Positions 1 to 64,000 of a stretch of 64,000 nt of DNA are shown here, piece after piece (positions within the stretch are counted from its first letter, which is position 1; each line of letters begins with the position of its first letter). A model generated the notes under the pieces. The model was given only the letters and a program-made list of their open reading frames with translations. It was not told where the DNA came from and did not search any database. A program made the position numbers and the translations under genes. Source of the stretch: an uncultured Paracoccaceae bacterium (GTDB taxonomy: Bacteria; Pseudomonadota; Alphaproteobacteria; Rhodobacterales; Rhodobacteraceae); contig CANLEQ010000006.1 of the NCBI GenBank assembly GCA_947489705.1, positions 1 through 64,000 on the forward strand, in the 5' to 3' direction.

Positions 1-513
1 AAACCGAAGCCGCCACGGGGAACATGATGGCGGCGTGACCAGCGCAGCGCGCTGTCTCATTACCGTGCCCCGGTACACGCCCGAGACCGAGGCCAGTCGC
101 GCGCGCAGATCGGCGAGCCCGCTTTCGGAATGGGCCAGGTGCAGGGTTCCGCCGCGCCGGGCCTCGCAATCGATCCCTTCGCGGGCGATCGTGACGAAGA
201 CCTGTCCCGGCCCCTCGGCCAGCGCGGCGAGAAGGCGCCCGCCCTGCCGCTCTCCCAGCCGCGCGATCACCGCGTCGGGCGGCAGCCACAGGCCCGCATT
301 GACAAGCCCCACATTGCGGCCCGACCCGCCATGCGCGATGCTCTCGGCTTCGAGCAGGGCGACCCGCGCCCCGTCCCGCGAGGCCTGCAGCGCAGCGGCG
401 CACCCCGTGAAGCCGCCGCCGATCACCGCGAGATCCACGTCGAGATCCCGGCCAAGCGGCGTACCGGTCCACGTCTCGCGCGTATCGCCCGCCCAGAGAT
501 TGCCGTCGGTCAT
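1..513 (-). CDS. FAD-dependent oxidoreductase (DAO family), N-terminal part, runs to window edge
   Basis: The frame starts at an ATG at 513 and stays open to base 1 (171 codons). An N-terminal dinucleotide-binding fold is clear: a beta strand followed by GGGFTG at residues 32-37, an acidic residue ending the second strand (ALLEAE), then the GGSGRNVGLVNAG stretch typical of glycine/D-amino-acid oxidase-like FAD enzymes. The substrate cannot be told. Similarity to the family is convincing to about residue 140. After that (SVSGVYRGTVMRQ onward) I recognise nothing family-like in this frame or the two others, so the gene may be truncated or rearranged close to the edge. Treat it as partial and possibly broken. 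Confidence 0.7.
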   Translation of the reverse strand, partial: MTDGNLWAGDTRETWTGTPLGRDLDVDLAVIGGGFTGCAAALQASRDGARVALLEAESIAHGGSGRNVGLVNAGLWLPPDAVIARLGERQGGRLLAALAEGPGQVFVTIAREGIDCEARRGGTLHLAHSESGLADLRARLASVSGVYRGTVMRQRAALVTPPSCSPWRLRF

Positions 514-742
514 GACGCCCCCCTTCCGCCGACAAGGATACCCGGCTTTCCGCCGCTCCGGCGCGAAATTCTGTGCCTCGCGACAGATTTCCGCCAGGCA
601 GCACCGGACTGAAACGCACCAAATGCGTTCGGCCAGGTACGATGATCCATCACAAAGCATATCGATCTAACCAATCATATTCATTCGTTGGATTCGATCA
701 GCCGCCCGGGTGTATGCTCCCCCTTTCACGACAGGAGCCTCG
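514..742. other. Intergenic region between divergent FAD oxidoreductase and yeiH-like gene
   Basis: This 229-bp stretch separates two divergently transcribed genes and should hold both promoters. Its yeiH-proximal half is clearly more AT-rich than the surroundings (atatcgatctaaccaatcat ... ttggattcgat) and contains a loose dyad that could bind the LysR regulator encoded downstream. No consensus promoter is clear enough to assign. Confidence 0.4.
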
Positions 743-1753
743 ATGCCCGGCACCCAATCCAGACCACTCGTACCAGGCAAGATCCCGGATGTGCTGCCGG
801 GATTGCTGCTTTGCATCGCGATTGCCGCAGCCGGGTTCCTTACCGCGCGGCTGCCGGTCCTGTCGCCGCTCTCGCCGCTGATCCTCGCGGTGGTGATCGG
901 GATCGCGGTGGGCAACCTCCCGCCGCGGCTCGGCTGGGTGCGGCCTGGGGCGGATTTCGCGGTCAGGGTCGTCCTGCGGGCGGGCATCGTGCTTCTCGGT
1001 CTGCAACTGACTGTGGGACAGGTCGCGTCGGTGGGCCTTTCGGGCCTTGCGATCGTGGTTGTCGCGCTCGTCACCTGCTTCTTCGTCACCCGTCGGGTGG
1101 GGCGCGCGCTGGCGGTGCCCGCCGGCCTGACCGATCTCATTGCGGCCGGCACCTCGGTCTGCGGCGCATCCGCGGTCATCGCCGCCAACACGGTCGTGCG
1201 CGCCCCCGAGGAGGATGCGGCCTACGCCGTGGCAACGGTCACGGTGTTCGGGACGCTGGCGATGATGCTCCTGCCGATCGCCGGCGCCGCGTCCGGCATG
1301 AGTGCCGATGCCTACGGCCTCTGGGTGGGCGCGTCGGTCCACGAGGTGGCCCAGGTCACCGCGGCCGCCTTCCAGCGCGGGACCGAGGCCGGCGAGGTCG
1401 GCACCATCGCCAAGCTGGTTCGGGTGCTGATGCTCGCGCCGGTGGTGCTGACGCTGGGGGCGCTCGCGGCGCGCCGGGGAAGGGGCGCGGGGACCGGCGT
1501 TCCCATACCCTGGTTCGTCGTGGGCTTCGTCGTCATGGTGGCGATCGCATCGACCGGGGCGGTTCCCGGCCCGATCCTCGCGGCCTCACGCATGAGCGTT
1601 CCGATCCTGCTCGCCGTGGCGCTTGCGGGGATGGGCCTCAAAACCGACATGGGCGACCTCATGCGGCGGGGCCTGCGCCCGGCCCTCCTCGCAGCGCTGA
1701 GCTGGCTGCTGATCTGCGGACTGACCCTCGCGATGGTGCTTCTCGTCAGCTGA
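743..1753 (+). CDS. YeiH-family putative sulfate/anion exporter (UPF0324)
   Basis: This 336-residue polytopic membrane protein has around ten hydrophobic segments. It matches the YeiH/UPF0324 family by its N-terminal LPGLLLCIAIAAAGF segment, the glycine-rich GIVLLGLQLTVGQ helix, the TSVCGASAVIAANTVV segment and the conserved ASVHEVAQVTAA motif. The family is usually annotated as a putative sulfate exporter induced by sulfite, taurine or similar compounds; direct biochemical proof is thin. The ORF track begins at 710, but the ATG at 743 has AGGAG seven bases upstream and is preferred. It converges with a LysR gene (8-bp overlap), and YeiH genes are commonly paired with a LysR regulator. Confidence 0.85.
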   Translation: MPGTQSRPLVPGKIPDVLPGLLLCIAIAAAGFLTARLPVLSPLSPLILAVVIGIAVGNLPPRLGWVRPGADFAVRVVLRAGIVLLGLQLTVGQVASVGLSGLAIVVVALVTCFFVTRRVGRALAVPAGLTDLIAAGTSVCGASAVIAANTVVRAPEEDAAYAVATVTVFGTLAMMLLPIAGAASGMSADAYGLWVGASVHEVAQVTAAAFQRGTEAGEVGTIAKLVRVLMLAPVVLTLGALAARRGRGAGTGVPIPWFVVGFVVMVAIASTGAVPGPILAASRMSVPILLAVALAGMGLKTDMGDLMRRGLRPALLAALSWLLICGLTLAMVLLVS

Positions 1754-2645
1754 GCTGCGACCGCTCGGCCTCGCGCAAGAGCGTCAGCATCGTGGCGACG
1801 CTTCTCGTGGGCGCGCGCTTGCGATCGCGGATCACCGAGAATTCCCGCCCGGGCAGTTCGATCGGCAAGCGCGCCACGCTGCCCTCGGCGATCCGGTACC
1901 GCACCGCCCGTTCCGACAGGGCCGTCAGCGCGTCGGAGACCACCAGCGCCGCGGCGCAGGCCTCGTTCGACGGAAGCTCCAGCAGGACGTGCAGGCCGGA
2001 CGGATCGACGCCGAGCGCCGCAAGATCCGCCTCGAAGGCCGACCGCGTCCCCGACCCGCTTTCGCGCAGGATCCAGCTCGCCCGCGCGAGATCCGCGGGC
2101 CTGAGCGGGCGTCCGTCAGCCCATTCATGCCCCGACGCCGCCACCACGCAGAGCCGATCGATGGCGACGGGCTCGCGGATCAGGCCGTCGGTCGCGATCT
2201 CCCCCTCGATCAGGCCGAGATCCGCCTTGCCGCCCTCGACCGCCTCGGCCACCGAGCTCGTATTGCCGACGCTGAGCGTGATCTCGACACCCGGATAATC
2301 CCGGCGGTGCCGGGTGAGGATCGGCGGCAGCCAGTAGCTCGCGACCGTCTGGCTGGCATGGATCGACACCGCGCCCGTGGTGCCGTCCGCGAGATCCGAC
2401 AGGACCCGCTCGGCCGCGCGCATCTGGTCGACGAGCCGCTCGGCGTCGGGCAGAAACCTGCGTCCGGCCGCTGACAGGGCGATGCGACGCCCCACCCGCT
2501 CGAAGAGCTTCAGCCCGTGCCGCTCTTCCAATGCGGCGATGGCCGCGCTGACCGCCGATTGCGTCATGTTGAGCGCATCCGCCGCCCCGGTGACGTGCTG
2601 GCGCCGGGCGACTTCGAGAAAGACGGTCAGTTGCGCGAAGGTCAT
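1746..2645 (-). CDS. LysR-family transcriptional regulator, probable regulator of the yeiH-like gene
   Basis: The 299-residue protein has an N-terminal winged HTH (TFAQLTVFLEVARRQHVTGAA..., then NMTQSAVSAAIAALEE) and a LysR substrate-binding domain from about residue 85. The ORF track starts at a TTG at 2681; the ATG at 2645 aligns with the usual LysR N-terminus and is used here. The effector-domain features SIHASQTVASYWLPPIL and SVGNTSSVAEAV resemble the CbbR/YeiE branch. Its tail-to-tail position with the YeiH-like gene suggests that gene is a target. The effector is not predictable from sequence. Confidence 0.85.
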   Translation of the reverse strand: MTFAQLTVFLEVARRQHVTGAADALNMTQSAVSAAIAALEERHGLKLFERVGRRIALSAAGRRFLPDAERLVDQMRAAERVLSDLADGTTGAVSIHASQTVASYWLPPILTRHRRDYPGVEITLSVGNTSSVAEAVEGGKADLGLIEGEIATDGLIREPVAIDRLCVVAASGHEWADGRPLRPADLARASWILRESGSGTRSAFEADLAALGVDPSGLHVLLELPSNEACAAALVVSDALTALSERAVRYRIAEGSVARLPIELPGREFSVIRDRKRAPTRSVATMLTLLREAERSQLS

Positions 2646-2705
2646 GCGACGATCAATCGGTTTTTCCGATCGATTGCGCAAGCCCCGTGGACATGTCCCC
2701 CGAGC

Positions 2706-3752
2706 CTACCTTATCGCCAGACCGTCCGCGTCGAAAAGATGGACGTCGCCGGTCGATGCGACGCCGATCCGGTCCCCCGGTCGTGCCGTCGCGGCGCCTT
2801 GCGTCCGCACCGTGATCCGGCCGGCCTCTTCCGTCTCGACCAGCATGAAACTGTCAGAGCCGAGATACTCGACCACATCCACCGTTCCGTCGAGAATGCC
2901 CTCCCCCACCGCGACCTGCGCGAGATGTTCCGGCCGGAGCCCGAGCTTCACCGCCGGCCGGGCGCAGGCGTGCCGCATCTCGCGCCCGCCCGCGGGCAGA
3001 ACCCGGTTGCCCTCGCCACGGCAGTCGAGGATGTTCATCGCGGGCGAGCCGATGAATTCCGCCACGAAGAGATTGGCGGGCTCCTCGTAGAGCTCGCGGG
3101 GGGTGCCCACCTGGGCGATCGTCCCGAATTCCAGCACCACGATCCGGTCGGCCAGCGTCATCGCCTCGACCTGGTCGTGAGTGACGTAGATCATCGTCCG
3201 GCCGAGCGTGCGGTGCAGCCGCGCGATCTCGTAGCGCATCTCGACCCTGAGCGCGGCATCGAGGTTCGACAGCGGCTCGTCGAACAGGAACGCGGTCGGG
3301 TCGCGCACGATCGACCGGCCGATGGCCACGCGCTGGCGCTGCCCGCCCGACAGGTCCTTCGGCCGCCGCTCCAGATAGTCGCCGAGCTTGAGGATTCGCG
3401 CCGCCTCGTCGACCTTGGCGTCGATCTCGGCCTTGGGCGCGCCCGCGGTCTTGAGCGAAAAGCCCATATTGTCGCGCACCGACATGTGCGGATAGAGCGC
3501 GTAGCTCTGGAACACCATCGACAGGCCCCGCTTGGCGGGCGGATCGCTGGTCACGTCGCGCCCGTCGATGGCGAGCGCGCCGCGGCTGATCTCCTCCAGC
3601 CCGCCGATCATCCGCAGCAGCGTTGACTTCCCGCATCCCGACGGCCCGACGAAGACCACGAATTCGCCGTCGCGGATCGCGAGGTCCAGGCCCTTGATGA
3701 CCTGAACGTCGCCGAACCATTTCTCTATCTCCCGAAGCTCGATCGCTCCCAT
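2706..3752 (-). CDS. Sugar ABC transporter ATP-binding protein (MalK/UgpC type)
   Basis: This 348-residue ATPase is complete: Walker [11 protein letters not shown]-loop [12 protein letters not shown], signature [14 protein letters not shown], Walker [12 protein letters not shown] and switch His in [10 protein letters not shown]. It is followed by a C-terminal TOBE/regulatory domain (LGLRPEHL). It energises the permease pair encoded just upstream. The ORF track extends to 4193, but the extra N-terminal sequence is antisense to the glycosidase. The ATG at 3752 overlaps the glycosidase stop (TGATG), so it is the last gene of the lacI-led operon, and coupling should keep its translation in step with the operon. 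It converges with the LysR gene. Confidence 0.93.
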
Positions 3753-4993
3753 CACGCATCCTCTCGGTTGGCCCAGGCCAGCCAGATCGCGGCGGTCCAG
3801 GTAAATCGGTCGCCCCCGCAGGGCGTGCCGTCCAGCGGGTCGAAATATTCGTAGAACCCGCCCTCGCGGATCAGTTGGGCCGTCTCCCGCCGCAGCCGCT
3901 TCTCTTCCTCGTGGCGTCCGGCCGAGGCCAGCCCAACGGCGATCAGCGCATTGACCACCGGCCAGCTCGGCCCGCGCCAGTATCGCCGCGCGTCGAAACT
4001 GGGCGCGCCGGGATCGTTCGACGGCATGCCGAACCGCACCTTGTCCCACATCGCGGCGATCTTGGCCTCCATGGCCGCGTTCTCGACCCCCGCCAGAAGC
4101 CCCAGCGCCGCGCCCGACGAGATCGTCTCGGCGAAGGCGCCATTGCGCAGGTCGCGTGCGCAATAGGCCTGCAGCGTCTCGTTCCAGAGCCATGGCAGCG
4201 CCGCCTCCAGGTCATCCGCCCAGGCGAGCGGCTCCGATCCGTCCTCGCCCAGCAGATCCGCGATGGCGGCCAGATCGCGGTTGGCCCGGATCAGGATGAA
4301 GGTGATCGCGGGATCGCCCATCAGGAACGGGCCCTCGCGCAGGATCGCCTCCTGATCCCAGCCGCAGGCACGGCCGAACTGGACCATGGCGACATAACGG
4401 TCGTAATCGAGCTTGCCCGGTCGCATCGACGCGTCGACATGCCCGGTATCGCGGCGCTGGTAGGTGCCCACCTGCGAAGTATCGACATTGGCCATGCCGG
4501 GATCCCAGTCGGGGCAATTGTCGCGCCCCGATTCCCACGGATGCGTAACGCAGGCCACGCCCGTCGGGCACCGCGATTGGCGCCACCAGCGATGCCAGGC
4601 CAGCAATTTTGGATAGAGCGCGCGCAGCCGGTCGGTTCCGCCCGCCCGTTCGTGGATCAGGCGCGCCATGATTGCCGCCACGGGCGGCTGGGAGATGCCC
4701 GAGGATGGCGGCGCGGTCCCCGTCGCCCAGACATCGGGACCGGGGAAATAGCCGTCGTCGGGCCTGTGAAAGACGATATGAGGTACCATTCCGGTCGCCC
4801 ATTGCGCCGAGAACAGCGTCTCGAGCTCGGTCCAGGCGCGGTCCCCGTCGAAACTGGCGAAGCCCCAGGCCGCGAAGGCGGAATCCCAGTTCCACTGGAA
4901 CGGATAGAGCCCGCTCGTCGGGATCGTGTATCCGCCGCGATCGTTGCCGTGCAGGATGTCGCGGGCGGCCGCGTCGAGATCGTGATCTGCCAT
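3752..4993 (-). CDS. GH63 / mannosylglycerate-hydrolase-type glycosidase
   Basis: The 413-residue protein has no signal peptide and should be cytoplasmic. It matches the MGH1-type (alpha/alpha)6-barrel glycosidases of family GH63 through QWNWDSAF (residues 33-40), [10 protein letters not shown] (151-160), [13 protein letters not shown] and the C-terminal [12 protein letters not shown]. By analogy with characterised mannosylglycerate hydrolases, Asp158 is the likely acid and Glu382 the likely base. Family members cleave mannosylglycerate or glucosylglycerate; trehalose-like or glucosylglycerol substrates cannot be excluded. It sits between permease and ATPase genes of one operon, so it presumably hydrolyses the imported solute, a compatible solute plausible for marine bacteria. 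Confidence 0.8.
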
Positions 4994-4995
4994 GG

Positions 4996-6198
4996 CTATC
5001 CTTTCACCGAGCCCGCGGTGAGGCCCCGGGTCATGAAGCGTTCGAGCCCGAGAAAGATCGCCATGATCGGCACCGTGGCGATGACCGATCCGGCCATGAG
5101 GTGCTGGCGCGGGATCTCGGACGAATTGAGCGAGGCGATGCCGCGCGTCAGGGTGAATTTCGACGGATCGTCGAGCAGCATGAAGGCCAGCAGGAACTCG
5201 TTCCAGGCGATCATGAAGACGTAGAGCGACACCGAGGCCAGCGCGGGAAGCGACAGCGGCAGCGTAATCTTCCAGATCACCTGAAGCCGCGACAGCCCGT
5301 CCATCAGGCCCGCTTCCTCCACCTCCGCCGGCAGGCCGCGGAAATACCCCTGAAGCATGTAGAGGGCCACGGGAACGGTTGTTACCGGATAGATCAGCAC
5401 GATCCCCAGCACCGAATTGCGCAGGCCGACCATCGAGTATCCGATATAGATCGGCAGCGCCAAAACGATCATCGGCACCATGTAGATGAGCAGGATCGAC
5501 CGCGAGAACGTCGCCGCCCCCCGGAACCTCAGCCGCGCGACCGCATAGGCCCCGGGGATCGAGAAGGCGAGCGTCAGCAGCACTGTCAGCACCGAGACGT
5601 AGAAACTCGTCCAGAGATACGAGCCGAAATCGAACACGGTCATCAGCTCGACATAGCTGTCGAAGATCGCCCAGCCCCGCGACAGGTCGAGGCTGAAATC
5701 GAGCGGGTTCTGCACCAGCTGCTGCTGGTTCTTCAGACTCGTCATCACCATCACGTAGAACGGGATGACGACGATGGCCGTGAAGAAGACATAGCCGAAG
5801 CCGGTGAGGAACCGGATCACCGCCGCCTCGAATTCATGCCGGGTCAGCCTGCCGGTCGGCAGACCGCGCATCATTACGCGAAGGCCGGTGGCGGCCCCGA
5901 GCGCCAGCACCCCATGCGCGACGACGGCCCAGACGAGGGCGACGTCGCCGCCGCGGACCGGCCCGACCCCCACGATGCCGATCCCGACCAGTACGACCGC
6001 CGCGGCCGCCGCAGCCCCGGTGCCGAACAGCGTCGCGACCCCGAGTGCGGCGCCGAGGATCAGCGACGAAAGACCCGAGGGCCGGAACGCCTCGCCCGAC
6101 AGGAACGACATCGCGACGGCCACCGTGACGGCGACCACGAATGTCCAGAGCGCGCCCAGGATCGCGCCCGTGACCTGTCCGTGATGGAACATCCTCAT
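4996..6198 (-). CDS. Sugar ABC transporter permease (MalG type) with N-terminal membrane extension
   Basis: The C-terminal about 270 residues form a standard MalG-like permease, ending with the coupling-helix EAA motif (EVEEAGLMDGLSRLQVIWKI) and the family tail MTRGLTAGSVKG. At 400 residues it is about 120 longer than usual. The extra N-terminus is hydrophobic and Ala/Gly-rich, with roughly three to four predicted membrane segments before the normal first helix (FGYVFFTAIVVIPFYVMVMTSLKN). It overlaps the MalF-like gene by 4 bp and is followed after 2 bp by the glycosidase. The extension has no obvious known domain. Confidence 0.88.
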   Translation of the reverse strand: MRMFHHGQVTGAILGALWTFVVAVTVAVAMSFLSGEAFRPSGLSSLILGAALGVATLFGTGAAAAAAVVLVGIGIVGVGPVRGGDVALVWAVVAHGVLALGAATGLRVMMRGLPTGRLTRHEFEAAVIRFLTGFGYVFFTAIVVIPFYVMVMTSLKNQQQLVQNPLDFSLDLSRGWAIFDSYVELMTVFDFGSYLWTSFYVSVLTVLLTLAFSIPGAYAVARLRFRGAATFSRSILLIYMVPMIVLALPIYIGYSMVGLRNSVLGIVLIYPVTTVPVALYMLQGYFRGLPAEVEEAGLMDGLSRLQVIWKITLPLSLPALASVSLYVFMIAWNEFLLAFMLLDDPSKFTLTRGIASLNSSEIPRQHLMAGSVIATVPIMAIFLGLERFMTRGLTAGSVKG

Positions 6199-7430
6199 AG
6201 CCCCTCCTCCCGGCTGATGACCTTGAAGAAGAACGCCGAGAAGATCAGCAGGCAGCCGAAGATCACCACCGCGACCGCCGCGCCGGCGCCGATATTCGAC
6301 ACCGCGAAGGCCTGCTCGTAGACATTGACGGTCAGCGTCCGCGTCCCCGCATTGCCCCCCGTCAGCAGGAAGATGTCGTCGAACTTGTTGAACGTCCAGA
6401 TGAAGCGCAGCAGGAACAGCACCGACAGGATGCCCATGAGTTGCGGCAGGGACAGGAACCAGAATTTCTGGAACGGCGACGCGCCGTCCATGTCCGCCGC
6501 CTCGTACATGTCCTCGGGGATGGACTGCATCCGCGCCAGGATGAACAGGAACGAGAGCGGGAAATACCGCCAGATCTCGAACACCGTCACCATGATGAGC
6601 GCCAGCGGCCGGTCGCCGAAGAAGTTGATCGCGTTCTCGGTCACGCCCATCCGCAGCAAAAGCGCGTTGGCCGATCCCGAGAACGGATCGAAGAGGATGA
6701 TCCAGGTGAAGGCCACGGCGATTACCGGCGCCACGTAGGGAAAGAGATAGAGCCCCCGCAGGATGCCCTGCCCCTTGAACGACGTATCGAGCAGCAATGC
6801 TGCGAAGAGCCCGAAGAGCAGCGCGCCCACCGTGCCGAACACGGTATAGAAGAGCGTCACGCCGAGCACGCCCCAGAACTCGTCGCCGTCGAAGATGCGC
6901 GCGAAATTTTCCAGCGTGAAGTCGAGATTGGTCAGGATGTTCGGCGCGGTCCCGGTCAGGGCGGGCGGGCTCGCCTCGGCCAGATCGCCGAGCGCGTCGA
7001 TATCGCCGCCGGCTGTCGCGACCAGGATCTCGACCTCGTCGCGCCCGCCGCCTTCCAGATCACCGAGCGCGCAGAAGATCTCGGCATCCGTGACCTCGCA
7101 CCGGTCGTCCGCGGCGCGGACCGTCAATCCCTCGGGCAAGGTATCGCCCAGCGTCACGCCGGTCACGGCCACGTCGCGCGAGGAGTTGCGCAGCCGGTAC
7201 TGAAGGCGCAGATCCTCGCCCTCGCCGCGCAGGCTTTCGCGCACCACCGGTGCCGGCGGACGCAGATCGGCAAGCCCGATCGGCTTGAACGAGATCCAGA
7301 AGATCGACAGGAGCGGCACGATCACCACGGCCGAGACGATGGCGATGGTGGGCAGCAGCAATCCCCAGGCCAGCCGCGCCTCGCGCCGTGCGAGCGGGCC
7401 GGCACCCTTGGGCGGCACGGCTTGGGTCAT
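6195..7430 (-). CDS. Sugar ABC transporter permease (MalF type) with DUF11-like periplasmic insert
   Basis: This 411-residue inner-membrane permease has a first membrane helix at about 21-47, then an unusual extracytoplasmic stretch of roughly 120 residues. Within that, residues 68-140 look like a DUF11-type beta-sandwich: LQYRLRNSSRDVAVTGV, the hallmark GDTLPEGLTV and a Cys111...Cys120 pair before ALGDLEGG. The remainder is an ordinary MalF-like core with the EAA loop (YEAADMDGASPFQKFWFLSLP). Some MalF proteins carry a P2 loop domain that contacts the binding protein, so this insert may play that role with a different fold. It is encoded between the binding protein and the MalG-like gene. 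Confidence 0.88.
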   Translation of the reverse strand: MTQAVPPKGAGPLARREARLAWGLLLPTIAIVSAVVIVPLLSIFWISFKPIGLADLRPPAPVVRESLRGEGEDLRLQYRLRNSSRDVAVTGVTLGDTLPEGLTVRAADDRCEVTDAEIFCALGDLEGGGRDEVEILVATAGGDIDALGDLAEASPPALTGTAPNILTNLDFTLENFARIFDGDEFWGVLGVTLFYTVFGTVGALLFGLFAALLLDTSFKGQGILRGLYLFPYVAPVIAVAFTWIILFDPFSGSANALLLRMGVTENAINFFGDRPLALIMVTVFEIWRYFPLSFLFILARMQSIPEDMYEAADMDGASPFQKFWFLSLPQLMGILSVLFLLRFIWTFNKFDDIFLLTGGNAGTRTLTVNVYEQAFAVSNIGAGAAVAVVIFGCLLIFSAFFFKVISREEGL

Positions 7431-7490
7431 GGCAATCCTTCTTGCGTGGTTCCGTCCGGGCGCGGCTCCGTACCGCGCCCGGCGCCGGGC

Positions 7491-8840
7491 TCACTCGATC
7501 GACGACAGCTCGTCGTTCATCTGTGCGACGGCGTCCGACGCGTCGATGCCGCCGTCGATATACTGGCGCACGACGCGGTTGATGATCTGGCTGTTGACGA
7601 TCCGCGACGCGAGCGCCAGCTCGCCCTCGGCCACGCCCCAGCGTTGCGCCGTATCGAGCCCGGCGACGATCTCGTCGATCATCTCGGGCTCGTAGAGCTC
7701 TGAGAGCGGCGCCTGGCGATCGACGCCCACCGGAAGCTCGGCCCAGGCCTCGACGAATTCGGTGGGGTTCTCGGCCGTGCCGCGGCGCACCGGAAACTTG
7801 CCCTCGGGCGCGATGGCGAGCGTCCGCGTATAGCCGTCCGACAGGGAATAGCGCACGAATTGCTGCGCCTCGTCGAAATCGGCATCGGCGGTGATGCCCA
7901 GATAGCTGACCTCGGCCCAAGCCGCGCCCTCCTCGGCGGAGGGCCCCGAAAAGGTGGTCACGATCCCCGTCTTCGAGGCGAGCTCGGTCGAGGTCGGATC
8001 GTCGTTGATCGTGGGCGGCGAACTGTCGCGCAGGCCCGCGAGCTCGTCGAGGATAAACGGCGACCAGACGACCATCGCGGCCTGGCCCGCGAAATAGAGC
8101 GTCCGCGCCTGATCCCAGTAGAGCTCTCCCGGGGGCGATGCGTCGGCCAGCGTCTTGTAGAATTCCAGGACCTCGGTCGTCCTGGCCTCATCGAACCCCG
8201 CGAAGCCGTCGGGCCCGATCGGGCTCGTCGCGTTGGCCAGGAAGATATGCTCCAGCACCTGGCTCATGAAGCTCTCGTCGACCTTCGTCGCGGCGACGAA
8301 GCCGAACATCTCGGGCGGGTTGTGCAGGGCCTCGACGGCGGCGGTGACTGCGGCGAAGGTCGTCGGCGGCTCGAGCCCGTTCTCCTCGAAGAGATCGCTG
8401 CGATAGAGGATCATCTGCGTCCAGCCATCGAGCGGAACCGCGGCCCAGCCCCCCTCGGTGCGCACGAAATCGAGCGCGCCGGGCGCGAAGGTGTCGGGGC
8501 CGAGATCCTCGATCACTTCGGTCGCGGCATCGGCATCGAGGATGCCCGCCTCGACCCAGGGCAGCGCGTATTGCAGCGTGTGATAGATGACGTCGGGCAG
8601 ATCGCCTGCGGCATAGGCGGCCGTCGCGCGGGTGCCGAGCTCGCTCTCCGTCACGGGGATGACCTCGACGGCGATGCCCGACTGCTCCTCGAAATCGGCG
8701 GCGAGCTGCTGTTGCTGCTGCAGGCGCTCGGGCTGCTCCTCGGTGGTCCAGAGGCGGATGTCCGCCGCGGCGGGAAGCGCCACGATCGTGACAAGCGCCG
8801 TGCTCGCGACGGTCCGGCAAAGGGGTTTGGTCGGTCTCAT
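7491..8840 (-). CDS. Extracellular solute-binding protein, family 1 (MalE type)
   Basis: The 449-residue protein has a Sec signal peptide (RPTKPLCRTVASTALVTIVALPAAA, likely cleaved after PAAA). A two-lobed type-1 sugar-binding domain follows (IRLWTTEEQ..., AYAAGDLPDVIYH, VPLDGWTQMILYRSDLFEENGL). The ORF track starts at 8909; the ATG at 8840 has GGGAGGG about six bases upstream and gives the signal peptide directly. It overlaps the lacI stop as ATGA, so regulator and binding protein are co-transcribed. It feeds the MalF/MalG-like permeases with the unknown glycoside cleaved by the downstream GH63-type enzyme. Confidence 0.92.
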   Translation of the reverse strand: MRPTKPLCRTVASTALVTIVALPAAADIRLWTTEEQPERLQQQQQLAADFEEQSGIAVEVIPVTESELGTRATAAYAAGDLPDVIYHTLQYALPWVEAGILDADAATEVIEDLGPDTFAPGALDFVRTEGGWAAVPLDGWTQMILYRSDLFEENGLEPPTTFAAVTAAVEALHNPPEMFGFVAATKVDESFMSQVLEHIFLANATSPIGPDGFAGFDEARTTEVLEFYKTLADASPPGELYWDQARTLYFAGQAAMVVWSPFILDELAGLRDSSPPTINDDPTSTELASKTGIVTTFSGPSAEEGAAWAEVSYLGITADADFDEAQQFVRYSLSDGYTRTLAIAPEGKFPVRRGTAENPTEFVEAWAELPVGVDRQAPLSELYEPEMIDEIVAGLDTAQRWGVAEGELALASRIVNSQIINRVVRQYIDGGIDASDAVAQMNDELSSIE

Positions 8841-9928
8841 GAATCCCTCCCTGGGATGGTTTGCTCGGTATCTGGTGACGGGGGCGGTCCGATCGTTCCG
8901 CCCGCGCACAAAACGGCATCGGCCGTCTCGCGCAGGGTTTCGGGGGCGGCCCCCCCGATCCGTGCGATCAGCAATTCGGCGAGCCGTCCGCCCGCATTGG
9001 TCTGGTCCACGGCGTAGGTCGTGAGCGGCGGATCGAGCGTCTGGCCCTCGCGCGAGCCGTCATAGCCGATGACCGACAGGTCGCGACCGACCGTCAGACC
9101 GCGCGCGCGCGCCGCCCGGACGGCACCGATCGCCAGCGCGTCGGTCGCGCAGATCACGGCCGTGGCGCCGAGATCCCCCGCGACCAGCGCGTCGAGGGCC
9201 GCGGCGCCGTCCGCCACGCTCATCCGGCCGCGCAGGATCAGCGCTTCGTCGACGGGCAGGCCGGTATCAGCGAGGCCCGCCCGGTATCCGTCGAGCCGCT
9301 TGCTGGCATAGAAATACGTCTCGTCCGCGCCCCCGATGAAGGCGATGCGCCGATGGCCCATCGCATGAAGGCGGGCCACGGCGTCCTGCATGGCGCGGCC
9401 GCCGCGTATGTCGAACCAGGCGCATCCGTCGGGATCGTCGGTGCGCCCGAACAGAACGAAGGGGCACCCCTCGGCGCGCAGAAGCTCGACCCGCGGATCG
9501 CGGCGCTGGGTGCGCGGCAGGATGAAGCCGTCCGCCTTGCGCTCGCGGATGAGGCGCTTGTAGGTCTCGAGCCCGTCTGCCTCGCCCTCCGCCGTGGCGA
9601 GCGTGAGGGTCCAGTTGCGCGCGGAGGCCGCCCGGCTGATGCCCCGCAGGAATTCCGCCAGGAACGGCCGCTGCGCGTCGTGCTGCTCCATCTGCAACAC
9701 CAGCCCGAGCGCGCGCGACTGCCCGGTGCGGATCGCCTGGGCATAGGCCAGCGGCGCATAATCGAGCCGTCGGGCCGCGTCGGCCACCCGCTCGCGCGTC
9801 TCGGGGCTGATATCGGCGTAGCCGTTCAACGCCCGCGAGACGGTGCCTTTCGACACGCCCACCGCCCGCGCGAGATCCTGGATCGTCGCCCGCCGCGCCT
9901 TGCCGGTTTTCGAGACATTCGTGGCCAT
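8837..9928 (-). CDS. LacI-family transcriptional regulator, first gene of the glycoside-uptake operon
   Basis: The 363-residue protein starts with a LacI HTH (ATIQDLARAVGVSKGTVSRALNGY), followed by the hinge helix (RRLDYAPLAYAQAIRTG) and a periplasmic-binding-protein-like effector domain ending in SVIGYDGSREGQTLDPPLTT. The ORF track begins at 9964, but the ATG at 9928 matches the usual LacI start. A perfect 14-bp palindrome lies 19-32 bases upstream of this ATG, so autoregulation of the whole operon is likely. The six-gene order is regulator, binding protein, permease, permease, glycosidase, ATPase. The imported glycoside or its hydrolysis product is the probable inducer. Confidence 0.9.
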   Translation of the reverse strand: MATNVSKTGKARRATIQDLARAVGVSKGTVSRALNGYADISPETRERVADAARRLDYAPLAYAQAIRTGQSRALGLVLQMEQHDAQRPFLAEFLRGISRAASARNWTLTLATAEGEADGLETYKRLIRERKADGFILPRTQRRDPRVELLRAEGCPFVLFGRTDDPDGCAWFDIRGGRAMQDAVARLHAMGHRRIAFIGGADETYFYASKRLDGYRAGLADTGLPVDEALILRGRMSVADGAAALDALVAGDLGATAVICATDALAIGAVRAARARGLTVGRDLSVIGYDGSREGQTLDPPLTTYAVDQTNAGGRLAELLIARIGGAAPETLRETADAVLCAGGTIGPPPSPDTEQTIPGRDS

Positions 9929-9946
9929 GACCGCGTTAATGCCTTG

Positions 9947-9960
9947 CGAAACCGGTTTCG
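9947..9960. promoter_or_regulatory. LacI-type operator, perfect palindrome CGAAACCGGTTTCG
   Basis: The 14-bp sequence is its own reverse complement, with the central CG expected for LacI-family operators. It sits 19 bases upstream of the lacI ATG, where it would overlap the promoter or early transcript. I saw no second copy in the window, which points to a local autoregulatory site. Confidence 0.75.
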
Positions 9961-10001
9961 TCAAGCACCCTCAATCAACACCCCGCAAGCGGGATCCTCT
10001 G

Positions 10002-10904
10002 TCAGGCGCCCTTGACGTCGACGAAGGTGCGATAGACGGAGGTGGTCGCGGTGATGAACAACGTGTGGCCGCGCGGCCCGCCGAAGCAGAGATTGGCGAC
10101 GCATTCCGGTACCAGGATCTTGCCCAGAAGCGTGCCGTCGGGCGCGAAGCAATGCACCCCGTCCCGTGCCGAGGACCAGAGATTTCCCGCCTCGTCGCAG
10201 CGCATGCCGTCGGGGAATCCGTCGTCTATCGTCGCGAAGACCTCGCCGCCCCGCAGGCCGCCCGTCTCGGTCACGTCGAACCGGCGGATGACCGGCGGAA
10301 CCGTTTCGTCGTGGCTGGCCCCGCTTTCGGCGATGTAGAGCACCCGTTCGTCGGGCGAGAAGCAGAGCCCGTTGGGCTGGACGAAATCCGACACCACCAC
10401 GTCGAGCGCGCCCTCGGGCGACAAACGATAGACGTTGCGCGCCGACTGCTCGGGGGCGCTGCGATACCCCTCGAAGCTCGAAATGATGCCGTAGGTGGGA
10501 TCGGTGAACCAGACCGACCCGTCGCGCGAGACGACGACGTCGTTCGGGGAATTGAACTTCGCGCCGCCATATTCCGCGGCCAGCACGGTGAGACTTCCGT
10601 CATGTTCCGTGCGCACCACGTCGCGTGTGCCGTGACGACAGCCGATCAGCCGGCCCTGGCGGTCGCGCGTGTTGCCGTTGTTGAAATTGTTTCGCGCGCG
10701 AAACACGCTCAGCCCGTCTTCGGACCAGCGCATGATCCGCTGCGACGGAATGTCGGAGAACAGAAGGCATTGGTGATCGCCGAACCAGACCGGCCCTTCG
10801 GCCCAGGTGAAGCCCTCGGCGATCCGTTCGAGCCGGGAGGTCGGATGGACGAGCGCCGCGAAGCGGGGATCGACCGGGTGAAGATGCGGGGGGACGCGGA
10901 TCAT
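10002..10904 (-). CDS. SMP-30/gluconolactonase-family sugar lactonase
   Basis: This 300-residue six-bladed beta-propeller enzyme of the SMP-30/regucalcin family shows AEGPVWFGDHQCLLFSDIP, FNNGNTRDRQGRLIGCRHG, FNSPNDVVVSRDGSVWFTDPTYG, VQPNGLCFSPDERVLYIAES and FPDGMRCDEAGNLW. The metal ligands expected in the family (Glu in AEGP, Asn in SPND, Asp in the PDG motif) are all present. It opens aldonolactones made by sugar dehydrogenases. Its ATG at 10904 overlaps the permease stop by 4 bp and has AAGGAG upstream. It ends the ribose-type ABC operon, so that importer probably carries a sugar oxidised through a lactone. No sugar dehydrogenase is visible nearby. Confidence 0.87.
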   Translation of the reverse strand: MIRVPPHLHPVDPRFAALVHPTSRLERIAEGFTWAEGPVWFGDHQCLLFSDIPSQRIMRWSEDGLSVFRARNNFNNGNTRDRQGRLIGCRHGTRDVVRTEHDGSLTVLAAEYGGAKFNSPNDVVVSRDGSVWFTDPTYGIISSFEGYRSAPEQSARNVYRLSPEGALDVVVSDFVQPNGLCFSPDERVLYIAESGASHDETVPPVIRRFDVTETGGLRGGEVFATIDDGFPDGMRCDEAGNLWSSARDGVHCFAPDGTLLGKILVPECVANLCFGGPRGHTLFITATTSVYRTFVDVKGA

Positions 10905-11836
10905 GTGCGAAGTCTCCTTGTGCTGGCTGCGATGACGATGCCGATGATGATCGCGCCGGTCAGTACGCTGCGCACGCCGGCCCCCGCGCCGTAGCTGTTG
11001 AGCATCGACACGACGAGAAACATGAAGAGCGCGGCGCCCCAGACCCCGGGCACGTTGGAATATCCCCCCGCGATCGAGGTGCCGCCGATCACCACCACCG
11101 CGATCGATGTCAGCAGATATTCCGCCCCCATGTTGAGCGCGGCCCCACCCGAGAAGCTCGCCAGCAGGTAGCCCGCGAGCCCGGCCAGCGCCGCCACGAC
11201 GAGATAGGTGGTCGCGCGGACCAGCTCGACCGGGATACCGGCCAGTCGCGCCGCGCGCATGTTCTGCCCCGATGCGAGCAGCCACCGCCCCCAGATCGAC
11301 CGCTCGAGCACGGCCCAGAGGACCACCGCGATGACGAGGCCCACCCACGCCACGTTCGGCAGGCCGAGCATTCGTCCCGTCGCGAAATCGGCGAGCCCCT
11401 CGGGCGGTCGGATCCGCAATCCCCGGTTCGACCAGATGGCCAGCGATTGGTAGACGAGCGAGGCGGCCAGCGTCGCGATGATCGGCGGCAACCGCAGCAG
11501 GAAGATCAGCGCGTAATTGGCGATGCCCGCCCCGATGCCCACCGCCAGCGCGACCCCGAGACCCATCAGCGCGGTGCCCGGCTCGGACCCCATCGCCTTG
11601 AGCGCCAGCGTCGCGGAGAGCGTCATGACCGCGGGAATCGAGAGATCCACGTTGCCGGGCCCGAGCGTGATGACCAGCATCTGCCCCATGCCGACGATCG
11701 CCGCGAATGCCCCGAAGCTCAGCGCGGCATAGGCAAGCTCGCCCGTACCCCGTCCGGAGGTCAGACCGATCGTGGCCGCGAAGGTGACCAGCGCCGCGAG
11801 CCACGCCCAGATCCACGGCTTCGACAGCACGCTCAT
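10901..11836 (-). CDS. Ribose-type sugar ABC transporter permease
   Basis: The 311-residue RbsC-family membrane protein has eight to ten hydrophobic helices and carries the family motifs ITLGPGNVDLSIPAVMTLSATLA, NYALIFLLRLPPIIATLAASLVYQ and GAEYLLTSIAVVVIGGTSIAGGYSNVPGVWGAALF. The ATG at 11836 is used instead of the upstream ORF start. It overlaps both neighbours by ATGA junctions. With the other permease gene it would form a heterodimeric channel served by the RbsA-like ATPase. Confidence 0.9.
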   Translation of the reverse strand: MSVLSKPWIWAWLAALVTFAATIGLTSGRGTGELAYAALSFGAFAAIVGMGQMLVITLGPGNVDLSIPAVMTLSATLALKAMGSEPGTALMGLGVALAVGIGAGIANYALIFLLRLPPIIATLAASLVYQSLAIWSNRGLRIRPPEGLADFATGRMLGLPNVAWVGLVIAVVLWAVLERSIWGRWLLASGQNMRAARLAGIPVELVRATTYLVVAALAGLAGYLLASFSGGAALNMGAEYLLTSIAVVVIGGTSIAGGYSNVPGVWGAALFMFLVVSMLNSYGAGAGVRSVLTGAIIIGIVIAASTRRLRT

Positions 11837-12762
11837 GCCGCGACCCCCTTGCGGTTGAAGAGAAGCCGGGCGGTCAGCACCAGGATCAGGATCGCGCCCT
11901 GCGCCCCGATCTGCCAATCCGGCGAGAGCCGCAGGAAGCTCAGGAACGAGGCGGCGAGGGTCAGGGTCAACGCGCCGATCACGGCGCCGACCGGGCTGAT
12001 CTTGCCGCCGGTGAACTCGCCTCCGCCAAGGATCACGCCCGCGATCGACAAGAGCGTGTAGCGCAGGGCGATATTGGCATCCGCGGAGGTCGTGAGCCCG
12101 ACCAGCGCCATGCCCGACAGCACCCCGAAAAACCCGGCGAGCCCGTAGGCCAGAGCCTTGAGCCGGGTCACCGACCAGCCCGCCCGGGCGACCGAGCGTG
12201 TATTGCCCCCGACGCCGCGCAGGACCGTCCCGAGGCCCGAGCGCATGATCATGAGGTGCGTGATCCCGCCGATCAGCAACGCGGCCAGCACCGCCGCCGG
12301 GATCAGCGGCGGCTTCACCGTCATGAGCGTCCGCAGCCAGCCGGGGCTCGTACCGCCGGGCGAGGGCAGCACGAAGAGCGCGAGACCGCCCCAGATGAAC
12401 GACATGCCCAGCGTCACCACGATCGCCGGCAGTTCCAGCCGGTGGATCACGACCCCCATCGCCGCATAGCCTGCCACCATCAGCGCCAGCACCAGCACTC
12501 CGAGGGCGGGCGTGTCGTTGAGGATCGTCGCGGTGACGCAGGCCGCGAGACTGACGAAGGCGCCGACCGACAGGTCGATGTCATTGACCATGATGATCAG
12601 CATCTGCGCGATGGTGGCCAGCGCGATCGGCACCGCGAGGTTGAAGAGCAGGTTGAGGCCGAAATAGCTCATGGCGCGCGGCTGGAGCCAGAACGTGGCG
12701 GCCAGCAGCACCGCGAGCGAGACGACGGGCAGGATGATCCTGTGACGGGCGATGACGTTCAT
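11833..12762 (-). CDS. Ribose-type sugar ABC transporter permease
   Basis: The 309-residue RbsC-family permease has LATIAQMLIIMVNDIDLSVGAFVSLAACV, LELPAIVVTLGMSFIWGGLALFVLPSPGG and LLSIAGVILGGGEFTGGKISPVGAVIGALTL. The ORF track runs back to 13854 in frame, but that sequence is antisense to the ATPase gene. The ATG at 12762 overlaps the ATPase stop as ATGA. Two different permease genes in one operon are typical of the heterodimeric members of this family. Confidence 0.9.
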   Translation of the reverse strand: MNVIARHRIILPVVSLAVLLAATFWLQPRAMSYFGLNLLFNLAVPIALATIAQMLIIMVNDIDLSVGAFVSLAACVTATILNDTPALGVLVLALMVAGYAAMGVVIHRLELPAIVVTLGMSFIWGGLALFVLPSPGGTSPGWLRTLMTVKPPLIPAAVLAALLIGGITHLMIMRSGLGTVLRGVGGNTRSVARAGWSVTRLKALAYGLAGFFGVLSGMALVGLTTSADANIALRYTLLSIAGVILGGGEFTGGKISPVGAVIGALTLTLAASFLSFLRLSPDWQIGAQGAILILVLTARLLFNRKGVAA

Positions 12763-14180
12763 GACGCCTCCTGCATCTCGAACGACGCTTCGAGGATACG
12801 CTCCTCGGTGATGTCCGCGCCGGTCAACTCGGCGCTGATCCGGCCGGCGCGATAGACGAAGACGCGGTCGCACTGGCAGACTTCCTCGGTCTCGGTCGAA
12901 TACCACAGGAAGGTGCGGCCCGAAGCCGCCTCGGCGCGGATCATGGCATAGACGTCCTGCTTGGTGCCCACGTCGACGCCGCGCATCGGATCGTCCATTA
13001 CCACGACCCTGGCCTCGGAGGCGAGCGCGCGGGCGAAGAGGACCTTCTGCTGATTGCCGCCCGAGAGCGACATGATCGGATTCGTCACGTCGTCGGTGCG
13101 GATTCCGATGCGCCGTTTCCACTCGTCTCCGATCTTCGCCTCGGCGGCGCGGTCGACGAGGCCCCATCGCGCGCCCTGCCGCAGGATCGAGATCGACATG
13201 TTGCGCAGGATCGACCAGAGCGGCAGCAGCCCGTCGCGCCCACGATCGCCCGCCACGAACACCATCGGGGGCACGGCCCGCGACCGCCAGGCGGAGGTCT
13301 CGCCCAGATAGAGCCGCGCCAGCGCCTCGGCCTGCCCGTGGCCGGCAAGGCCCGAAAGACCCACGATCTCGCCTTCGCACGCCGCGAGGCCGTCCTCGGT
13401 GCGGACGATCTCGTCCCCCGTCCGCCGCTCGGAAAGCTCTGCCGCATCCTCGGCCGCGACATGGCCCATCGCGTCCACTAGGCCGGTGCGGGTGAAGTCG
13501 GACGCCCCGTGATCCGCAACGACCCGCCCGTCCTTGAGCACGATGATCCGGGTCGCGACGCGAAAGATCTCGCCCATCATGTGGGTGATGAAGACGACCG
13601 CGCCGCCCCCGGCGCAGAAGCGGGCGATGTGATCCAGAAGCTGGTCCGCGATCCCCGCATCGAGCGACGAGGTCGGCTCGTCGAGGATCACCAGCCGGGC
13701 GGGCGTGTCGCGCGGGGCGAAGCCGATGGCGATTTCTACCATCTGCCGCTCGGCGATGGACAGGCGGTCCACCTCGGCGCCGGGATCTATGCCGTGGCCG
13801 GGAAACACGGTGTCGAGGCTTTCGCGGATCTCGGCCCGGGCGCGTCGCCGCCATCCCGGACCCTTGAGACCGCCATGCGCGATGCGGAGGTTCTCGGCCG
13901 CCGTGAGGTTGGGGCAGAGCGACAGCTCCTGGAACACCGAGCGCACGCCGGCCCCCAGCGCGTCGGTGCCGCCATGGAACGTCACCTCTCCCCCGCTCGG
14001 GGCGAGGCCACCGTTCACCACGTTGACGAGCGTCGACTTGCCCGCCCCGTTATGGCCGACGAGGCCCAGGCATTCGCCCGGCGAGATGGTGAGGCTGACC
14101 CCGTCGAGCGCCCGCACTGCCCCGAAATGTTTCGCGGCGTCGGTCAGCGTGACGATGGGCGCGATGCCGGGATCGGGCAT
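12759..14180 (-). CDS. Ribose-type sugar ABC transporter, double ATP-binding protein (RbsA type)
   Basis: The 473-residue tandem ATPase has a normal first half: Walker A GHNGAGKST, signature LSIAERQMVEIA, Walker B LVILDEPTSSLD. The second half has the degenerate Walker A usual for RbsA proteins (GLSGLAGHGQAEAL), signature LSGGNQQKVLFAR and Walker B VVVMDDPMRGVD. It is somewhat shorter than the about 500-residue family norm, mainly between GETSAWRS and VAGDRGRDGL. The ATG at 14180 has AAGGAG at good spacing. It lies 60 bp downstream of the binding-protein gene and powers the two permeases that follow. Confidence 0.92.
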   Translation of the reverse strand: MPDPGIAPIVTLTDAAKHFGAVRALDGVSLTISPGECLGLVGHNGAGKSTLVNVVNGGLAPSGGEVTFHGGTDALGAGVRSVFQELSLCPNLTAAENLRIAHGGLKGPGWRRRARAEIRESLDTVFPGHGIDPGAEVDRLSIAERQMVEIAIGFAPRDTPARLVILDEPTSSLDAGIADQLLDHIARFCAGGGAVVFITHMMGEIFRVATRIIVLKDGRVVADHGASDFTRTGLVDAMGHVAAEDAAELSERRTGDEIVRTEDGLAACEGEIVGLSGLAGHGQAEALARLYLGETSAWRSRAVPPMVFVAGDRGRDGLLPLWSILRNMSISILRQGARWGLVDRAAEAKIGDEWKRRIGIRTDDVTNPIMSLSGGNQQKVLFARALASEARVVVMDDPMRGVDVGTKQDVYAMIRAEAASGRTFLWYSTETEEVCQCDRVFVYRAGRISAELTGADITEERILEASFEMQEAS

Positions 14181-14240
14181 GGCCGCTCCTTGGAAAGGGG
14201 TGCGTGCGGCGGGCAACCGGGGCGCCCGCCGCGAACGACG

Positions 14241-15257
14241 CTATCTGGCGTCGGAAATGACCTGCTGCGCGTCCTCGCGCGAATAGGACACGTTGGCGAC
14301 CGACCCTTCGGGCGTGTCGGCCAGCGCCTGATCAAGGTCGTCCTGGGTGATCGTCAGGAACGGCACGGTCAAATCCTTCGGAACATCCTCGCCCGCGAGG
14401 ATCTGCTGCGTGACCCAGAAGGCCAGCGAGGCGACGCCGGGCGCGATCGACAGCGACAGCGTCTCGTAGCCGTTGGCGTCGCGCTGCTCGGCCCACCATT
14501 CGAGTTCGTCCTGACGGTTGCCGAGGATGATGAGCGGCGTGTCGCGGCCCGCGGCCTCGAAGGCCTGCGCGGCGCCGTAGCCGTCGCCGCCCTGCGTCAC
14601 CACGCCCGCGATCTCGGGCAGCGACGGGAGCACGCCGGAGACGGCCTTCTGGGCCACGTCCTGCGCCCAGTCGCCGTTGACGGAGCCCACGATCTCGAAC
14701 TGGTCGTTCTGCGCTACGCCGTCATGCACGCCCGCGCTGATCGCCTCGTCGACGAACACGCCGGCCAGGCCGCGGATCTCGAGCAGATTGCCGCCCTCGG
14801 GCAGCTGCTCTGCGAGGTATGCGACCTGCTCGCGGCCCATCTGCTCGAAATCGACGGCGATGCGCCAAGCGCAGGGCTCGGTCACGATGCCGTCGAAGCT
14901 CACCACCGTCAGGCCGGCGTTGCAGGCCTCCGCGATCGCGCCGTTGAGCGCGGTGGGCGACGCGGCGTTCACGACGATCGCGTCGTAGCCCTGCAGGATC
15001 ATGTTCTGGATCTGCGCGGCCTGTTCGGTCGCCTGGTTCTCCGAGGTGGTATAGGCGTCGGCGGCGGCGACGACGCCCTCCGACACGGCCTCCTCCGCGG
15101 TTTCCTGCCATGTCTGCAGCATCGCCTGCCGCCACGAATTGCCGGCGTAATTGTTGGACAGCGCAATGCGCATGCCGGACGTGTCGGACTGCGCCTGCGC
15201 GGCACCGGTCGCCGCGACCAATCCCGCCGCGCCGAGCAACATCATCTTTCTGGTCAT
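14241..15257 (-). CDS. Periplasmic sugar-binding protein of the ribose-type importer
   Basis: The 338-residue protein has a clear Sec signal (TRKMMLLGAAGLVAATGAAQAQ) and a type-1 periplasmic-binding fold: MRIALSNNYAGNSWRQ, EQAAQIQNMILQGYDAIVVNAASPTALN, VVSFDGIVTEP, VVTQGGDGYGAAQAFEAAG. It is the first gene of the operon binding protein, ATPase, permease, permease, SMP-30. The ATG at 15257 has GGAGG at good spacing; upstream in-frame sequence is non-coding. The bound sugar is not predictable from sequence alone. A divergent two-component system starts 175 bp away and may control it. Confidence 0.9.
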   Translation of the reverse strand: MTRKMMLLGAAGLVAATGAAQAQSDTSGMRIALSNNYAGNSWRQAMLQTWQETAEEAVSEGVVAAADAYTTSENQATEQAAQIQNMILQGYDAIVVNAASPTALNGAIAEACNAGLTVVSFDGIVTEPCAWRIAVDFEQMGREQVAYLAEQLPEGGNLLEIRGLAGVFVDEAISAGVHDGVAQNDQFEIVGSVNGDWAQDVAQKAVSGVLPSLPEIAGVVTQGGDGYGAAQAFEAAGRDTPLIILGNRQDELEWWAEQRDANGYETLSLSIAPGVASLAFWVTQQILAGEDVPKDLTVPFLTITQDDLDQALADTPEGSVANVSYSREDAQQVISDAR

Positions 15258-15432
15258 GTCGTTCCTCCCTGTCCGCCCAGAGATGGACGGAGTCGAAACG
15301 TCGCCCGGACGGATGGCCTCTGTAAAGGCAGGGACGCGCAAGCCTCTTGCGGGTTTCCGCATCCAGGATGCGGTGCGCGGTATTGCAGCGTACGCCGATT
15401 GCGTCATCCTGCGTCCCGGGGAGGAGCGGAAC

Positions 15433-16596
15433 ATGCAGTCACCGACAGGTTTCGACGGGGGCGTCTTTCGCCGCATCTCGGCGCATCTCGCCGAGCGGAC
15501 GGACGTGGCCTCGGCGCTCGATGCCGTGGCGGGCGAGATCGGCGCCGCCATTCCCTTCACCCATGCCGATCTCTGCCTCGGCGAGCGGCCGGGCTGGCTC
15601 GTCAGTTTCGAGGTCGGCATCCGGACCAGCTGGTCGCGGCAACGGACCCGCGCCGACGCCTCGCCGATCCGCGACCTGCTCGAGGGGCGCTGCACGCACA
15701 TGCTGACCGACGACGCGATGGTCGATCCGCGCTATACCTTTCCCGGCGCGGCCTCGTCGCCCATCTTCAGGCATGCGCTGCGCTCGCGCGTCAACGTGCC
15801 GATGAAGATCATGGGCGGCACGTTCGGCACGCTCAACCTGTCGCATTCCCGGCCCGCCCTCTACACCGAAGCGACCGTCGCCCGCGCGCAGGAGATCGCC
15901 GACGCGCTCGCGCCCTACATGCACGCCATCCACACCGCCGAGATGGCCGGTCGGGCCGAGCGATCCGATCTCGGACGGCAGGAACGCCTGCGCCGCGGGG
16001 CGCTGGAACTGACCCAGGTCCTCGAGCGCGACCGTCAGCGGATCGGCATGGACCTCCACGATCAGCCGCTCGCGGATCTGACGCGACTCGTGCGCGACGT
16101 GGCGGGGCCTCAGCCGCCGCCCCTCCCCCGCATCGCCGCCCGCCTCGCCGAGACGATCGAGGATCTGCGCCGGATCATCGACATGGCGGTGCCGACGCAT
16201 CTCGACCTCTTCGGGTTCGCCCATGCGGTGGGGATCCATCTCGAACGCGCGGTCGAGGGACAGCCGGTCGCCGTGGAGCTGCGCGACGCGACGGCGGGGG
16301 CTGCCGACCGGCTGGAGCCGACCACCCGGACCGCGCTCTTCCGCATCGCGCAGGAAGCGATCAACAACGCCGCGCGTCACGCGCAGGCGGGCCGGATCAC
16401 GGTCGAGATCGCCGGCGAGGAGGACCGCCTCACGGTGATCATCCGCGATGACGGCCGCGGGTTCCCGGCCGCGCCCGACCGGCAATCGGGGCTGGCGCAC
16501 ATGCGCACGCGCGCGCAGCTGATCGGCGCCCAGCTCGACATCGCGTCGCAGAACGGCACGGCGATCCATGTCAGCCTGGAAGGATGCGGCGCATGA
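15433..16596 (+). CDS. Soluble GAF-containing sensor histidine kinase (NarL-partner type)
   Basis: The 387-residue kinase has no membrane segment. Residues about 10-170 look like a GAF domain. The HisKA_3-like region carries the phospho-acceptor in GMDLHDQPLADL (His209), and a compact ATPase domain has IAQEAINNAARHA and DDGRGFP...GLAHMRTRAQLIGAQL. The start at 15433 has GGGGAGGAG upstream; the ORF track's 15151 start would include intergenic DNA. It overlaps the response-regulator gene by ATGA and is divergent from the ribose-type importer, which is the obvious candidate target. The signal is probably cytoplasmic. Confidence 0.87.
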   Translation: MQSPTGFDGGVFRRISAHLAERTDVASALDAVAGEIGAAIPFTHADLCLGERPGWLVSFEVGIRTSWSRQRTRADASPIRDLLEGRCTHMLTDDAMVDPRYTFPGAASSPIFRHALRSRVNVPMKIMGGTFGTLNLSHSRPALYTEATVARAQEIADALAPYMHAIHTAEMAGRAERSDLGRQERLRRGALELTQVLERDRQRIGMDLHDQPLADLTRLVRDVAGPQPPPLPRIAARLAETIEDLRRIIDMAVPTHLDLFGFAHAVGIHLERAVEGQPVAVELRDATAGAADRLEPTTRTALFRIAQEAINNAARHAQAGRITVEIAGEEDRLTVIIRDDGRGFPAAPDRQSGLAHMRTRAQLIGAQLDIASQNGTAIHVSLEGCGA

Positions 16597-17309
16597 AGGT
16601 CCTGATCATCGAGGACGACCAGTTCCACGCCTCCTATCTTCAGGATACGATCGCCGAGGCGCTGCCCGAAGTGACCGAGACGCGCCATGCGAGCGACGGG
16701 ATCGCCGGCCAGTCGGAGGCCCGCGCGACGCAGGCCCGCGCGATCGTCATGGACCTGCAGATGGGCCGCCAGAACGGGGTCGAGACGGCCCGCGCGATCT
16801 GGGCCGAACGCCCCGACACGCGCATCCTCTTCTGGTCGAACTATGCAGACGAGGCCTATCTGCGCGGCATCGCGGGGATCGTCCCCGAGGATTGCCCCTA
16901 TGGCTACGTGATGAAGACCGCGTCGAACGACTGGCTGAAGATCGCGCTCCGGGCGGTGTTCGTCGAGGGTCAGATCATGGTCGACCGCGAGATCCACCGG
17001 CTTCAGCATCGCCGCAAGCGCGAGGTGACGCGCCCCACGGAAAGCGAATATGCGGTCCTGCTCGACCTCGCGATCGGGCTGCCGGACAAGATGATCGCCG
17101 CCCGGCGCCACATGTCGCTCAGGACGGTGCAGAACCGGCTCCTGTCGCTCTACGACAAGCTCGGCCTCGAGGACGAGCAGGCCGAACGCTTCAACAGGCG
17201 GGTCCGCGCGGTCAACCGCGCCCTCGTCACGCGGGTGATCAACCTCGAGGCGCTGGAAGCCGCGGAACGCGATTTCCGCGCCTGGAGCCAGGGCCGCGGC
17301 GACCGATGA
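16593..17309 (+). CDS. Response regulator, REC plus LuxR-like HTH
   Basis: The 238-residue protein has a receiver domain with acidic pocket EDD at residues 7-9, phospho-acceptor Asp54 in IVMDLQMG and conserved Lys in YVMKTAS. A C-terminal helix-turn-helix follows (TESEYAVLLDLAIGLPDKMIAARRHMSLRTVQNRLLSLYDKLG), a divergent LuxR/NarL-type arrangement. About 40 additional charged C-terminal residues follow the HTH. The ATG at 16593 forms an ATGA overlap with the kinase gene and is preferred over 16584. It should be phosphorylated by the adjacent soluble kinase and act as a transcription factor. Confidence 0.87.
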   Translation: MKVLIIEDDQFHASYLQDTIAEALPEVTETRHASDGIAGQSEARATQARAIVMDLQMGRQNGVETARAIWAERPDTRILFWSNYADEAYLRGIAGIVPEDCPYGYVMKTASNDWLKIALRAVFVEGQIMVDREIHRLQHRRKREVTRPTESEYAVLLDLAIGLPDKMIAARRHMSLRTVQNRLLSLYDKLGLEDEQAERFNRRVRAVNRALVTRVINLEALEAAERDFRAWSQGRGDR

Positions 17310-17485
17310 CGCGGTTGGTCATGGCGCGCGAAGACCGCCTTGCGACCAGCGGCGCGAGCGATCATCATGCCGGCATCCATGTGGCAGGGGCTCGGCAGTG
17401 GCGGTGACGGCGCGTATTCTTCGCAGGACGGCGCGGGACGTGGCGCGATGACGCGACCGCGTGTCGGCGGATGGCAGGGAAACTG

Positions 17486-18412
17486 ATGGCGGCGGACGAA
17501 GCGGTCGCGGGCGGCATCGACATGGGTGGCACCAAGATCGAGGCCGCGCTCTTCGATGCGGCGTTTCACCGCCTCTCGCACCGACGGATCGACACGCCGG
17601 CCGACGATTACCGTGCCCTTCTGGATGCGGTCGCAGAGCAGGTCGCCTGGCTGCGCCATGCCCGGCGACCGGATCTGCCGGTCGGCATGGGCGCGCCCGG
17701 TTTCTTCAACCCCACGACGGGGATCTATCATGCCGCGAACCTCGCCGCGGCGGGAAAGCCGTTCCGTGCCGATCTCGAATGCGCCGTACCGCGACTCGTG
17801 GCGGCGCAGGATCTCGCGTGTTTCTGCCTCTCCGAGGCGACGGGGGGCGCCGGAGCGGGGGCGTCCCGGGTCTTCGGGCTGGCTCTCGGCACGGGGATCG
17901 GAGGGGCGCTGGCCGTGGACGGCGTGGTCGAGGCCGGGTTCCGCGGCCTTGCCGGAGAGGTCGGGCATGTCCCGATCGGGGCGGCGCTTGTCGCGCGCCA
18001 TGCGCTTCCGGTCCTGCCCTGCGGATGCGGCCTTACGGGATGCGTCGAGACGTTGGGGTCGGGACCGGGAATGATGCGGATCGCCGCCCATGTCACCGGC
18101 AGGCCGGTCTCGCCCCCCGACCTCGTGCGCGCGGCGCTTGCCGGCGATGACGACGCCGCCAGAGCCTTCGGGATCTGGTGCGACGTCGTCTGCCAGGTCC
18201 TGCTGACCGTGCAACTCACCTTCGATCCGGAGGTCGTCGTGCTCGGCGGGGGCCTGTCGCGGATCGAGGGATTGGCCGGGACGCTGAACGCACGGTTCGC
18301 GGATGCCGCCCTGCCCGGCACCCTGCCCTTCGCGATCCGCACCAACCGGTTCGGCGATGCCAGCGGTGCGCGCGGTGCGGCGATCATGGCCCTTCGCGCG
18401 GCGACGGGCTAG
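17486..18412 (+). CDS. nagK: ROK-family N-acetylglucosamine kinase
   Basis: The 308-residue ROK kinase has N-terminal ATP-binding GIDMGGTKIEAALFD and GMGAPGFFNPTTG. The zinc-binding signature is close to E. coli NagK: GHVPIG, then PCGCGLTGCVETLGSGPG. It would phosphorylate GlcNAc at O6 using ATP. The ATG at 17486 (GGCAGGGA upstream) is preferred over the track's 17471. It converges with nagA by 4 bp, which supports an amino-sugar role: GlcNAc to GlcNAc-6-P, then deacetylation. Fructokinase or glucokinase activity cannot be excluded from sequence. No nagB is visible in the window. Confidence 0.8.
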   Translation: MAADEAVAGGIDMGGTKIEAALFDAAFHRLSHRRIDTPADDYRALLDAVAEQVAWLRHARRPDLPVGMGAPGFFNPTTGIYHAANLAAAGKPFRADLECAVPRLVAAQDLACFCLSEATGGAGAGASRVFGLALGTGIGGALAVDGVVEAGFRGLAGEVGHVPIGAALVARHALPVLPCGCGLTGCVETLGSGPGMMRIAAHVTGRPVSPPDLVRAALAGDDDAARAFGIWCDVVCQVLLTVQLTFDPEVVVLGGGLSRIEGLAGTLNARFADAALPGTLPFAIRTNRFGDASGARGAAIMALRAATG

Positions 18413-19494
18413 AGCGTTACGCGCCGCAGATCGCCGTCGAGCATCAGGATCTCGTCGCCCCCCTGCCCCGTGGCGAGCGTCGGTCGCGGCAAATCCACCG
18501 CATCCCAGGGCACAATTGCCGCCATCGCATAGGCCTCGGCGAGATCGAGGCCCAGACGGACCACGCAATTGCGCAACGCTCCCACCATGTCGAGATGCGC
18601 CCCGGCCAGGGCGCCCTCGGAATTGACGAGCCTGCCACCCACGAGGTCGACGCGTTCGTCGTAGAGGTCGAAGTGATCGGGGCCGCCGATCGTCGCCATC
18701 GCGTCCGAAACGAGGAACATCCGCCCCGCAAGCGGCCGCGCGCGACAGGCCAGCGCCAGCATTTCCCAGGCGACGTGGTGGCCGTCGGCGATGAGGCCGA
18801 TATAGGCCTCGGAATTGATCGCTGCCCCGACCACGCCCGGCGCCCGCGACGTCATCGGCGGCATCGCGTTGAAGAGATGGGTGAAGGCGCGCAACCCGTG
18901 ATCGAGAGCCCGGCGCGTCTCGGCCGCCGTGGCCATCGTATGCCCGGCGGAGACGATGGCGCCCGTCGCCGCGAGCCGCCGCAAGGCATCGCCCGATGCG
19001 CACTCGGGCGCGAGCGTCAGCATTACCGGCAGGCCCGCCGCGCGCAGCCGCGCGACGCATTCGAAGGTCGTCTCATCGAGGGCGCGGATGAACCCCGGAT
19101 CGTGCACCCCGCGCCGCTCGGGCGCGATATGCGGCCCTTCGAGATGCAGGCCCAGAAAGCCCGGCAGGCCGATGCTGGCGAGCGCGGCCTCGGTCGCGCG
19201 GACCATCCGCTCGGCCTCGCAGGTGATGAGCGTCGGCATCACCCAGCCGGTGCCGCGGGCCCGCTGCGTGGCCACGATATGGGCGATGGTTCCGGGCGTC
19301 GGGTCGGCGTTGAACATCCGGCCGCCGCTTCCGTTCACCTGAAGATCGGCGAGCGCGGGGGCGAGCAGCCGTACATGGCGGTCGGCAGCACCGCCGCGTC
19401 GCAACTCGACCAGATGGCCGCCGTCGAAATGCCCGACCCAGCCCGGCCGCAGGGCGCCGTCGATCCAGGCCATGTCGGCCGAGACGCGGATCAT
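18409..19494 (-). CDS. nagA: N-acetylglucosamine-6-phosphate deacetylase
   Basis: This 361-residue amidohydrolase of the proteobacterial NagA type shows LADLQVNGSGG (in place of the HxH of other amidohydrolases, as in E. coli), HLEGPHIAPERRG with the metal-binding Glu, SAGHTMATAAE, FTHLFNAMPPMTSRAPGVVGA, GLIADGHHV and LVSDAMATIGG with the catalytic Asp. It produces GlcN-6-P and acetate in the cytoplasm. The ATG at 19494 is chosen over a TTG at 19554; its Shine-Dalgarno is weak, so the start is moderately certain. It lies tail-to-tail with nagK. Confidence 0.88.
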   Translation of the reverse strand: MIRVSADMAWIDGALRPGWVGHFDGGHLVELRRGGAADRHVRLLAPALADLQVNGSGGRMFNADPTPGTIAHIVATQRARGTGWVMPTLITCEAERMVRATEAALASIGLPGFLGLHLEGPHIAPERRGVHDPGFIRALDETTFECVARLRAAGLPVMLTLAPECASGDALRRLAATGAIVSAGHTMATAAETRRALDHGLRAFTHLFNAMPPMTSRAPGVVGAAINSEAYIGLIADGHHVAWEMLALACRARPLAGRMFLVSDAMATIGGPDHFDLYDERVDLVGGRLVNSEGALAGAHLDMVGALRNCVVRLGLDLAEAYAMAAIVPWDAVDLPRPTLATGQGGDEILMLDGDLRRVTL

Positions 19495-19630
19495 TCGGCC
19501 CACCGCACGGCGCCGGCATCGAAGGTTGTGAAGGTCGCAACAAGCATCGAACAAGCGTCCCTTGCAGGGCTATCAAGCGGGCTGAAGCCGTCGTAGCGAT
19601 CCTGCGCGCGGACGCAACGGCCCGGTCGGG

Positions 19631-20938
19631 TCAGTCGCGAAAGAGGGCCGCGGAAAGGGCATCGAGATCGGGCGCGCCGTCGAGTCCTGCGACACTCTCC
19701 CAGAGCCGGTCCGCCCGCGCCCCGCCCAGAAGGGTCGCCGATTTCTCGCGCAGCCGCGCCTCCAGCGTCGCGGGATCGGTCGCGGCGCCCAGATCGTGAA
19801 ACGCCTCGTGGCGGCCCGATCCGGTCTCGACGATCACCCGCGCCTGCATGTCGGTGAGGCTCGCGTCGGTCGCGACCTCGACCCGGTCGCGCAGGGCGAC
19901 GAGGTCGGACCGCTGCGTGATCGCGTCGGTATAGGTATCGAGCGACGCGGTATCGACCCCGCGCAGCCCCATCGCCGCCGTCAACCGATAGCTGAACTTC
20001 GCGCCGAGCCCGGTTTCGGGCGCCGGCTGGTTGCACACGGCAAGCCAGCGCGGGTGGGTCACGACCCGCACCGAACGCACCGCCTCGGGATCGAGCCCGC
20101 CCTCGCGCAGGTCGCGGATCGCCTCGAGCATGGCGTGCAGCCCGTGGCAGCAGGCGTGGAACTTGTAGGACACGTCGGGAAAGACCCAGGCGTCCCCCAG
20201 GCCGTCCCATGCGGCCTCCCGCCCCTCTCCGGCATGGGTGGGGCCGAAGCCCTGTTCGCCGGCGATGGCCGCGGGGTTCGAGGCCGCGCCATGCGCGGCG
20301 AGTGCCGCGCAGCCGACGCCGATTTCCGCCGCGAAGCCCGCGTTGAGCGGCTTGCCCATCGTGCCGAACTGGCTTTTGAGCCCCGCCGCGCGCGTGGCGC
20401 AGAGCGACAGCGCATGGCCCATCGCCGTGCTGTCGAGCCCGAGAAGACGCCCGGCCGCCGCGGTGGCGCCGAACGCACCCGCCGTGCCCGTCTGGTGGAA
20501 CCCGGCCTCGTAATGGCTTCGCCCGAGCCAGTCGCCGATGCGACACGAGAGCTCCAGCGCCACGGCCAGCGCCTCCGTCACGGCGGGCCCGGACGCGCCC
20601 TCACGCTCGGCCACGGCGATCGCGGCGGGCATGATCGCGACGCTGGGATGGCCGATATGCAGGAAATGCGTGTCGTCGTAATCGAGCGCGTGGCTGGCCG
20701 CGCCATTGGCCATTGCCGCCATCCGCATCGTGGCGCGACCGCCGCCGAAGAGGCCCGCCGGGCCGCCTTCCCCCTCGCCGAGCGCCGCGGCACGGGCGGC
20801 GCGGGCCACCGGCTCGGCCTTGCCGGCGATGCCGACGCTGCCCCAGTCGAAGAGCGAGAACCGCACCGCCCGCCGCATGGCGTCGGGCAACTCGACCGGG
20901 CCAGTGGCGAAGGCCCCGAGATCCTGTGACAGCGTCAC
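19631..20938 (-). CDS. MmgE/PrpD-family protein
   Basis: The 435-residue protein belongs to the MmgE/PrpD fold that includes 2-methylcitrate dehydratase and cis-aconitate decarboxylase. Diagnostic stretches are FSLFDWGSVGIAGK, ANGAASHALDYDDTHF, GHPSVAIMPAAIAVAE, GFHQTGTAGAFGATAAAG, SQFGTMGKPLNAGFAAEIG and SYKFHACCHGLHAMLEA. The exact reaction within the family cannot be assigned; dehydration or decarboxylation of a tricarboxylic or methyl-branched acid is the usual role. It starts one base after the acyl-CoA dehydrogenase stop and is the last gene of a CoA-transferase, acyl-CoA dehydrogenase, MmgE/PrpD run. Confidence 0.86.
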   Translation of the reverse strand: MTLSQDLGAFATGPVELPDAMRRAVRFSLFDWGSVGIAGKAEPVARAARAAALGEGEGGPAGLFGGGRATMRMAAMANGAASHALDYDDTHFLHIGHPSVAIMPAAIAVAEREGASGPAVTEALAVALELSCRIGDWLGRSHYEAGFHQTGTAGAFGATAAAGRLLGLDSTAMGHALSLCATRAAGLKSQFGTMGKPLNAGFAAEIGVGCAALAAHGAASNPAAIAGEQGFGPTHAGEGREAAWDGLGDAWVFPDVSYKFHACCHGLHAMLEAIRDLREGGLDPEAVRSVRVVTHPRWLAVCNQPAPETGLGAKFSYRLTAAMGLRGVDTASLDTYTDAITQRSDLVALRDRVEVATDASLTDMQARVIVETGSGRHEAFHDLGAATDPATLEARLREKSATLLGGARADRLWESVAGLDGAPDLDALSAALFRD

Positions 20939-20939
20939 G

Positions 20940-22097
20940 TCAGTAGCTCCGCTTCATGCCGAGCACGTGTTCGGAGAGATACGACAGGATCAGGTTGGTC
21001 GAGATCGGCGCCACCTGATAGAGCCGGGTCTCGCGGAACTTGCGCTCCACGTCGTATTCCTCGGCGAAGCCGAAGCCGCCATGCGTCTGGAGGCAGGCTT
21101 CCGCGGCTTCCCAGCTGGCCTCGGCGGCCAGCATCTTGGCCATGTTGGCCTCGGCGCCCATGCTTTCGTCGGCCTCGTAGCGGCGGATCGCCTCGCGCAG
21201 CATCAGTTCCGCCGCGCGCATCCTTGCATAGGCCTTGGCAATCGGGAACTGGATGCCCTGGTTCTGGCCGATCGGACGGCCGAAGACCTCGCGTTCGTTG
21301 GCATAGGCCACGGCCCGGTCGATGAACCATTTCGCGTCGCCGATGCATTCGGCCGCGATGAGGATCCGTTCGGAATTCATGCCCGAAAGGATGTATTTGA
21401 AGCCCTTGCCCTCCTCGCCGATGAGGTTCTTCGCCGGGACCGGCACGTCGGTGAAGAAGAGCTCGGTCGTCGCGTGGTTCATCATCGTGCGGATCGGCCG
21501 GATCTCGAGCCCGTTCTCGCGCGCCTCCTTCATGTCGACCAGCAGGACCGACAGGCCGTCGCTGCGCTTCTTCGTCTCGTCCATCGGCGTGGTTCGGCAG
21601 AGGAGCACCATCAGGTCCGAATGCTCGGAGCGCGAGATCCAGATCTTCTGGCCGTTGACGATGTAGGTGTCGCCGTCGAGCCGCGCATTCGTCTTGAGCG
21701 CGCTGGTATCGGTGCCGGAGGTCGGCTCGGTCACGCCGAAGGCCTGCAGGCGCAGCGATCCGTCGGCGATCTTGGGCAGATACTGCTTCTTCTGCTCTTC
21801 CGAGCCGTGCCGCAGCAGCGTGCCCATCGTGTACATCTGCGCGTGGCAGGCCCCGGCATTGCCGCCCTGGCGGTGGATCTCCTCGAGGATCACGGCGCCC
21901 GCCGACAGCGGCAGGCCGGATCCGCCGTATTCCTCGGGGATGAGCGCCGCGAGATAGCCCGCCTCGGTCAGGGCGTTCACGAATTCGGTCGGATAACTGC
22001 GATCCTCGTCGAGCTTGCGCCAGTACTCCCCGGGAAAATCCCGGCAGAGCTTGCCCACGGCATCGCGGATCTCGTCGTGCATCTCGAACTCAGCCAT
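20940..22097 (-). CDS. Acyl-CoA dehydrogenase
   Basis: The 385-residue FAD enzyme has the standard three-domain fold: GYLAALIPEEYGGSGLP, the FAD/substrate motif GVTEPTSGTDTSALKT, IVNGQKIWISRS, and the C-terminal CLQTHGGFGFAEEYDVERKFRETR. The usual catalytic Glu near the C-terminus (YEG) is replaced by YQVAPISTN. A Glu at residue 243 in SGMNSERILIAA occupies the alternative position used by isovaleryl-CoA dehydrogenase, so the enzyme is probably active on branched or short substrates. The ATG at 22097 has GGGGGAG upstream. It follows the class III CoA-transferase by 47 bp. Confidence 0.9.
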   Translation of the reverse strand: MAEFEMHDEIRDAVGKLCRDFPGEYWRKLDEDRSYPTEFVNALTEAGYLAALIPEEYGGSGLPLSAGAVILEEIHRQGGNAGACHAQMYTMGTLLRHGSEEQKKQYLPKIADGSLRLQAFGVTEPTSGTDTSALKTNARLDGDTYIVNGQKIWISRSEHSDLMVLLCRTTPMDETKKRSDGLSVLLVDMKEARENGLEIRPIRTMMNHATTELFFTDVPVPAKNLIGEEGKGFKYILSGMNSERILIAAECIGDAKWFIDRAVAYANEREVFGRPIGQNQGIQFPIAKAYARMRAAELMLREAIRRYEADESMGAEANMAKMLAAEASWEAAEACLQTHGGFGFAEEYDVERKFRETRLYQVAPISTNLILSYLSEHVLGMKRSY

Positions 22098-22144
22098 GAA
22101 GGCTCCCCCTATCCTCAATCTGCGCGTCCATTCCGCAGACGGCC

Positions 22145-23269
22145 TTAGCCGCCGAATTCACGCCTGAGCCTCTCGCCATCCGCGTCGAGCGCGGGAACGG
22201 CGCCCGCCTGCGCCACCTCGCCGTCGACGACCTCGCCGCGCGCCAGAAGCCGCACCGGACCGGTGGGCGTCTCCACGTCGACATAGCGCGTCTGGGGATG
22301 GGCCGCGAGATCCTCCATCTCGTTCACCCGGCCATTGGCGATGCCGGCATTCTCAAGCATCTCGGCGAGCGTGTCGCGCGGGTGTTTCGCGAAGACCGCG
22401 CCGATCACCTCGTCGAGCGCATCGCGATTGGCCACCCGGTTGGAATTGCTGTCGAAGCGCGGATCGTTCGCAACGTCGCCGTTACCGAGCACGCGGGTGC
22501 AGAATTTCAGCCATTCGCGCTCGTTCTGGATGGAGAACAGGACCTCCTTGCCGTCCGAGCCTGCATAGGTGCCGTAAGGGGCGATGGTGGGATGCATTAG
22601 GCCGCTGCGCACCGGCGTCTTGCCGCCATAGGCATATTGCAGATACGGCACGTTCATCCAGTCGGTCAGCGCGTGGAACAGGCTGACCGAGATATGCCGC
22701 CCCGTTCCGCTTCGTTCGCGCGCATAGAGCGCCTGCAGCACCGCCTCATGCGCATTCATCCCGCAGGCGATATCGCAGACCGAGACCCCCACCCGGGCGG
22801 AGCCATGCGCGTTGCCGGTGATGGACGACAGCCCGCTCTCGGCCTGGATCAGCAGATCGTAGGCCTTGCGGTCGCGGAAGGGGCCGTCCTCGCCATAGCC
22901 CGAGATCGACACGGTGATGAGCCGCGGATTGTCCTGGCGCAATTCTTCGAGCGCGAAGCCCAGCCGGTCGATCGCGCCCGGGGCGAGGTTCTGGATGAAG
23001 ATGTCCGCGTCCTTGAGCATCGCCGCCATCAGCGCCTTGTCGGCCGGGTCCCGCAGGTCGAGCGCGATGGATTCCTTGCCGCGGTTGAGCCAGACGAAAT
23101 ACGCGCTCTCGCCGTGGACGAGGTGATCGTATTGCCGCGCGAAGTCGCCTTCGGCGCGTTCGACCTTGATGACGCGGGCGCCCGCCTCGGCCAGACGGCA
23201 CGACAGGTAGGGCGCCGCGACCGCCTGTTCGAGCGTGACGACCATCACTCCGTTCAGATCCCCTGGCAT
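22145..23269 (-). CDS. Class III CoA-transferase (CaiB/BaiF family)
   Basis: The 374-residue protein shows family III hallmarks: VVTLEQAVAAPYLSCRLAEAGARVIKVERAEGDFAR, WLNRGKESIALDLRDP, DIFIQNLAPGAIDRLG with the conserved region just before the catalytic Asp-bearing segment, and SGYGEDGPFRDRKAYDLLIQAESGL. It would move CoA between a thioester donor and a carboxylate. Relatives act on succinate, itaconate, mesaconate, citramalate and others. The ATG at 23269 (GGGGAGG upstream) replaces the track's 23377 start. It is divergent from the CitE-like lyase, so both arms may be co-regulated from the 145-bp gap. Confidence 0.9.
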   Translation of the reverse strand: MPGDLNGVMVVTLEQAVAAPYLSCRLAEAGARVIKVERAEGDFARQYDHLVHGESAYFVWLNRGKESIALDLRDPADKALMAAMLKDADIFIQNLAPGAIDRLGFALEELRQDNPRLITVSISGYGEDGPFRDRKAYDLLIQAESGLSSITGNAHGSARVGVSVCDIACGMNAHEAVLQALYARERSGTGRHISVSLFHALTDWMNVPYLQYAYGGKTPVRSGLMHPTIAPYGTYAGSDGKEVLFSIQNEREWLKFCTRVLGNGDVANDPRFDSNSNRVANRDALDEVIGAVFAKHPRDTLAEMLENAGIANGRVNEMEDLAAHPQTRYVDVETPTGPVRLLARGEVVDGEVAQAGAVPALDADGERLRREFGG

Positions 23270-23414
23270 GAAACCTCCCCCGGGCGGTGCGTTTGCGTGG
23301 CGCGACAATGCCAAGCCCCGCGCGGGACCGGAAATAGCATATCCGTTTGGCCGGTATCGCAAAACTCTATACCCCATGTGCCGCGGACCGCGCTAGAACA
23401 CCCTCGAGGAGGAT

Positions 23415-24227
23415 ATGCCGATGACGCTGGACGAGATCGCCCTGCCCCTGTTCCTGCCCGCCTCGCGGCTCGACCGGCTGCAGAAGGCGCTGAGCTCGGG
23501 GGCGGATGCCGTGATCCTCGACCTCGAGGACGCGGTCTCGGAGGCCGACAAGCCACGCGCCCGCGCGGGCCTTGCGGGCGCGCTGCCCGAGCAGCCGGAG
23601 GTGCCTGTGATGATCCGCGTGAACGGGGGCGATACCGCCTTCTTCGACGAGGACGTCGCGCTCTGCGCCACCCTGCCCGCGGCCGCGATCGTGGTCCCCA
23701 AGGCGACGGATCCGGGCATCTGCGCCGACGTGGCGCGCCGTACGGGCAAGCCGGTGATCGGCATCGTGGAATCGGCGCTCGGAGTGCACCGCGCCCACGA
23801 GGTGGCGGGCGCCTGCGCGCGGTTGGCGTTCGGATCGATCGACCTCGCGGCCGATCTCGGGATCGGGCACGACCGGCAGGCCCTGGCCTTCGCGCGATCG
23901 GCCGTGGTCATGGCCTCGCGGCTTGCCGGATTGGCACCCCCCTGGGACGGTGTCACGATCGCCACCAACGATGCCGAGGCGGTGGCCGACGATTGCCGCC
24001 ACGGGATCACGATGGGCTTCGGCGGCAAGATGCTCATCCACCCCGCCCAGATCGCGCCCGCGCGCGCGGCGATGGCCCCGAGCGACGAGGAATGCGATTG
24101 GGCGGCCCGCGTCGTGGCGGCGGCGGAAAAGTCGACCGATGCGGTGAAGCTCGACGGCGAGATGATCGACGCGCCGGTGATCGCCCGCGCGCGTCAGATC
24201 CTCAAGCGCGCGGAAACCGCACGTTGA
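23415..24227 (+). CDS. CitE/HpcH-family CoA-thioester lyase
   Basis: This 270-residue TIM-barrel enzyme of the citrate-lyase-beta/malyl-CoA-lyase family contains LFLPASRLDRLQKALSSGADAVILDLEDAVSEADKPRAR, VMIRVNGGDT, IVVPKATDP, GIVESALGVHRA and FGSIDLAADLGI. The metal-binding Glu and Asp positions of the family are retained, and the C-terminus has FGGKMLIHPAQIAPA. Relatives cleave citramalyl-CoA or malyl-CoA to pyruvate or glyoxylate plus acyl-CoA. A strong GAGGAGG precedes the ATG. The next gene starts within its stop codon (TTGA). In this neighbourhood citramalyl-CoA lyase is the best guess. Confidence 0.86.
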   Translation: MPMTLDEIALPLFLPASRLDRLQKALSSGADAVILDLEDAVSEADKPRARAGLAGALPEQPEVPVMIRVNGGDTAFFDEDVALCATLPAAAIVVPKATDPGICADVARRTGKPVIGIVESALGVHRAHEVAGACARLAFGSIDLAADLGIGHDRQALAFARSAVVMASRLAGLAPPWDGVTIATNDAEAVADDCRHGITMGFGGKMLIHPAQIAPARAAMAPSDEECDWAARVVAAAEKSTDAVKLDGEMIDAPVIARARQILKRAETAR

Positions 24228-25720
24228 GCGGCGCGCGCATTACCGAGGCGCATCTGATCGACAGCGTGGCCGACGCGCTGCAATACGTCTCGTACTATCA
24301 TCCGCCGGACTTCGTCCAGGCCATGGCCCGCGCCTACGAGCGAGAGGAAAGCCCGTCGGCGAAGAACGCGATCCGCCAGATCCTGATGAACGCCCGGATG
24401 GCCGCGATCGGGCATCGGCCGATCTGCCAGGATACCGGTGTCGTCAACGTGTTCCTTAAGGTAGGCGTGCAGGCACGGCTCGACTGGACGCGCAGCCCGC
24501 AGGAGATGATCGACGAGGCGACGCGGCGCGCCTACAGCCTCGACGCGAACCCGCTCAGGAATTCGGTCGTCGAGGATCCGCTGGGCAAGCGGCGAAATAC
24601 CCGCGACAACACGCCCGCGATGATCCAGACCGAGATGGTAGCGGGCGACACCGTTGATATCGTCGTGTCGGCCAAGGGGGGCGGGTCCGAGAACAAGGCC
24701 AAGTTCACCGTCCTGAACCCGTCGGATTCCGTGGCGGACTGGGTGGTCGAGACAGTCTCGAAGCTCGGGGCGGGATGGTGCCCGCCGGGGATGATCGGCC
24801 TCGGGATCGGCGGCAGCGTCGACCGCGCCATGGCGATGGCCAAGGCGTCGCTCAACGATCCGGTCGACATCACCGAGCTGCGCGAGCGCGGCCCCGCCTC
24901 GCCCGAGGAGGAGCTGCGCCTCGAGCTCTATGGCCGGCTCAACGACCTCGGCATCGGGGCGCAGGGCCTCGGCGGGCTGACGGCGGTGCTCGATGTGAAG
25001 GTTCGCACCTTTCCGACCCATGCGGCCTCGCTTCCCGTGGCGCTCATCCCCAATTGCGTGGCGACGCGGCACGTGCATTTCACCCTCGACGGGTCGGGGC
25101 CGGCCGCCTTCGCGCCGCCCGACCTGTCACTCTGGCCGGATCTCGGCGAGGGGACGATGGAGGGACGCCGCGTCGATCTCGACGCGCTCGACGACGAGCT
25201 GCTGCAATCGTTCGAGCCGGGCGAGACGATCCTGCTGTCGGGCAGGATGTTCACCGGGCGCGACGCGGCGCATCGCCGGATGATCGAGGCGATCGACAAG
25301 GGCGAACCGCTTCCCGTCGCTCTGAAGGGGCGCGCGATCTATTACGTGGGCCCGGTCGATCCCGTCGGTGGCGAGGTGATCGGCCCCGCGGGCCCCACCA
25401 CGTCCGAACGAATGGACAAGTTCACCCGGCCCTTGCTCGCCGCGTCGGGCCTCAAGATGATGATCGGCAAGGCCGAGCGCGGCCCCGAAGCGGTCGAGGC
25501 GATCCGCGATCACGGCGCGGTCTATCTCATCGCCGTGGGCGGCGCGGCCTATCTCGTCTCGAAGGCGGTGCGCGCGGCGCGGCCCGTGGCCTACGAGGAT
25601 CTCGGGATGGAGGCGATCTACGAGATCGAGGTGGAGGACATGCCGGTCACCGTGGCGGTGGATACAAGCGGACAGTCGATCCACGTGACGGGCCCACCGC
25701 AATGGGCCCGCAAGATCTGA
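24224..25720 (+). CDS. Class I (4Fe-4S) fumarate hydratase, possibly mesaconase
   Basis: This 498-residue oxygen-sensitive hydratase is of the single-chain class I type. Candidate cluster cysteines are in PICQDTG (Cys68), GWCPPGMIGLGIGGS and IPNCVATRH. The C-terminal beta domain follows (LSGRMFTGRDAAHRRM, YYVGPVDPVGGEVIGPAGPTTSERMDKF). The 1027-aa ORF in the track is an in-frame artefact; family alignment puts the start at TTG 24224, which overlaps the lyase stop as TTGA. Class I fumarases can also hydrate mesaconate to citramalate, and pairing with a CoA-transferase and a CitE-like lyase makes a mesaconate role plausible. Confidence 0.87.
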   Translation: MSGARITEAHLIDSVADALQYVSYYHPPDFVQAMARAYEREESPSAKNAIRQILMNARMAAIGHRPICQDTGVVNVFLKVGVQARLDWTRSPQEMIDEATRRAYSLDANPLRNSVVEDPLGKRRNTRDNTPAMIQTEMVAGDTVDIVVSAKGGGSENKAKFTVLNPSDSVADWVVETVSKLGAGWCPPGMIGLGIGGSVDRAMAMAKASLNDPVDITELRERGPASPEEELRLELYGRLNDLGIGAQGLGGLTAVLDVKVRTFPTHAASLPVALIPNCVATRHVHFTLDGSGPAAFAPPDLSLWPDLGEGTMEGRRVDLDALDDELLQSFEPGETILLSGRMFTGRDAAHRRMIEAIDKGEPLPVALKGRAIYYVGPVDPVGGEVIGPAGPTTSERMDKFTRPLLAASGLKMMIGKAERGPEAVEAIRDHGAVYLIAVGGAAYLVSKAVRAARPVAYEDLGMEAIYEIEVEDMPVTVAVDTSGQSIHVTGPPQWARKI

Positions 25721-25732
25721 ACGCGCTCGGGG

Positions 25733-26482
25733 TCAGACGGTGCGCCCGCCATCGACCTCGAGCACGACGCCGGTGATGAACTCGGCCTCGTCGGAGGCGA
25801 GGTAGAGCGCCGCATTGGCGATGTCCTGCGCTTCCGACAGCCGGCCGAGCGGCACGGTCGCGATAAACTTCTTGCGGTTCTCGGGCGTGTCCTCCATGCC
25901 CATGAACTGCTCCAGAAGGCCGGTCGCACCCATCACCGGGGCGATGCAGTTCACGCGGATCTTGTCGGGGGCGAGCTCCACCGCCAGCGACTTCGTCATC
26001 AGGTTCACCGCGCCCTTCGACGAGTTGTACCATGTGAGGCCCGGTCGCGGACGGATGCCCGCGGTCGAGCCCACATTGATCATCACGCCCGCGCCCGCAT
26101 CGCGCCAGAGCGGCACGCAGGTCTTGGTCATGTGGAAGATCGACAGCACGTTGATGTCGTAGATCTTGCGGAACGTGTCCTCGTCGGTCTCCATCAGCGG
26201 CGCGTTGCGGTTGGTCCAGCCGGCATTGTTGACCACGATGTCGAGCCCGCCGAAGGCCGACACCGTCTCGTCGACGGCGGCCTGCACCTCGTCGGCCTTC
26301 GAGACGTCGCATTTCACCGCGATCGCTGCCTCGCCAAGTTCCTCGGCCACCTTCTGCGCGCCCGCCTGATCGAGATCGACGATCGCGACCTTCGCACCCT
26401 CGCGTACGAAGGTCTGGGCGATGCCGCGTCCGAAGCCCGATGCGGCGCCCGTGACGATCGTGCGCTTGTCCTTCAGTCTCAT
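25733..26482 (-). CDS. Short-chain dehydrogenase/reductase (SDR)
   Basis: The 249-residue classical SDR has the nucleotide-binding TGAASGFGRGIA motif, NNAGWTN, catalytic Ser in INVGSTAGIRPRPG, YNSSKGAVN (YxxxK) and the C-terminal FITGVVLEVDGGRTV. Asp at the end of strand 2 (IVDLDQAG) suggests NAD(H) preference. It is the last gene of the cyclase-Liv-ALDH operon, 14 bp after the aldehyde dehydrogenase, so it likely oxidises a hydroxyl on the imported compound. The substrate is unknown. Confidence 0.9.
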   Translation of the reverse strand: MRLKDKRTIVTGAASGFGRGIAQTFVREGAKVAIVDLDQAGAQKVAEELGEAAIAVKCDVSKADEVQAAVDETVSAFGGLDIVVNNAGWTNRNAPLMETDEDTFRKIYDINVLSIFHMTKTCVPLWRDAGAGVMINVGSTAGIRPRPGLTWYNSSKGAVNLMTKSLAVELAPDKIRVNCIAPVMGATGLLEQFMGMEDTPENRKKFIATVPLGRLSEAQDIANAALYLASDEAEFITGVVLEVDGGRTV

Positions 26483-26496
26483 GCGATATTCCTCTT

Positions 26497-27966
26497 TCAG
26501 CCGTGGTTGTTCACGATCGTCTTGATCGTGGAGAATTCGTGCAGTGCGGCGAAGCCCTTCTCGCGGCCGTGGCCGGACTTGCGAACGCCGCCGAAGGGCA
26601 GTTCCACCCCGCCGCCGGCGCCGTAGCCGTTGATGAAGACCTGACCGCAGCGCATGGCCTTGGCGACGCGCTGCTGGCGCCCTCCGTCGCGGGTCCAGAT
26701 CGCGGCGACGAGGCCGTATTCGGTCCCGTTGGCGATGGAGATGGCGTCCTTCTCGTCGTCGAAGGGAATGATGCTGAGGACGGGGCCGAACACCTCTTCC
26801 TGCGCGATCTTCGACTTGGGATCGCAGGGCCCGAAGATCGCGGGCGCGACGTAAAAGCCGTTTTCGGGCGCGCCGTCCTTGATCCTGCCGCGCGCCATCA
26901 GCGGGGCGTCGGCCTCGTCGATATAGGTCTCGACGCGGCTTTTCTGCTTGGCCGAGATCAGCGGCCCGAGCTTGGCGTCGTCGTGGTCCGAGGCCTCGGC
27001 GGAGACACCCTCGAACTGCGCCTTGAGCAGTCCGCAGACCTCGTCGAAGATTCCCCTCTGGATCAGCACGCGCGTTCCGGCCGAGCAGGTCTGGCCGCCG
27101 TTCTGGATCACGGCATTGACAAGAACCGGCAGTGCCGCGCCGAGATCGGCATCGTCGAACACGATCTGCGGCGACTTGCCGCCGAGCTCCAGCGTGCAGC
27201 CGATGAAGTTCCTCGCGGCGGACTGCTGGATGATCTGGCCGACTTCGGGCGAGCCGGTGAACGAGATGAAGTCTATGCCCGGATGATCGGCGAGCGCCTG
27301 GCCGGCCACCTCGCCGCGGCCCGTCACGATATTGATGGCGCCGGGCGGGAAGCCCAAATCGCAGGCCATCCTCGCGATGGCAAGCGCGGTCATGCAGGCA
27401 TCCTCGGCGGGTTTCAGCACGGTCGCGTTGCCCATGGCGAGCGCGGGCGCGACGGACCGGCCGAACATCTGCGCGGGGTAGTTCCAGGGGATGATGTGGC
27501 CCGTCACGCCATGGGGCTCGCGGTGCATCTCGACGTTGTAGCCCCGCTGGAACGGGATGACCTCGCCATGGACCTTGTCGGCGGCGCCGCCGTAATACTC
27601 GAAATACCGCGCCGTCACCTTCATGTCGGCACGCGCCTGGGTGATCGGCTTGCCGTTGTCGCGGGTCTCGAGCTGCGCGAGATCCTCGGCATTCTCCAGG
27701 ATCCTTTCCGACAGCCGGATCATGAGGCGGCCGCGTTCCGCCGCGGTAAGCTCGGACCAGGCGCCGCCCTCGAACGCGTCCCGCGCCGCCGCGACCGCGG
27801 CATCGATATCCGCCTTGTCGCTATCGGCGATGCGCGCGAAGACCTCGCCGTCGATCGGCGAGATCACGTCCATCTCGGCGCCGGAAGCGGCGGGCTTCCA
27901 TTCGCCACCGATGAGGTTCAGAGGCTCGGGAAGCGACAGGTTCGACATTTTCACGAAATCCTTCAT
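26497..27966 (-). CDS. NAD(P)-dependent aldehyde dehydrogenase
   Basis: The 489-residue ALDH is complete: IIPWNYPAQMFGRSVAPALAMGN, FTGSPEVGQ, catalytic Glu in LELGGKSPQIVFDDAD, catalytic Cys in NGGQTCSAGTRVLIQ, QEEVFGPVLSIIPF and the C-terminal ELPFGGVRKSGHGREKG. It is closest in style to betaine-aldehyde/aryl-aldehyde dehydrogenases. The ATG at 27966 (AAGGAG upstream, ATGA overlap with livF) is used; the 753-aa track ORF is extended by antisense sequence. Together with the zinc alcohol dehydrogenase and SDR it suggests stepwise oxidation of an imported alcohol to an acid. Confidence 0.92.
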   Translation of the reverse strand: MKDFVKMSNLSLPEPLNLIGGEWKPAASGAEMDVISPIDGEVFARIADSDKADIDAAVAAARDAFEGGAWSELTAAERGRLMIRLSERILENAEDLAQLETRDNGKPITQARADMKVTARYFEYYGGAADKVHGEVIPFQRGYNVEMHREPHGVTGHIIPWNYPAQMFGRSVAPALAMGNATVLKPAEDACMTALAIARMACDLGFPPGAINIVTGRGEVAGQALADHPGIDFISFTGSPEVGQIIQQSAARNFIGCTLELGGKSPQIVFDDADLGAALPVLVNAVIQNGGQTCSAGTRVLIQRGIFDEVCGLLKAQFEGVSAEASDHDDAKLGPLISAKQKSRVETYIDEADAPLMARGRIKDGAPENGFYVAPAIFGPCDPKSKIAQEEVFGPVLSIIPFDDEKDAISIANGTEYGLVAAIWTRDGGRQQRVAKAMRCGQVFINGYGAGGGVELPFGGVRKSGHGREKGFAALHEFSTIKTIVNNHG

Positions 27967-28646
27967 GCGGATTCTCCTTCTGTCTGGGGGGCACCTTCCG
28001 CGATCTCGCCGCGCTCGATGACGAGCGTGCGGTCCGCGAAACCGCGCAGGAGCGCGGGGTTGGATTCGGTAATGATCAGCGTGACCGAGCGGTCGCTGTC
28101 GCGCAGCGCACGCAGGGCCTCTGAATAGCGTTGGGCTAGCGCGGGGGCGAGGCCCTGGAACGGCTCGTCGAGCAGGACGAGCTTGCGGCCCAGCATCAAC
28201 GCGCGCGCAAGCGCCACCATCTTGCCCTGCCCGCCCGAGACCTGGCCGCCGGGCCGTCCCGCCATCTCGCGCAGTTCCGGCAGGATCTCGTAGGCCCGGT
28301 CGAGCCGCTTCTGCGTCTCGGCCTGGTCGAGGCCCGCCGCCTGCGCGGGCAGCAGGATGTTCTCCTCGACCGTGAAGGCGGAAAAGAGGCGGCGATCCTC
28401 GGGCGCGTAGCCGATCCCGAGGCCGGGGCGCTTCGGCGGATGCAGCGTATCGATGCGCTTCCCGTCGAAACGGATCTCGCCGGTCGTGCGGGTGAAGCCC
28501 ATGATCGTGCGCAGGAACGTGGTCTTGCCGGCACCGTTGCGGCCGATCATGGCGACCGTCTGCGATTGCGGGATCTCGACATCGAGGCCGCGCAGGATCG
28601 GAATGATGCCGATCGAGGCGCTGACGTCCTTGAACGACAGCATCAT
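27963..28646 (-). CDS. livF: Branched-chain-amino-acid-type ABC transporter ATPase (LivF)
   Basis: This 227-residue ATPase of the LivF family has Walker A GRNGAGKTT, IGYAPEDRRLFSAFTVEENILL, signature VSGGQGKMVALAR and Walker B LVLLDEPFQGLAP. It is somewhat shorter than LivG, as usual. The start is at the first of two consecutive ATGs at 28646, with the upstream livG stop overlapping. It pairs with LivG in the importer. The Liv label describes the transporter class; the real substrate need not be an amino acid. Confidence 0.9.
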   Translation of the reverse strand: MMLSFKDVSASIGIIPILRGLDVEIPQSQTVAMIGRNGAGKTTFLRTIMGFTRTTGEIRFDGKRIDTLHPPKRPGLGIGYAPEDRRLFSAFTVEENILLPAQAAGLDQAETQKRLDRAYEILPELREMAGRPGGQVSGGQGKMVALARALMLGRKLVLLDEPFQGLAPALAQRYSEALRALRDSDRSVTLIITESNPALLRGFADRTLVIERGEIAEGAPQTEGESA

Positions 28647-29395
28647 GCGATCTCCTCGCCGATGACGTCGCGGATGACGTCGGGATGTTCGAGAACCTCC
28701 GAGGGCGTGCCCCTGAGCTGCACGTTGCCGGCATTCCACACGGCGACCTCGTCGGCATAGGTCTGCACGATCGACATGTCGTGCTCGACGAAGACCGAGG
28801 TGACGTTCGCCTCCGAGAGGGCCTTGATCAGAATCTCCATGATCTCGTCCTTCTGCGACGAGGCGACGCCGGATGTCGGCTCGTCCATGAGAAGGAGCCG
28901 GGGCTTGAGCGCGAGGGCGACCGCGATGTCGATGAGCTTGCGCTCGCCTTCGGACAATTCCACGACGACGCGGTCGGCCACGTCGGCGCAGTTCACCATG
29001 TCGAGCAGATGCATCATCTCGTCGCGCGCATCGATCCCGTGCATCGAACGCAGCGGGTTGCGCAGACCGTCGCGTGCGGAGGCCGCGATCAGCAGGTTCT
29101 CGAGCGCGGTATGCTCGGTGAAGAGCTGCGGGATCTGGAAGGCGCGGGCCACGCCGCGGGTGACGATCTTGCGCGGCGGCAGCCTGGTGATGTCCTCCCC
29201 CTCGAAATGGACGCTGCCCGCGCTCGGCTTGATCCAGCCCGAGCAGATGTTGAGGAACGTGGTCTTGCCGGCCCCGTTCGGACCGATGATGGCGAGGTTG
29301 CGGCCCGCCTCGATCTTGAGCGAGACGTGGTCGGCCGCGGTGACGCCGCCGAACCTGATGACCAGATCGCGGGTTTCGAGAAGCGGTTCGGTCAC
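28643..29395 (-). CDS. livG: Branched-chain-amino-acid-type ABC transporter ATPase (LivG)
   Basis: The 250-residue LivG-family ATPase has Walker A GPNGAGKTT, RGVARAFQIPQLFTEHTALENL, signature LSEGERKLIDIA, Walker B LLLMDEPTSGV and switch region VFVEHDMSIV. The C-terminal GTPSEVLEHPDVIRDVIG is typical of LivG. No suitable ATG exists. The GTG at 29395 forms a GTGA overlap with the livM stop and aligns with the family N-terminus (VTEPLLETRDLVIRFGGVTA). Confidence 0.91.
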   Translation of the reverse strand: MTEPLLETRDLVIRFGGVTAADHVSLKIEAGRNLAIIGPNGAGKTTFLNICSGWIKPSAGSVHFEGEDITRLPPRKIVTRGVARAFQIPQLFTEHTALENLLIAASARDGLRNPLRSMHGIDARDEMMHLLDMVNCADVADRVVVELSEGERKLIDIAVALALKPRLLLMDEPTSGVASSQKDEIMEILIKALSEANVTSVFVEHDMSIVQTYADEVAVWNAGNVQLRGTPSEVLEHPDVIRDVIGEEIA

Positions 29396-30378
29396 GAGGT
29401 GCCCTTTCCGCGGGCGAAGACGCGCTCGAAGATGCCGATGATCCCCCCCGGTGCGAAGAGGATGATGACCAGCAGGAACGCGCCCAGCAGCATCTGCCAG
29501 ACGTCGCCCGCATAGGCCGAGGCATAGGTACGCACGAATTCGTAGATGAGCGCCCCGAGGAACGCGCCCCGCACCGAACCGGCACCCCCCAGCACCGCGA
29601 TGAACACCATCTCGGCCGAACGCACCCACCAGACGTATTCCGGGGTCACGACCCCTTGCGCCGTGGCCATGAGGATGCCCCCCACCCCGCAGAGCGCCGC
29701 CGACAGCAGGTATCCCGACAGCATCGCGCGGCGTGGCGAGATCCCGAGATATTCGAGCCGCGTCTCGTTCGTCTTGATCGTCTGGAAGAGCTGTCCGACG
29801 GGCGAGGCGAACCACCGGATGGTGAACCAGCCCAGCCCCACGACCAGCACGATGGCGGTGTAGTAGAGAAACAGCTCGAACGCGTCGCGCCCGAGTTCCA
29901 TCCCGAGGACCGTGGGACGCGTCAGCCTGATGCCGTCGGCCCCGCCGGTGATATGGTAGAACTTCTCGAGGATCGACCAGAAGATCATCGAGAAGGCGAG
30001 GTTGAGCATCCCGAAGAAGATCCCCCGGTACCGCACCACGAAGAGCCCGACGACGAGGCCGGCAAGAGCGGCGCCGAGCGTTCCGGCGATCAGGATCCCG
30101 AAGAAATCCATCCCCGGAACGGAGGCCATGACGAAGGCACCGATATAGGCCGAGATCCCGAAGAAGAGCGCGTGCCCGAACGAGACCTGGCCTGCGCGCA
30201 GCAGCACGGTGACCCCGACCACCGCCAGCCCCTTGGCCAGCGCGAAGTTGACGAGCAGTTGCAGGTTGGGCGCGAGAAACGGCACCGCGGCGAGCAGCAC
30301 GACGCCGGCGATCCAGAGGAGCGACAAGGCGGCGGGCGAGGATCCGGTCGCGGGTGCGGTTGTGGTGACGGACGACAT
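29392..30378 (-). CDS. livM: Branched-chain-amino-acid-type ABC permease (LivM)
   Basis: The 328-residue membrane protein has about nine or ten helices and LivM signatures: LLRAGQVSFGHALFFGISAYIGAF, FVVRYRGIFFGMLNLAFSMIFW, GGADGIRLTRP, RLEYLGISPRRAMLSGYLLSAALCGVGGILMA and VLGGAGSVRGAFLGALIYEFV. It is encoded 10 bp after livH and overlaps livG. It would pair with LivH as the transmembrane heterodimer. Confidence 0.92.
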   Translation of the reverse strand: MSSVTTTAPATGSSPAALSLLWIAGVVLLAAVPFLAPNLQLLVNFALAKGLAVVGVTVLLRAGQVSFGHALFFGISAYIGAFVMASVPGMDFFGILIAGTLGAALAGLVVGLFVVRYRGIFFGMLNLAFSMIFWSILEKFYHITGGADGIRLTRPTVLGMELGRDAFELFLYYTAIVLVVGLGWFTIRWFASPVGQLFQTIKTNETRLEYLGISPRRAMLSGYLLSAALCGVGGILMATAQGVVTPEYVWWVRSAEMVFIAVLGGAGSVRGAFLGALIYEFVRTYASAYAGDVWQMLLGAFLLVIILFAPGGIIGIFERVFARGKGTS

Positions 30379-30388
30379 CGACCCTCCT

Positions 30389-31294
30389 TCAGATCTTGCG
30401 GGCGGCGGGGCTGCCGAAGAGGCCCTCCGGCCGGACGAGAAGCACCAGCACCATGATGAGATAGGGTACGAGCACCGCCACCTCGGGCCAGATATAGATG
30501 GCGAAGGACCGGCCCATCCCGATCATCAGCGCGGCGATCGCCGCACCCTCGATCTGGCCCAGCCCGGCCGTGGCGACGACGGCGAAGGACAGGACGATCA
30601 TGTCCGCGCCCATGCCCGGAAGGATCGACGTGGTGGGCGAGGCAAGCGCGCCGCCGAGGCCCGCGAGAATCGCCCCCATCACGAAGGTCAGCAGAAACAC
30701 CCTGTCGGCGTCGATGCCGATCGATTGCGCGGCCTCGCGGTCCTCGGTCGTCGCGGTGATGAGCTTGCCCGTCACCGTGCGCCGCAGAAAGAACCGCAGG
30801 CCGACCAGCAGGGTCAGCGCCACGAGCGGCAGCAGGATCAACTGGTAGACGGTATAGGTCACGCCGAAGACCGTGACATTGCCGAGCGCGCGCAAGGCCT
30901 GCGCCTCGAAATAGGGCTGCGTTCCCCAGACGAGACGCTGCACGTCCTCGAGGATCATGAAGACCGCAAAGGTCACCAGAAGCTGCAGCACCTCGGGCTT
31001 GTCGTAGATCCGTCGCAGCAGCAGGTATTCCACCGGCCCGCCGATCAGCACGCCCACGAGGATCGCCGAGACGATCATCAGCGGAAAGGCGAGGATCGGC
31101 GCCGCCCCCAAGGCGAGGACCCACCCGACCAGCGAAACGGTCGCGTAGGCGCCGATGGCGTAGAGCGATCCATGCGCCACGTTGAGGATCCGCATCACGC
31201 CGAAGATCAGCGTGAGACCCAGCGCCACGATGAAGACCAGCGCGGCGTAGGACACCCCGTCGAAGAGCGCCAGCAGGAAAGTCGTCAGGTTCAT
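30389..31294 (-). CDS. livH: Branched-chain-amino-acid-type ABC permease (LivH)
   Basis: The 301-residue LivH-family permease has FDGVSYAALVFIVALGLTLIFGVMRILNVAHGSLYAIGAY, GVLIGGPVEYLLLRRIY, DREAAQSIGIDADRVFLLTFVMGAILAGLGGALASP and GLGQIEGAAIAALMIGMG. The N-terminus and overall length are canonical. It lies 59 bp downstream of the binding-protein gene and is the first membrane subunit gene of the importer. Confidence 0.92.
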   Translation of the reverse strand: MNLTTFLLALFDGVSYAALVFIVALGLTLIFGVMRILNVAHGSLYAIGAYATVSLVGWVLALGAAPILAFPLMIVSAILVGVLIGGPVEYLLLRRIYDKPEVLQLLVTFAVFMILEDVQRLVWGTQPYFEAQALRALGNVTVFGVTYTVYQLILLPLVALTLLVGLRFFLRRTVTGKLITATTEDREAAQSIGIDADRVFLLTFVMGAILAGLGGALASPTTSILPGMGADMIVLSFAVVATAGLGQIEGAAIAALMIGMGRSFAIYIWPEVAVLVPYLIMVLVLLVRPEGLFGSPAARKI

Positions 31295-31353
31295 GCAAGA
31301 AGCCCGTCAGATAGCGAAACGAGGGGCGCGCGCCGGCACGCCCCTCCCCGGTC

Positions 31354-32643
31354 TCAGTTCTCGAACGTGGTCGGCTCGATCTCGTCGACGAATTCGGGGC
31401 CGAGCGTCTCGATCCAGTCGGTCGAGACCTCGCCCACCGGCGCGGTGAGTTCCGCGCCGTCGAAGATCATGATGTTCTCGAGCGTGGCGAAGGGATAGTC
31501 GCCATTCTGCGCCGACGTGCCCATCAGCTGCGCCTCGATGCCCTGATTGTCCTCGCGGATCGTCACCGGGCGGCCGAGACCCTGGAATTCGAGACCGTCC
31601 ATCGCGGCGAGCACCTGCTCCTGGCTCGGCCATTCGACGCCGTTCTCCTCGATCGCCTTGGTATAGGCGGCCTCGAGCGCGGCGAGCGCCTGGCTCGCAT
31701 GGAAGACCGAATAGACGGTGATGTTGCCGGTCTGGTCCTCGTATTGCGACATGAAAGACTTGAAATCCTCGTCGTCGCGGCGTTCGGGGTGCAGGAAGTA
31801 GTGATCGCCCCGCGCCCCCACGATCTGACCCGGCGGCAGCGCCGATCCGAGCCGTTCGAGCGACGATTCCGCCAGCGGCAGCACGAAGGTCGAGTTGTTC
31901 ATCAGACCCCGCTGCGAGGCCTGCTGCACGAAGGTGTCGAGATCGCCGCCCCACGAGGTCGAGAGTACGACATCGGGTTGCAACGCCTGCAGGCGCGAGA
32001 TCTCCGTCGAATAGTCGGGCGCGCCGAAGGCGGGAAAGAACTCGCCCACGATCTCGACATCGGGTTTGAACTGCATGAGCGCGGTGCGGAAGATGTCCCA
32101 GCTGTCGCGGCCCCAGGCATAATCCTGGTTCACCACCGCGAGGGTCTCGAAATCCGGCTGTGTCTTCAGAAGATATATGACGGCGGCCAGCATCTCGGGC
32201 GTGGCGTTTGCCTGCGTGCGGAAGACATAGTCGTAATCCGCCTCTTCGAAGATCCTCTGGGTGCCGCAATCCCACATGAAGTTGATGACCTCGAGATCCT
32301 CGGCCAGCGGCGCAAGCGTCTGGCAATTGCCCGACGAGATCGAGGCGAACATGACCTCGGCGCCGCCTTGCTCGACCGCGCGGCGGAACTCGGATGTCAG
32401 CGCCTCGGCGCCCGCGCCTTCGTCGATATAGCTCACCTCGACGGGCACGCCGTTGATGCCGCCCTCGTCGTTGAGGTTCTGCACCATGATGTCCATCGCG
32501 TCGCGCGCGGGCACGCCGAAGACGGAGGCCGGGCCCGTCAGGAAGGTGGTCATCCCGACCTTCAGGCTGTCGGGCTTGTCCTGCGCGAACGCGCCCATCG
32601 GCAGGGCGGCGCAGAGCGCCGTGGTTGCGATCAGTTTCTTCAT
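31354..32643 (-). CDS. Liv-type ABC transporter substrate-binding protein
   Basis: The 429-residue protein has signal peptide KKLIATTALCAALPMGAFAQ and a type-1 periplasmic-binding fold with LKVGMTTFLTGPASVFGVPARDAMDI, LNDEGGINGVPVEVSYID, YDYVFRTQANATPEMLAAVI and VNQDYAWGRDSWDIF. The start is ATG 32643. It carries Cys in GNCQTL and WDCGTQ, a possible disulfide. It follows the secreted cyclase-family gene by 25 bp. Relatives bind aromatic acids, amides and amino acids; the ligand is undetermined. Confidence 0.9.
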   Translation of the reverse strand: MKKLIATTALCAALPMGAFAQDKPDSLKVGMTTFLTGPASVFGVPARDAMDIMVQNLNDEGGINGVPVEVSYIDEGAGAEALTSEFRRAVEQGGAEVMFASISSGNCQTLAPLAEDLEVINFMWDCGTQRIFEEADYDYVFRTQANATPEMLAAVIYLLKTQPDFETLAVVNQDYAWGRDSWDIFRTALMQFKPDVEIVGEFFPAFGAPDYSTEISRLQALQPDVVLSTSWGGDLDTFVQQASQRGLMNNSTFVLPLAESSLERLGSALPPGQIVGARGDHYFLHPERRDDEDFKSFMSQYEDQTGNITVYSVFHASQALAALEAAYTKAIEENGVEWPSQEQVLAAMDGLEFQGLGRPVTIREDNQGIEAQLMGTSAQNGDYPFATLENIMIFDGAELTAPVGEVSTDWIETLGPEFVDEIEPTTFEN

Positions 32644-32668
32644 GTCGTCTCCTCCCAAAGACAATCGA

Positions 32669-33631
32669 TCAGCGGATCGCGATCGGATTGATGATCATCT
32701 GCACGGCGCCCTGCAACCGCGCCTGGCCGAGCACGAAGAGGAATTCGTGGGCATCGTCGGCCGCGAGTTCGCGGGTTTCCATGTTCTCGAGCATGTAGAT
32801 GCCGTGCTCGGGCTGGAGGATCTGGTGGACACGGAACGCCTGCCCTTCTTCCTCGGGCGGCACAACCTCCATGCCCCAGGTATCGGCGCCGACCGCCATG
32901 ACACCGATTTCCGCGAGGTATTCGGCGCCGCTCACGCCCACGCCGGGCTCGACCGAGCCGAACCGCTCGAGGTCCTGGTTCTCGCCGTCGAGCAGCTCCA
33001 TCCAGTTCGAGTGGAAGAGCACGATGTCGCCCTCGCGGATCTCGACGCCCTGCGCTTCGGCGGCGGCCCGGATGTCCTCCTCGGTATAGGCGGTGCCCTC
33101 CTCGACCATGTCGACGCCGTAATGCTCGGTCATGTCGAGCAGCACGCCGCGCCCGACGAGACCCGGCAGGTTTTCCAGCCCCAACTCCGTCAGGCCCGAG
33201 GCGGGGGCGAAATCCTCGTAGGTCCGGCCGCCGTAATAGACGTGATCGACGCCGGCATGGCCGAGGCCGTCGATCTGCGGCCCGATGCCCAGCCAGCCCA
33301 TGAAGATGTCGTCGTTGTAGGTGAAATCGTTGTCGCCGAGCCCGCTATTGTCGGTCTGGCCCGGCTGCACGATCGTCAGGCTGAGGCTGCGCGGCGGAAA
33401 GGCGGGCGTGTCTGGCCCCACCACGATGCCGAGGCTGTAGACCTTGCCCGTGGTCACCAGCTCCGTCGCGGCCAGGACGCTTTCGTCGGTCATCAGGTTG
33501 GCCGCGCCGATCTGGTCGTCGGGGCCCCAGCGACCCTCGCCCAGGTCGGGGGCCTGGTCCTGCGCGAAGGCGGTTCCAACCCCGAGGGATATGACAAATG
33601 CAGTAGCCGAAATTGCGATTCGTGACGTCAT
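32669..33631 (-). CDS. Secreted cyclase-family (PF04199-type) metal-dependent hydrolase
   Basis: The 320-residue protein starts with a Sec signal (IAISATAFVISLGVGTAFAQ), so it is periplasmic. The rest resembles the cyclase family that includes kynurenine formamidase: GRWGPDDQIGAANLMTDESVLAAT, the metal-motif region PQIDGLGHAGVDH, GVLLDMTEHYGVD, LFHSNWMEL and the C-terminal GARLQGA-type end. The motif is the Gln-containing GxQxDGxxH form rather than HxGTHxDxPxH, as in a large alphaproteobacterial subgroup. It is first in the importer operon, so it may hydrolyse a lactone or amide before uptake of the product. Confidence 0.82.
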   Translation of the reverse strand: MTSRIAISATAFVISLGVGTAFAQDQAPDLGEGRWGPDDQIGAANLMTDESVLAATELVTTGKVYSLGIVVGPDTPAFPPRSLSLTIVQPGQTDNSGLGDNDFTYNDDIFMGWLGIGPQIDGLGHAGVDHVYYGGRTYEDFAPASGLTELGLENLPGLVGRGVLLDMTEHYGVDMVEEGTAYTEEDIRAAAEAQGVEIREGDIVLFHSNWMELLDGENQDLERFGSVEPGVGVSGAEYLAEIGVMAVGADTWGMEVVPPEEEGQAFRVHQILQPEHGIYMLENMETRELAADDAHEFLFVLGQARLQGAVQMIINPIAIR

Positions 33632-33796
33632 CTCGATGCTCCTCCCAAAGCGTGGACGGAATCGTATGAGAGCCGGGGCGCCACCACAAATAGCTTGCCG
33701 GTATCCCGGTCATAGCTTTTTGGTATCGCCGCCCCGCAGGCTTGCGTATCGTGGCACGACGGCGGGATGCCGGGCCGGATCGAGGGAGGACGGGCG

Positions 33797-34921
33797 ATGA
33801 GGATCGAAGCAGCGGTCTACGAAGGACGCGGGGTAGAAAAGGATTTCGAGGCGCAGCGCGCGCTCAACGTGCGCGAGGTCGATCTCGAGGGCCCCGGACG
33901 CGGAGAGGTGCTGATCCGCATCGCGGCGGCAGGCGTCTGTCATTCCGACCTGTCGGTGATCAACGGAACAAGGCCCCGCCCCGCCCCGATGGTTCTGGGG
34001 CACGAGGCGTCGGGATTCGTCGAAGCGGTGGGGCCCGGCATCGACGACCTCGCGCCGGGCGACCACGTCGTGTGCATCTTCGGCCCCGGCTGCGGCGAAT
34101 GCACGCCCTGCGCCGAAGGCAGGCCCGCGCTCTGCACCCGTGCGGCCAGGCACCACGGCGTGGGCGAGCTCATGACCGGGCACCGGCGCCTGTCGATGGA
34201 CGGCGCGCCGGTCAACCACCATGTCGGCGTTTCGGCCTTCGCCACGCATGCCGTTCTTGCGCGCAAGTCGCTGGTCAAGGTCGAGGCCGACATCGACCCC
34301 GAGATCTCGGCGCTCTTTTCCTGCGCGATGCTGACCGGGGCGGGCGCTGTCTTCAACACGGCCCGCGTGACGCCGGGCAGCAAGGTCGCGGTGATCGGCC
34401 TCGGCGGGGTCGGCCTCTCGGCGGTTCTGGGCGCGCTTGCGGCCGGCGCGGGTCAGGTCATCGCGATTGATCCCTTCGCGTCGAAATGCGAAACCGCCAC
34501 GCAGATGGGCGCGACCCATACGATCGAGGCGGGCGACGACACGGCGCAGGCGGTGCGCGATCTGACCGGCGGCGGCGTCGATTTCGCGATCGAGCTGGCC
34601 GGATCCGTGAAGGCGCTCGAGACGGCCTATCACTGCACCTGCCGGGGCGGCACGACCGTCACGGCCGGCCTGCCCCATCCCGAGGCGCGCATGTCGCTCG
34701 ACGCGCTGAAACTGGTGGCCGAGGAGCGCACCCTCAAGGGCAGCTATATCGGTTCCTGCGTTCCGCAGCGCGACCTGCCGCGGATGTTCTCGCTGCACGC
34801 GCAAGGCAAGCTGCCGGTCGAGAAGATGCTGACGCATCGCCTGAAACTGCCCGAGATCAACGCGGCGATGGACCGGCTCGACGACGGCACCGCGATCCGC
34901 CAGATCGTCACCTTCGACTGA
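33797..34921 (+). CDS. Zinc-dependent alcohol dehydrogenase (MDR superfamily)
   Basis: The 374-residue medium-chain dehydrogenase has catalytic-zinc ligands in GVCHSD and GHEASG, a complete structural-zinc four-Cys site (CGECTPC...LC), and a Rossmann motif GLGGVGLSAVLG followed by AIDPFASKCETA, an Asp indicating NAD(H). The class III/long-chain organisation suggests aryl- or formaldehyde-type alcohol dehydrogenases. The ATG at 33797 is preceded by GAGGGAGGA; the track start 33767 has none. It is divergent from the cyclase-Liv operon across 165 bp and 14 bp upstream of the LysR gene, so it should act in the same pathway. Confidence 0.9.
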   Translation: MRIEAAVYEGRGVEKDFEAQRALNVREVDLEGPGRGEVLIRIAAAGVCHSDLSVINGTRPRPAPMVLGHEASGFVEAVGPGIDDLAPGDHVVCIFGPGCGECTPCAEGRPALCTRAARHHGVGELMTGHRRLSMDGAPVNHHVGVSAFATHAVLARKSLVKVEADIDPEISALFSCAMLTGAGAVFNTARVTPGSKVAVIGLGGVGLSAVLGALAAGAGQVIAIDPFASKCETATQMGATHTIEAGDDTAQAVRDLTGGGVDFAIELAGSVKALETAYHCTCRGGTTVTAGLPHPEARMSLDALKLVAEERTLKGSYIGSCVPQRDLPRMFSLHAQGKLPVEKMLTHRLKLPEINAAMDRLDDGTAIRQIVTFD

Positions 34922-34935
34922 ACGGACGCTGCGCG

Positions 34936-35862
34936 ATGGACATCCGGCACCTGCGCTATTTCCTCGCCATCGCCGAGGCGCCGTCGATCTCGGCCGCGGC
35001 GCAGGCGATCGGCGTGGCGCAACCCTCGCTCTCGCAGCACCTGCACCGGATGGAGGCCGAGCTGGCGGTCAAGCTGGTCGAACGATCGGCGCGGGGAACG
35101 CAGCTTACCGACGAGGGGCGCATCCTGGTCGAACATGCCCGCGAGATCTGCGGCAGCCTCGAACGCTGCATCGCCGACATGCGGGAACTCGGCGGTGGCA
35201 TCCGCGGCCGGGTGGGCTTCGGGATGCCGCCCTCGTGCTCGATGATCATGTCGGTTCCGCTCGCCGAAACCGTCCGGTTGGAGCTGCCCGGAGTGCGCCT
35301 GCGCGCGGTCGAGACGATGAGCGGCTACCTCAAGGCATGGCTGCTCGACGGTACGGTCGATATCGCTTTTCTCTACGATCTCAAGGACATGCCCGGGGCG
35401 ATCTCGACACACGTCCTGAACGAGGAGCTGTTCTTCTATTCCGCGCCCGATGCGTGGCCGCTCGGAACGCCGCCCGGCGCGCCGGTCCCGCTCGCCGCCT
35501 TGCAGGGCCTCGAAATGATCCTGCCCTCGGCCGGATTGCGCAGCCTGATCGAGGATTTCTGCGCCAGCAACGACGTGCGCCTGAATGTCGTGATCGAGAT
35601 GGACGCGATGACCCAGATCAAGGAACTCGTCGCGCGCGGCTCGGGCTATACGATCTTCGCGCCCGTCGCCGCACAGGATTTCGTCAAGCGGGGCGAGCTC
35701 CTGCGGGCGCCGATCGTGCAGCCGACGATGACCCGTCCGGTCCACCTCGTGCGCAGCCCCGTCGGTGTCACGACACGGGCCTGCCGCGCGGTCGAGACGG
35801 CGACGCTCGACGTGGCCCGCGAACTGGTCCGCCGCGGGATCTGGGAGGGGGTGCTAGTCTGA
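34936..35862 (+). CDS. LysR-family regulator, probable controller of the Liv/ADH cluster
   Basis: This 308-residue LysR protein has the HTH IRHLRYFLAIAEAPSISAAAQAIGVAQPSLSQHLHRMEAEL and an effector domain with GRVGFGMPPSCSMIMSVPLAE and ALQGLEMILPS, resembling the NAC/CbL-like branch that controls catabolic genes. It is co-directional with the alcohol dehydrogenase, 14 bp downstream, and a divergent promoter region lies just beyond, the usual position of a LysR target. It converges with the FAS1-like hydratase gene with a 9-bp overlap. Confidence 0.88.
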   Translation: MDIRHLRYFLAIAEAPSISAAAQAIGVAQPSLSQHLHRMEAELAVKLVERSARGTQLTDEGRILVEHAREICGSLERCIADMRELGGGIRGRVGFGMPPSCSMIMSVPLAETVRLELPGVRLRAVETMSGYLKAWLLDGTVDIAFLYDLKDMPGAISTHVLNEELFFYSAPDAWPLGTPPGAPVPLAALQGLEMILPSAGLRSLIEDFCASNDVRLNVVIEMDAMTQIKELVARGSGYTIFAPVAAQDFVKRGELLRAPIVQPTMTRPVHLVRSPVGVTTRACRAVETATLDVARELVRRGIWEGVLV

Positions 35863-36681
35863 CGCGCGACCCTTCATCGTGACGACGCCGTCGGCGTCGC
35901 GCCGGACCCGAAGCTCCAGGCCCTGGGCATCCTGCCGTGCCTCGACCGTGACAGGCACGTCCGCGACGAGTGGCGAAAGGCCCCGATACTCGAAATGCCG
36001 CGGCACATGACCGATGATCCCTGCCGCGAGGTTCTGCATCCAGCTCGATTGCAGGGGGCCATGCACCACCAGACCGTCATACCCCTCCACGCCCGTCGCG
36101 TAGGGTTGGTCGTAATGGATGCGATGCCCGTTGAACGTTACGGCCGAATACCGGAAAAGCTGCGTCGCGTCCGGGACCACCGCTGCGCTGGCGATCGCGT
36201 CCCAACCCTCGGCCGCCGCGGGAGGTGGAGTCGTCGCTCCGGGCGCGGGATCCGCGCGATAGACGATGTCCTGCCGTTCGCTCAGCCTTGTCTCTCCGGC
36301 GACGTCGTAGCGATGCTCCACCGTGACGAATCCGAGCCGGCCGCTGCGCCCGTCCTTGAAGGTGATATCGGCGATGGTCGAGCGGCGCGTCACCTCGTCT
36401 CCGACCGCGAAACCGCCCAGATGCCGCACCGCGCCCCCTGCCCACATGCGACGCGGCAACGGAAGTTTCGGAAGGAAGATGCCCGTCTTGGGGTGCCCGT
36501 CGCGTCCCAGATCCTCGGGCGCGCAGATGTCGGGCGCGAGGCACCAGTGAAACCCGGCCGGCACCTGCCCCGGTCCGCTCATGTCGTTCAGCACGGACGC
36601 GTATTCCGCGACGAGCCGCGCGGTGACGCGGTCCGACGCCTCTCGGGTCCTGCCGATCCAGTCGTCGAATGCCTGGTCCAT
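35854..36681 (-). CDS. FAS1-like/MaoC-family acyl-CoA hydratase (mesaconyl/itaconyl-CoA hydratase type)
   Basis: The 275-residue double hot-dog-type protein has an N-terminal FAS1-like dehydratase half (DLGRDGHPKTGIFLPKLPLPRRMWAGG, GDEVTRRSTIADITFKDGRSG, VEHRYDVAG, ERQDIVYR) and a C-terminal MaoC-like half (RYSAVTFNGHRIHYDQPYA, GYDGLVVHGPLQSSW) with the hydratase His-containing motif. This architecture matches mesaconyl-C4-CoA and itaconyl-CoA hydratases. The ATG at 36681 has GGAGG about 12 bp upstream. It stands about 12 kb from the CoA-transferase and lyase it would cooperate with, so the functional link is inference. Confidence 0.8.
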   Translation of the reverse strand: MDQAFDDWIGRTREASDRVTARLVAEYASVLNDMSGPGQVPAGFHWCLAPDICAPEDLGRDGHPKTGIFLPKLPLPRRMWAGGAVRHLGGFAVGDEVTRRSTIADITFKDGRSGRLGFVTVEHRYDVAGETRLSERQDIVYRADPAPGATTPPPAAAEGWDAIASAAVVPDATQLFRYSAVTFNGHRIHYDQPYATGVEGYDGLVVHGPLQSSWMQNLAAGIIGHVPRHFEYRGLSPLVADVPVTVEARQDAQGLELRVRRDADGVVTMKGRASD

Positions 36682-36794
36682 CGCCTGTTGCTCCTCCCGT
36701 GTACCGCTCGTCAGTATCGGGGATCGAGGCACCGCCGCCAAGCCCCCCTGCCCGCTTCGGTTGACACGCCACCTCCGGCGTGGAACGCTGACAC

Positions 36795-36875
36795 TGCGAC
36801 AGGGGCATCCGGCACGCGCCGGGTTGAGACGCACCCTTGGAACCTGAACCGGATCATACCGGCGGAGGAAGTTGC
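36795..36875 (+). ncRNA. TPP riboswitch (THI element)
   Basis: The conserved core is all present in order: TTGAGA, ACCC, AACCTGA, then CCGG-ATCAT-ACCGG-CGGAGGAA. A closing P1 helix can be drawn between GCGAC (36795-36799) and GTTGC (36871-36875), and P3 as CCGGC-ACGC-GCCGG. It precedes thiD on the same strand by about 120 bases, the expected position for thiamine-pyrophosphate control of thiamine synthesis or salvage. Confidence 0.93.
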
Positions 36876-36910
36876 GTGCAGGGCCCCGATCGCGGGCTGC
36901 GATGCATCTT

Positions 36911-36926
36911 TCCCGCCACAGCGGGA
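36911..36926 (+). promoter_or_regulatory. Candidate Shine-Dalgarno-sequestering hairpin downstream of TPP aptamer
   Basis: TCCCGC-CACA-GCGGGA forms a six-pair hairpin whose 3' arm contains the Shine-Dalgarno GCGGGAG in front of the short leader ORF at 36933. An upstream GCGGG (36892-36896) can pair instead with the same CCCGC arm and free the Shine-Dalgarno. That gives a possible three-strand translational switch under the riboswitch. No U-run follows, so it is not a rho-independent terminator. Confidence 0.5.
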
Positions 36927-36932
36927 GATGAC

Positions 36933-37001
36933 ATGAACCGAAATATTCGCGATATTCACGCCGTCCGCATCGATCGTCTCATGGCGCGGACCGGCTCGTG
37001 A
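36933..37001 (+). CDS. 22-codon leader ORF coupled to thiD
   Basis: A short frame starts at ATG 36933, eight bases after GCGGGAG, and ends in a TGA that overlaps the thiD GTG as GTGA. The encoded peptide is Arg-rich and resembles nothing I know. thiD itself has no convincing Shine-Dalgarno, so ribosomes finishing this frame could restart at thiD. It is too short for the ORF track and its expression is an inference. Confidence 0.4.
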   Translation: MNRNIRDIHAVRIDRLMARTGS

Positions 37002-37795
37002 TTCCCAACATTCTCTCGATCGCGGGATCCGACCCCTCGGGCGGGGCCGGCATCCAGGCTGACATCAAGGCGATCTCGGCCAATGGCGGATATGCCATGG
37101 CGGTCGTCACCGGCCTGACCGCGCAGAACACCCGCGGCGTGGATGCCGTGGAACTCGTCTCTCCTGCCATGATCCGCGCACAGATCGCATCGATCCGCGA
37201 CGATATCCGGATCGACGCCGTCAAGATCGGCATGCTGGGCGACATCGCGGTGACCGACGCGGTCGCCGAGGCGATCTCGGATCTCGGGGCTCCGATCGTC
37301 CTCGATCCGGTCATGGTGGCCAAGGGCGGCGACCGCTTGCTGGCGGCGGACGCGGTTCTGGCGCTGCGCGAGCGGCTGGTGCCGCGCGCGACCCTGCTGA
37401 CGCCCAACCTGCCCGAAGCCGCCGATCTTCTCGGCGTCTCGGCCGCGGAGGACACCGCCGAGATGCGGTCGCAGGGTGCGGCCCTCCTCGCGCTCGGATG
37501 CCGGGCGGTGCTGATGAAGGGTGGCCATCTGCCGGGCAACGATGCCATCGACATCCTTATCACGCCTGAGGGTGAAACCGTCCTGACCGCACCGCGCATT
37601 GCGACCAAAAACACTCACGGGACGGGATGCACCCTTTCCGCCGCACTGGCGACGCAGATCGCCCTGGGGCATTCCCTGCCGGAAGCGGTTCGGCGCGCCA
37701 AGGACTACACCGCTTGCTCCATTGCCGCCGCGGATACACTCCACGTCGGAAGCGGTCACGGACCCGTACATCATTTTCATGCTCAATCCCGCTGA
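36998..37795 (+). CDS. thiD: Hydroxymethylpyrimidine/phosphomethylpyrimidine kinase
   Basis: The 265-residue ribokinase-fold enzyme has the ThiD N-terminus IPNILSIAGSDPSGGAGIQADIK, VVTGLTAQNT, DAVKIGMLGD, VLDPVMVAKGGDRLL, LTPNLPEA, LMKGGH and the catalytic/anion-hole THGTGCTLSAALAT. It phosphorylates HMP and HMP-P with ATP for thiamine-phosphate synthesis. The start is GTG 36998, which aligns with the family and overlaps the leader ORF stop. It is controlled by the upstream TPP riboswitch. No other thi gene lies in the window. Confidence 0.93.
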   Translation: MIPNILSIAGSDPSGGAGIQADIKAISANGGYAMAVVTGLTAQNTRGVDAVELVSPAMIRAQIASIRDDIRIDAVKIGMLGDIAVTDAVAEAISDLGAPIVLDPVMVAKGGDRLLAADAVLALRERLVPRATLLTPNLPEAADLLGVSAAEDTAEMRSQGAALLALGCRAVLMKGGHLPGNDAIDILITPEGETVLTAPRIATKNTHGTGCTLSAALATQIALGHSLPEAVRRAKDYTACSIAAADTLHVGSGHGPVHHFHAQSR

Positions 37796-37905
37796 ATGAC
37801 CGTGCATTTTCGGGAAGGTTGATGCGGCCGGATCGTTTCTTCGACTAAGCCTCTGTTAAGACGTTATTTATTTCTCTCGACACACCTTCGAGCAACGATC
37901 TGATT

Positions 37906-37927
37906 GACCTTATCCGCGGATAAGGTC
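37906..37927. repeat. Partition-site palindrome, copy 1
   Basis: A 22-bp perfect palindrome contains the 16-bp core CTTATCCGCGGATAAG. It lies 9 bp beyond the parB stop, between parB and thiD. It is the longest of four copies in 2.6 kb, all within or flanking parAB, and is a likely ParB-binding (parS-like) site. It could also form a hairpin between the convergent genes. Confidence 0.75.
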
Positions 37928-37936
37928 CGCTTGACG

Positions 37937-39043
37937 TCAATCGAGTCCGTCCATCAACGCGGCGATCGCCCGTTCCAGTCTCTCTCGCTCCATCGTCGAG
38001 AAATCGCGATCCGCCTTGATCTCCAGACGACCCGAGGCGGCGGTACACTTGACCCGCCCGCTTGCCGTCCTGAGGTCGAACGTCGTCTTGCTGCCGGCCT
38101 TGTTCTTGCCCCTCCCCCTGGGACTCGTTTGGCCGGAGGTCGCGGCACGCGCGTCGTCCGGTGCCGCGTATCTTCGCAAGACCTCGAGCTCCTCCTCCTC
38201 CGAGCGCACCTCCCCTGCCCCTAGTTCCGACAGGATTTCGGCTGCCAATGCCGGCTCCGCCTCCAGCACGCGAGAGAGATCGACACCAAGCTTTCGAGGA
38301 ACCGACGAGGGATAGTGCAGACCGGTCCCAATCGCGTCGAGCAGGCGCGCGAAGGAGCGGATATAGCTGCGCTTGGAATACGGCGCGGACTGGAAGAGCG
38401 CCCCGATGGCGCCTTTGAGGTCGTTCTCGGGCGTCGCCGGATCGGCAGCATAGTTCTGCGCGGCATTCGCCATCTCGGCAAAGGAGAGATCCTTGCGGAT
38501 GATGTTCTCGTCCACCATTCGGCGATAAAGCCCGGCGACATCGTTCCCTCTGGCGATGATCAGGGCCGGGATCTCCGCCCACCCCGCGCCGTCACTTTCA
38601 AGCAAGGCGCGATATGCCGTCAGACGCCGATGGCCCTGGATCAACTCGTAGCCACTTCCATCCGCGCGCGGCTCCACCCGGATCGGGTTCGACAATCCCA
38701 CATCGCGAAGTGATGTGATGAGATCCGCGAGCCCTTCGTCCTCGCCCGGCAATCGCTCGCGCGTCAAAAGATTGGTATGGACCTGATCGAGCGGTATTTT
38801 CAGGACCACCTGTCCCTTGTCCCTCAAGGCGACGTATTCGTGCGCCAGGGCGTCGTTTTCGGCGCGGATCGCCGCTTCGGCATGGCTGCGCGCCTGCAAA
38901 GCGGATGCATTCTCGGAAATGGCGCTTGCCATCGGGCCGCGGCGCCCCGGCGCAGGAGCGGAAACCGCTTGCTCTTCCGGCGCCGCTTCCTCCTTCGCGT
39001 CGCCCGGCATCTCGATGTCGAAGATACGTCTTCTGCGGCTCAT
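37937..39043 (-). CDS. parB: ParB-family partition protein
   Basis: The 368-residue protein has a ParB/Srx N-terminal domain: KIPLDQVHTNLLTRERLPGEDEGLADLITSLRDVGLSNPIRVEP, GYELIQGHRRLTAYRAL and the helical stretch RRMVDENIIRKDLSFAEMANAAQNYA. A central HTH-like region (PYSKRSYIRSFARLLDAI) should bind the palindromes. A charged linker with Lys/Gly-rich GRGKNKAGSK and a C-terminal dimerisation-like segment close the protein. It is 47 bp downstream of parA, and a palindrome copy sits in that gap. It works with ParA in segregating this replicon. Confidence 0.9.
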   Translation of the reverse strand: MSRRRRIFDIEMPGDAKEEAAPEEQAVSAPAPGRRGPMASAISENASALQARSHAEAAIRAENDALAHEYVALRDKGQVVLKIPLDQVHTNLLTRERLPGEDEGLADLITSLRDVGLSNPIRVEPRADGSGYELIQGHRRLTAYRALLESDGAGWAEIPALIIARGNDVAGLYRRMVDENIIRKDLSFAEMANAAQNYAADPATPENDLKGAIGALFQSAPYSKRSYIRSFARLLDAIGTGLHYPSSVPRKLGVDLSRVLEAEPALAAEILSELGAGEVRSEEEELEVLRRYAAPDDARAATSGQTSPRGRGKNKAGSKTTFDLRTASGRVKCTAASGRLEIKADRDFSTMERERLERAIAALMDGLD

Positions 39044-39066
39044 CTGTTCTTTCCTCTCGTCGAAAG

Positions 39067-39082
39067 CTTATCCGCGGATAAG
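39067..39082. repeat. Partition-site palindrome, copy 2
   Basis: The 16-bp core CTTATCCGCGGATAAG occurs in the 47-bp gap between parA and parB. Palindromy ends at the 16-bp core (g/g mismatch outside it). Binding here could also adjust parB expression. Confidence 0.75.
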
Positions 39083-39090
39083 GTGGGGGC

Positions 39091-40470
39091 TCAATCCGCC
39101 TCGACGATCCGCGTCCAGGCCGGCATCATGGTGCCGTGAAATTCCTCGTACGCGCAATCGAAGCTTGCCCGTGCGCGGCGCCAGGTCTCGCGCGTCATAT
39201 CTCGATAATCCATCTCGTAGATCGATGCGAGGAACCGGCCCGATTGCTCCACGGCGCGCGTCATCTCGACAGGATGCTCCGCGAGCTTGTCCCCGAACAC
39301 CTTTCCGTACGCGTCGAGCATCGCCCGATGAAGGTCGTTGCCAGGCTCGTATCGGGTCAGTAGGAACCGTATGTCCTGAAACACCTTGGGCAGGGACACC
39401 TTATCCGCGGATAAGGTATCTGCGAAACCGTGCGAAAGGTCTTCGAGCGCTTCTGAAAGCTGGCCGATGAACGACGTCGTGCTGTCGTATTCCCAATAGC
39501 CGGGACCCGACGGGATGTAGAGCATGTCCGCGGCAAAGACGGCATTCATCGACTGATAGCCGATCGCGGGCGGGCAATCGAAGAAAATCAGATCCCATTG
39601 ATCGTCGGGAAGCTGATCGAGATATCGCGACACCGCCGCGAAGAACGACCATTCGGGATTCAGGTGACGGTACTGCGCCGAGGCGAATTCGACGAAGGCC
39701 GCGTTCGCGCAACTCGGAATGATGTCGATCGTCGACCACGCCGTGCTCTGGATGAAATCCGCGATACGAAGGTCCTGGAGGCCCATATCGGTGATCGAGG
39801 CGGGAATGGTCCGACGGGGCAGGGCCGTGCCGGAGGCCGCACCGGCCGGGGCCGCGTTCATCGCCTCGGTCTGCCTTACCAGATCACGCGCCATGATCCC
39901 CCAGACCGTCTGCTCCTCGCTGACATCCGTCAGGCCCATCGAATGGCTGAGCGTCGCCTGCGGATCGAAATCCACGCACAAGACGCGATACCCATCCAGC
40001 GCCGCGGCATGTGCGAAATGCAGCGCCACGGTGGACTTGCCCGCGCCGCCCTTGAAGTTGGCGATTGCGGTGCGAAAGGCGCGCCCCTTGGGGCGCGGCG
40101 GGGAGAGCGACTTGCCCTTCACCTTGAGCTTGCGCCGCAGGATATTGACCTCGTCGAGCGAGAACCACCGCTGCCGTCCCTCCGGCTCGACCAGACCTGC
40201 GGGCAGGGTAGGGTCGGTGGCCATGCGTCCGCGCAGCGTCGACTGGTTCACCCGAAGGATCAACTCGGCCACTTCCCAACTGGAAAACCGTCGCAACGTC
40301 TTCACGTTCTCGGGCGAAAATGTCTGCTGACGGATCCAGCCCTGCATCTTGAGGGAGCGGGCTTGGATATCCCGCAGGTCGGTGTGATTTAGCATGAAAC
40401 CTCGGACGCTATTGGTCGCAATGTCGGCATTTACGCCGAAAGCCGCAGTTTTGTCGAGAACGAAGATCAT
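39091..40470 (-). CDS. parA: ParA-family partition ATPase with N-terminal HTH
   Basis: The 459-residue protein has an N-terminal DNA-binding segment (RFSSWEVAELILRVNQSTLRGRM, then RQRWFSLDEVNILRRKL), as in RepA/type Ib-like plasmid ParA proteins. The ATPase has a deviant Walker A KGGAGKST (residues 140-147), VDFDPQATLSHSMG and IFFDCPPAIGYQSM. It drives replicon segregation with ParB and probably represses its own operon. The track start 40470 uses an AAGG within the upstream palindrome as Shine-Dalgarno; ATG 40395 is a credible alternative. A palindrome copy lies inside this coding sequence. Confidence 0.9.
   Translation of the reverse strand: MIFVLDKTAAFGVNADIATNSVRGFMLNHTDLRDIQARSLKMQGWIRQQTFSPENVKTLRRFSSWEVAELILRVNQSTLRGRMATDPTLPAGLVEPEGRQRWFSLDEVNILRRKLKVKGKSLSPPRPKGRAFRTAIANFKGGAGKSTVALHFAHAAALDGYRVLCVDFDPQATLSHSMGLTDVSEEQTVWGIMARDLVRQTEAMNAAPAGAASGTALPRRTIPASITDMGLQDLRIADFIQSTAWSTIDIIPSCANAAFVEFASAQYRHLNPEWSFFAAVSRYLDQLPDDQWDLIFFDCPPAIGYQSMNAVFAADMLYIPSGPGYWEYDSTTSFIGQLSEALEDLSHGFADTLSADKVSLPKVFQDIRFLLTRYEPGNDLHRAMLDAYGKVFGDKLAEHPVEMTRAVEQSGRFLASIYEMDYRDMTRETWRRARASFDCAYEEFHGTMMPAWTRIVEAD
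39398..39417. repeat. Partition-site palindrome, copy 3 (inside parA)
   Basis: A 20-bp perfect palindrome around CTTATCCGCGGATAAG sits inside the parA reading frame, where it encodes part of TLSADKVSL. Keeping a perfect palindrome in a coding region, with a sequence identical to intergenic copies, implies selection for protein binding. Confidence 0.75.
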
Positions 40471-40479
40471 GCTATAAGA

Positions 40480-40497
40480 CCTTATCCGCGGATAAGG
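40480..40497. repeat. Partition-site palindrome, copy 4 (upstream of parA)
   Basis: An 18-bp perfect palindrome around the same core lies 9 bp upstream of the parA ATG. It overlaps the candidate parA Shine-Dalgarno, so ParB or ParA binding could autoregulate the operon as well as mark the partition complex. Confidence 0.75.
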
Positions 40498-40578
40498 CTT
40501 TCGCTCCGAGCCTCCGTCTCCGTTCGGTCCGTCGGCCCGAATCGTCCCGCGGGCGGATCTACGTCCGAAGGTCGGGTT

Positions 40579-40641
40579 TGAGGGGACGCAATATGGCTCT
40601 CGACGGTCCTTGGGGGGACATCGAGGCGCGATGAGGGGACG
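40579..40641 (+). repeat. Iteron-like GGGGAC repeats upstream of the initiator gene
   Basis: TGAGGGGACG occurs at 40579-40588 and again at 40632-40641, with a variant TGGGGGGACA at 40611-40620 between them. Spacings are 32 and 21 bp, roughly three and two helical turns. An inverted relative (GTCCCCAAC) is at 40738. They are candidates for initiator binding. Confidence 0.45.
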
Positions 40642-40722
40642 TACAGGGCGGCCCCCTATACCAATCTATACCGATTTCATTCTTCGATTTATCGGGTACC
40701 AGTCCCGGGCCGCATCGAATCC

Positions 40723-40751
40723 TTGACAACGGACCGGTCCCCAACGCTAAT
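40723..40751 (+). promoter_or_regulatory. Candidate sigma-70 promoter of the initiator gene
   Basis: TTGACA at 40723-40728 matches the -35 consensus perfectly and is separated by 17 bp from GCTAAT at 40746-40751 as -10. It lies about 100 bp upstream of the initiator ATG. GACAACG repeats overlap and follow it, which could allow autoregulation. Confidence 0.5.
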
Positions 40752-40851
40752 CACCGAAAGGTTCGGAAAAGCGTTGTCGTTCAAGCGACGCCAAGTATAG
40801 ACAACGAACCCCAGAGGCACCGCCGGCGCCAGACCGGTCGAGGAGAGAGCG

Positions 40852-41541
40852 ATGCAGATCAGACATGCCTCCGGACCCGGGGCGTCTGCGGTCAAGTACG
40901 ACATCCTGACGGCGCTCCTTGCAATGGCGGCGCAGGACGGCGGGACGAAAGGGCGACTGGCGCTTCGGCTCTCGCTGCTGATGACCGCGCGCTACAACTG
41001 GCGTGCCGGCACTTTCGCCGTCGGTCAGCGCGAGATCGCGCGTCTCTGGGGCGTTACCGAGCGAACGGCAAAGCGCGACCTCGCGCAGTTGCGGACCCTG
41101 GGCTGGATCGCCGTCCTGCGTCCCGCCGCGCGGGGAAGGGTGGCGACCCATGCGATCGCGATCGAGACCATCCTCGCCGACAGCATGGCGCGCTGGCCCA
41201 GTGTCGGGCCCGACTTCGCGGCGCGCATGACCGGGAGGCAGGTGCCGGAGGCAACGAGCGACAGCAACGTTGTCCCGTTCCAGCGTGATACCGGCGACAC
41301 GGCGCCGCTGGCGGACGATCCGTGGGGCAGGGCAGCACGTATCTTGCGCGACCAGGATCCGGCCCTGTTCCAGGCTTGGTTCGCCCGCCTCAGGATGGCC
41401 GAACTTTGCGATGGCCGGCTTCAACTGATTGCCCCGTCTGGCTTCGTGGCGAGTTATGTCAGCACGCATCTGCGGCCGATCATCCTCGCGGCGATGGCGC
41501 GCTCAGGGGTGGGCGTGCGATCGGTCGACATCACGACATGA
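40852..41541 (+). CDS. DnaA-like plasmid replication initiator (wHTH plus DnaA domain-I-like C-terminus)
   Basis: The 229-residue protein has no AAA+ domain. Residues about 15-95 form a winged-helix-like DNA-binding region (FAVGQREIARLWGVTERTAKRDLAQLRTLGWIAV). The C-terminal about 75 residues (DPWGRAARILRDQDPALFQAWFARLRMAEL, RLQLIAPSGFVASYVSTHLRPIILAA) closely resemble domain I of chromosomal DnaA, the DnaB/DiaA-interacting part. This matches the DnaA-like replicase type described for Roseobacter-group plasmids. It is divergent from parAB and preceded by GAGGAGAG. It probably melts or loads helicase at the adjacent origin. Confidence 0.85.
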   Translation: MQIRHASGPGASAVKYDILTALLAMAAQDGGTKGRLALRLSLLMTARYNWRAGTFAVGQREIARLWGVTERTAKRDLAQLRTLGWIAVLRPAARGRVATHAIAIETILADSMARWPSVGPDFAARMTGRQVPEATSDSNVVPFQRDTGDTAPLADDPWGRAARILRDQDPALFQAWFARLRMAELCDGRLQLIAPSGFVASYVSTHLRPIILAAMARSGVGVRSVDITT

Positions 41542-41649
41542 GGGGCTTTCCAGCAGGCATCGCCGCGATGACGCGGATGATGAAAAGACGGGATTGATGG
41601 CACATCCTTCGGCGGTTCGGTTTGCGAAGTGGCGGAACGTCCGGTTTCG

Positions 41650-42420
41650 TCAGCGCGGGATCACGATCGGTACGGAGCCTTCGGTCGCGACGGTGCGCAG
41701 GGCCATGTCGAACACCGCACCGATCCGCTCTTCGGTGACGACGGCGGCGGGTGGCCCGTCCAGCATGACGCGGCCGGCCTTGATCGCCACCAGCCGGTCG
41801 GCGAACTGCGCGGCGAGGTTGATGTCGTGCAGTACCATGACGATGGTCCGGCCGGTCGTGGCGTTCAGCGTCCTGGCGAGACGGAGGATCTCGACCTGGT
41901 GGGGCAGGTCGAGAAACGTGGTCGGCTCGTCGAGGAGCAGGATCGGGGTCTCCTGCGCCAGGGCGAGGGCGATCCAGGCGCGTTGCCGCTGACCGCCCGA
42001 GAGCCTGTCGACCCGGCGCTGCGCGAGCGGACCGAGACCCGTCTGCGCGATGGCGGTCTCGACCGCCGCTCTGTCAGCACGCGAGAGCGCGCGGAACGGG
42101 CCCAGATAGGGCGTCCGCCCCCGTTCGACCACCGTTCTGACCCGGATGCCCTCGGGCGTCTGCGGCGATTGCGGCAGGAACGCGATGCGGCGGGCGACAT
42201 CGCGCGGCGCGAGCGACCAGATCGGAGTGCCGTCGATCGTCACGTTGCCCGCCGCCGGGCGGATGATGCGCGCGAGTGTCCGCAGCAGGGTCGACTTCCC
42301 GCAACCGTTTGGACCGATGATCGCCGTGATCGAGCCCGGAGCGATGTCGAGATCCACGCCATCGAGGATCCTACGTCCTGCAAGGTCGACCTTAACGTTC
42401 TCCGCCTTCAGGATCGCCAT
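41650..42420 (-). CDS. Iron-siderophore ABC transporter ATP-binding protein (FecE/FhuC type)
   Basis: This 256-residue ATPase has Walker A GPNGCGKST, signature [14 protein letters not shown], Walker B ILLLDEPTTFLD and switch MVLHDINLAAQFAD, all typical of FecE/FepC/FhuC. The ATG at 42420 is used; the upstream in-frame track sequence overlaps the permease. It overlaps the FecD-like gene by 13 bp and is the last gene of the four-gene importer operon. It converges with the replication initiator with 108 bp between stops, where I see no clear terminator. Confidence 0.93.
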   Translation of the reverse strand: MAILKAENVKVDLAGRRILDGVDLDIAPGSITAIIGPNGCGKSTLLRTLARIIRPAAGNVTIDGTPIWSLAPRDVARRIAFLPQSPQTPEGIRVRTVVERGRTPYLGPFRALSRADRAAVETAIAQTGLGPLAQRRVDRLSGGQRQRAWIALALAQETPILLLDEPTTFLDLPHQVEILRLARTLNATTGRTIVMVLHDINLAAQFADRLVAIKAGRVMLDGPPAAVVTEERIGAVFDMALRTVATEGSVPIVIPR

Positions 42421-43382
42421 CCGCCGCGCCTCCCGCCGTGGATGAGAAGGGCGAGCATCGCAGGGCCGCCCACCAGAGCGGTGAAGACGCCCGCTGGAAG
42501 GGAGACGCCTCCGAAAGGTATGTGGGCCAGCATGTCGGCTCCGAGCGCGATCAGCGCCCCCATTCCGGCCGATAGCGGCAGCATCGTTCCGGACCGCCCC
42601 GCGGCAAGCCGCGCCAGGGGCCCCGCAAGGAAGGCCACGAAGCTCAGCGGACCTGCCGCCGCGACCGACAGCGAGACCAGAACCGCGCAAAGGGCGGTCA
42701 CGGCGATCCGCGTCGCGTCGGGCCTGAGGCCGAGCGTCGCGGCCATGTCGTCGCCCATCTCCAGCCGGTCAACGCCGAAGGCGAGCCAACCGAACGCCGC
42801 CCCGCCGAATGCGAGCGCGGCCCCGAGCACGGCCGCGCTCGTCCAGGTGGCGGCGGCGAAGGAGCCGGTCAGGAACCGCAGGATCTCGGCCGCCTGGATG
42901 CCCGGGCTGAGGCTCAGAATGACGTCGGTGAGCATCGCCAGCATCAGCGCGATGCCGACGCCGATCAGCACGAGCGCGAGCGGCGAGAGGCCGTCGCGCC
43001 ATGCAAGGCCCACGACGAGGACGGCGGTGGCCATGCCGCCCGCCAGCGCCCCGATGCCCGCAAGGCTGGTCCCGCCGGTGATGGCCATCGTGACGGCCGC
43101 GCCGGCCGCGGCACCCGCCCCGAAGCCTATGATGTCGGGCGAGGCCAGCGGATTGCGCAGCATCACCTGCATCATCGTGCCCGCCATGCCGAGCACCGCC
43201 CCGGTGGCGAGCGCCGTGGCGATGCGCGGGCCGCGGAAATGCAGCATGATGGTCAGGTCGGGCTCGCGGCCCGCCAGGGCGCGCAGCAACGTCTCGAAAT
43301 CACCTCCCCGAAGGAGCGCCATGGCGACGAGCGCGAGGATCGCCGCCGCGGCGACGATATGGGCGGCTCTCATGCGGGTCAC
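42408..43382 (-). CDS. Iron-siderophore ABC transporter permease (FecD/FepG type)
   Basis: This 324-residue FecCD-family permease contains LHFRGPRIATALATGAVLGMAGTMMQVMLRNPLASPDIIGFGAGAA, RLEMGDDMAATLGL and AAAGPLSFVAFLAGPLARLAAG. Ten or so transmembrane helices are expected, as in BtuC. It overlaps the FecC-like gene by 4 bp. With that subunit it forms the inner-membrane channel for a ferric siderophore. Confidence 0.92.
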   Translation of the reverse strand: MTRMRAAHIVAAAAILALVAMALLRGGDFETLLRALAGREPDLTIMLHFRGPRIATALATGAVLGMAGTMMQVMLRNPLASPDIIGFGAGAAAGAAVTMAITGGTSLAGIGALAGGMATAVLVVGLAWRDGLSPLALVLIGVGIALMLAMLTDVILSLSPGIQAAEILRFLTGSFAAATWTSAAVLGAALAFGGAAFGWLAFGVDRLEMGDDMAATLGLRPDATRIAVTALCAVLVSLSVAAAGPLSFVAFLAGPLARLAAGRSGTMLPLSAGMGALIALGADMLAHIPFGGVSLPAGVFTALVGGPAMLALLIHGGRRGGWRS

Positions 43383-44353
43383 GCCGCGGGCCTTGCGTCA
43401 CGGCGTACCAGCCAGATCAGGAACGGACCGCCGATCAGCGTCACGCCGAGCCCCGCCTCGATCACCGTTCCGGGCAGGATCAGCCGCCCGGCAATATCGG
43501 CCGCAACCACGAGGATCGCGCCCAGAAGGGTCGCGCGAAACGCGAGCCGTCCCATGCCATCGACCCCCGTCATGCGCGCGACATGCGGGGCCACCAGCCC
43601 CACGAACGCGAGCGGGCCCGCGACCAGAACGGCCGCGGCACTGAGGAGCGCCACGGCGGCGAGCGTCGCCGAGTGTGTCGCGCCCACGCCGATGCCCAGA
43701 CTGCGTGCCGCATCGTCGCCGAGGGCAAGCGCATCGAGGCGGCGGGCCACCAGCGCGGCAAGCGCACATCCGGCCGCCACGGGCGGAAGGGCAGGGGGCA
43801 GATCGGACCAGCGCGTGCCGTCGACCGCCCCGACGGCCCAGTGGCGGAACGCGTCGAGGGCATAGCTGTCGACGAGGATGATTCCGCGTGTGAGTCCGCC
43901 CAGCACCGCCGTGACAGCGGCGCCCGCCAGGATCAGCGTGAGCGTACCGGGCGCCGTCGCACCGATCGCCACCACCGCGACCGCCGCGGCGAAGGCGCCG
44001 CCCAGGGCGGCGACGACCAACGTCGTGCCACTGGCCGGACCGCCGAGCCAGACGCTCAGCACGATGGCCAGCGCCGCGCCGGCATTGATGCCGAGCAGCC
44101 CCGGATCGGCCAGCGGGTTGCGCGTCAGCGTCTGGATCAGCGCGCCCGCAAGCCCCAGCGCGCCACCGGCAAGCATCGCCGCCAGAGTGCGCGGCAGACG
44201 CATGTCGCGCAGCACTATGCCAGCCGCATCCTCCGCGGCGGGCGGGACGATGATCGCGCCCAGTTCGAGCGGCGAGAATACCCCGCGCGCGCCCAGAAGG
44301 AGCGACGCCACCGCCAGGACTAGCAGCGCCGCACAAAGCGGGCCCCCGCGCAT
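43379..44353 (-). CDS. Iron-siderophore ABC transporter permease (FecC/FepD type)
   Basis: The 324-residue FecCD-family permease has LRDMRLPRTLAAMLAGGALGLAGALIQTLTRNPLADPGLLGINAGAAL, FRHWAVGAVDGTRWSDL, LALGDDAARSLGIGVGATH and VAGPLAFVGLVAPHVARMTGVDGM. The ATG at 44353 overlaps the binding-protein stop by 3 bp; the 583-aa ORF in the track is extended by antisense. Its sister permease gene follows directly. Confidence 0.92.
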   Translation of the reverse strand: MRGGPLCAALLVLAVASLLLGARGVFSPLELGAIIVPPAAEDAAGIVLRDMRLPRTLAAMLAGGALGLAGALIQTLTRNPLADPGLLGINAGAALAIVLSVWLGGPASGTTLVVAALGGAFAAAVAVVAIGATAPGTLTLILAGAAVTAVLGGLTRGIILVDSYALDAFRHWAVGAVDGTRWSDLPPALPPVAAGCALAALVARRLDALALGDDAARSLGIGVGATHSATLAAVALLSAAAVLVAGPLAFVGLVAPHVARMTGVDGMGRLAFRATLLGAILVVAADIAGRLILPGTVIEAGLGVTLIGGPFLIWLVRRDARPAA

Positions 44354-45369
44354 CACGGCCCGAGCCCCGCCGCCGCGACGCCGTCCACCGGCGTCGCGGG
44401 ATCGCCGTCGAGCGCCTGTTCGAGCCGCGGCACGAGCCGGTCGAGCGCATAGGGGATGCTGAGCGGCGTGCCGTAGCTCAGCGCCGCCGCCGTGTCGGGC
44501 GTGGCGACGACCTCGCGCCCTTCGGCAACCGCCCGCAAGCTCGCCCGCAGGGGCAGATCGGCGGCGGCACCGACGCCGGCCCCCAGATCGAGCCAGATCA
44601 GCACGTCGGCCTCGAGCGGATCGGTCAGTTCGGTATCGAGCCGGAAATAGAAGCCGCCGCGCGCCAGCCGGCGGGCCGCGTCGGGGGCGCGGAAGCCCAG
44701 GCGCCCGAGAATGTCGGATCGCGGGTCCTCGGGGCCATAGATCAGCGGCCCCTCCGGCCAGGCGATCACCGCCGTGCTGCCGGCCCAACCGGGATGCGCC
44801 GCGCGGATCGCCGCGAACCGTGCCAGCAGATCCGCCCGGATCTCGCGCGCGCGTGCACTCCGACCGGTCGCGGTCCCGATCATCTGGAGCATGCGCGGCC
44901 AGGTCGCGCTGAATTCGGTGCCGCCTTCGGGCGGGGCCAGCACCGGCGCGATCCGCGACAGCGCGTCGTATTCCGCGCGGGTGATGCCGGAATAGACGGC
45001 CTCGATCAGGTCGGGCTCGAGCCGCGCCACGGCTTCGAGGTCGATCTCGCCGCGCAGGATAAGGGGCGCGTCCGGCCCGTCGAAGGGCGGTGTCCAGGGC
45101 CAGAGGCCCTCCGCGTCGCCGCCATACCATGCGCGATAGGCAAGCGGCGACACACCCAACGCCCGCAGGTAATCGACGCCGGTATAGGAAAGGCTCACGA
45201 CGCGCTCCGGGCTATCCCCGACGATCGTCGTGCCCCAGCGGTGATCGATCTCGACCGAGGCGGCCGCGATTCCGGGCAAGGCAAGAACAATCGCCAGAAG
45301 CCATGGAAATGCTGGAATTCGCACCGATCCGATCAAATTTCCGTTTCCTCCGGGCGGCGGATTTGTCAT
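44353..45369 (-). CDS. Iron-siderophore periplasmic binding protein (FecB/FhuD type)
   Basis: The 338-residue protein has a hydrophobic signal (FPWLLAIVLALPGIAAAS) and a TroA/BtuF-like fold: RVVSLSYTGVDYLRALGVSPLAYRAWYGG, DLEAVARLEPDLIEAVYSGI, ALSRIAPVLAPPEG and VLIWLDLGAGVGA. The ATG at 45369 is chosen so that the signal peptide is N-terminal; the track start is far upstream in the divergent receptor gene. It faces the TonB-dependent receptor across 82 bp that must hold both promoters. Confidence 0.9.
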   Translation of the reverse strand: MTNPPPGGNGNLIGSVRIPAFPWLLAIVLALPGIAAASVEIDHRWGTTIVGDSPERVVSLSYTGVDYLRALGVSPLAYRAWYGGDAEGLWPWTPPFDGPDAPLILRGEIDLEAVARLEPDLIEAVYSGITRAEYDALSRIAPVLAPPEGGTEFSATWPRMLQMIGTATGRSARAREIRADLLARFAAIRAAHPGWAGSTAVIAWPEGPLIYGPEDPRSDILGRLGFRAPDAARRLARGGFYFRLDTELTDPLEADVLIWLDLGAGVGAAADLPLRASLRAVAEGREVVATPDTAAALSYGTPLSIPYALDRLVPRLEQALDGDPATPVDGVAAAGLGP

Positions 45370-45451
45370 AGCTGCCGTGAACCCGATTTTTTTAGTCGGA
45401 AACACGCCACCCCTTTGCGGCATCCGCGAAGGATCCGCAACCGGAGACACA

Positions 45452-47584
45452 ATGACCCGTACCGCATCGCCCGCCCGGACCCGAACGTTCCTCTTGTCGG
45501 GGCTCATGCTTCTGACGGCAAGCCCGATGGCGCTGGCCCAGGCCGCGCAGGACGGGTTTCTCGGAACCATCGTGCTCAACACGCAGGAAGACGCGACCGG
45601 CCCGGTCGCGGGCGAGGCCAATCCGCTGACCGTGACGGGGTCGAAATTCCCGATGCAGCTCACCGAGGTTCCGCAATCGCTGACCGTGCTCGGCACCGAG
45701 GAGATCGACGTCTTCAACGCCGACCGGGTGAGCGAGACGCTGCGCTACGTTCCCGGCGTGACGAGCGACGTGTTCGGCAACGACGACGATTACGACTGGC
45801 TCAGGATCCGCGGGTTCCAGGCCGACCAGACGGGCGTCTATCTCGACAATGCGCAGAACCTGTCCTTCGCGTTCGGGTCGTTCTTCATCGACCCCTATAC
45901 GCTCGAGCGGATCGAGGTGCTGCGCGGGCCGTCCTCGGCACTTTATGGCGGATCGAACCCCGGGGGGATCATCAACTACGTGTCGAAACGTCCCGGCGGC
46001 CGGGTGCGCGAGTTGGCCTTCGGGATCGACGACGCACCGGCGGGCACCGTGAAGTTCGACTACGGCGACGACCTGTCCAACGGGGCCGCCTATCGCTTCA
46101 CCGGGCGGCTGGTCGGCGGCGACAAGTACGACGAGTTCAACGACGGCATCCGCGGCACCTTCGCGCCGGGCTACACGTTCACGCTCGACAGCGGCACGGA
46201 GGTGACCCTTCTGGCGAATCTCCACGCCGCCGAGGAAAAGCACAACGGCAGTACCTTCCTGCCTTACTCCGGCACGGTGGAAGAAACGGCCCAGTTCGGC
46301 CGCATCGACGACGACGCTAATTTCTCCGACCCCGACTGGGACAGCTACAAGCGCCGGCAGGCCTCGGTCACAGGGATCGTCGAGCATGAATTCGCGAACG
46401 GTTTCACCCTGACGGGCGTGGGCCGGCTCGGCGTCGCGAGCGTGGAGGAGAGCTACTACTATCCGTTCGGCTATGCCGGGTTCGCCCAGACGCCGCAGGA
46501 CGAGGCGGGTACGCTCAGCCTGATCGCGTTCCAGCACGACACGCTGGTGCGCACCGCGCAGACCGACCTTCGCTATTACGGAACGGTCGATACCGGCGGC
46601 GTGCAGCATGATCTGCTGGTGGGTCTCGACGCGCGGTTCTACGAGATCGACGAGACTCAGGCCTCCGGGTCCGGCACGACCACGGTGGTGGACTCGTTCG
46701 ATCCCGGCACGCCGACCCTCGGCGCGCCCTATCAGGATGCGACGACGCGCCAGCGCCAGATCGGTCTCTATGCCCAGGACCAGATCCGTTTCGGCGGCGG
46801 TTTCATCGCCACGGGCAACCTGCGTCACGATTGGGTCGATACCGAACAGGATGGCGGTGCGGGATTCTCGCGAGAGGACAGCGAGACGTCCTGGCGGGTC
46901 GCGCTGGCCTACGAGACGCAGACCGGTCTCACGCCCTATCTGAGCTATGCGAGCTTCTTCAATCCGCTGATCGCCTCGCCGGCCTCTGGTGTCACCGAAC
47001 CGGAAACCGGCGACCAGATCGAGTTCGGGGTGAAGTGGCTGCCCGAGGGGCGCGATTTCACGCTGGCCGCCGCGGCCTTCACCATCGACCGCGAGAATAC
47101 CGTGACCGGCGTGTTCCCCGATTTCGACCAGCTCGGCGAGGTCGAATCGAACGGATTGGAACTTGAGGGAACATACGATTTCGGCAATGGCCTCGCGATT
47201 GCCGGGACCGCGACCTATCTCGACGTCGAGATCACCGAGGACAGCGACGAGGCGCTCGTCGGGATGACGCCCACTCTGATCCCCGATACCGAGATCACGT
47301 TGCGCGCCGATTACACCTTCGAGGGAGAGCTCGACGGCCTGACGCTGGGCGCGGGCCTGCGCCATCGCGGCGAAAGCTACGCGACCGACGACAATACGCT
47401 CGAGGTGCCGAGCAACACGCTCGTCGATCTTTATGCGGGATATTCCTTCGCCGGCGACTGGATCGCCGATCTCGCCGTGACCAATCTCGGCGACGAGCGG
47501 CACGTGACCGGCTGCCAGGACGCCTATACCTGCTCCTACGGCGCGGGGCGCGAGGTCAGCTTCCAGGTCAGCCGCACCTGGTAG
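45452..47584 (+). CDS. TonB-dependent siderophore receptor (FhuA/FpvA type)
   Basis: The 710-residue outer-membrane receptor has a signal peptide (FLLSGLMLLTASPMALAQ). Next comes a plug domain with TGSKFPMQLTEVPQSLTVLGTEEID, LRYVPGVTSDVFG, RIRGFQADQTGVYLDN, RIEVLRGPSSALYGGSNPGGIINYVSKRP, then a 22-strand-type barrel ending in an aromatic residue (SFQVSRTW). No N-terminal secretin/TonB signalling domain is present, so it is a pure transporter. The ATG at 45452 has GGAGAC upstream. It is divergent from the FecBCDE-type genes and should hand over the same ferric siderophore. No siderophore biosynthesis genes are visible. Confidence 0.92.
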   Translation: MTRTASPARTRTFLLSGLMLLTASPMALAQAAQDGFLGTIVLNTQEDATGPVAGEANPLTVTGSKFPMQLTEVPQSLTVLGTEEIDVFNADRVSETLRYVPGVTSDVFGNDDDYDWLRIRGFQADQTGVYLDNAQNLSFAFGSFFIDPYTLERIEVLRGPSSALYGGSNPGGIINYVSKRPGGRVRELAFGIDDAPAGTVKFDYGDDLSNGAAYRFTGRLVGGDKYDEFNDGIRGTFAPGYTFTLDSGTEVTLLANLHAAEEKHNGSTFLPYSGTVEETAQFGRIDDDANFSDPDWDSYKRRQASVTGIVEHEFANGFTLTGVGRLGVASVEESYYYPFGYAGFAQTPQDEAGTLSLIAFQHDTLVRTAQTDLRYYGTVDTGGVQHDLLVGLDARFYEIDETQASGSGTTTVVDSFDPGTPTLGAPYQDATTRQRQIGLYAQDQIRFGGGFIATGNLRHDWVDTEQDGGAGFSREDSETSWRVALAYETQTGLTPYLSYASFFNPLIASPASGVTEPETGDQIEFGVKWLPEGRDFTLAAAAFTIDRENTVTGVFPDFDQLGEVESNGLELEGTYDFGNGLAIAGTATYLDVEITEDSDEALVGMTPTLIPDTEITLRADYTFEGELDGLTLGAGLRHRGESYATDDNTLEVPSNTLVDLYAGYSFAGDWIADLAVTNLGDERHVTGCQDAYTCSYGAGREVSFQVSRTW

Positions 47585-47720
47585 GGCCGGGGCGGGGACG
47601 GTCGGATCGTGCCCGCCTTTCTCTCCCGCTGTCCAAAGGAATGTTCCGCCGCCCCGCTGGGCAACTCTTCCGCTTGGCCGTAGAATTGCGCCGATACCTG
47701 TCGCAGCGGAGCGCCCGACG

Positions 47721-49061
47721 ATGACCGAGACCCACACCAGCCCCGACGAGATCCGGACCCTCTTCTCCCGTGCCATGTCGGCGATGTACCGCGACGAGGT
47801 TCCCGCCTACGGCACGCTTCTGGAACTCGTGCGGCATGTGAACGACGGCTATCTCGACACGCGGCCGGACGAACGCGCTCGCCTGGAGCGGCTGGGGGAG
47901 CTCGACCGCATCGGCGAGGAGCGTCACGGCGCCATCCGCCTCGGCACCGCGGCGGAGCTTGCGACGATCCGGCGGCTCTTTGCGGTGATGGGCATGTATC
48001 CGGTCGGCTATTACGACCTTTCGGTGGCCGGCGTGCCGGTACATTCCACCGCGTTCCGCCCCGTGGACGAGGCGGCGTTGCGCGCGAACCCGTTCCGCGT
48101 CTTCACCTCGCTGCTGCGGCTCGAGCTGATCGACGATGCCGATCTGCGGGCCGAGGCCGAGGGTATCCTCGCCGCGCGCGAGATCTTCACGCCCGGGTGC
48201 CGCCGTCTGATCGACCGCGCCGAGGCGCAGGGCGGGCTTGCCGCGCAGGACGCGGAGGCGTTCGTCACGGAGGCGCTCGAGACGTTCCGGTGGCATTCGG
48301 ATGCCCTCGTCACCGCCGATATGTACCGCCGCCTCCATGCCGCGCACAGGCTGGTCGCCGACGTGGTCAGCTTTCGCGGCCCGCATATCAACCACCTGAC
48401 GCCGCGCACGCTCGATATCGACCGCGCGCAAGCCGAGATGCCCGCGCGCGGCATCGCGCCCAAGGCCGTGGTCGAGGGGCCGCCGCCGCGCAACGTGCCG
48501 ATCCTGTTGCGACAGACGTCGTTCAAGGCGCTCGAGGAGAGTGTCTCCTTTCGAGACGACAATGCGGCGGGTCGCGGTCGCCACACCGCCCGTTTCGGCG
48601 AGATCGAGCAACGCGGGCTTGCCCTGACGCCCAAGGGTCAGGCCCTCTACGACCGGCTGCTGGCCGAGGCCCGCGCCAAGGTGACGCCGGCCGCCGACGG
48701 CTCGAACGCGGCGGATTATGTCGCGACGCTGCAAGAGGTCTTCGCGGAGTTTCCCGACGATCTGGAGACGTTGCGCCGCGAGGCCTTGGGCTATTTCCGT
48801 TACCGCGCCGATCCGACCGCCGCGGGCGGGATGCGCGCGGATCCCATCGTCTACGAGGATTTCCTGCCGGTGAGTGCCGCGGGCATCTTTCAGTCCAATC
48901 TGGGCGATGTGGCCGCGACGGCCTTGGCCGCCACGCCCGGCCAGGACCGGTTCGAGGCCGCGCTCGGCGCGCCGGTCCAAGATCTTCACGCGCTCTATGC
49001 CGGGATCGAGGCCGCGTCGCGCGACCGGGCCCGTGCCGACATCGACGCGACAATCGCCTGA
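47721..49061 (+). CDS. hglS: 2-oxoadipate dioxygenase/decarboxylase (DUF1338, HglS family)
   Basis: The 446-residue DUF1338 protein has a VOC-like metalloenzyme fold. Recognisable segments include YGTLLELVRHVNDGYL, VGYYDLSVAGVPVHSTAFRPV, FTSLLRLELI, SFRGPHINHLTPRTLDID with likely Fe-binding His, FRYRADP and YEDFLPVSAAGIFQSNLG. HglS converts 2-oxoadipate to D-2-hydroxyglutarate using O2, a step in D-lysine catabolism. It lies 12 bp before the amaB-like gene, which produces 2-aminoadipate, and this supports the assignment. The aminotransferase and earlier steps are not in the window. Confidence 0.87.
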   Translation: MTETHTSPDEIRTLFSRAMSAMYRDEVPAYGTLLELVRHVNDGYLDTRPDERARLERLGELDRIGEERHGAIRLGTAAELATIRRLFAVMGMYPVGYYDLSVAGVPVHSTAFRPVDEAALRANPFRVFTSLLRLELIDDADLRAEAEGILAAREIFTPGCRRLIDRAEAQGGLAAQDAEAFVTEALETFRWHSDALVTADMYRRLHAAHRLVADVVSFRGPHINHLTPRTLDIDRAQAEMPARGIAPKAVVEGPPPRNVPILLRQTSFKALEESVSFRDDNAAGRGRHTARFGEIEQRGLALTPKGQALYDRLLAEARAKVTPAADGSNAADYVATLQEVFAEFPDDLETLRREALGYFRYRADPTAAGGMRADPIVYEDFLPVSAAGIFQSNLGDVAATALAATPGQDRFEAALGAPVQDLHALYAGIEAASRDRARADIDATIA

Positions 49062-49073
49062 AAGGACCGACAT

Positions 49074-50597
49074 ATGCCGACCAGACCCCTCGCAACCGTC
49101 ACGCGCGACACCATGACGGCCTGCGGCGTCACAGCCACGCTCGATCATCGAGGGGGTATGGAGGTGCGATCCCCCCTGACCGGCGAGACCGTCGCGACCC
49201 TCGCGCATCATCGGGCCGAGGAGACCGCGACGGCCATCGCGAAGGCCGTCGAAGCGTTCCGGACCTGGCGCATGGTTCCCGCACCGCGGCGGGGCGAGCT
49301 CGTGCGGCTCTTCGGGGAGGAGCTGCGCAAGTCCAAGGAGGATCTCGGTCGCATGGTGTCGATCGAGGCGGGCAAGTCGCCCTCCGAAGGGCAGGGCGAG
49401 GTGCAGGAGATGATCGACATCTGCGACTTCGCCGTGGGCCTCTCGCGGCAGCTCTACGGCCTGACCATCGCCACCGAGCGGCCGGGCCACAGGATGATGG
49501 AGACCTGGCATCCGCTGGGCGTCGTCGGCATCATCACCGCGTTCAACTTTCCCTGCGCGCCCTGGGCCTGGAACGCGGCCCTGGCGCTCGTCTGCGGCGA
49601 TCCGGTCGTGTGGAAGCCGTCGGAGAAGACGCCGATGACCGCGCTCGCATGTCAGGCGGTGCTCGACCGGGCGATCGCGCGGTTCGGTCCCGACGCGCCC
49701 GACGGATTGAGCCAGGTGCTGGTCGGCGGGCCTGATGTCGGCGAGGCGCTGGTCGAAAGCGAAAGCGTCGCGCTGATCTCGGCCACCGGCTCCACCCGGA
49801 TGGGGCGAATCGTCGGGCCGAAGGTTGCGGCGCGGTTCGGGCGATGCGTGCTCGAGCTCGGCGGCAACAATGCCGGGATCGTGTGCCCCTCGGCCGATCT
49901 CGACATGGCCTTGCGCGCCATCGCCTTCGGCGCGATGGGCACGGCGGGGCAACGCTGCACCACGACGCGCAGGCTCTTCGTGCACGCCGACGTCTATGAC
50001 CGGTTGGTCCCCGCGCTGAAGAAGGCCTGCGCGTCGGTCACGGTCGGCAACCCGCTCCAAACCGATGCGCTCGTGGGTCCGCTGATCGACCGTGCGGCCT
50101 TCGATGGCATGCGGGCCGCGCTCCTTGAGGCGCGCGAGGCCGGCGGCCGCGTCGAAGGCGGCACGCGCGAGGCGTTGGGGCCCGACACCGCCTATTACGT
50201 CCGGCCCGCGATCGTCGAGATGCCCGATCAGGGCGGTCCCGTCACGCGCGAGACATTCGCGCCGATCCTCTACGTGATGCGGTATTCCGATTTCGACGCG
50301 GCACTCGACATGCACAATGCCGTGGGCGGCGGGTTGTCGTCGTCGATCTTCACGACGGACCTGCGCGAGATGGAGACGTTTCTGTCGGCGCGCGGATCGG
50401 ATTGCGGCATCGCCAACGTCAACATCGGTACGTCCGGTGCCGAGATCGGCGGCGCCTTCGGAGGAGAGAAGGAAACCGGCGGCGGGCGCGAGAGCGGTTC
50501 GGACGCCTGGCGCAACTACATGCGGCGGGCCACGAACACGATCAACTATTCCCGCGAATTGCCGCTGGCGCAGGGGGTGAGCTTCGACATCGGCTGA
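49074..50597 (+). CDS. amaB: L-aminoadipate-semialdehyde (piperideine-6-carboxylate) dehydrogenase
   Basis: This 507-residue ALDH7-family enzyme has IITAFNFPCAPWAWNAALALVCGD, SATGSTRMGR, catalytic Glu in LELGGNNAGIV, catalytic Cys in GTAGQRCTTTRRLFVH, and the ALDH7-specific NIGTSGAEIGGAFGGEKETGGGRESGSDAWRNYMRR. It oxidises aminoadipate semialdehyde to 2-aminoadipate in lysine degradation. It overlaps nothing but follows hglS by 12 bp with AAAGGAC at the start. It converges with a glycosyltransferase gene 12 bp away. Confidence 0.88.
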   Translation: MPTRPLATVTRDTMTACGVTATLDHRGGMEVRSPLTGETVATLAHHRAEETATAIAKAVEAFRTWRMVPAPRRGELVRLFGEELRKSKEDLGRMVSIEAGKSPSEGQGEVQEMIDICDFAVGLSRQLYGLTIATERPGHRMMETWHPLGVVGIITAFNFPCAPWAWNAALALVCGDPVVWKPSEKTPMTALACQAVLDRAIARFGPDAPDGLSQVLVGGPDVGEALVESESVALISATGSTRMGRIVGPKVAARFGRCVLELGGNNAGIVCPSADLDMALRAIAFGAMGTAGQRCTTTRRLFVHADVYDRLVPALKKACASVTVGNPLQTDALVGPLIDRAAFDGMRAALLEAREAGGRVEGGTREALGPDTAYYVRPAIVEMPDQGGPVTRETFAPILYVMRYSDFDAALDMHNAVGGGLSSSIFTTDLREMETFLSARGSDCGIANVNIGTSGAEIGGAFGGEKETGGGRESGSDAWRNYMRRATNTINYSRELPLAQGVSFDIG

Positions 50598-50609
50598 CGG
50601 CGCGGACGC

Positions 50610-51743
50610 TCAGCGAAGGCTGCCCTGCCGCGCCGGAAGCTTGACCTGCTCGAACGCCACCGGCGGCGCCGACGCGGTCATGCCGTCGCGCGCGGCGTCG
50701 TAGGTCCGCTCGAGACTGTCGAGCATGATCTTCAGCGAATAATGCCGCTCGACGCGGTCTCGCGGGATCTCGCGGGGGATCTCCAGGGCTTCCTTCGCCG
50801 CGCGGGCGAGTGCGGCCGGATCGCCGGGCGCGGCAAAGCGGCCCGCCGGGCCGATGACCTCGCGCACGGCGCCCATATCGGTCGCAGCGACGGCAAGACC
50901 GCAGGCCATCGCCTCGATCGCCACGAGACCGAACGGCTCGTCCCAGAGCGGCGTGAAGAAGAGGATCGAGGCGCGGGCGATCGCGGCGGCGAGGTCCGCA
51001 TTCGACAGATGACCGCCATAGCGGATGGACGGACCCAGAAGCGGCCTCAACTCGGCGTCGAAATAGCCTTGATGCTCGATCGGACCGAAGAGGGTCAGCG
51101 GCAGTCCCGCGATCCGCGCCGCCTGGGCCGCGAGATGCGGTCCCTTGGTGGCGGTGATGCGGCCCGCCCAGACGGCGCTGCCGTCGCCGCGCGCGGAAAA
51201 CGGCCATTCGCCGAGGTCGATGCCGTTCGGCACGACATGGGTCTCGTTCGGGGCGCCGTCGGGCCACCATGCGTGGCGCTGGCGTTCGGAGCAGATCGTG
51301 AAATGCGACCACGGCGCCGCGCTGTCGTGGACCGCGCGTTGCAGCACCGGAAAGGGCGGCACGTGCAGCGACGTGACCATCGGCACGCGGTCGCGACGGG
51401 CCATGCGGGGCGGAAAGCGGTGCAGGCAATTGTTGTGGATTACGTCGTAGCCGCCCTCGCGCAGGGCGGTGACGGCCTGTTCGAAGGCCAGATCGAGATA
51501 TTGCGTCAATTCCGGCGTGCCGTTGAAGCGATGCCAGGGATAGGCGCGGTCGTAATGTTCCTCGAGGATCGGCCAGAGTGGCACCTCGCCGTCGCTGTCG
51601 CCGGTGGCGAAGAGGGTGACGTCGTGTCCGCGCGCGCGAAGACCCCGCACGAGGTGCCACGAATGGGCCTCCATCCCGCCCATGAAGGGCCGCGCGATCG
51701 GATAGCGGACATGGGACAGGACGGCGATGCGCAGCGGGTTCAC
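50610..51743 (-). CDS. Glycosyltransferase family 4 protein
   Basis: The 377-residue GT4 enzyme of GT-B fold has the N-terminal RIAVLSHVRYPIARPFMGGMEAHSWHLVRGLRARGHDVTLFATG. The donor-binding C-terminal half has VPNGIDLGEWPF, VWAGRITATKGPHLAAQAA and the EPFGLVAIEAMACGLAVAATDMG motif with the nucleotide-sugar-contacting Glu. It is a retaining transferase with unknown donor and acceptor. It overlaps the GT2 gene by 4 bp and is the last of four co-oriented carbohydrate genes. Confidence 0.9.
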   Translation of the reverse strand: MNPLRIAVLSHVRYPIARPFMGGMEAHSWHLVRGLRARGHDVTLFATGDSDGEVPLWPILEEHYDRAYPWHRFNGTPELTQYLDLAFEQAVTALREGGYDVIHNNCLHRFPPRMARRDRVPMVTSLHVPPFPVLQRAVHDSAAPWSHFTICSERQRHAWWPDGAPNETHVVPNGIDLGEWPFSARGDGSAVWAGRITATKGPHLAAQAARIAGLPLTLFGPIEHQGYFDAELRPLLGPSIRYGGHLSNADLAAAIARASILFFTPLWDEPFGLVAIEAMACGLAVAATDMGAVREVIGPAGRFAAPGDPAALARAAKEALEIPREIPRDRVERHYSLKIMLDSLERTYDAARDGMTASAPPVAFEQVKLPARQGSLR

Positions 51744-52723
51744 TCCGCCACGACCGTGGAGAAGGACGCCTCCGCCGCCGCGACCTCGGCCCGGCGCGCG
51801 GCTTCGTCCCTGTCGCCCGGTGCGATCCCCTCCAAGAGATCCAGAACCCGCCGGGTATTGGCATAGGGCATGTCGTCCGCCTGACGGCAGAGGGCGAAAT
51901 CCTGCGCATCGGGTTCGCGCAGGATGCGCAATGCGCTGCCGTCCTTCTCAATCAGGCCCATCATCTCGAACGCCCAGAGCCAGTGCCCCATCGTGCGGTA
52001 CCCCCACCGGCTCGCGAAGATATCCGCGTTGCGCAGGACCGAGGCGAGATGGTGGATCGGCGGCATGCAATGGTCGTGATGCTGGTGAAACACCTTCGCG
52101 CCGCGCATCCACCAGATCGGTATGCCGCGATGGTCGAGTCCGCGGGCGAAGTCGGTATCCTCGCCGCCATAGCCGTAATAACCTTCGTGGAACTTGTCGG
52201 ACCGCGACCAGACGGCGCGGTGCATGGCGAAGTTCAGCGACCAGAAACAGCGGTAATCGTTGCAGGCGCGCAAGGGACGTTCGGGGGGCGCCTGACGATC
52301 GGAATGCCGCATCCCGACCCGCTCGAAATACTCGAAATCGAGCCCCGCCTTCGCGGCGGAGGCGGGCAGGTACGCCACCTCGCCCATCACCACGCCGCGA
52401 TCGGGGCTGCAAACCTGGGCCACATCGCTCACCAGGTCGGGATGCGGGATGCAGTCCACATCCACGAAGACCAGCACGTCGCCGATCGCCTCGTTCGCCA
52501 CCCGGTTGCGCGCAGCGGCGAGTGGCAGGGCGCCATCGGGACGCGTCACGCGGATCTGGCGAACCGGGAAAGAGGTCGCCGGAAGATCTTCGTAGGGCTT
52601 GTCCTGCATCACGCCGATCAGCAGCTCGAGAGGCTTGACGCGCTGCGCCTCGAAACCGCGGATGACGTTGGCCAGATGCGCGTCGCGCCCCCTGGCGATG
52701 GTGAGTGCGGAGACGTCAGGCAT
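51740..52723 (-). CDS. Glycosyltransferase family 2-like protein
   Basis: The 327-residue GT-A-type transferase has AAARNRVANEAIGDVLVFVDVDCIPHPDL, with a DxD-like motif for metal/nucleotide binding, and CNDYRCFWSLNFAMHRAVWSRSDKFHEGYYGYGGEDTDFARGLDHRGI, the galactosyltransferase C-terminal-like (Glyco_transf_7C) signature. It overlaps both neighbours (4 and 8 bp). The ATG at 52723 is used; the 571-aa ORF in the track contains antisense sequence. The acceptor is unknown. Confidence 0.88.
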   Translation of the reverse strand: MPDVSALTIARGRDAHLANVIRGFEAQRVKPLELLIGVMQDKPYEDLPATSFPVRQIRVTRPDGALPLAAARNRVANEAIGDVLVFVDVDCIPHPDLVSDVAQVCSPDRGVVMGEVAYLPASAAKAGLDFEYFERVGMRHSDRQAPPERPLRACNDYRCFWSLNFAMHRAVWSRSDKFHEGYYGYGGEDTDFARGLDHRGIPIWWMRGAKVFHQHHDHCMPPIHHLASVLRNADIFASRWGYRTMGHWLWAFEMMGLIEKDGSALRILREPDAQDFALCRQADDMPYANTRRVLDLLEGIAPGDRDEAARRAEVAAAEASFSTVVAE

Positions 52724-53873
52724 GGACAGGGTTCCTTTCGGGATGGGCAGGGTCGTGCCAGATCCGATCCGCCAGATCGTCGAGCCAGCGTGCCGCGACC
52801 CGGGCGCCGTCGCGTCCGGCCAACGCGCGTTGCCGCAGCGGATCGTGTCGGGACCGGGCCTGCTCCACCGCTTCGATCCAGCGATGGGCCGAGGCGGGCA
52901 GGCTTTGCAGATGCAGGGCCGCGTCCGCACGGCCGAGGGCGTGGGCTTTTGCGACCTGTTCGTCGAAATAGCGCCATTCGGGCACCACGATCCACGGGCG
53001 CTCCGCGGCGAGCACCATGGCGCAGGTCGTGTTGCCTGCGGACGAGACAACCAGATCGGCGGCCGCGATATGCTCCGCCGCGGTGTCGACCCAGCCGAGA
53101 TGCGTAAGGTTCGGGGGTAGCGTGGCGTGCCAGTCGCGCTGCACCGCGCCGATCGTGCGCCAGTGCCAGTCGGGGAAACTGCGCGCCGCGACCCCGAGAG
53201 GCGCTTCGCTGACGCCGCTGCCGCCGCCGCCGGACATGACGAGGGCGATGCGGGCGTCGTCCGGTATGCCGAGCTGCCGGCGCGCCGCCGCTCGCGCTGG
53301 CATGGATCCGGCGGTGCCGAGGCCCGGGGCGAAGCAGGTCTTGGCCCGCATCGAAGCGTCCCAATCGGGCTGTGCGAGATCGGAATGGAACGGCGCCAGA
53401 AGCCCCGCGGCACCCTCGTATGCCGCGAGATGCCCGGGATCGGTCCGGTCGCCATGCTGGAGAACCTTCACATGAGGCACCGAGCAGATGCGGGCGAATT
53501 GCGCGATCTCGGCGCTGACGTCGCAGATCATCAGGGCCGGATTCTCGGCGTGGAAGAAGGCGGCAAGCCGCGCGGTCGCCTCGCGGATGCCGGGCCAACC
53601 CAGGGGCGCGCAATGCAGCGTCCGGGGGGTCGAGATCGCACCCAGCCCGGCAGGCGTCTCGCCCACGGGCTCGAAGAGCGAGGGGATGCGGGTGATGGTG
53701 ACGCCCTCGCGCAGGGGCGGAAAGATGTCGTCGCGGGCGCAGAATATGCGAACGGGGCGCGATGACGGCAGCGCGTTCGCGATCGCCGCACAGCGTTCGG
53801 CATGGCCGCGCCCTTGATGGTGCACGAAATACCCGAACGGTCGGGGCGATTGTGCGTCGATCAGATCGCGCAT
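52716..53873 (-). CDS. GT28/MurG-like glycosyltransferase
   Basis: The 385-residue GT-B protein has an N-terminal FGYFVHHQGRGHAERCAAIANAL motif of the MGT/YjiC-like group and a MurG-like C-terminal donor domain: ALVMSGGGGSGVSEAPLGVAA, LGWVDTAAEHIAAADLVVSSAGNTTCAMVLAAERPWIVVPE, RYFDEQVAKAHAL. It is probably cytoplasmic or membrane-peripheral. It lies 1 bp after the SPS-like gene. Donor sugar and acceptor are unknown. Confidence 0.82.
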   Translation of the reverse strand: MRDLIDAQSPRPFGYFVHHQGRGHAERCAAIANALPSSRPVRIFCARDDIFPPLREGVTITRIPSLFEPVGETPAGLGAISTPRTLHCAPLGWPGIREATARLAAFFHAENPALMICDVSAEIAQFARICSVPHVKVLQHGDRTDPGHLAAYEGAAGLLAPFHSDLAQPDWDASMRAKTCFAPGLGTAGSMPARAAARRQLGIPDDARIALVMSGGGGSGVSEAPLGVAARSFPDWHWRTIGAVQRDWHATLPPNLTHLGWVDTAAEHIAAADLVVSSAGNTTCAMVLAAERPWIVVPEWRYFDEQVAKAHALGRADAALHLQSLPASAHRWIEAVEQARSRHDPLRQRALAGRDGARVAARWLDDLADRIWHDPAHPERNPVHA

Positions 53874-53874
53874 G

Positions 53875-55908
53875 TCATTCTGCCGCGATCGTTTCGGCTG
53901 CGAGGATGCCGTAATGGCGCAGCCCGTCGAGCACGCCCGCGGCGCAGGGAAGGGGCGAGCGGTAGCCTCCCGGCACCGCGTCGAGTTCGGAGAGAGCGTT
54001 GACGGGCCTGATCGCGCGCGGAAAGGCCCCGAGCATGTCCGCGTCGTTGCCGCTATCCCCGGCGACGACGCAATCGGTGGGGTTCAGGCCGAGCCGCGCC
54101 GCCTCGAAGGCGATGGCGGCTGCCTTGCCGGCGCGGGCTGGCATCACGTCGATGAACCGGCCGTGCGAGGCGATCACCTGCGCCGCGAGATCACGCGAGG
54201 CGATCATGTCGCGCATCGCGATCGCGTCGTCCTCGGTTCCGAAGAAGCTCAACTTCCACGCGCGCTGTTCATGCGAAGGCTGAGGCGCGAAGGGCGCGAG
54301 CGCGAGGCTCACCGCCTTCGGGTCCCATCCATCGGCAATGCTGGCGGCGTAGGCGTTGCAAAGCCGGTAGGTATCCCCCCGGGTGCGGCGCCATATCTCG
54401 GATCCTACGGACGTAATCAGCGTATCGGGCGCGTCCAACCCCCAATCCGCCAAGGTGAAGCGCGCGTCGCTGATCGACCGGCCGGTGGCCACGGCGAAGA
54501 TCTGACCCGTGGGGCGCCGTTCGAGCCACCGCGAGAAGTCGCGCGCCCCGGCTGCATCGCCGGTGAGCGTTCCGTCGATATCGCACGCGACGAGATCGGT
54601 CGGTCGTGTGATCTGGCGGGCCGGCGTCGCGGAGCGCAGTCCGGCATAGACTTCAAGCAGACGCCCGGCATAGCGGTCCCAGTCGAAGATCCGCAGGGCC
54701 CGACCGCGGGCCTCGTTGCTCCTGGCGGTGCGTTGCGTATCCGACAGCACACGGCGCAGACCCTCGGCGATCCTGTCGGGGCGGGAGGGATCGACCAGCG
54801 CGCCGTAACCGATGAGCTCGACGATGTCGCGCGGGCCGCCGTTGCGGGTCGCCACGATCGGCACGCCGCTTCGCGCGGCCTCGACCAGGGTCAGTCCGAA
54901 CGGCTCGTGATGGGCGGGGTTGCAAAAGACGCCGCCGTTGGCCGCCAGAGCATACAGCGCCGGCACGTCCTCGGGCACGTGCCGGCGGGGAAGGGCGACC
55001 TTGCCCCAGAGATCGTTACGGTCAACCGCGTCGAAGAGCGCGCGCATCACCTGCGCCTGTTCGTCCGTCCCGTCGGCAAGCCCGTCGCGCAAACCCGCGA
55101 CGATGACCAGGTTTGCGGCCTCCTGAAGATCGGGCGCGGCGGCATAGGCCTCGACCAGCGCCACCAGGTTCTTCTTCCGGATCGGACGGGAAATCGTGAG
55201 GATCACCGGCTTTTCGGGATTGCGCAGGAACGGCGCGATCAGTACGCGCCCACGATCCGGCGACGAAGCGGCTGTAAGGGCGACGCCGGGATAGATACGG
55301 TGGACCTTGCCCTCCGCCGCCTCGGCGCAGGCCGGGATCTGGCGTTCCGCCTCGTCGCGCGAGGAGGCGACGATCGCATCGGCATCGATCATGGCCCGAT
55401 GCTCGAGATCGATGCGTCGCAACAAGGCCGGGTCTGCGGCGACCTTCTGAAAGGCCAACTTTTCCGTCGCCAGAGAATGGGCGGAATAGAGCCAGGGCGT
55501 TCCGAACCGCATCGCGGCTGCCTGGGCAAGCTGTGCCGCATCGGCGAAATGCGCATGGATCACGTCAGGGCGCCCGCAGGTCTCGAGCATATCGAGAAAG
55601 GCTGCGCGCAGCGCCGGAAGCTCGGCTTCAAGGGCCTCCTTGCAGACATATCCCGCCTGCGGAGATCGCAAGCGCCTTATCTGGCATTTTTCGGAAACCC
55701 GCTCGTGCAGGCGCGCATATCGTCCGCCGGAATTCGGCATCTCGAAGGCGCGGGTGACGATCGTGACCTCGGTGACACCCCTTAACCGGGCCTGCGCCGT
55801 AGCGGCACCGAGGACGTAGGCGATATGCCCGCCGGTATCTTCCGTCAGACCATAGCTGATCGGGGGTGCCGACAGGCACCCGCCCAAGGCAATATGCATT
55901 ACGTGCAT
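53875..55908 (-). CDS. Fused sucrose-phosphate synthase/phosphatase-like protein (GT4 plus HAD)
   Basis: The 677-residue protein begins with a GT4 domain of sucrose-phosphate-synthase type: HIALGGCLSAPPISYGLTEDTGGHIAYVLGAA, DVIHAHFADA, YSAHSL, ISRPIRKKNLVALVEAY, HHEPFGLTLVEAARSGVPIVATRNGGP. From about residue 435 follows a HAD phosphatase of sucrose-6-phosphatase type (DLVACDIDGTLTG, VATGRSISDA, VVAGDSGNDADMLG) with the catalytic Asp pair intact. Products could be sucrose or mannosylfructose; the two are hard to tell apart by motif. The start at 55908 aligns with the family. It is first in a four-gene operon. Confidence 0.87.
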   Translation of the reverse strand: MHVMHIALGGCLSAPPISYGLTEDTGGHIAYVLGAATAQARLRGVTEVTIVTRAFEMPNSGGRYARLHERVSEKCQIRRLRSPQAGYVCKEALEAELPALRAAFLDMLETCGRPDVIHAHFADAAQLAQAAAMRFGTPWLYSAHSLATEKLAFQKVAADPALLRRIDLEHRAMIDADAIVASSRDEAERQIPACAEAAEGKVHRIYPGVALTAASSPDRGRVLIAPFLRNPEKPVILTISRPIRKKNLVALVEAYAAAPDLQEAANLVIVAGLRDGLADGTDEQAQVMRALFDAVDRNDLWGKVALPRRHVPEDVPALYALAANGGVFCNPAHHEPFGLTLVEAARSGVPIVATRNGGPRDIVELIGYGALVDPSRPDRIAEGLRRVLSDTQRTARSNEARGRALRIFDWDRYAGRLLEVYAGLRSATPARQITRPTDLVACDIDGTLTGDAAGARDFSRWLERRPTGQIFAVATGRSISDARFTLADWGLDAPDTLITSVGSEIWRRTRGDTYRLCNAYAASIADGWDPKAVSLALAPFAPQPSHEQRAWKLSFFGTEDDAIAMRDMIASRDLAAQVIASHGRFIDVMPARAGKAAAIAFEAARLGLNPTDCVVAGDSGNDADMLGAFPRAIRPVNALSELDAVPGGYRSPLPCAAGVLDGLRHYGILAAETIAAE

Positions 55909-56011
55909 GCGATCGTTCCGAACCTTGTGAAGTCGTATCCGAAACCCGCGATGGCCCCGGACACGCGGTATCAAGCTTTTCGGGCTTGCAGCGTTCCCGT
56001 CCGGAGGCGAC

Positions 56012-56842
56012 ATGTCGCATGTCGGCGGTATTCCGCACGCATCATCAGTCGTGAGGATCGCCTTGCTGCCATATCGCTATGTCTTCGTGGGCGGTCTGCA
56101 CCGTTCGGGAACATCCCTCGTCGCGCGTCTCCTGGGAGGTCTGCCCGGCGTCGCGGCCATAACGAACGCGCCCGTTCCCGAGAACGAGGGCGTCTATCTG
56201 CAAGGGGCGATCCCGCACACCGCGCGGCACGGGCGGCCGATGCATTTCGCCACCGACCCTGCCCAGCATCACATCGAGGGATCGGGCTTCGACCGGCTGG
56301 AGATACGCGAGCGGATCGAGGCCGACTGGGCTCCGTTCTTCGGCGCAGGCGCCTGGCGGGTGGAGAAATCGCCGGTGAACCTGACGCGAATGCGGCTCTA
56401 TCAACAACTTTTTCCGCTCTCGCAATGCGTCGTGGTCCTGCGCCATCCCGAAGCGGTGGCCGCCGCCGTCGCCAAGTGGGTCGACGCGCCGAGCGACGCG
56501 CTGATCGATCACTGGATTGCCGCCCACGCGATCGTCGCGCGCGACCTCGCCCATCTTCAGGCCGTCCTGGTCCTGCGGTACGAGGATCTGGTCGCGGATC
56601 CCGCGGCGTGGCTCGGGGCGCTCGCGGCCTATCTCGATCTGCCGGGGAGCGCGACGCTGCCGGAACCGGTGGTGGACGGAAACGCACGGTACACCGATGC
56701 CGCGACCATGTCGGAATCGCAGGCGCGGGCGGCCTCCCTCTGGGGCTATGGCAGGGGGCTGTCGGTGATGCCGTACGAGCCGGTCCTGCACCACCCGCTC
56801 AACGAGATCCGCGGCGCGGTCCTGCGGTCTCTCCCGAACTAG
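56012..56842 (+). CDS. Sulfotransferase family protein
   Basis: The 276-residue cytoplasmic protein has the PAPS 5'-phosphosulfate loop near the N-terminus (YVFVGGLHRSGTSLVARLLGG), the 3'-phosphate-binding segment QCVVVLRHPEAVAAAVAKW and a later LRYEDLVADP typical of the family. It would transfer sulfate from PAPS to an alcohol or sugar. GGAGG five bases before ATG 56012 defines the start. It is divergent from the SPS/glycosyltransferase operon over 103 bp, so a sulfated glycan or glycolipid is a possible joint product. It ends 6 bp from the ABC ATPase stop. Confidence 0.85.
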   Translation: MSHVGGIPHASSVVRIALLPYRYVFVGGLHRSGTSLVARLLGGLPGVAAITNAPVPENEGVYLQGAIPHTARHGRPMHFATDPAQHHIEGSGFDRLEIRERIEADWAPFFGAGAWRVEKSPVNLTRMRLYQQLFPLSQCVVVLRHPEAVAAAVAKWVDAPSDALIDHWIAAHAIVARDLAHLQAVLVLRYEDLVADPAAWLGALAAYLDLPGSATLPEPVVDGNARYTDAATMSESQARAASLWGYGRGLSVMPYEPVLHHPLNEIRGAVLRSLPN

Positions 56843-56848
56843 CGGGGA

Positions 56849-57973
56849 TCATTGCGTCGGCATTCGGCGCGTTCCACACAGGCGCCGCCCGCTCTCGGGA
56901 TCGAAGAGGTTCAGCTCTCCCAGATCCACGACGAACGGCACGTCTTTCTCGGGGCTCAGGCGAGTGTTCGGGCGGAAGACGCGTGCGGTCACCTCGGTGC
57001 CCCCTATCTCGAGAAAGATCAGTGCCTCGCCGCCCAAGGGCTCGACCAGCGTGATGTCGGCGGTGAAGGAGAAAGGGCGCCGCATCTCGCTCGCAATCCG
57101 TTCGGGCGCGATCGCCTCGGGACGGAGCCCGAGCCGGACGTCGCGGCCGGGTTCGATCCCGCGGCAGGCCTCGGGGTCGAGCGGCAGGCGCGGCCCGCCG
57201 GGGATCTCGACGGCCAGCCCGTCTCCGTCGCGAACGGTTCGCGCATCGAGCAGGTTCATGGGCGGGCTGCCGATGAACCCGGCGACGAAATCCGAAGCCG
57301 GCAGGTGATAGACCTCGTCGGGCGTGCCGACCTGCTCGATCCGTCCGTCGCGCATGACCACGATCCGGTCGGCGAGCGTCATCGCCTCGACCTGGTCGTG
57401 GGTGACGTAGATCACCGTGGTGCGGACCTTCTCGTGGAGCTTGCGGATCTCGGTCCGCATCTGGCCGCGCAGCTTGGCGTCGAGATTCGACAGCGGCTCG
57501 TCGAAGAGGAACACGGCCGGGTCGCGCACGATCGCACGCCCCATCGCCACGCGCTGCCGCTGTCCACCCGAAAGCGCGGCGGGCTTGCGGGTCAGAAAGC
57601 TCTCGATCCCCAGTAGCTTTGCGGCGCGGCCGACCTTTTCGGCGATTTCGGATTTGGGGCTCCCGGCGATCTTCAGCCCGAAGCCCTGGTTGTCGCGCAC
57701 CGTCATGTGCGGATAGAGGGCGTAGTTCTGGAACACCATCGAGATGTCGCGCGCCCGCGGCGGCAGGTCGTTGACCACCCGGTCGCCGATCCGGATCTCG
57801 CCGCCCGAGATGTCCTCGAGCCCCGCGATCATCCTCAGCGTGGTGGACTTGCCACAGCCCGACGGGCCCACGAAGACCACGAATTCCTCGTGGGCGATGT
57901 CGAGGGTGAAGTCGTGCACCGCCTGGACGGGTCCGAACCGTTTCACGACACCCTTCAGGGAAACCTCGGCCAT
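56849..57973 (-). CDS. Sugar ABC transporter ATP-binding protein (MalK/UgpC type)
   Basis: The 374-residue ATPase has Walker [22 protein letters not shown], signature [14 protein letters not shown], Walker [12 protein letters not shown] and TOBE-domain elements (LGLRPEAI). It is the last gene of the GntR-led operon, 10 bp downstream of the MalG-like permease. It is similar in design to the ATPase at 2706 but clearly a different gene. It converges with the sulfotransferase gene. Confidence 0.93.
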
Positions 57974-57983
57974 AATCGTCTCC

Positions 57984-58808
57984 TCAGCCCTTGATCGCGC
58001 CGGCCGTGAGCCCGCCTACGAGGTATTTCTGGATCGCGGTGAAAAAGATCGCCGGCGGGATCAGCGCGAGCGTCGCGGCGGCCATCATCTGCCCCCAATC
58101 GACGCCCGAACGTCCGACGAAGCTCAGCAATCCGACGGCGAATGTCTTCTTGGCCTCGGAGCTGATCAGCATGAGCGAGAACAGCAGTTCCGACCATGCG
58201 GCGGTGAACACGAAGCCCAGCGTCGCGCCCACACCCGGCAGCATCAGCGGCAGGATGATCCTGATCAGCGCCTGGAACCGCGTGCAGCCATCGATCATCG
58301 CCGCCTGCTCTAGCTCGCGCGGAATGCCTTCGAAGAAGGAATGCATGAGGAAAGCGGCGAAGGGCAGGTTGAACGCGGTAAAGACGACGACGAGCCCGAT
58401 CCGCGTGTCGACGAGACCCACCGGTGCCAGGATCTGGTAGAGCGGCGTGATCAACATGACGATCGGAAAGAGCTGGGTGATCACGAGGAACACCATCAGC
58501 GCGGTCTTGCCGCGGAACCTGAAGCGCGAGAACGCGTAGCCGATCCCCGTGGAAAGCACCGTGACGATCGCCGCTGTCCCGAGCGAGACGATCACCGTGT
58601 TGAGGAAATAGGTCGGAAACGGACTCTCCTCGATCACGTAGCGGAAATTTTCGAAGGTGATGACCGAGGGCCAGAGCGTCGTCCCCTCTGTATAGAGAAG
58701 CTGGTCGGGCGTGAGCGCGATCCGCAGCAGCCACAGCAGCGGAAAGAGCGCGAAGGCGAGATAGGCGAACCTGATCAGCCAGATCCCCGCGGTGGTGACG
58801 ATCCTCAT
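57984..58808 (-). CDS. Sugar ABC transporter permease (MalG type)
   Basis: The 274-residue permease is of normal length with six predicted helices, EAA loop [23 protein letters not shown] and the family tail [15 protein letters not shown]. The ATG at 58808 is chosen over the extended 492-aa ORF, whose first part is antisense. It overlaps the MalF-like gene as ATGA. Unlike the MalG-like protein at 4996, it has no N-terminal membrane extension. Confidence 0.91.
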
Positions 58809-59734
58809 TGGCCGAGCCTCCCGCGGATCCAGAGCAGGAAGATCGAGTAGAAGACGAGAAGCACCATCAGGACCGACGCCAGTGCCGAGGCATAGCCAAA
58901 ATTCATCGAGCTGTAGGCAGAGGTGAAGACGTAGTTCGGCAGGGTCTGCGAGGTGTTCGCGGGTCCGCCGCCGGTCATCACGAAGATGAGTTCCGGCGAG
59001 TTCGCGACCCACACGGTACGCAGCAGGATGGTGATCGTCATCATCGGCAGCAGGAACGGCACGGTAATGTGGCGGAACGCCTCCCACCCGGTCGCGCCGT
59101 CGATCGCGGCGGCCTCGTAGAGATCCGACGGCACCGAGCGCAGCGCGGCGAGCAGGGTGATCGCGAAGAACGGCACGCCCCACCAGATCATCGCCGTGAT
59201 CGGCCCGTAGAGCGCCAGATCGGGGTCCGACAGGATGTTTCGCGGCTCGTCGAGCATGCCGATCGCGCTCAGCATGCCGGGCAGCGGGCTCACGATCGGA
59301 TTGAAGAGCCATTGCCAGTTCAGCCCCGACAGGAAGGTCGGGACGGCCCAGGGCAGGAAGACCAGCGACTGGAAGATCGCGCGCCCGGGGAACGGCTTTT
59401 CGAGGATCAGCGCGAGGCCCAGCCCCAGCGAGATCTGGAAGAGTACCGACCAGAAGGTCCACTTGGCCGTGTTTGCCAGCGCCAGCCAGAAGGTGCGGTC
59501 GGACCAGAGTTCGGCATAGTTCTCGAGCCCGCTCCAGCCGCGCGCGGCGGGCCGGAAGATCACGTAGTTCTGGAAGCTGAACGAGACGCCCACGACCAGC
59601 GGCACGAGCATCACCAGCGCGACGATGGCGATGCCCGGCGCCAGATAGAGATAGGGCTCGGCAGCGGTCAACCGCTGCCGAGACGTGCGCGGCGACGCCC
59701 CGGTACGACCGGGATCGTTCACCGTCGTGCTCAC
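58805..59734 (-). CDS. Sugar ABC transporter permease (MalF type)
   Basis: The 309-residue permease has EPYLYLAPGIAIVALVMLVPLVVGVSFSFQNYVIF, the LGLGLALILEKPFPGRAIFQSLVFLPWAVP segment and the EAA loop LYEAAAIDGATGWEAFRHITVPFLLP. The GTG at 59734 forms a GTGA overlap with the binding-protein stop and is preferred to the track start at 59893. It lacks any large periplasmic insert. It would pair with the next-encoded MalG-like subunit. Confidence 0.9.
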   Translation of the reverse strand: MSTTVNDPGRTGASPRTSRQRLTAAEPYLYLAPGIAIVALVMLVPLVVGVSFSFQNYVIFRPAARGWSGLENYAELWSDRTFWLALANTAKWTFWSVLFQISLGLGLALILEKPFPGRAIFQSLVFLPWAVPTFLSGLNWQWLFNPIVSPLPGMLSAIGMLDEPRNILSDPDLALYGPITAMIWWGVPFFAITLLAALRSVPSDLYEAAAIDGATGWEAFRHITVPFLLPMMTITILLRTVWVANSPELIFVMTGGGPANTSQTLPNYVFTSAYSSMNFGYASALASVLMVLLVFYSIFLLWIRGRLGQ

Positions 59735-61005
59735 TGGTTCTCTTCCATCCAGCGCTGCTCCGCTTCGGTCAGGAACGCGTCCCATTCGGTGCCGAGCTCT
59801 TCGGCGGACATTTGTCCCAGAAGGGCTGCCTGGCTCGTCTCGACCGCGATCACGTCGAAGAATTCGCCGAGTTCGGGCAGGTAGGCAGGCCACGGCACGA
59901 GATTGTACTGGTCGCTCTCGAGTTCCTCGAAGAAGCCCGCATAGACGGGATCGTTGAAGTATTCGTCATCCTCGGGAATCTCGACGGCGGGGACGATGCC
60001 GATGAACTTGGCCCATTCGAGATTGGTCTCCGGCTCCATCAGGCGGCCGATGAACTCCTTGGCGAGGTCGGGGTTCTCGGAACTCGTGGGGACCGACCAG
60101 CCGAACATGCCGATGGGCGGAGAGATCTCGCCCGGAGGGCCGAGCGGGACCGGTGCGGTGGCGAAATCGTCGTCGCCCATGCGCTCGCGCACCTGAATGA
60201 GCGCGTCGGGATCCTGGTCCATGAACGCGCAGGTGCCCGAGTAGAAGCCCGAGACCTGCTCGTTGAAGCTCCAGTTGACGGAATCGGGCGGTGCAGCGCC
60301 ATCGTTGTAGAGGTCGAGCATCATTTGGATGCCCTCGATCGCCTCGGGAGAGGCGAAGACCGAGGTGCCATCCTCGTTGAACCAGCCGTCGGCGCCGGTC
60401 ATGCCCGACACGGCAAGCCACCAGCCGACGAAGCCGCCCGTCGCCCCCCGCAGGCAATAGCCGTACTTGCCCTCGAGCTCGGAGACGGCGCGGGCCATCT
60501 CGTTGAACTCCTGCCAGGTCTCGGGCGGCGCGTCAAAGCCCGCTTCGGCCAGGAGCGGCTTGTTGTAGTACATCGCCCGCACGAAATAGCCGTAGGGCAG
60601 GAAATAGGCGGTGTCGTCGTAGATCCGCGCGAAGTCGAGCGTCGCCTGCGTGAGGTCGCCCGCCCCTTCCCATTCGTCCATCCAGGGGCCGAGATCGGTC
60701 AGCAGGTCGTTGACCGCAAGTGTCGAGATCCAGCGCTCGGGCATCTCCAGCACGTCGATCTGCTGGCCCGACATCGTCATCGTGAGGATCTGCTCGAACG
60801 CGGAATCCCACGGGACCGAGACCAGCTCGACATCGACGCCGTCATGCGCCGCTTCGAAATCGGACGCGATCTCTTCCATGAGGCCGGTGCGTTCGTTGGT
60901 CGTGAGCACTTCGACGACGCGCAATGTCTGCGCGCCCGCTACACCGCCCCATGCGGCGATCGCGGCGGCGGCCGCGACCATGCTCAGGGTTCCCCTCGTC
61001 TTCAT
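59731..61005 (-). CDS. Extracellular solute-binding protein, family 1 (MalE type)
   Basis: The 424-residue protein has a Sec signal (KTRGTLSMVAAAAAIAAWGGVAGAQ) and type-1 features: LRVVEVLTTNERTGLMEEIASDFEAAHDGVDVELVSVPWDSAFEQILT, FLPYGYFVRAMYYNKPLLAEAGFDAPPETWQEF, GWSVPTSSENPDLAKEFI. The ATG at 61005 overlaps the PLP-enzyme stop as ATGA. The ligand class is usually an oligosaccharide or glycerol-phosphate compound, but co-transcription with a PLP enzyme leaves it open. Confidence 0.91.
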   Translation of the reverse strand: MKTRGTLSMVAAAAAIAAWGGVAGAQTLRVVEVLTTNERTGLMEEIASDFEAAHDGVDVELVSVPWDSAFEQILTMTMSGQQIDVLEMPERWISTLAVNDLLTDLGPWMDEWEGAGDLTQATLDFARIYDDTAYFLPYGYFVRAMYYNKPLLAEAGFDAPPETWQEFNEMARAVSELEGKYGYCLRGATGGFVGWWLAVSGMTGADGWFNEDGTSVFASPEAIEGIQMMLDLYNDGAAPPDSVNWSFNEQVSGFYSGTCAFMDQDPDALIQVRERMGDDDFATAPVPLGPPGEISPPIGMFGWSVPTSSENPDLAKEFIGRLMEPETNLEWAKFIGIVPAVEIPEDDEYFNDPVYAGFFEELESDQYNLVPWPAYLPELGEFFDVIAVETSQAALLGQMSAEELGTEWDAFLTEAEQRWMEENQ

Positions 61006-62213
61006 GTCGTAACTCCCATGTTGGTGTCTTCTTGTTCTTCTTGCGGGTCGCACCGCGCGAGCGCGGCGTCGATATCGCGCCAGAGATCCTCGACATCCTC
61101 GAGGCCGATATGCAGCCGGACGAGGTCGTCGGGCACGCCGAACGCCTCGAACGGGTTGGTCATGCCGGGCTGGATCAGCCCAAGCTGCGCGGGGAAGGCG
61201 AGGCTCTCGTGGCCGCCCCAGCTGACGCCGAGGCGAACGACCTTGAGCGCGTCGCAGAATCGCCGCGCGGCGGGGGCGCCGCCCCGCATCCTGATCGCGA
61301 AAAGCCCCGAATGCCCCGACAGCGTTGTGTCGCCCGTTCCGGTTTCCAGGCCGGGATGCCGTACGTCGCTCACCGCCGGATGATCGGCGAGCCGCGCGGC
61401 GATGGTGAGCCCCGAGCGGTGATGCTGTCGCATCCGCATCGGCAGCGTCCGCATCCCCCGTACCAGCAGCCAGGCGTCGAACGGCGACAGCTTGGCACCG
61501 AGGCTGCCATAGGCGACGCGGTTGATCTCGGCGATCAGGTCGGCGCGGCCGCAGACGATGCCGGCGACGGTGTCGGAATGGCCCGAAAGGTATTTCGATG
61601 CCGAATGGATTACCAGATCCACGCCGTGCTCGATCGGGCGCTGGAAGGCGGGGCTTGCCCAGGAATTATCGATGACGCTGATCGCGCCGGCCTCGCGCGC
61701 GATCGCGGAGAGCGCGGGCAGGTCGAGCACGTCGAACGTGATGCTGGTCGGGCTTTCGAGATAGAGGATCTTCGCGCCGGCCGCAGCCACGCGCACGGCG
61801 TCGAGATCCGTTCCCTCGACGAACACCGCCTCGATCCCCATCCGGCTCATCAGGCCCGTCATCAGGCGATAGGTGTCGGGATAGACGTTGCGCACGCAGA
61901 CCACCTTGTCGCCCGTCTCGAGCAAGCCCAGTAGCGTGGCCGAGATCGCGCCCATGCCGCTCGCAAAGCTGCGCGCGTCGTCGGCCCGTTCGAGCCGGGC
62001 GAGCTTGGTCTCGAAATTGCGCACCGTCGGGTTCAGGCCACGGGTGTAGATCGGATTGCGTTCCGGCGCGCGAAAGGCGGCCTCGAACGCATCCACGCTG
62101 TCGAAGGTGAAGAGGCTCGTCTGCACGATCGGGGGCACCGCGGGCCCGCTCATGCCGGTATCGTCGACGACGATGGTGGCGAAATCGTCGGGGATGACGG
62201 GGTCAGGTATCAT
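61002..62213 (-). CDS. Cys/Met-metabolism PLP-dependent enzyme (cystathionine gamma-synthase/lyase type)
   Basis: The 403-residue fold-type I PLP enzyme has VPPIVQTSLFTFDSVDAFEAAF, YTRGLNPTVRNFETKLARLE, FASGMGAISATLLGLL, YPDTYRLMTGLMSRMGIEAVFVE, YLESPTSITFDVLDL and the PLP Lys in DLVIHSASKYLSGHSDTVAGIV. It performs gamma- or beta-elimination/replacement on a sulfur or other amino acid. Its place between a FadR-type regulator and a MalE-type binding protein, with overlaps on both sides, is unusual. The ATG at 62213 overlaps the regulator stop by 11 bp. Confidence 0.88.
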   Translation of the reverse strand: MIPDPVIPDDFATIVVDDTGMSGPAVPPIVQTSLFTFDSVDAFEAAFRAPERNPIYTRGLNPTVRNFETKLARLERADDARSFASGMGAISATLLGLLETGDKVVCVRNVYPDTYRLMTGLMSRMGIEAVFVEGTDLDAVRVAAAGAKILYLESPTSITFDVLDLPALSAIAREAGAISVIDNSWASPAFQRPIEHGVDLVIHSASKYLSGHSDTVAGIVCGRADLIAEINRVAYGSLGAKLSPFDAWLLVRGMRTLPMRMRQHHRSGLTIAARLADHPAVSDVRHPGLETGTGDTTLSGHSGLFAIRMRGGAPAARRFCDALKVVRLGVSWGGHESLAFPAQLGLIQPGMTNPFEAFGVPDDLVRLHIGLEDVEDLWRDIDAALARCDPQEEQEDTNMGVTT

Positions 62214-62934
62214 GGCGAAGGGTCGTCTCCACAAAATCGAGAATGCGCGTCACGGCCGCCACCGCGGCGTCGGCATCGCGGGCGGCCACCGCCTCGTAGA
62301 GGGCACGATGGTCCGGCTGGCTGTCGTCGGCGAAGGGCTCGGTCACGAAGGGGTTGTCCTTGGAGCCGTTGAACGTCTCCACCACCTTCACGACGAGCTG
62401 GCGGAAGACCTGGAGATAGAGGGGATTGCCGCTCGCGAGGTAGAGGGCCTCGTGGAACACGTCGTCCTGGCGATTGGCGAATCCGTGCGCGGCATAGGCG
62501 CGCTCCATGGCCTCCAGCGCCAGGCGCATCCGCTCGATGTCCTGGGGGCTTCCGCGCAGGACGGCGAGGCGCGCGGCGTCGGTTTCGATCACCCGCCGCA
62601 ACTCGAGCAGGTGGAAAATGGCCTCGCGCCCGAGCTGGATCGTGACCGGCATGTGCACCGATGCGGTGCCGATATCCTGGACGAGATAGGTGCCGCTGCC
62701 CTTGCGGATGTCGACGAAGCCCATCGCCTGCCAGGATTGAAGGGCTTCTCGGATGGTCGGACGGCTGACCCCGAGCTGCGCCGCGAGCGTCCGCTCGTTG
62801 GGAAGCCGGTCGCCGGCCCCGAGACCGCCCGCCTCGACATAGGCCATGAGCGATTTGAGGATACGCCCCCGATACCCTTCCTGTGACAGGGGACGAAGGG
62901 AGACCGGCACGTTCCGGGACAAGGCGACATTCAT
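62203..62934 (-). CDS. GntR-family regulator, FadR/FCD subfamily
   Basis: The 243-residue protein has a winged HTH (GAGDRLPNERTLAAQLGVSRPTIREALQSWQAMGFVDIRKGSGTYL) and an all-helical FCD effector domain (LLELRRVIETDAARLAV, DDVFHEALYLASGNPLYLQVFRQL, DHRALYEAVAARDADAA) with conserved His positions for a metal-bound carboxylate ligand. The ATG at 62934 is preferred; the 301-aa ORF runs into intergenic DNA. It heads the PLP enzyme/ABC operon, and two inverted repeats lie just upstream. Confidence 0.88.
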   Translation of the reverse strand: MNVALSRNVPVSLRPLSQEGYRGRILKSLMAYVEAGGLGAGDRLPNERTLAAQLGVSRPTIREALQSWQAMGFVDIRKGSGTYLVQDIGTASVHMPVTIQLGREAIFHLLELRRVIETDAARLAVLRGSPQDIERMRLALEAMERAYAAHGFANRQDDVFHEALYLASGNPLYLQVFRQLVVKVVETFNGSKDNPFVTEPFADDSQPDHRALYEAVAARDADAAVAAVTRILDFVETTLRHDT

Positions 62935-63386
62935 GAAGCGGATCCTCTGTAACGGAACCGACTGTTCCCCGCGCAAGGCGAAGCTGTCAAGTGGCCTGAC
63001 CAATTTCCAAACTCGCAGCGTGCTTCGGCCGGCAGCGCGCACGGCTGTGATTCGTTTGCATCGCCAATCGAGGAAACGCCGAACCCGCGGCCTTTGACGT
63101 CCGCACATGTGAAAGATCGCCTGTGCCGCTTGTGGCGCGCCCCTTTGGCTTGGACCTTCTCGGCGCCTTGTTTGCAGTGCACAAAGGTCCGGATTGCGTC
63201 GGGAGAACGAAAACCCGAACCGCCACCAGGCCGCTCGCCGTAAAGAATGTGGCGGTACGCGATTACACCCCTTGCGCGCAGCCCTGTCGGTCGTTAACCG
63301 TATCTTAACGAAGTATCACGCCGGACGTCCCGGTATGCGTTCGGTCGCAAACCGAACGGAAATTTTGAAAGTCAGGAGGCTTAACG
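62935..63386. other. Intergenic region between gntR operon and terminal secreted-protein gene
   Basis: This 452-bp divergent region has no convincing ORF; those in the track lack family features. Near gntR it holds a GGAAC-N5-GTTCC dyad at 62954-62968 and a FadR-like box at 62989-63005. Near the terminal gene it is less GC-rich, with TTAAC motifs at 63294-63309 and a good AGGAGG before the ATG. The middle shows nothing I recognise. Confidence 0.4.
62989..63005. promoter_or_regulatory. Candidate operator for the FadR-type regulator
   Basis: AAGTGGCCTGACCAATT agrees at 14 of 17 positions with the E. coli FadR-style box AACTGGTCnGACCAGTT, and its TGG-N5-CCA core fits the GntR/FCD operator pattern. 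It lies 55 bp upstream of the gntR ATG. A GGAAC-N5-GTTCC dyad nearer the start (62954-62968) is a competing candidate. Confidence 0.4.
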
Positions 63387-64000
63387 ATGGCACGTCCCTT
63401 TACTACGATAGCAACGGTGGCGACGGTCACTTCCCTTATGGGAGCAACCGGAGCGCTGGCCGCAACGGTTACCGTCGACAACTTCTCGGTCGACCAGAGC
63501 GTCTCGGCGACGGGCGGTCCGACGTCCTCGACCGTTTGCAGCTCCGAGGACAACATCCTCGGCGGATGCCGCTACATGCAGGTGGCCACCGACGGTCCCA
63601 GCCAGAACGGAACGTCGCTCGAGGCAAGCCAGAGCGTTCTCGAGTTCGCCAACAACTCGTCCAGCACTGGCACCGGCTGGATCGTCTATGACGGAAGCGC
63701 GGATCGGTCTTCCGCGACCTTCTACGGCGATGTCGCCGGCGAGAATCTCGACGTGGCCGTGAACTCCACCGGTCTCGGCGGCTACGACTTCCTGATGGGA
63801 ATGTCGGACGGCTTCTTCGAGTTCAGCGCAGACAACTTCGACAATCTGGCACCCGGTGCACTCGAATTCAGCGCGTTCGCATTCGATCTGAGCGGCAACA
63901 CCGTGTCGTATTCCGAGTCGATCGACCCGCTGTCGTTCAGCCCGATCCTGGCATTCTCGGACTTCCGGTCCGACTGGAACGACCCGAATTCGGGCCTTGG
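63387..64000 (+). CDS. Secreted protein of unknown function, N-terminal part (open at window edge)
   Basis: ATG 63387 follows AGGAGG by seven bases and begins a frame that stays open for 204 codons to the end of the window, so it is missing from the ORF track. A signal peptide is clear (TTIATVATVTSLMGATGALAA). The rest is rich in Ser, Asn, Asp, Gly and aromatics, low in Lys and Arg, with alternating beta-strand-like segments and only two Cys close together (TVCSSEDNILGGCRY). This composition recalls alphaproteobacterial extracellular proteins carrying a VPLPA-CTERM sorting tail, but the C-terminus is not available. Function is unknown. Confidence 0.8.
   Translation, partial: MARPFTTIATVATVTSLMGATGALAATVTVDNFSVDQSVSATGGPTSSTVCSSEDNILGGCRYMQVATDGPSQNGTSLEASQSVLEFANNSSSTGTGWIVYDGSADRSSATFYGDVAGENLDVAVNSTGLGGYDFLMGMSDGFFEFSADNFDNLAPGALEFSAFAFDLSGNTVSYSESIDPLSFSPILAFSDFRSDWNDPNSGL

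Follow-up and report, generated by a model that had tools for sequence, protein, structure and literature searches.

The window analysed here, a stretch of 64,000 nucleotides, corresponds to bases 1-64000 of a 219,883-bp contig in a draft assembly, in which the contig is not closed. It harbors a parAB operon, a replication initiator gene divergent from parA, and four exact copies of the 16-bp palindrome CTTATCCGCGGATAAG, whose half-site is CTTATCCG (Table 1).

Table 1. Genes and candidate parS copies of the parAB locus, in window coordinates
Feature	Position	Strand	Description
parS copy 1 (candidate)	37906..37927		22-bp perfect palindrome GACCTTATCCGCGGATAAGGTC, 9 bp past the parB stop codon; 16-mer at 37909-37924
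parB	37937..39043	-	368 aa; ParB_N at residues 81-163; helix-turn-helix (predicted) whose recognition helix starts at residue 222
parS copy 2 (candidate)	39067..39082		16-bp perfect palindrome in the parA-parB gap, 23 bp ahead of the parB start codon; 16-mer at 39067-39082
parA	39091..40470	-	459 aa; ParA/RepA-type ATPase, KGGAGKST P-loop, N-terminal extension
parS copy 3 (candidate)	39398..39417		20-bp perfect palindrome within parA, coding T-L-S-A-D-K-V; 16-mer at 39400-39415
parS copy 4 (candidate)	40480..40497		18-bp perfect palindrome, 9 bp ahead of the first parA start codon; 16-mer at 40481-40496
DnaA-like-I replication initiator	40852..41541	+	229 aa; DnaA_N domain at residues 161-215 (PF11638, E=9e-8)

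The original prediction described a 16-bp core repeated four times, in perfect palindromes of 22, 16, 20 and 18 bp, within or flanking parA and parB and nowhere else in the window. A recount and a search for maximal palindromes gave the same figures, the copies lying upstream of parA, in parA, in the parA-parB gap and just past parB, and the two gene assignments were borne out by domain and profile matches. No further window site was found at up to three mismatches, where dinucleotide shuffles yielded a mean of 0.26 and a maximum of 2. The base composition (67.6% GC) predicts about 5e-6 exact copies per 64 kb and 0.0004 per genome; with an expectation below 0.001 copies per genome, the cluster of four is not due to chance. 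The search of the whole genome that had been proposed as a check (4.34 Mb, 156 contigs) found the 16-mer clustered on the parAB locus only, with no exact copy outside the window and one 2-mismatch site on another contig (C65).

Judged by its sequence, the locus belongs to the DnaA-like-I plasmid replicons known from Rhodobacterales. The initiator shares 56% identity with the protein of Marinovum algicola DG 898 (CP010860) annotated as 'plasmid replication protein DnaA-like-I', and the parAB operon adjoins the replicase gene in the standard order, which recurs in six complete plasmids. A Walker-type ParA with an N-terminal extension, a large ParB with ParB_N and helix-turn-helix, and repeats near parAB that appear, by sequence, to be parS specific to the cognate ParB together place the system in ParABS type Ia. 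RepABC replicons carry repA, repB and repC in one operon; no repC was found among the ORFs around the locus, and ParA and ParB score far under the RepA and RepB cut-offs of the RepABC profiles. Contig C1 of the genome carries a separate, chromosomal parB, near which lie one-mismatch copies of the chromosomal parS, TGTTTCACGTGAAACA; the parS-like sites are approximately 1.4 and 3.2 kb from that gene. The window has no TGTTTCACGTGAAACA site within three mismatches, in agreement with the earlier statement that the core is unlike the chromosomal parS consensus. In total, eight ParB_N proteins above the Pfam cut-off are encoded in this genome, on contigs C1, C6, C9, C26, C30, C34, C39 and C55, and therefore several partition-like systems may coexist.

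Both ParB and the 16-mer were searched for in one set of 298 genomes of the family. Nine of these contain the exact 16-mer, and none of the genomes with only a more distant ParB carries it. Of the seven relatives whose ParB is at least 60% identical, five have an exact match to the 16-mer at parAB; in the remaining two, the corresponding spots hold forms with one mismatch, and one of this pair additionally has exact copies on two further contigs. The sites in the relatives recur at approximately -1440, -353, -32 and +1120 relative to the parB start, and the -1440 site, equivalent to copy 4, is conserved in many of them. The original prediction had also pointed to related plasmids as a check, and in the six complete ones (91-598 kb), which have 3 to 6 sites each when one mismatch is allowed, a single copy at 355 kb of Roseicitreum pRA01 is the only one that does not lie at parAB. 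We also looked for a cell in which two DnaA-like-I plasmids coexist with unlike cores; the Loktanella salsilacus pair comes from different strains.

These positions bear on whether the palindromes might be only transcriptional operators, through which ParA/ParB represses the parAB operon. One copy directly ahead of parA and one directly ahead of parB would fit such a role, but the copies in parA and past parB are also conserved, and a repressor would have no evident use for a site in those places. A scan for sigma-70-like promoters there found none, although such scans are weak in this group. We therefore regard an exclusive operator function as very improbable; a second role as operators is possible for copies 2 and 4, next to the parB and parA starts.

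More distant ParBs are accompanied by other palindromes at the same places: CTTCCCCG/CGGGGAAG, TGTCCCCG/CGGGGACA, TTTCCCCG/CGGGGAAA or CTTACCC(A/G), and GTAACCCG in the most distant ParB group. On a tree of 94 ParB proteins, the CTTATCCG class forms one clade of 25 (support 99), many members of which were gathered via the palindrome itself, the ParB-based sample being the seven relatives described above; 23 of the 25 have perfect sites, and in the other two the equivalent spots carry copies with one mismatch. With classes assigned by a motif filter, all of the palindrome classes together require 24 changes on the tree, as against 61.5 with shuffled labels. Since the ParBs related to that of the window have at least five palindrome classes, there are probably more specificities than two compatibility groups. 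Some TGTCCCCG-class replicons, three of which we noted, have 8-10 palindromes at and downstream of parB, with isolated copies elsewhere in the assembly on other contigs.

The copy within parA provides a view of the selection on the DNA itself. In 45 loci, a palindrome of one class or another occupies a single ParA alignment column in a single codon phase, and the peptide over the site varies with the class (LSADK, FPAGK, VPAGT or LPMGK). In the window this peptide is L353-K357, and codon 353 is the sole TTA codon of parA; TTA is rare, accounting for 5 of the 22,180 codons in the long ORFs of the window. A fixed place combined with a class-dependent peptide is what selection of the sequence by a DNA-binding protein would produce, with ParA simply tolerating the peptide, and on this comparison of sequences we conclude that selection acts inside parA at the DNA level, independently of the protein sequence. 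Sister loci have an extra site near the parA start, CTTACCCG/CGGGTAAG, coding TLPAGK; at that spot the window parA reads TLPAGL and has no site within three mismatches. The parA site is a clear natural case of a DNA signal dictating the protein sequence that overlies it.

An AlphaFold2 model of the window ParB is of good quality in the helix-turn-helix (pLDDT approximately 85-92) and of modest quality as a whole (mean 72.6, pTM 0.51); its closest solved folds in the PDB are Noc, ParB and KorB. The underlying alignment starts at residue 2, so its numbers are one lower than those of the full-length protein used here. The model places a helix at residues 222 to 241, with 222 and 223 in its first turn, and Y222 and S223 are accordingly predicted to start the DNA-recognition helix. 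In a profile alignment with chromosomal ParB, S223 pairs with the K of GKSR (K171 in Caulobacter numbering), and Y222 falls in or beside an alignment gap at G170. Both G170 and K171 are parS-contacting residues conserved in ParB and Noc (PMC7383237).

In 81 loci with perfect sites, these two residues vary together with the half-site. Residue 222 corresponds to bases 1-2 (Y with CT in 46 loci, R with TG in 23, P with TT in 7 and K with GT in 4) in 80 of the 81, the exception being an R with GT (locus L222). Residue 223 corresponds to base 4 in 79 of the 81 (Q with C in 43; S, T, M or V with A in 36), with two exceptions (loci L168 and L180). P with TT is found in two separate groups, the TTTCCCCG group and locus L197, as is K with GT, in the GTAACCCG group and locus L218. 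An independent-pairs test had only 1 to 4 pairs and did not reach significance; because these were too few, co-changes on the branches were counted instead. Among 308 columns, residue 222 ranks top for bases 1-2 (4 of the residue's 6 changes shared, p 1.9e-5) and residue 223 ranks top for base 4 (each of the 3 changes of the base is shared, p 3.0e-5), or approximately 0.006 and 0.009, respectively, after correction for the 308 columns. The test counts seven changes of bases 1-2 and three of base 4, and the tree was built quickly and leaves many forks open; with so few events on such a tree, the covariation is strong but not final. For base 5 (T versus C), no clear residue emerged on the tree, and the best columns, S43 and L363, reach 0.008 uncorrected.

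On balance, we favor a two-residue code, in which residue 222 would read bases 1-2 (Y=CT, R=TG, P=TT, K=GT) and residue 223 would read base 4 (Q=C; S/T/V/M=A), together setting the identity of the centromere from positions that align near those conserved in chromosomal ParB/Noc. The centromere would then have diversified repeatedly, with the parA copy rewriting the ParA peptide each time.

The covariation also bears on the idea that the palindromes are sites for a replication initiator, either DnaA boxes or sites of the DnaA-like protein. The half-site does contain the DnaA-box-like TTATCC, and the replicase gene is 0.36 kb off; nevertheless, the sites flank parAB and not the replicase gene, the changes in the palindrome track residues of the ParB helix, and sister replicons have TGTCCCCG, TTTCCCCG or CTTCCCCG at the same positions, none of which is a DnaA box. 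We rejected the DnaA-box version because the TTATCC core is missing from these positions in the sister replicons, and an initiator site of any kind is highly improbable. That the palindrome is a dispersed repeat or a terminator hairpin with no role in partition is hardly credible: despite many scattered copies in three other assemblies (128, 20 and 13), it occurs only at parAB in the genome of the window, is not followed by a terminator-like T run, and tracks ParB in both position and sequence.

In the 2.2-Mb assembly of alpha proteobacterium 3107 (JPPB contigs), the 128 copies are dispersed, with arrays spaced by 30 bp and 55 bp and with shared flanks, and no relative of the window ParB was found there. 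The other two assemblies are the metagenome-assembled genomes (MAGs) Silicimonas MASabin.3, with 20 copies, and Loktanella bin.44, with 13; their copies are mostly off parAB and often lie in long open frames where they are read as LSADK, as though the palindrome were moving from gene to gene in frame. In other Rhodobacteraceae, a CtrA-box-like TTAA-N7-TTAA occurs at fixed offsets in 5 of 17 off-parAB palindrome loci (background, 0.4%), starting 26 bp ahead of the palindrome in three and 22 bp past its start in two; the genes flanking these five are unrelated. A common neighbour gene of the single chromosomal copies in other Rhodobacteraceae was sought and none was found. Two loci (L057 and L067) have the palindrome in the same gene, probably pyruvate dehydrogenase E1 beta (start MATEILMPALSPTMEEGTLAKW), approximately 310 nt past the start.

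Taken together, the conserved place, the restriction to a ParB clade, the covariation with the recognition helix and the retention in parA make it very likely that the four palindromes act as parS, and hence as ParB-binding sites, and so form the centromere of a DnaA-like-I Rhodobacterales plasmid. The original prediction had proposed a ParB-binding site specific to a plasmid compatibility group. The same four lines of evidence support its ParB-site reading, with one refinement: the core is common to a clade of several genera and related DnaA-like ParBs have various cores, so the palindrome marks a ParB subclade, not a replicase type.

As parS, the palindromes would function as follows. A ParB dimer would read each 16-bp inverted repeat, with its CTTATCCG half-sites, by the N-terminal end of the recognition helix (Y222, S223). 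By analogy with other ParB proteins, ParB would load at the palindromes, probably with CTP-gated clamping and spreading, and the ParA ATPase would then separate the ParB-loaded complexes, passing the plasmid on to each daughter cell. Through the copies by the two gene starts, ParB or ParA may in addition act as a repressor of the operon. If the palindromes are parS, the window ParB would strongly prefer CTTATCCGCGGATAAG and bind CTTACCCGCGGGTAAG more weakly, with TGTCCCCGCGGGGACA as a further comparison sequence. Rhodobacterales cells can hold many low-copy plasmids, and how their partition systems stay apart is a practical question; the table of ParB residues against centromere bases that the relatives of this locus provide could make compatibility predictable from sequence, and the predictions could be tested by two-residue swaps.

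Centromere palindromes are already known from such replicons, and the unfamiliar part is the putative two-residue code. For the DnaA-like replicons of Rhodobacterales, which like the window have a DnaA-like-I replicase beside parAB, the abstract of Petersen et al. 2011 reportedly proposed conserved palindromes of the module as centromere anchors, with two compatibility groups. The exact palindrome CTTATCCGCGGATAAG had no match in the searchable literature, and in the literature searched we found no description of a two-residue specificity code; the table of residues and bases and the codon-level analysis of parA, likewise not found there, are additions of this work.

RepABC plasmids of Rhodobacterales resemble the window in having group-specific palindromes near the partition genes, regarded as partition anchors; the compatible groups 1 and 2, with TTAACAG/CTGTTAA and TTCACAG/CTGTGAA, are told apart by a single reciprocal base change (PMC5613091), and RepB of pAMI4 binds parS in vitro (PMC9040568). 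The palindromes of groups 1 and 2 are 14 bp long, in contrast to the 16-bp sites of the window, and the RepABC replicase, RepC, is encoded inside the operon, whereas the replicase gene of the window is divergently oriented and its product has no relationship to RepC. The chromosomal systems ParB-parS and Noc-NBS share with the window a 16-bp inverted repeat read by a ParB-fold protein (PMC7383237), but the site sequence differs. In ParB and Noc, specificity resides in residues 173 and 201, with 179 and 184 being permissive (PMC7383237), whereas the specificity-tracking residues of the window ParB, 222 and 223, align near G170/K171.

Follow-up and report, generated by a model that had tools for sequence, protein, structure and literature searches.

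A mobile gene cassette of alphaproteobacteria as a candidate pathway for anionic, sucrose-based oligosaccharides

Introduction

The occurrence of a gene resembling bifunctional sucrose-phosphate synthase/phosphatase (SPS/SPP) beside three further glycosyltransferase genes and a divergently oriented sulfotransferase gene raises the question of which product such a gene set provides. The genes are located at positions 50610-56842 of the window, i.e., the stretch of 64,000 nucleotides from an uncultured Paracoccaceae bacterium that was analyzed here. An initial annotation had assumed that sucrose synthesis alone would not require this equipment and had named a glycosylated or sulfated solute or glycolipid with a sucrose- or mannosylfructose-type core. 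A literature search on SPS-sulfotransferase clusters, sulfated sucrose, and EcfG in combination with sucrose-phosphate returned nothing relevant, and no description of such a product was found. The gene families, the operon layout, the catalytic residues of the fusion, the integrity of the cassette, the exchange of the sulfotransferase for a pyruvyl transferase and the promoter motif of the orthologues were read from sequences.

Organization and Distribution of the Cassette

All five predicted genes of the region were confirmed at the positions first assigned to them. Four are located on the minus strand, at most 1 bp apart or with overlaps of 4-8 bp, in agreement with the single overlapping operon proposed for them. 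It comprises the SPS/SPP-like fusion (53875-55908, 677 aa) with a GT4-type synthase domain and a C-terminal HAD-IIB phosphatase, a GT1/GT28-like glycosyltransferase with the MurG fold (GT-B; 52716-53873, 385 aa), a GT2-like glycosyltransferase (GT-A; 51740-52723, 327 aa) with DVDC and GGEDTD motifs, and a GT4 glycosyltransferase (50610-51743, 377 aa). The divergent sulfotransferase gene (Sulfotransfer_3, plus strand, 263-276 aa) starts at 56012 or at the GTG at 56051 and ends at 56842; alignments with homologues set in close to the GTG, which makes it the likelier start. That it shares the promoter region with the fusion held true, but the fusion start had to be corrected. The listed open reading frame of 712 aa, reaching 56013, is too long, since homologues match it only from about residue 36 onward, which places the true start at ~55908; fusion and sulfotransferase genes thus do not overlap and have an intergenic region of ~105-140 bp in common. 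Among the neighbors, an HglS-type 2-oxoadipate dioxygenase/decarboxylase gene followed by an L-piperidine-6-carboxylate dehydrogenase gene (47721-50597) forms a lysine catabolism pair that is convergent with the cassette, and a maltose/UgpC-type ABC importer (ATPase, permeases and binding protein; 56849-61053) adjoins the sulfotransferase gene. The importer was rejected as a cassette member because neither its permease genes nor its binding-protein gene occur at the other compared loci.

A protein search detected the fusion in 11 of 121 related genomes, which belong to four genera and two families. With the GT2-like protein as query, an independent search led to these 11 genomes and no others; the sulfotransferase gave 12 hits, namely the 11 and a weaker one (hypergeometric P for co-occurrence 9e-15, a value inflated by relatedness). 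Among 385 genomes spread over the class, only two possess the sulfotransferase and both carry the core. Twelve loci, i.e., 10 of the 11 fusion loci as well as those of Rhodobacterales HKCCE2091 and Tropicimonas, were compared by tblastn, whereby the GT28-like and GT2-like genes were found at 12/12, the sulfotransferase at 11/12 and the GT4 gene at 10/12 loci. No other gene was common to most of them, and neither a transporter nor an acyltransferase, flippase or lipid enzyme was conserved. The five proteins correlate with one another in their pairwise distances (0.65-0.89). Relatives of the fusion are encoded on 30 plasmids of Paracoccus, Sulfitobacter, Sphingomonas, Croceicoccus, Methylobacterium, Roseomonas, Jiella and others, and all plasmids with the sulfotransferase (11/11) also have the fusion. 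Overall, fusion and sulfotransferase stand alongside transferases at 19 loci on chromosomes and plasmids with unrelated flanks; proteins of the cassette loci are ~45-74% identical to those of the window. The conservation of the set at many loci with unrelated flanks shows that the grouping goes beyond chance: the five genes travel together as a discrete cassette moving between soil and marine bacteria, often via plasmids.

Individual copies show further features. The cassette of P. aestuarii adjoins the trehalose genes treZ/treY, and a Sulfitobacter pontiacus plasmid (L049, 7243-8818) carries HipA-domain and helix-turn-helix genes between sulfotransferase and fusion, which are absent in another strain (L071). 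In some plasmid copies, the GT28-like and GT4 genes are broken or shortened (L072, 8695-11086; L066, 12218-13171), suggesting decay of the cassette.

This distribution bears on the simplest explanation, according to which the fusion provides plain sucrose for osmoprotection and the adjoining transferases and sulfotransferase serve unrelated ends. Sucrose is a common osmolyte and the fusion looks catalytically complete from its residues; nevertheless, fusion and companion genes have been passed on together in different genera and orders, with all other neighbors changing. A plain sucrose operon was rejected on account of this co-inheritance and is regarded as highly improbable. The initial assumption that more than sucrose is made, and that the extra transferases and the sulfotransferase belong to the set, is instead supported, as these genes strictly co-occur and keep the same arrangement in different genera and orders.

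The SPS/SPP-Like Fusion

The fusion matches the Pfam families S6PP (E 2e-44) and Glycos_transf_1 (E 4e-22). With the catalytic and substrate residues of the SPS of T. elongatus as reference (PMC7264703), His158, Glu331, Arg249 and Glu339 correspond to H144, E335, R241 and E343 of the fusion, which are conserved in all members. The basic residues for the phosphate of fructose-6-phosphate (F6P; Arg105 and Arg178 in T. elongatus) are represented by K90, a Lys replacing Arg105, and R165, and both are kept in the window and in all examined cassette fusions except that of P. yeei. Moreover, the HAD phosphatase active-site residues D443, D445, K595, D618 and D622 are conserved in the fused forms. The GGQ acceptor-site motif of classical SPS, which the Acidithiobacillus fusion possesses, was not found in the cassette family, where it reads GGH throughout and GGA in P. 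yeei. The fusion also stays under the NCBIfam equivalog cut-offs for the SPS domain (TIGR02472, 295.4 vs. 576 bits) and for the phosphatase domain (TIGR02471, 118.5 vs. 209.75 bits). Owing to these scores and to GGH in place of GGQ, the fusion is called SPS-like, and a mannosyl or other analogue is possible as its product. The score below the SPS cut-off and the family-wide replacement of Gln by His would equally suit a different core, in which a mannosylfructose-phosphate synthase/phosphatase-type fusion uses GDP-mannose, or another ketose phosphate serves as acceptor, leading to a glycosylated and sulfated mannosylfructose analogue. Such a core is considered rather unlikely, as the contacts of the T. 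elongatus SPS to glucose, to the UDP phosphates and to the F6P phosphate are conserved and the GT4 enzyme is related to an enzyme that extends sucrose.

Deviating fusions occur on plasmids. A Paracoccus yeei plasmid (L053, 8001-11153) carries a two-gene version consisting of fusion and GT4, with the replacements K90Q, K150A and R165Q in the fusion, i.e., a loss of F6P-phosphate residues, and with GGA in place of GGH; this fusion probably acts on a different acceptor. A Falsirhodobacter plasmid (L056, 2232-3446) encodes a fusion that retains the F6P residues and is devoid of the phosphatase domain.

The Three Further Glycosyltransferases

The GT4 enzyme (Glycos_transf_1, E 1e-18) has its best match among solved structures in 7FG9 (E 5e-46), a glucosylsucrose synthase (TeGSS) which transfers glucose onto sucrose and is encoded next to SPS in T. 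elongatus (PMC9909042). The donor-site residues Arg179, Lys184 and Glu265 of TeGSS align with the invariant R195, K200 and E269 of the GT4 enzyme. The catalytic Tyr18 of TeGSS is not conserved (M, A or R at the aligned position), and there is no Trp at the position of the sucrose-contacting Trp10. A plain glucosylsucrose synthase label was rejected for the missing Tyr18. With the donor site retained and Tyr18 and Trp10 missing, a sugar acceptor of the sucrose type is plausible, the exact reaction possibly being another than that of TeGSS. The enzyme is, in addition, nearly as close to tetrahydrobiopterin glucosyltransferase (145 bits) as to glucosylsucrose synthase (160 bits). Despite the loss of Tyr18, the relation to 7FG9 lends independent support to sucrose as the molecule that would be extended.

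The GT28-like protein (Glyco_tran_28_C, E 2e-8) matches the MurG/GT1 fold, which its structure model confirms while giving no substrate, and the GT2-like protein (Glycos_transf_2, E 3e-6) matches the catalytic domains of chondroitin synthase and GalNAc-transferase. A GT4-GT28-GT2 trio also exists without the fusion in Rhodococcus, Arthrobacter, Psychrobacter, Salinimonas and Novosphingobium (L057, L058, L059, L063, L064). Its acceptor therefore need not be sucrose, which lowers the certainty about the acceptor of the GT4 enzyme. The trio may be of older date, a unit for building sugars that later acquired the sucrose-like primer and the charged end group. These fusion-free trios of Actinobacteria, Gammaproteobacteria and Novosphingobium lie near catalase genes in two cases, and the one of Novosphingobium is accompanied by acyl-CoA dehydrogenase, PIG-L deacetylase and methyltransferase genes.

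Proposed Regulation by the General Stress Response

Promoters of the alphaproteobacterial general stress sigma factor EcfG have been described by the motifs GGAAC-N17-20-GTT (PMC6599016) and GGAAC-N16-CGTT, with the -10 box as the flexible part (PMC7083833). Upstream of the fusion, GGAAC-N16-19-GTT occurs at 12 of 28 orthologous loci, compared to ~0.4 expected from the same loci, with most sites 48-86 bp from the fusion start; permuted motifs never reached more than seven, and RpoH-type promoters, which were also tested, were not enriched. The window itself features a candidate promoter, GGAAC-N17-CTTGAT (55970-55997, minus strand), 89 bp upstream of the fusion, with a good -35 and an imperfect -10 element at a position like that of the clear orthologue sites. 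Its genome also encodes NepR (E 3e-14), and next to this gene both strands carry GGAAC-N-GTT sites. RNA-seq of Sphingomonas melonis Fr1 placed the overlapping genes #3506-3509 within the top 50 in EcfG dependence, and for #3505 a lacZ fusion bore out this dependence (PMC6599016). Order, overlap and annotation of #3505-3509 match the Sphingomonas cassettes (L052, L055, L070), from which we infer that these genes are the Sphingomonas version of the cassette. Taken together, the motif distribution points to a transcription of the cassette under EcfG, at least in many relatives.

The Putative Charged End Group

The sulfotransferase is assigned to Sulfotransfer_3 with E 7e-17 (62.8 bits at a cut-off of 27), and its PAPS-binding motifs GLHRSGT and RHP..A.A..KW are invariant. 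The supply of PAPS is present, as the genome of the window encodes an APS kinase (E 2e-60). The structure model confirms a sulfotransferase fold; its fold matches span tyrosylprotein, heparan and trehalose sulfotransferases with moderate TM-scores and indicate no clear substrate class. The sulfotransferase is found in the Sulfitobacter, Pontibrevibacter, Croceicoccus and two Paracoccus versions, and is missing in those of Roseomonas and P. marcusii. In its stead, all three Sphingomonas plasmids (3/3) have a gene for a polysaccharide pyruvyl transferase along with an additional GT2 gene. No locus features both sulfotransferase and pyruvyl transferase, and ~10 fusion loci have neither within the stretch fetched. 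As the pyruvyl transferase takes the place of the sulfotransferase, an anionic end group appears as the conserved theme, and nothing points more strongly to the purpose of the last step than this exchange of two routes to a negative charge.

A charged, glycosylated product could likewise belong to the cell surface, in which case the transferases would assemble a lipid-linked glycan as the target of sulfation, and a side product or primer would come from the fusion. GT2 and MurG-like GT28 families frequently act on lipid carriers, exopolysaccharides commonly bear sulfate and pyruvate ketals, and one of the EcfG-regulated S. melonis members is annotated as 'Exopolysaccharide biosynthesis protein'. 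Still, the genes conserved with the cassette include no initiating transferase, flippase, polymerase, chain-length regulator or exporter, and the disaccharide made by an SPS/SPP pair is soluble and lacks a free reducing end, a poor start for a lipid-linked chain. We regard a surface glycan or glycolipid as unlikely. The glycolipid of the initial annotation hence loses ground, since the cassette is not accompanied by any conserved lipid enzyme, acyltransferase or flippase; the other part of that annotation, a glycosylated, sulfated sucrose- or mannosylfructose-type solute, stays the best reading in light of the co-inheritance of the genes and of the GT4 enzyme being closest to a sucrose-extending one. 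A secreted small molecule such as a signal, an inhibitor or an opine-like compound, built on a sugar and sulfate scaffold and encoded on plasmids, would fit the patchy distribution, the plasmid carriage and the conserved charged decoration. Given that no exporter, resistance or uptake gene is conserved and that EcfG-type promoters indicate stress physiology, there is little probability for a compound of this kind.

Proposed Pathway and Implications

In the preferred solute pathway, the fusion would couple fructose-6-phosphate with a hexose, UDP-glucose as glucose donor being most likely, and dephosphorylation by the HAD domain of the fusion would yield sucrose or a close analogue. The GT4 enzyme might then attach an alpha-linked hexose to the disaccharide, comparable to glucosylsucrose synthase, and the inverting GT2-like and GT1/28-like enzymes could attach one or more further sugars. 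Finally, the PAPS-using sulfotransferase would add sulfate, a role presumably taken by the pyruvyl transferase in Sphingomonas, with transcription of the genes probably proceeding via EcfG, at least in many relatives. The core sugar, the substrates, the order of steps, the linkages, the solubility and the function of the product were deduced from these assignments. That the cassette yields a soluble, non-reducing and anionic oligosaccharide for stress protection has slightly better than even chances. The wider reading of a mobile pathway for anionic, non-reducing, sucrose-based oligosaccharides, which would be sulfated in Rhodobacterales and pyruvylated in Sphingomonas and constitute an undescribed class of general-stress-response solutes, is put forward tentatively, with its chances somewhat below even. 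If true, a family of charged sugar solutes has been overlooked in alphaproteobacteria, its defined gene set is expressible as one cassette, and a product would be suggested for the strongly EcfG-dependent cluster of S. melonis. Moreover, bacterial genes for a sulfated non-reducing sugar would become available, a class of which a review of 2005 called the biosynthesis of one member, sulfotrehalose, unexplored.

Comparison with Known Systems

One of the closest known systems is the cyanobacterial pair tll1590/tll1591 of T. elongatus, in which SPS adjoins a GT4 enzyme of the same family that extends sucrose and which is used in salt and heat stress (PMC7264703; PMC9909042). Unlike the cassette, it consists of two genes only, without GT2 and GT28 enzymes, sulfate or pyruvate, and the GT4 enzyme of the cassette lacks Tyr18. 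Classical proteobacterial SPS/SPP, as in Acidithiobacillus (L062), features the same domain order and synthase catalytic residues; however, identity amounts to 31-33%, GGQ stands for GGH, and the neighbors are a GH100 glycosidase and sugar kinases with no glycosyltransferases. In Agrobacterium, the mfpsA/mfppA genes encode a synthase and a HAD phosphatase that provide a fructose-based non-reducing disaccharide; this pathway, likened here by its background description, has separate synthase and phosphatase genes and, to our knowledge, no further transferases or sulfotransferase. The mycobacterial Stf0 also sulfates a non-reducing disaccharide and its structure (1tex) is a distant match (Foldseek rank 23), with its product ending up in a lipid. 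Sulfotrehalose of haloalkaliphilic archaea, in turn, is a sulfated non-reducing disaccharide serving as anionic osmolyte, but with a trehalose core and by enzymes called not explored in 2005 (PMC1224877). The S. melonis genes #3505-3509 encode, in this order, a glycosyltransferase, a predicted glycosyl transferase, predicted glycosyltransferases, a glycosyltransferase and an exopolysaccharide protein (PMC6599016). Likened by order and annotation, they would, if homologous, be of the pyruvyl transferase and not of the sulfotransferase type; no study of their product was found in PMC6599016. Seen against these systems, the cassette would be a variant of known compatible-solute pathways, its most likely product being a sulfated oligosaccharide with a sucrose-like core that is made under stress.
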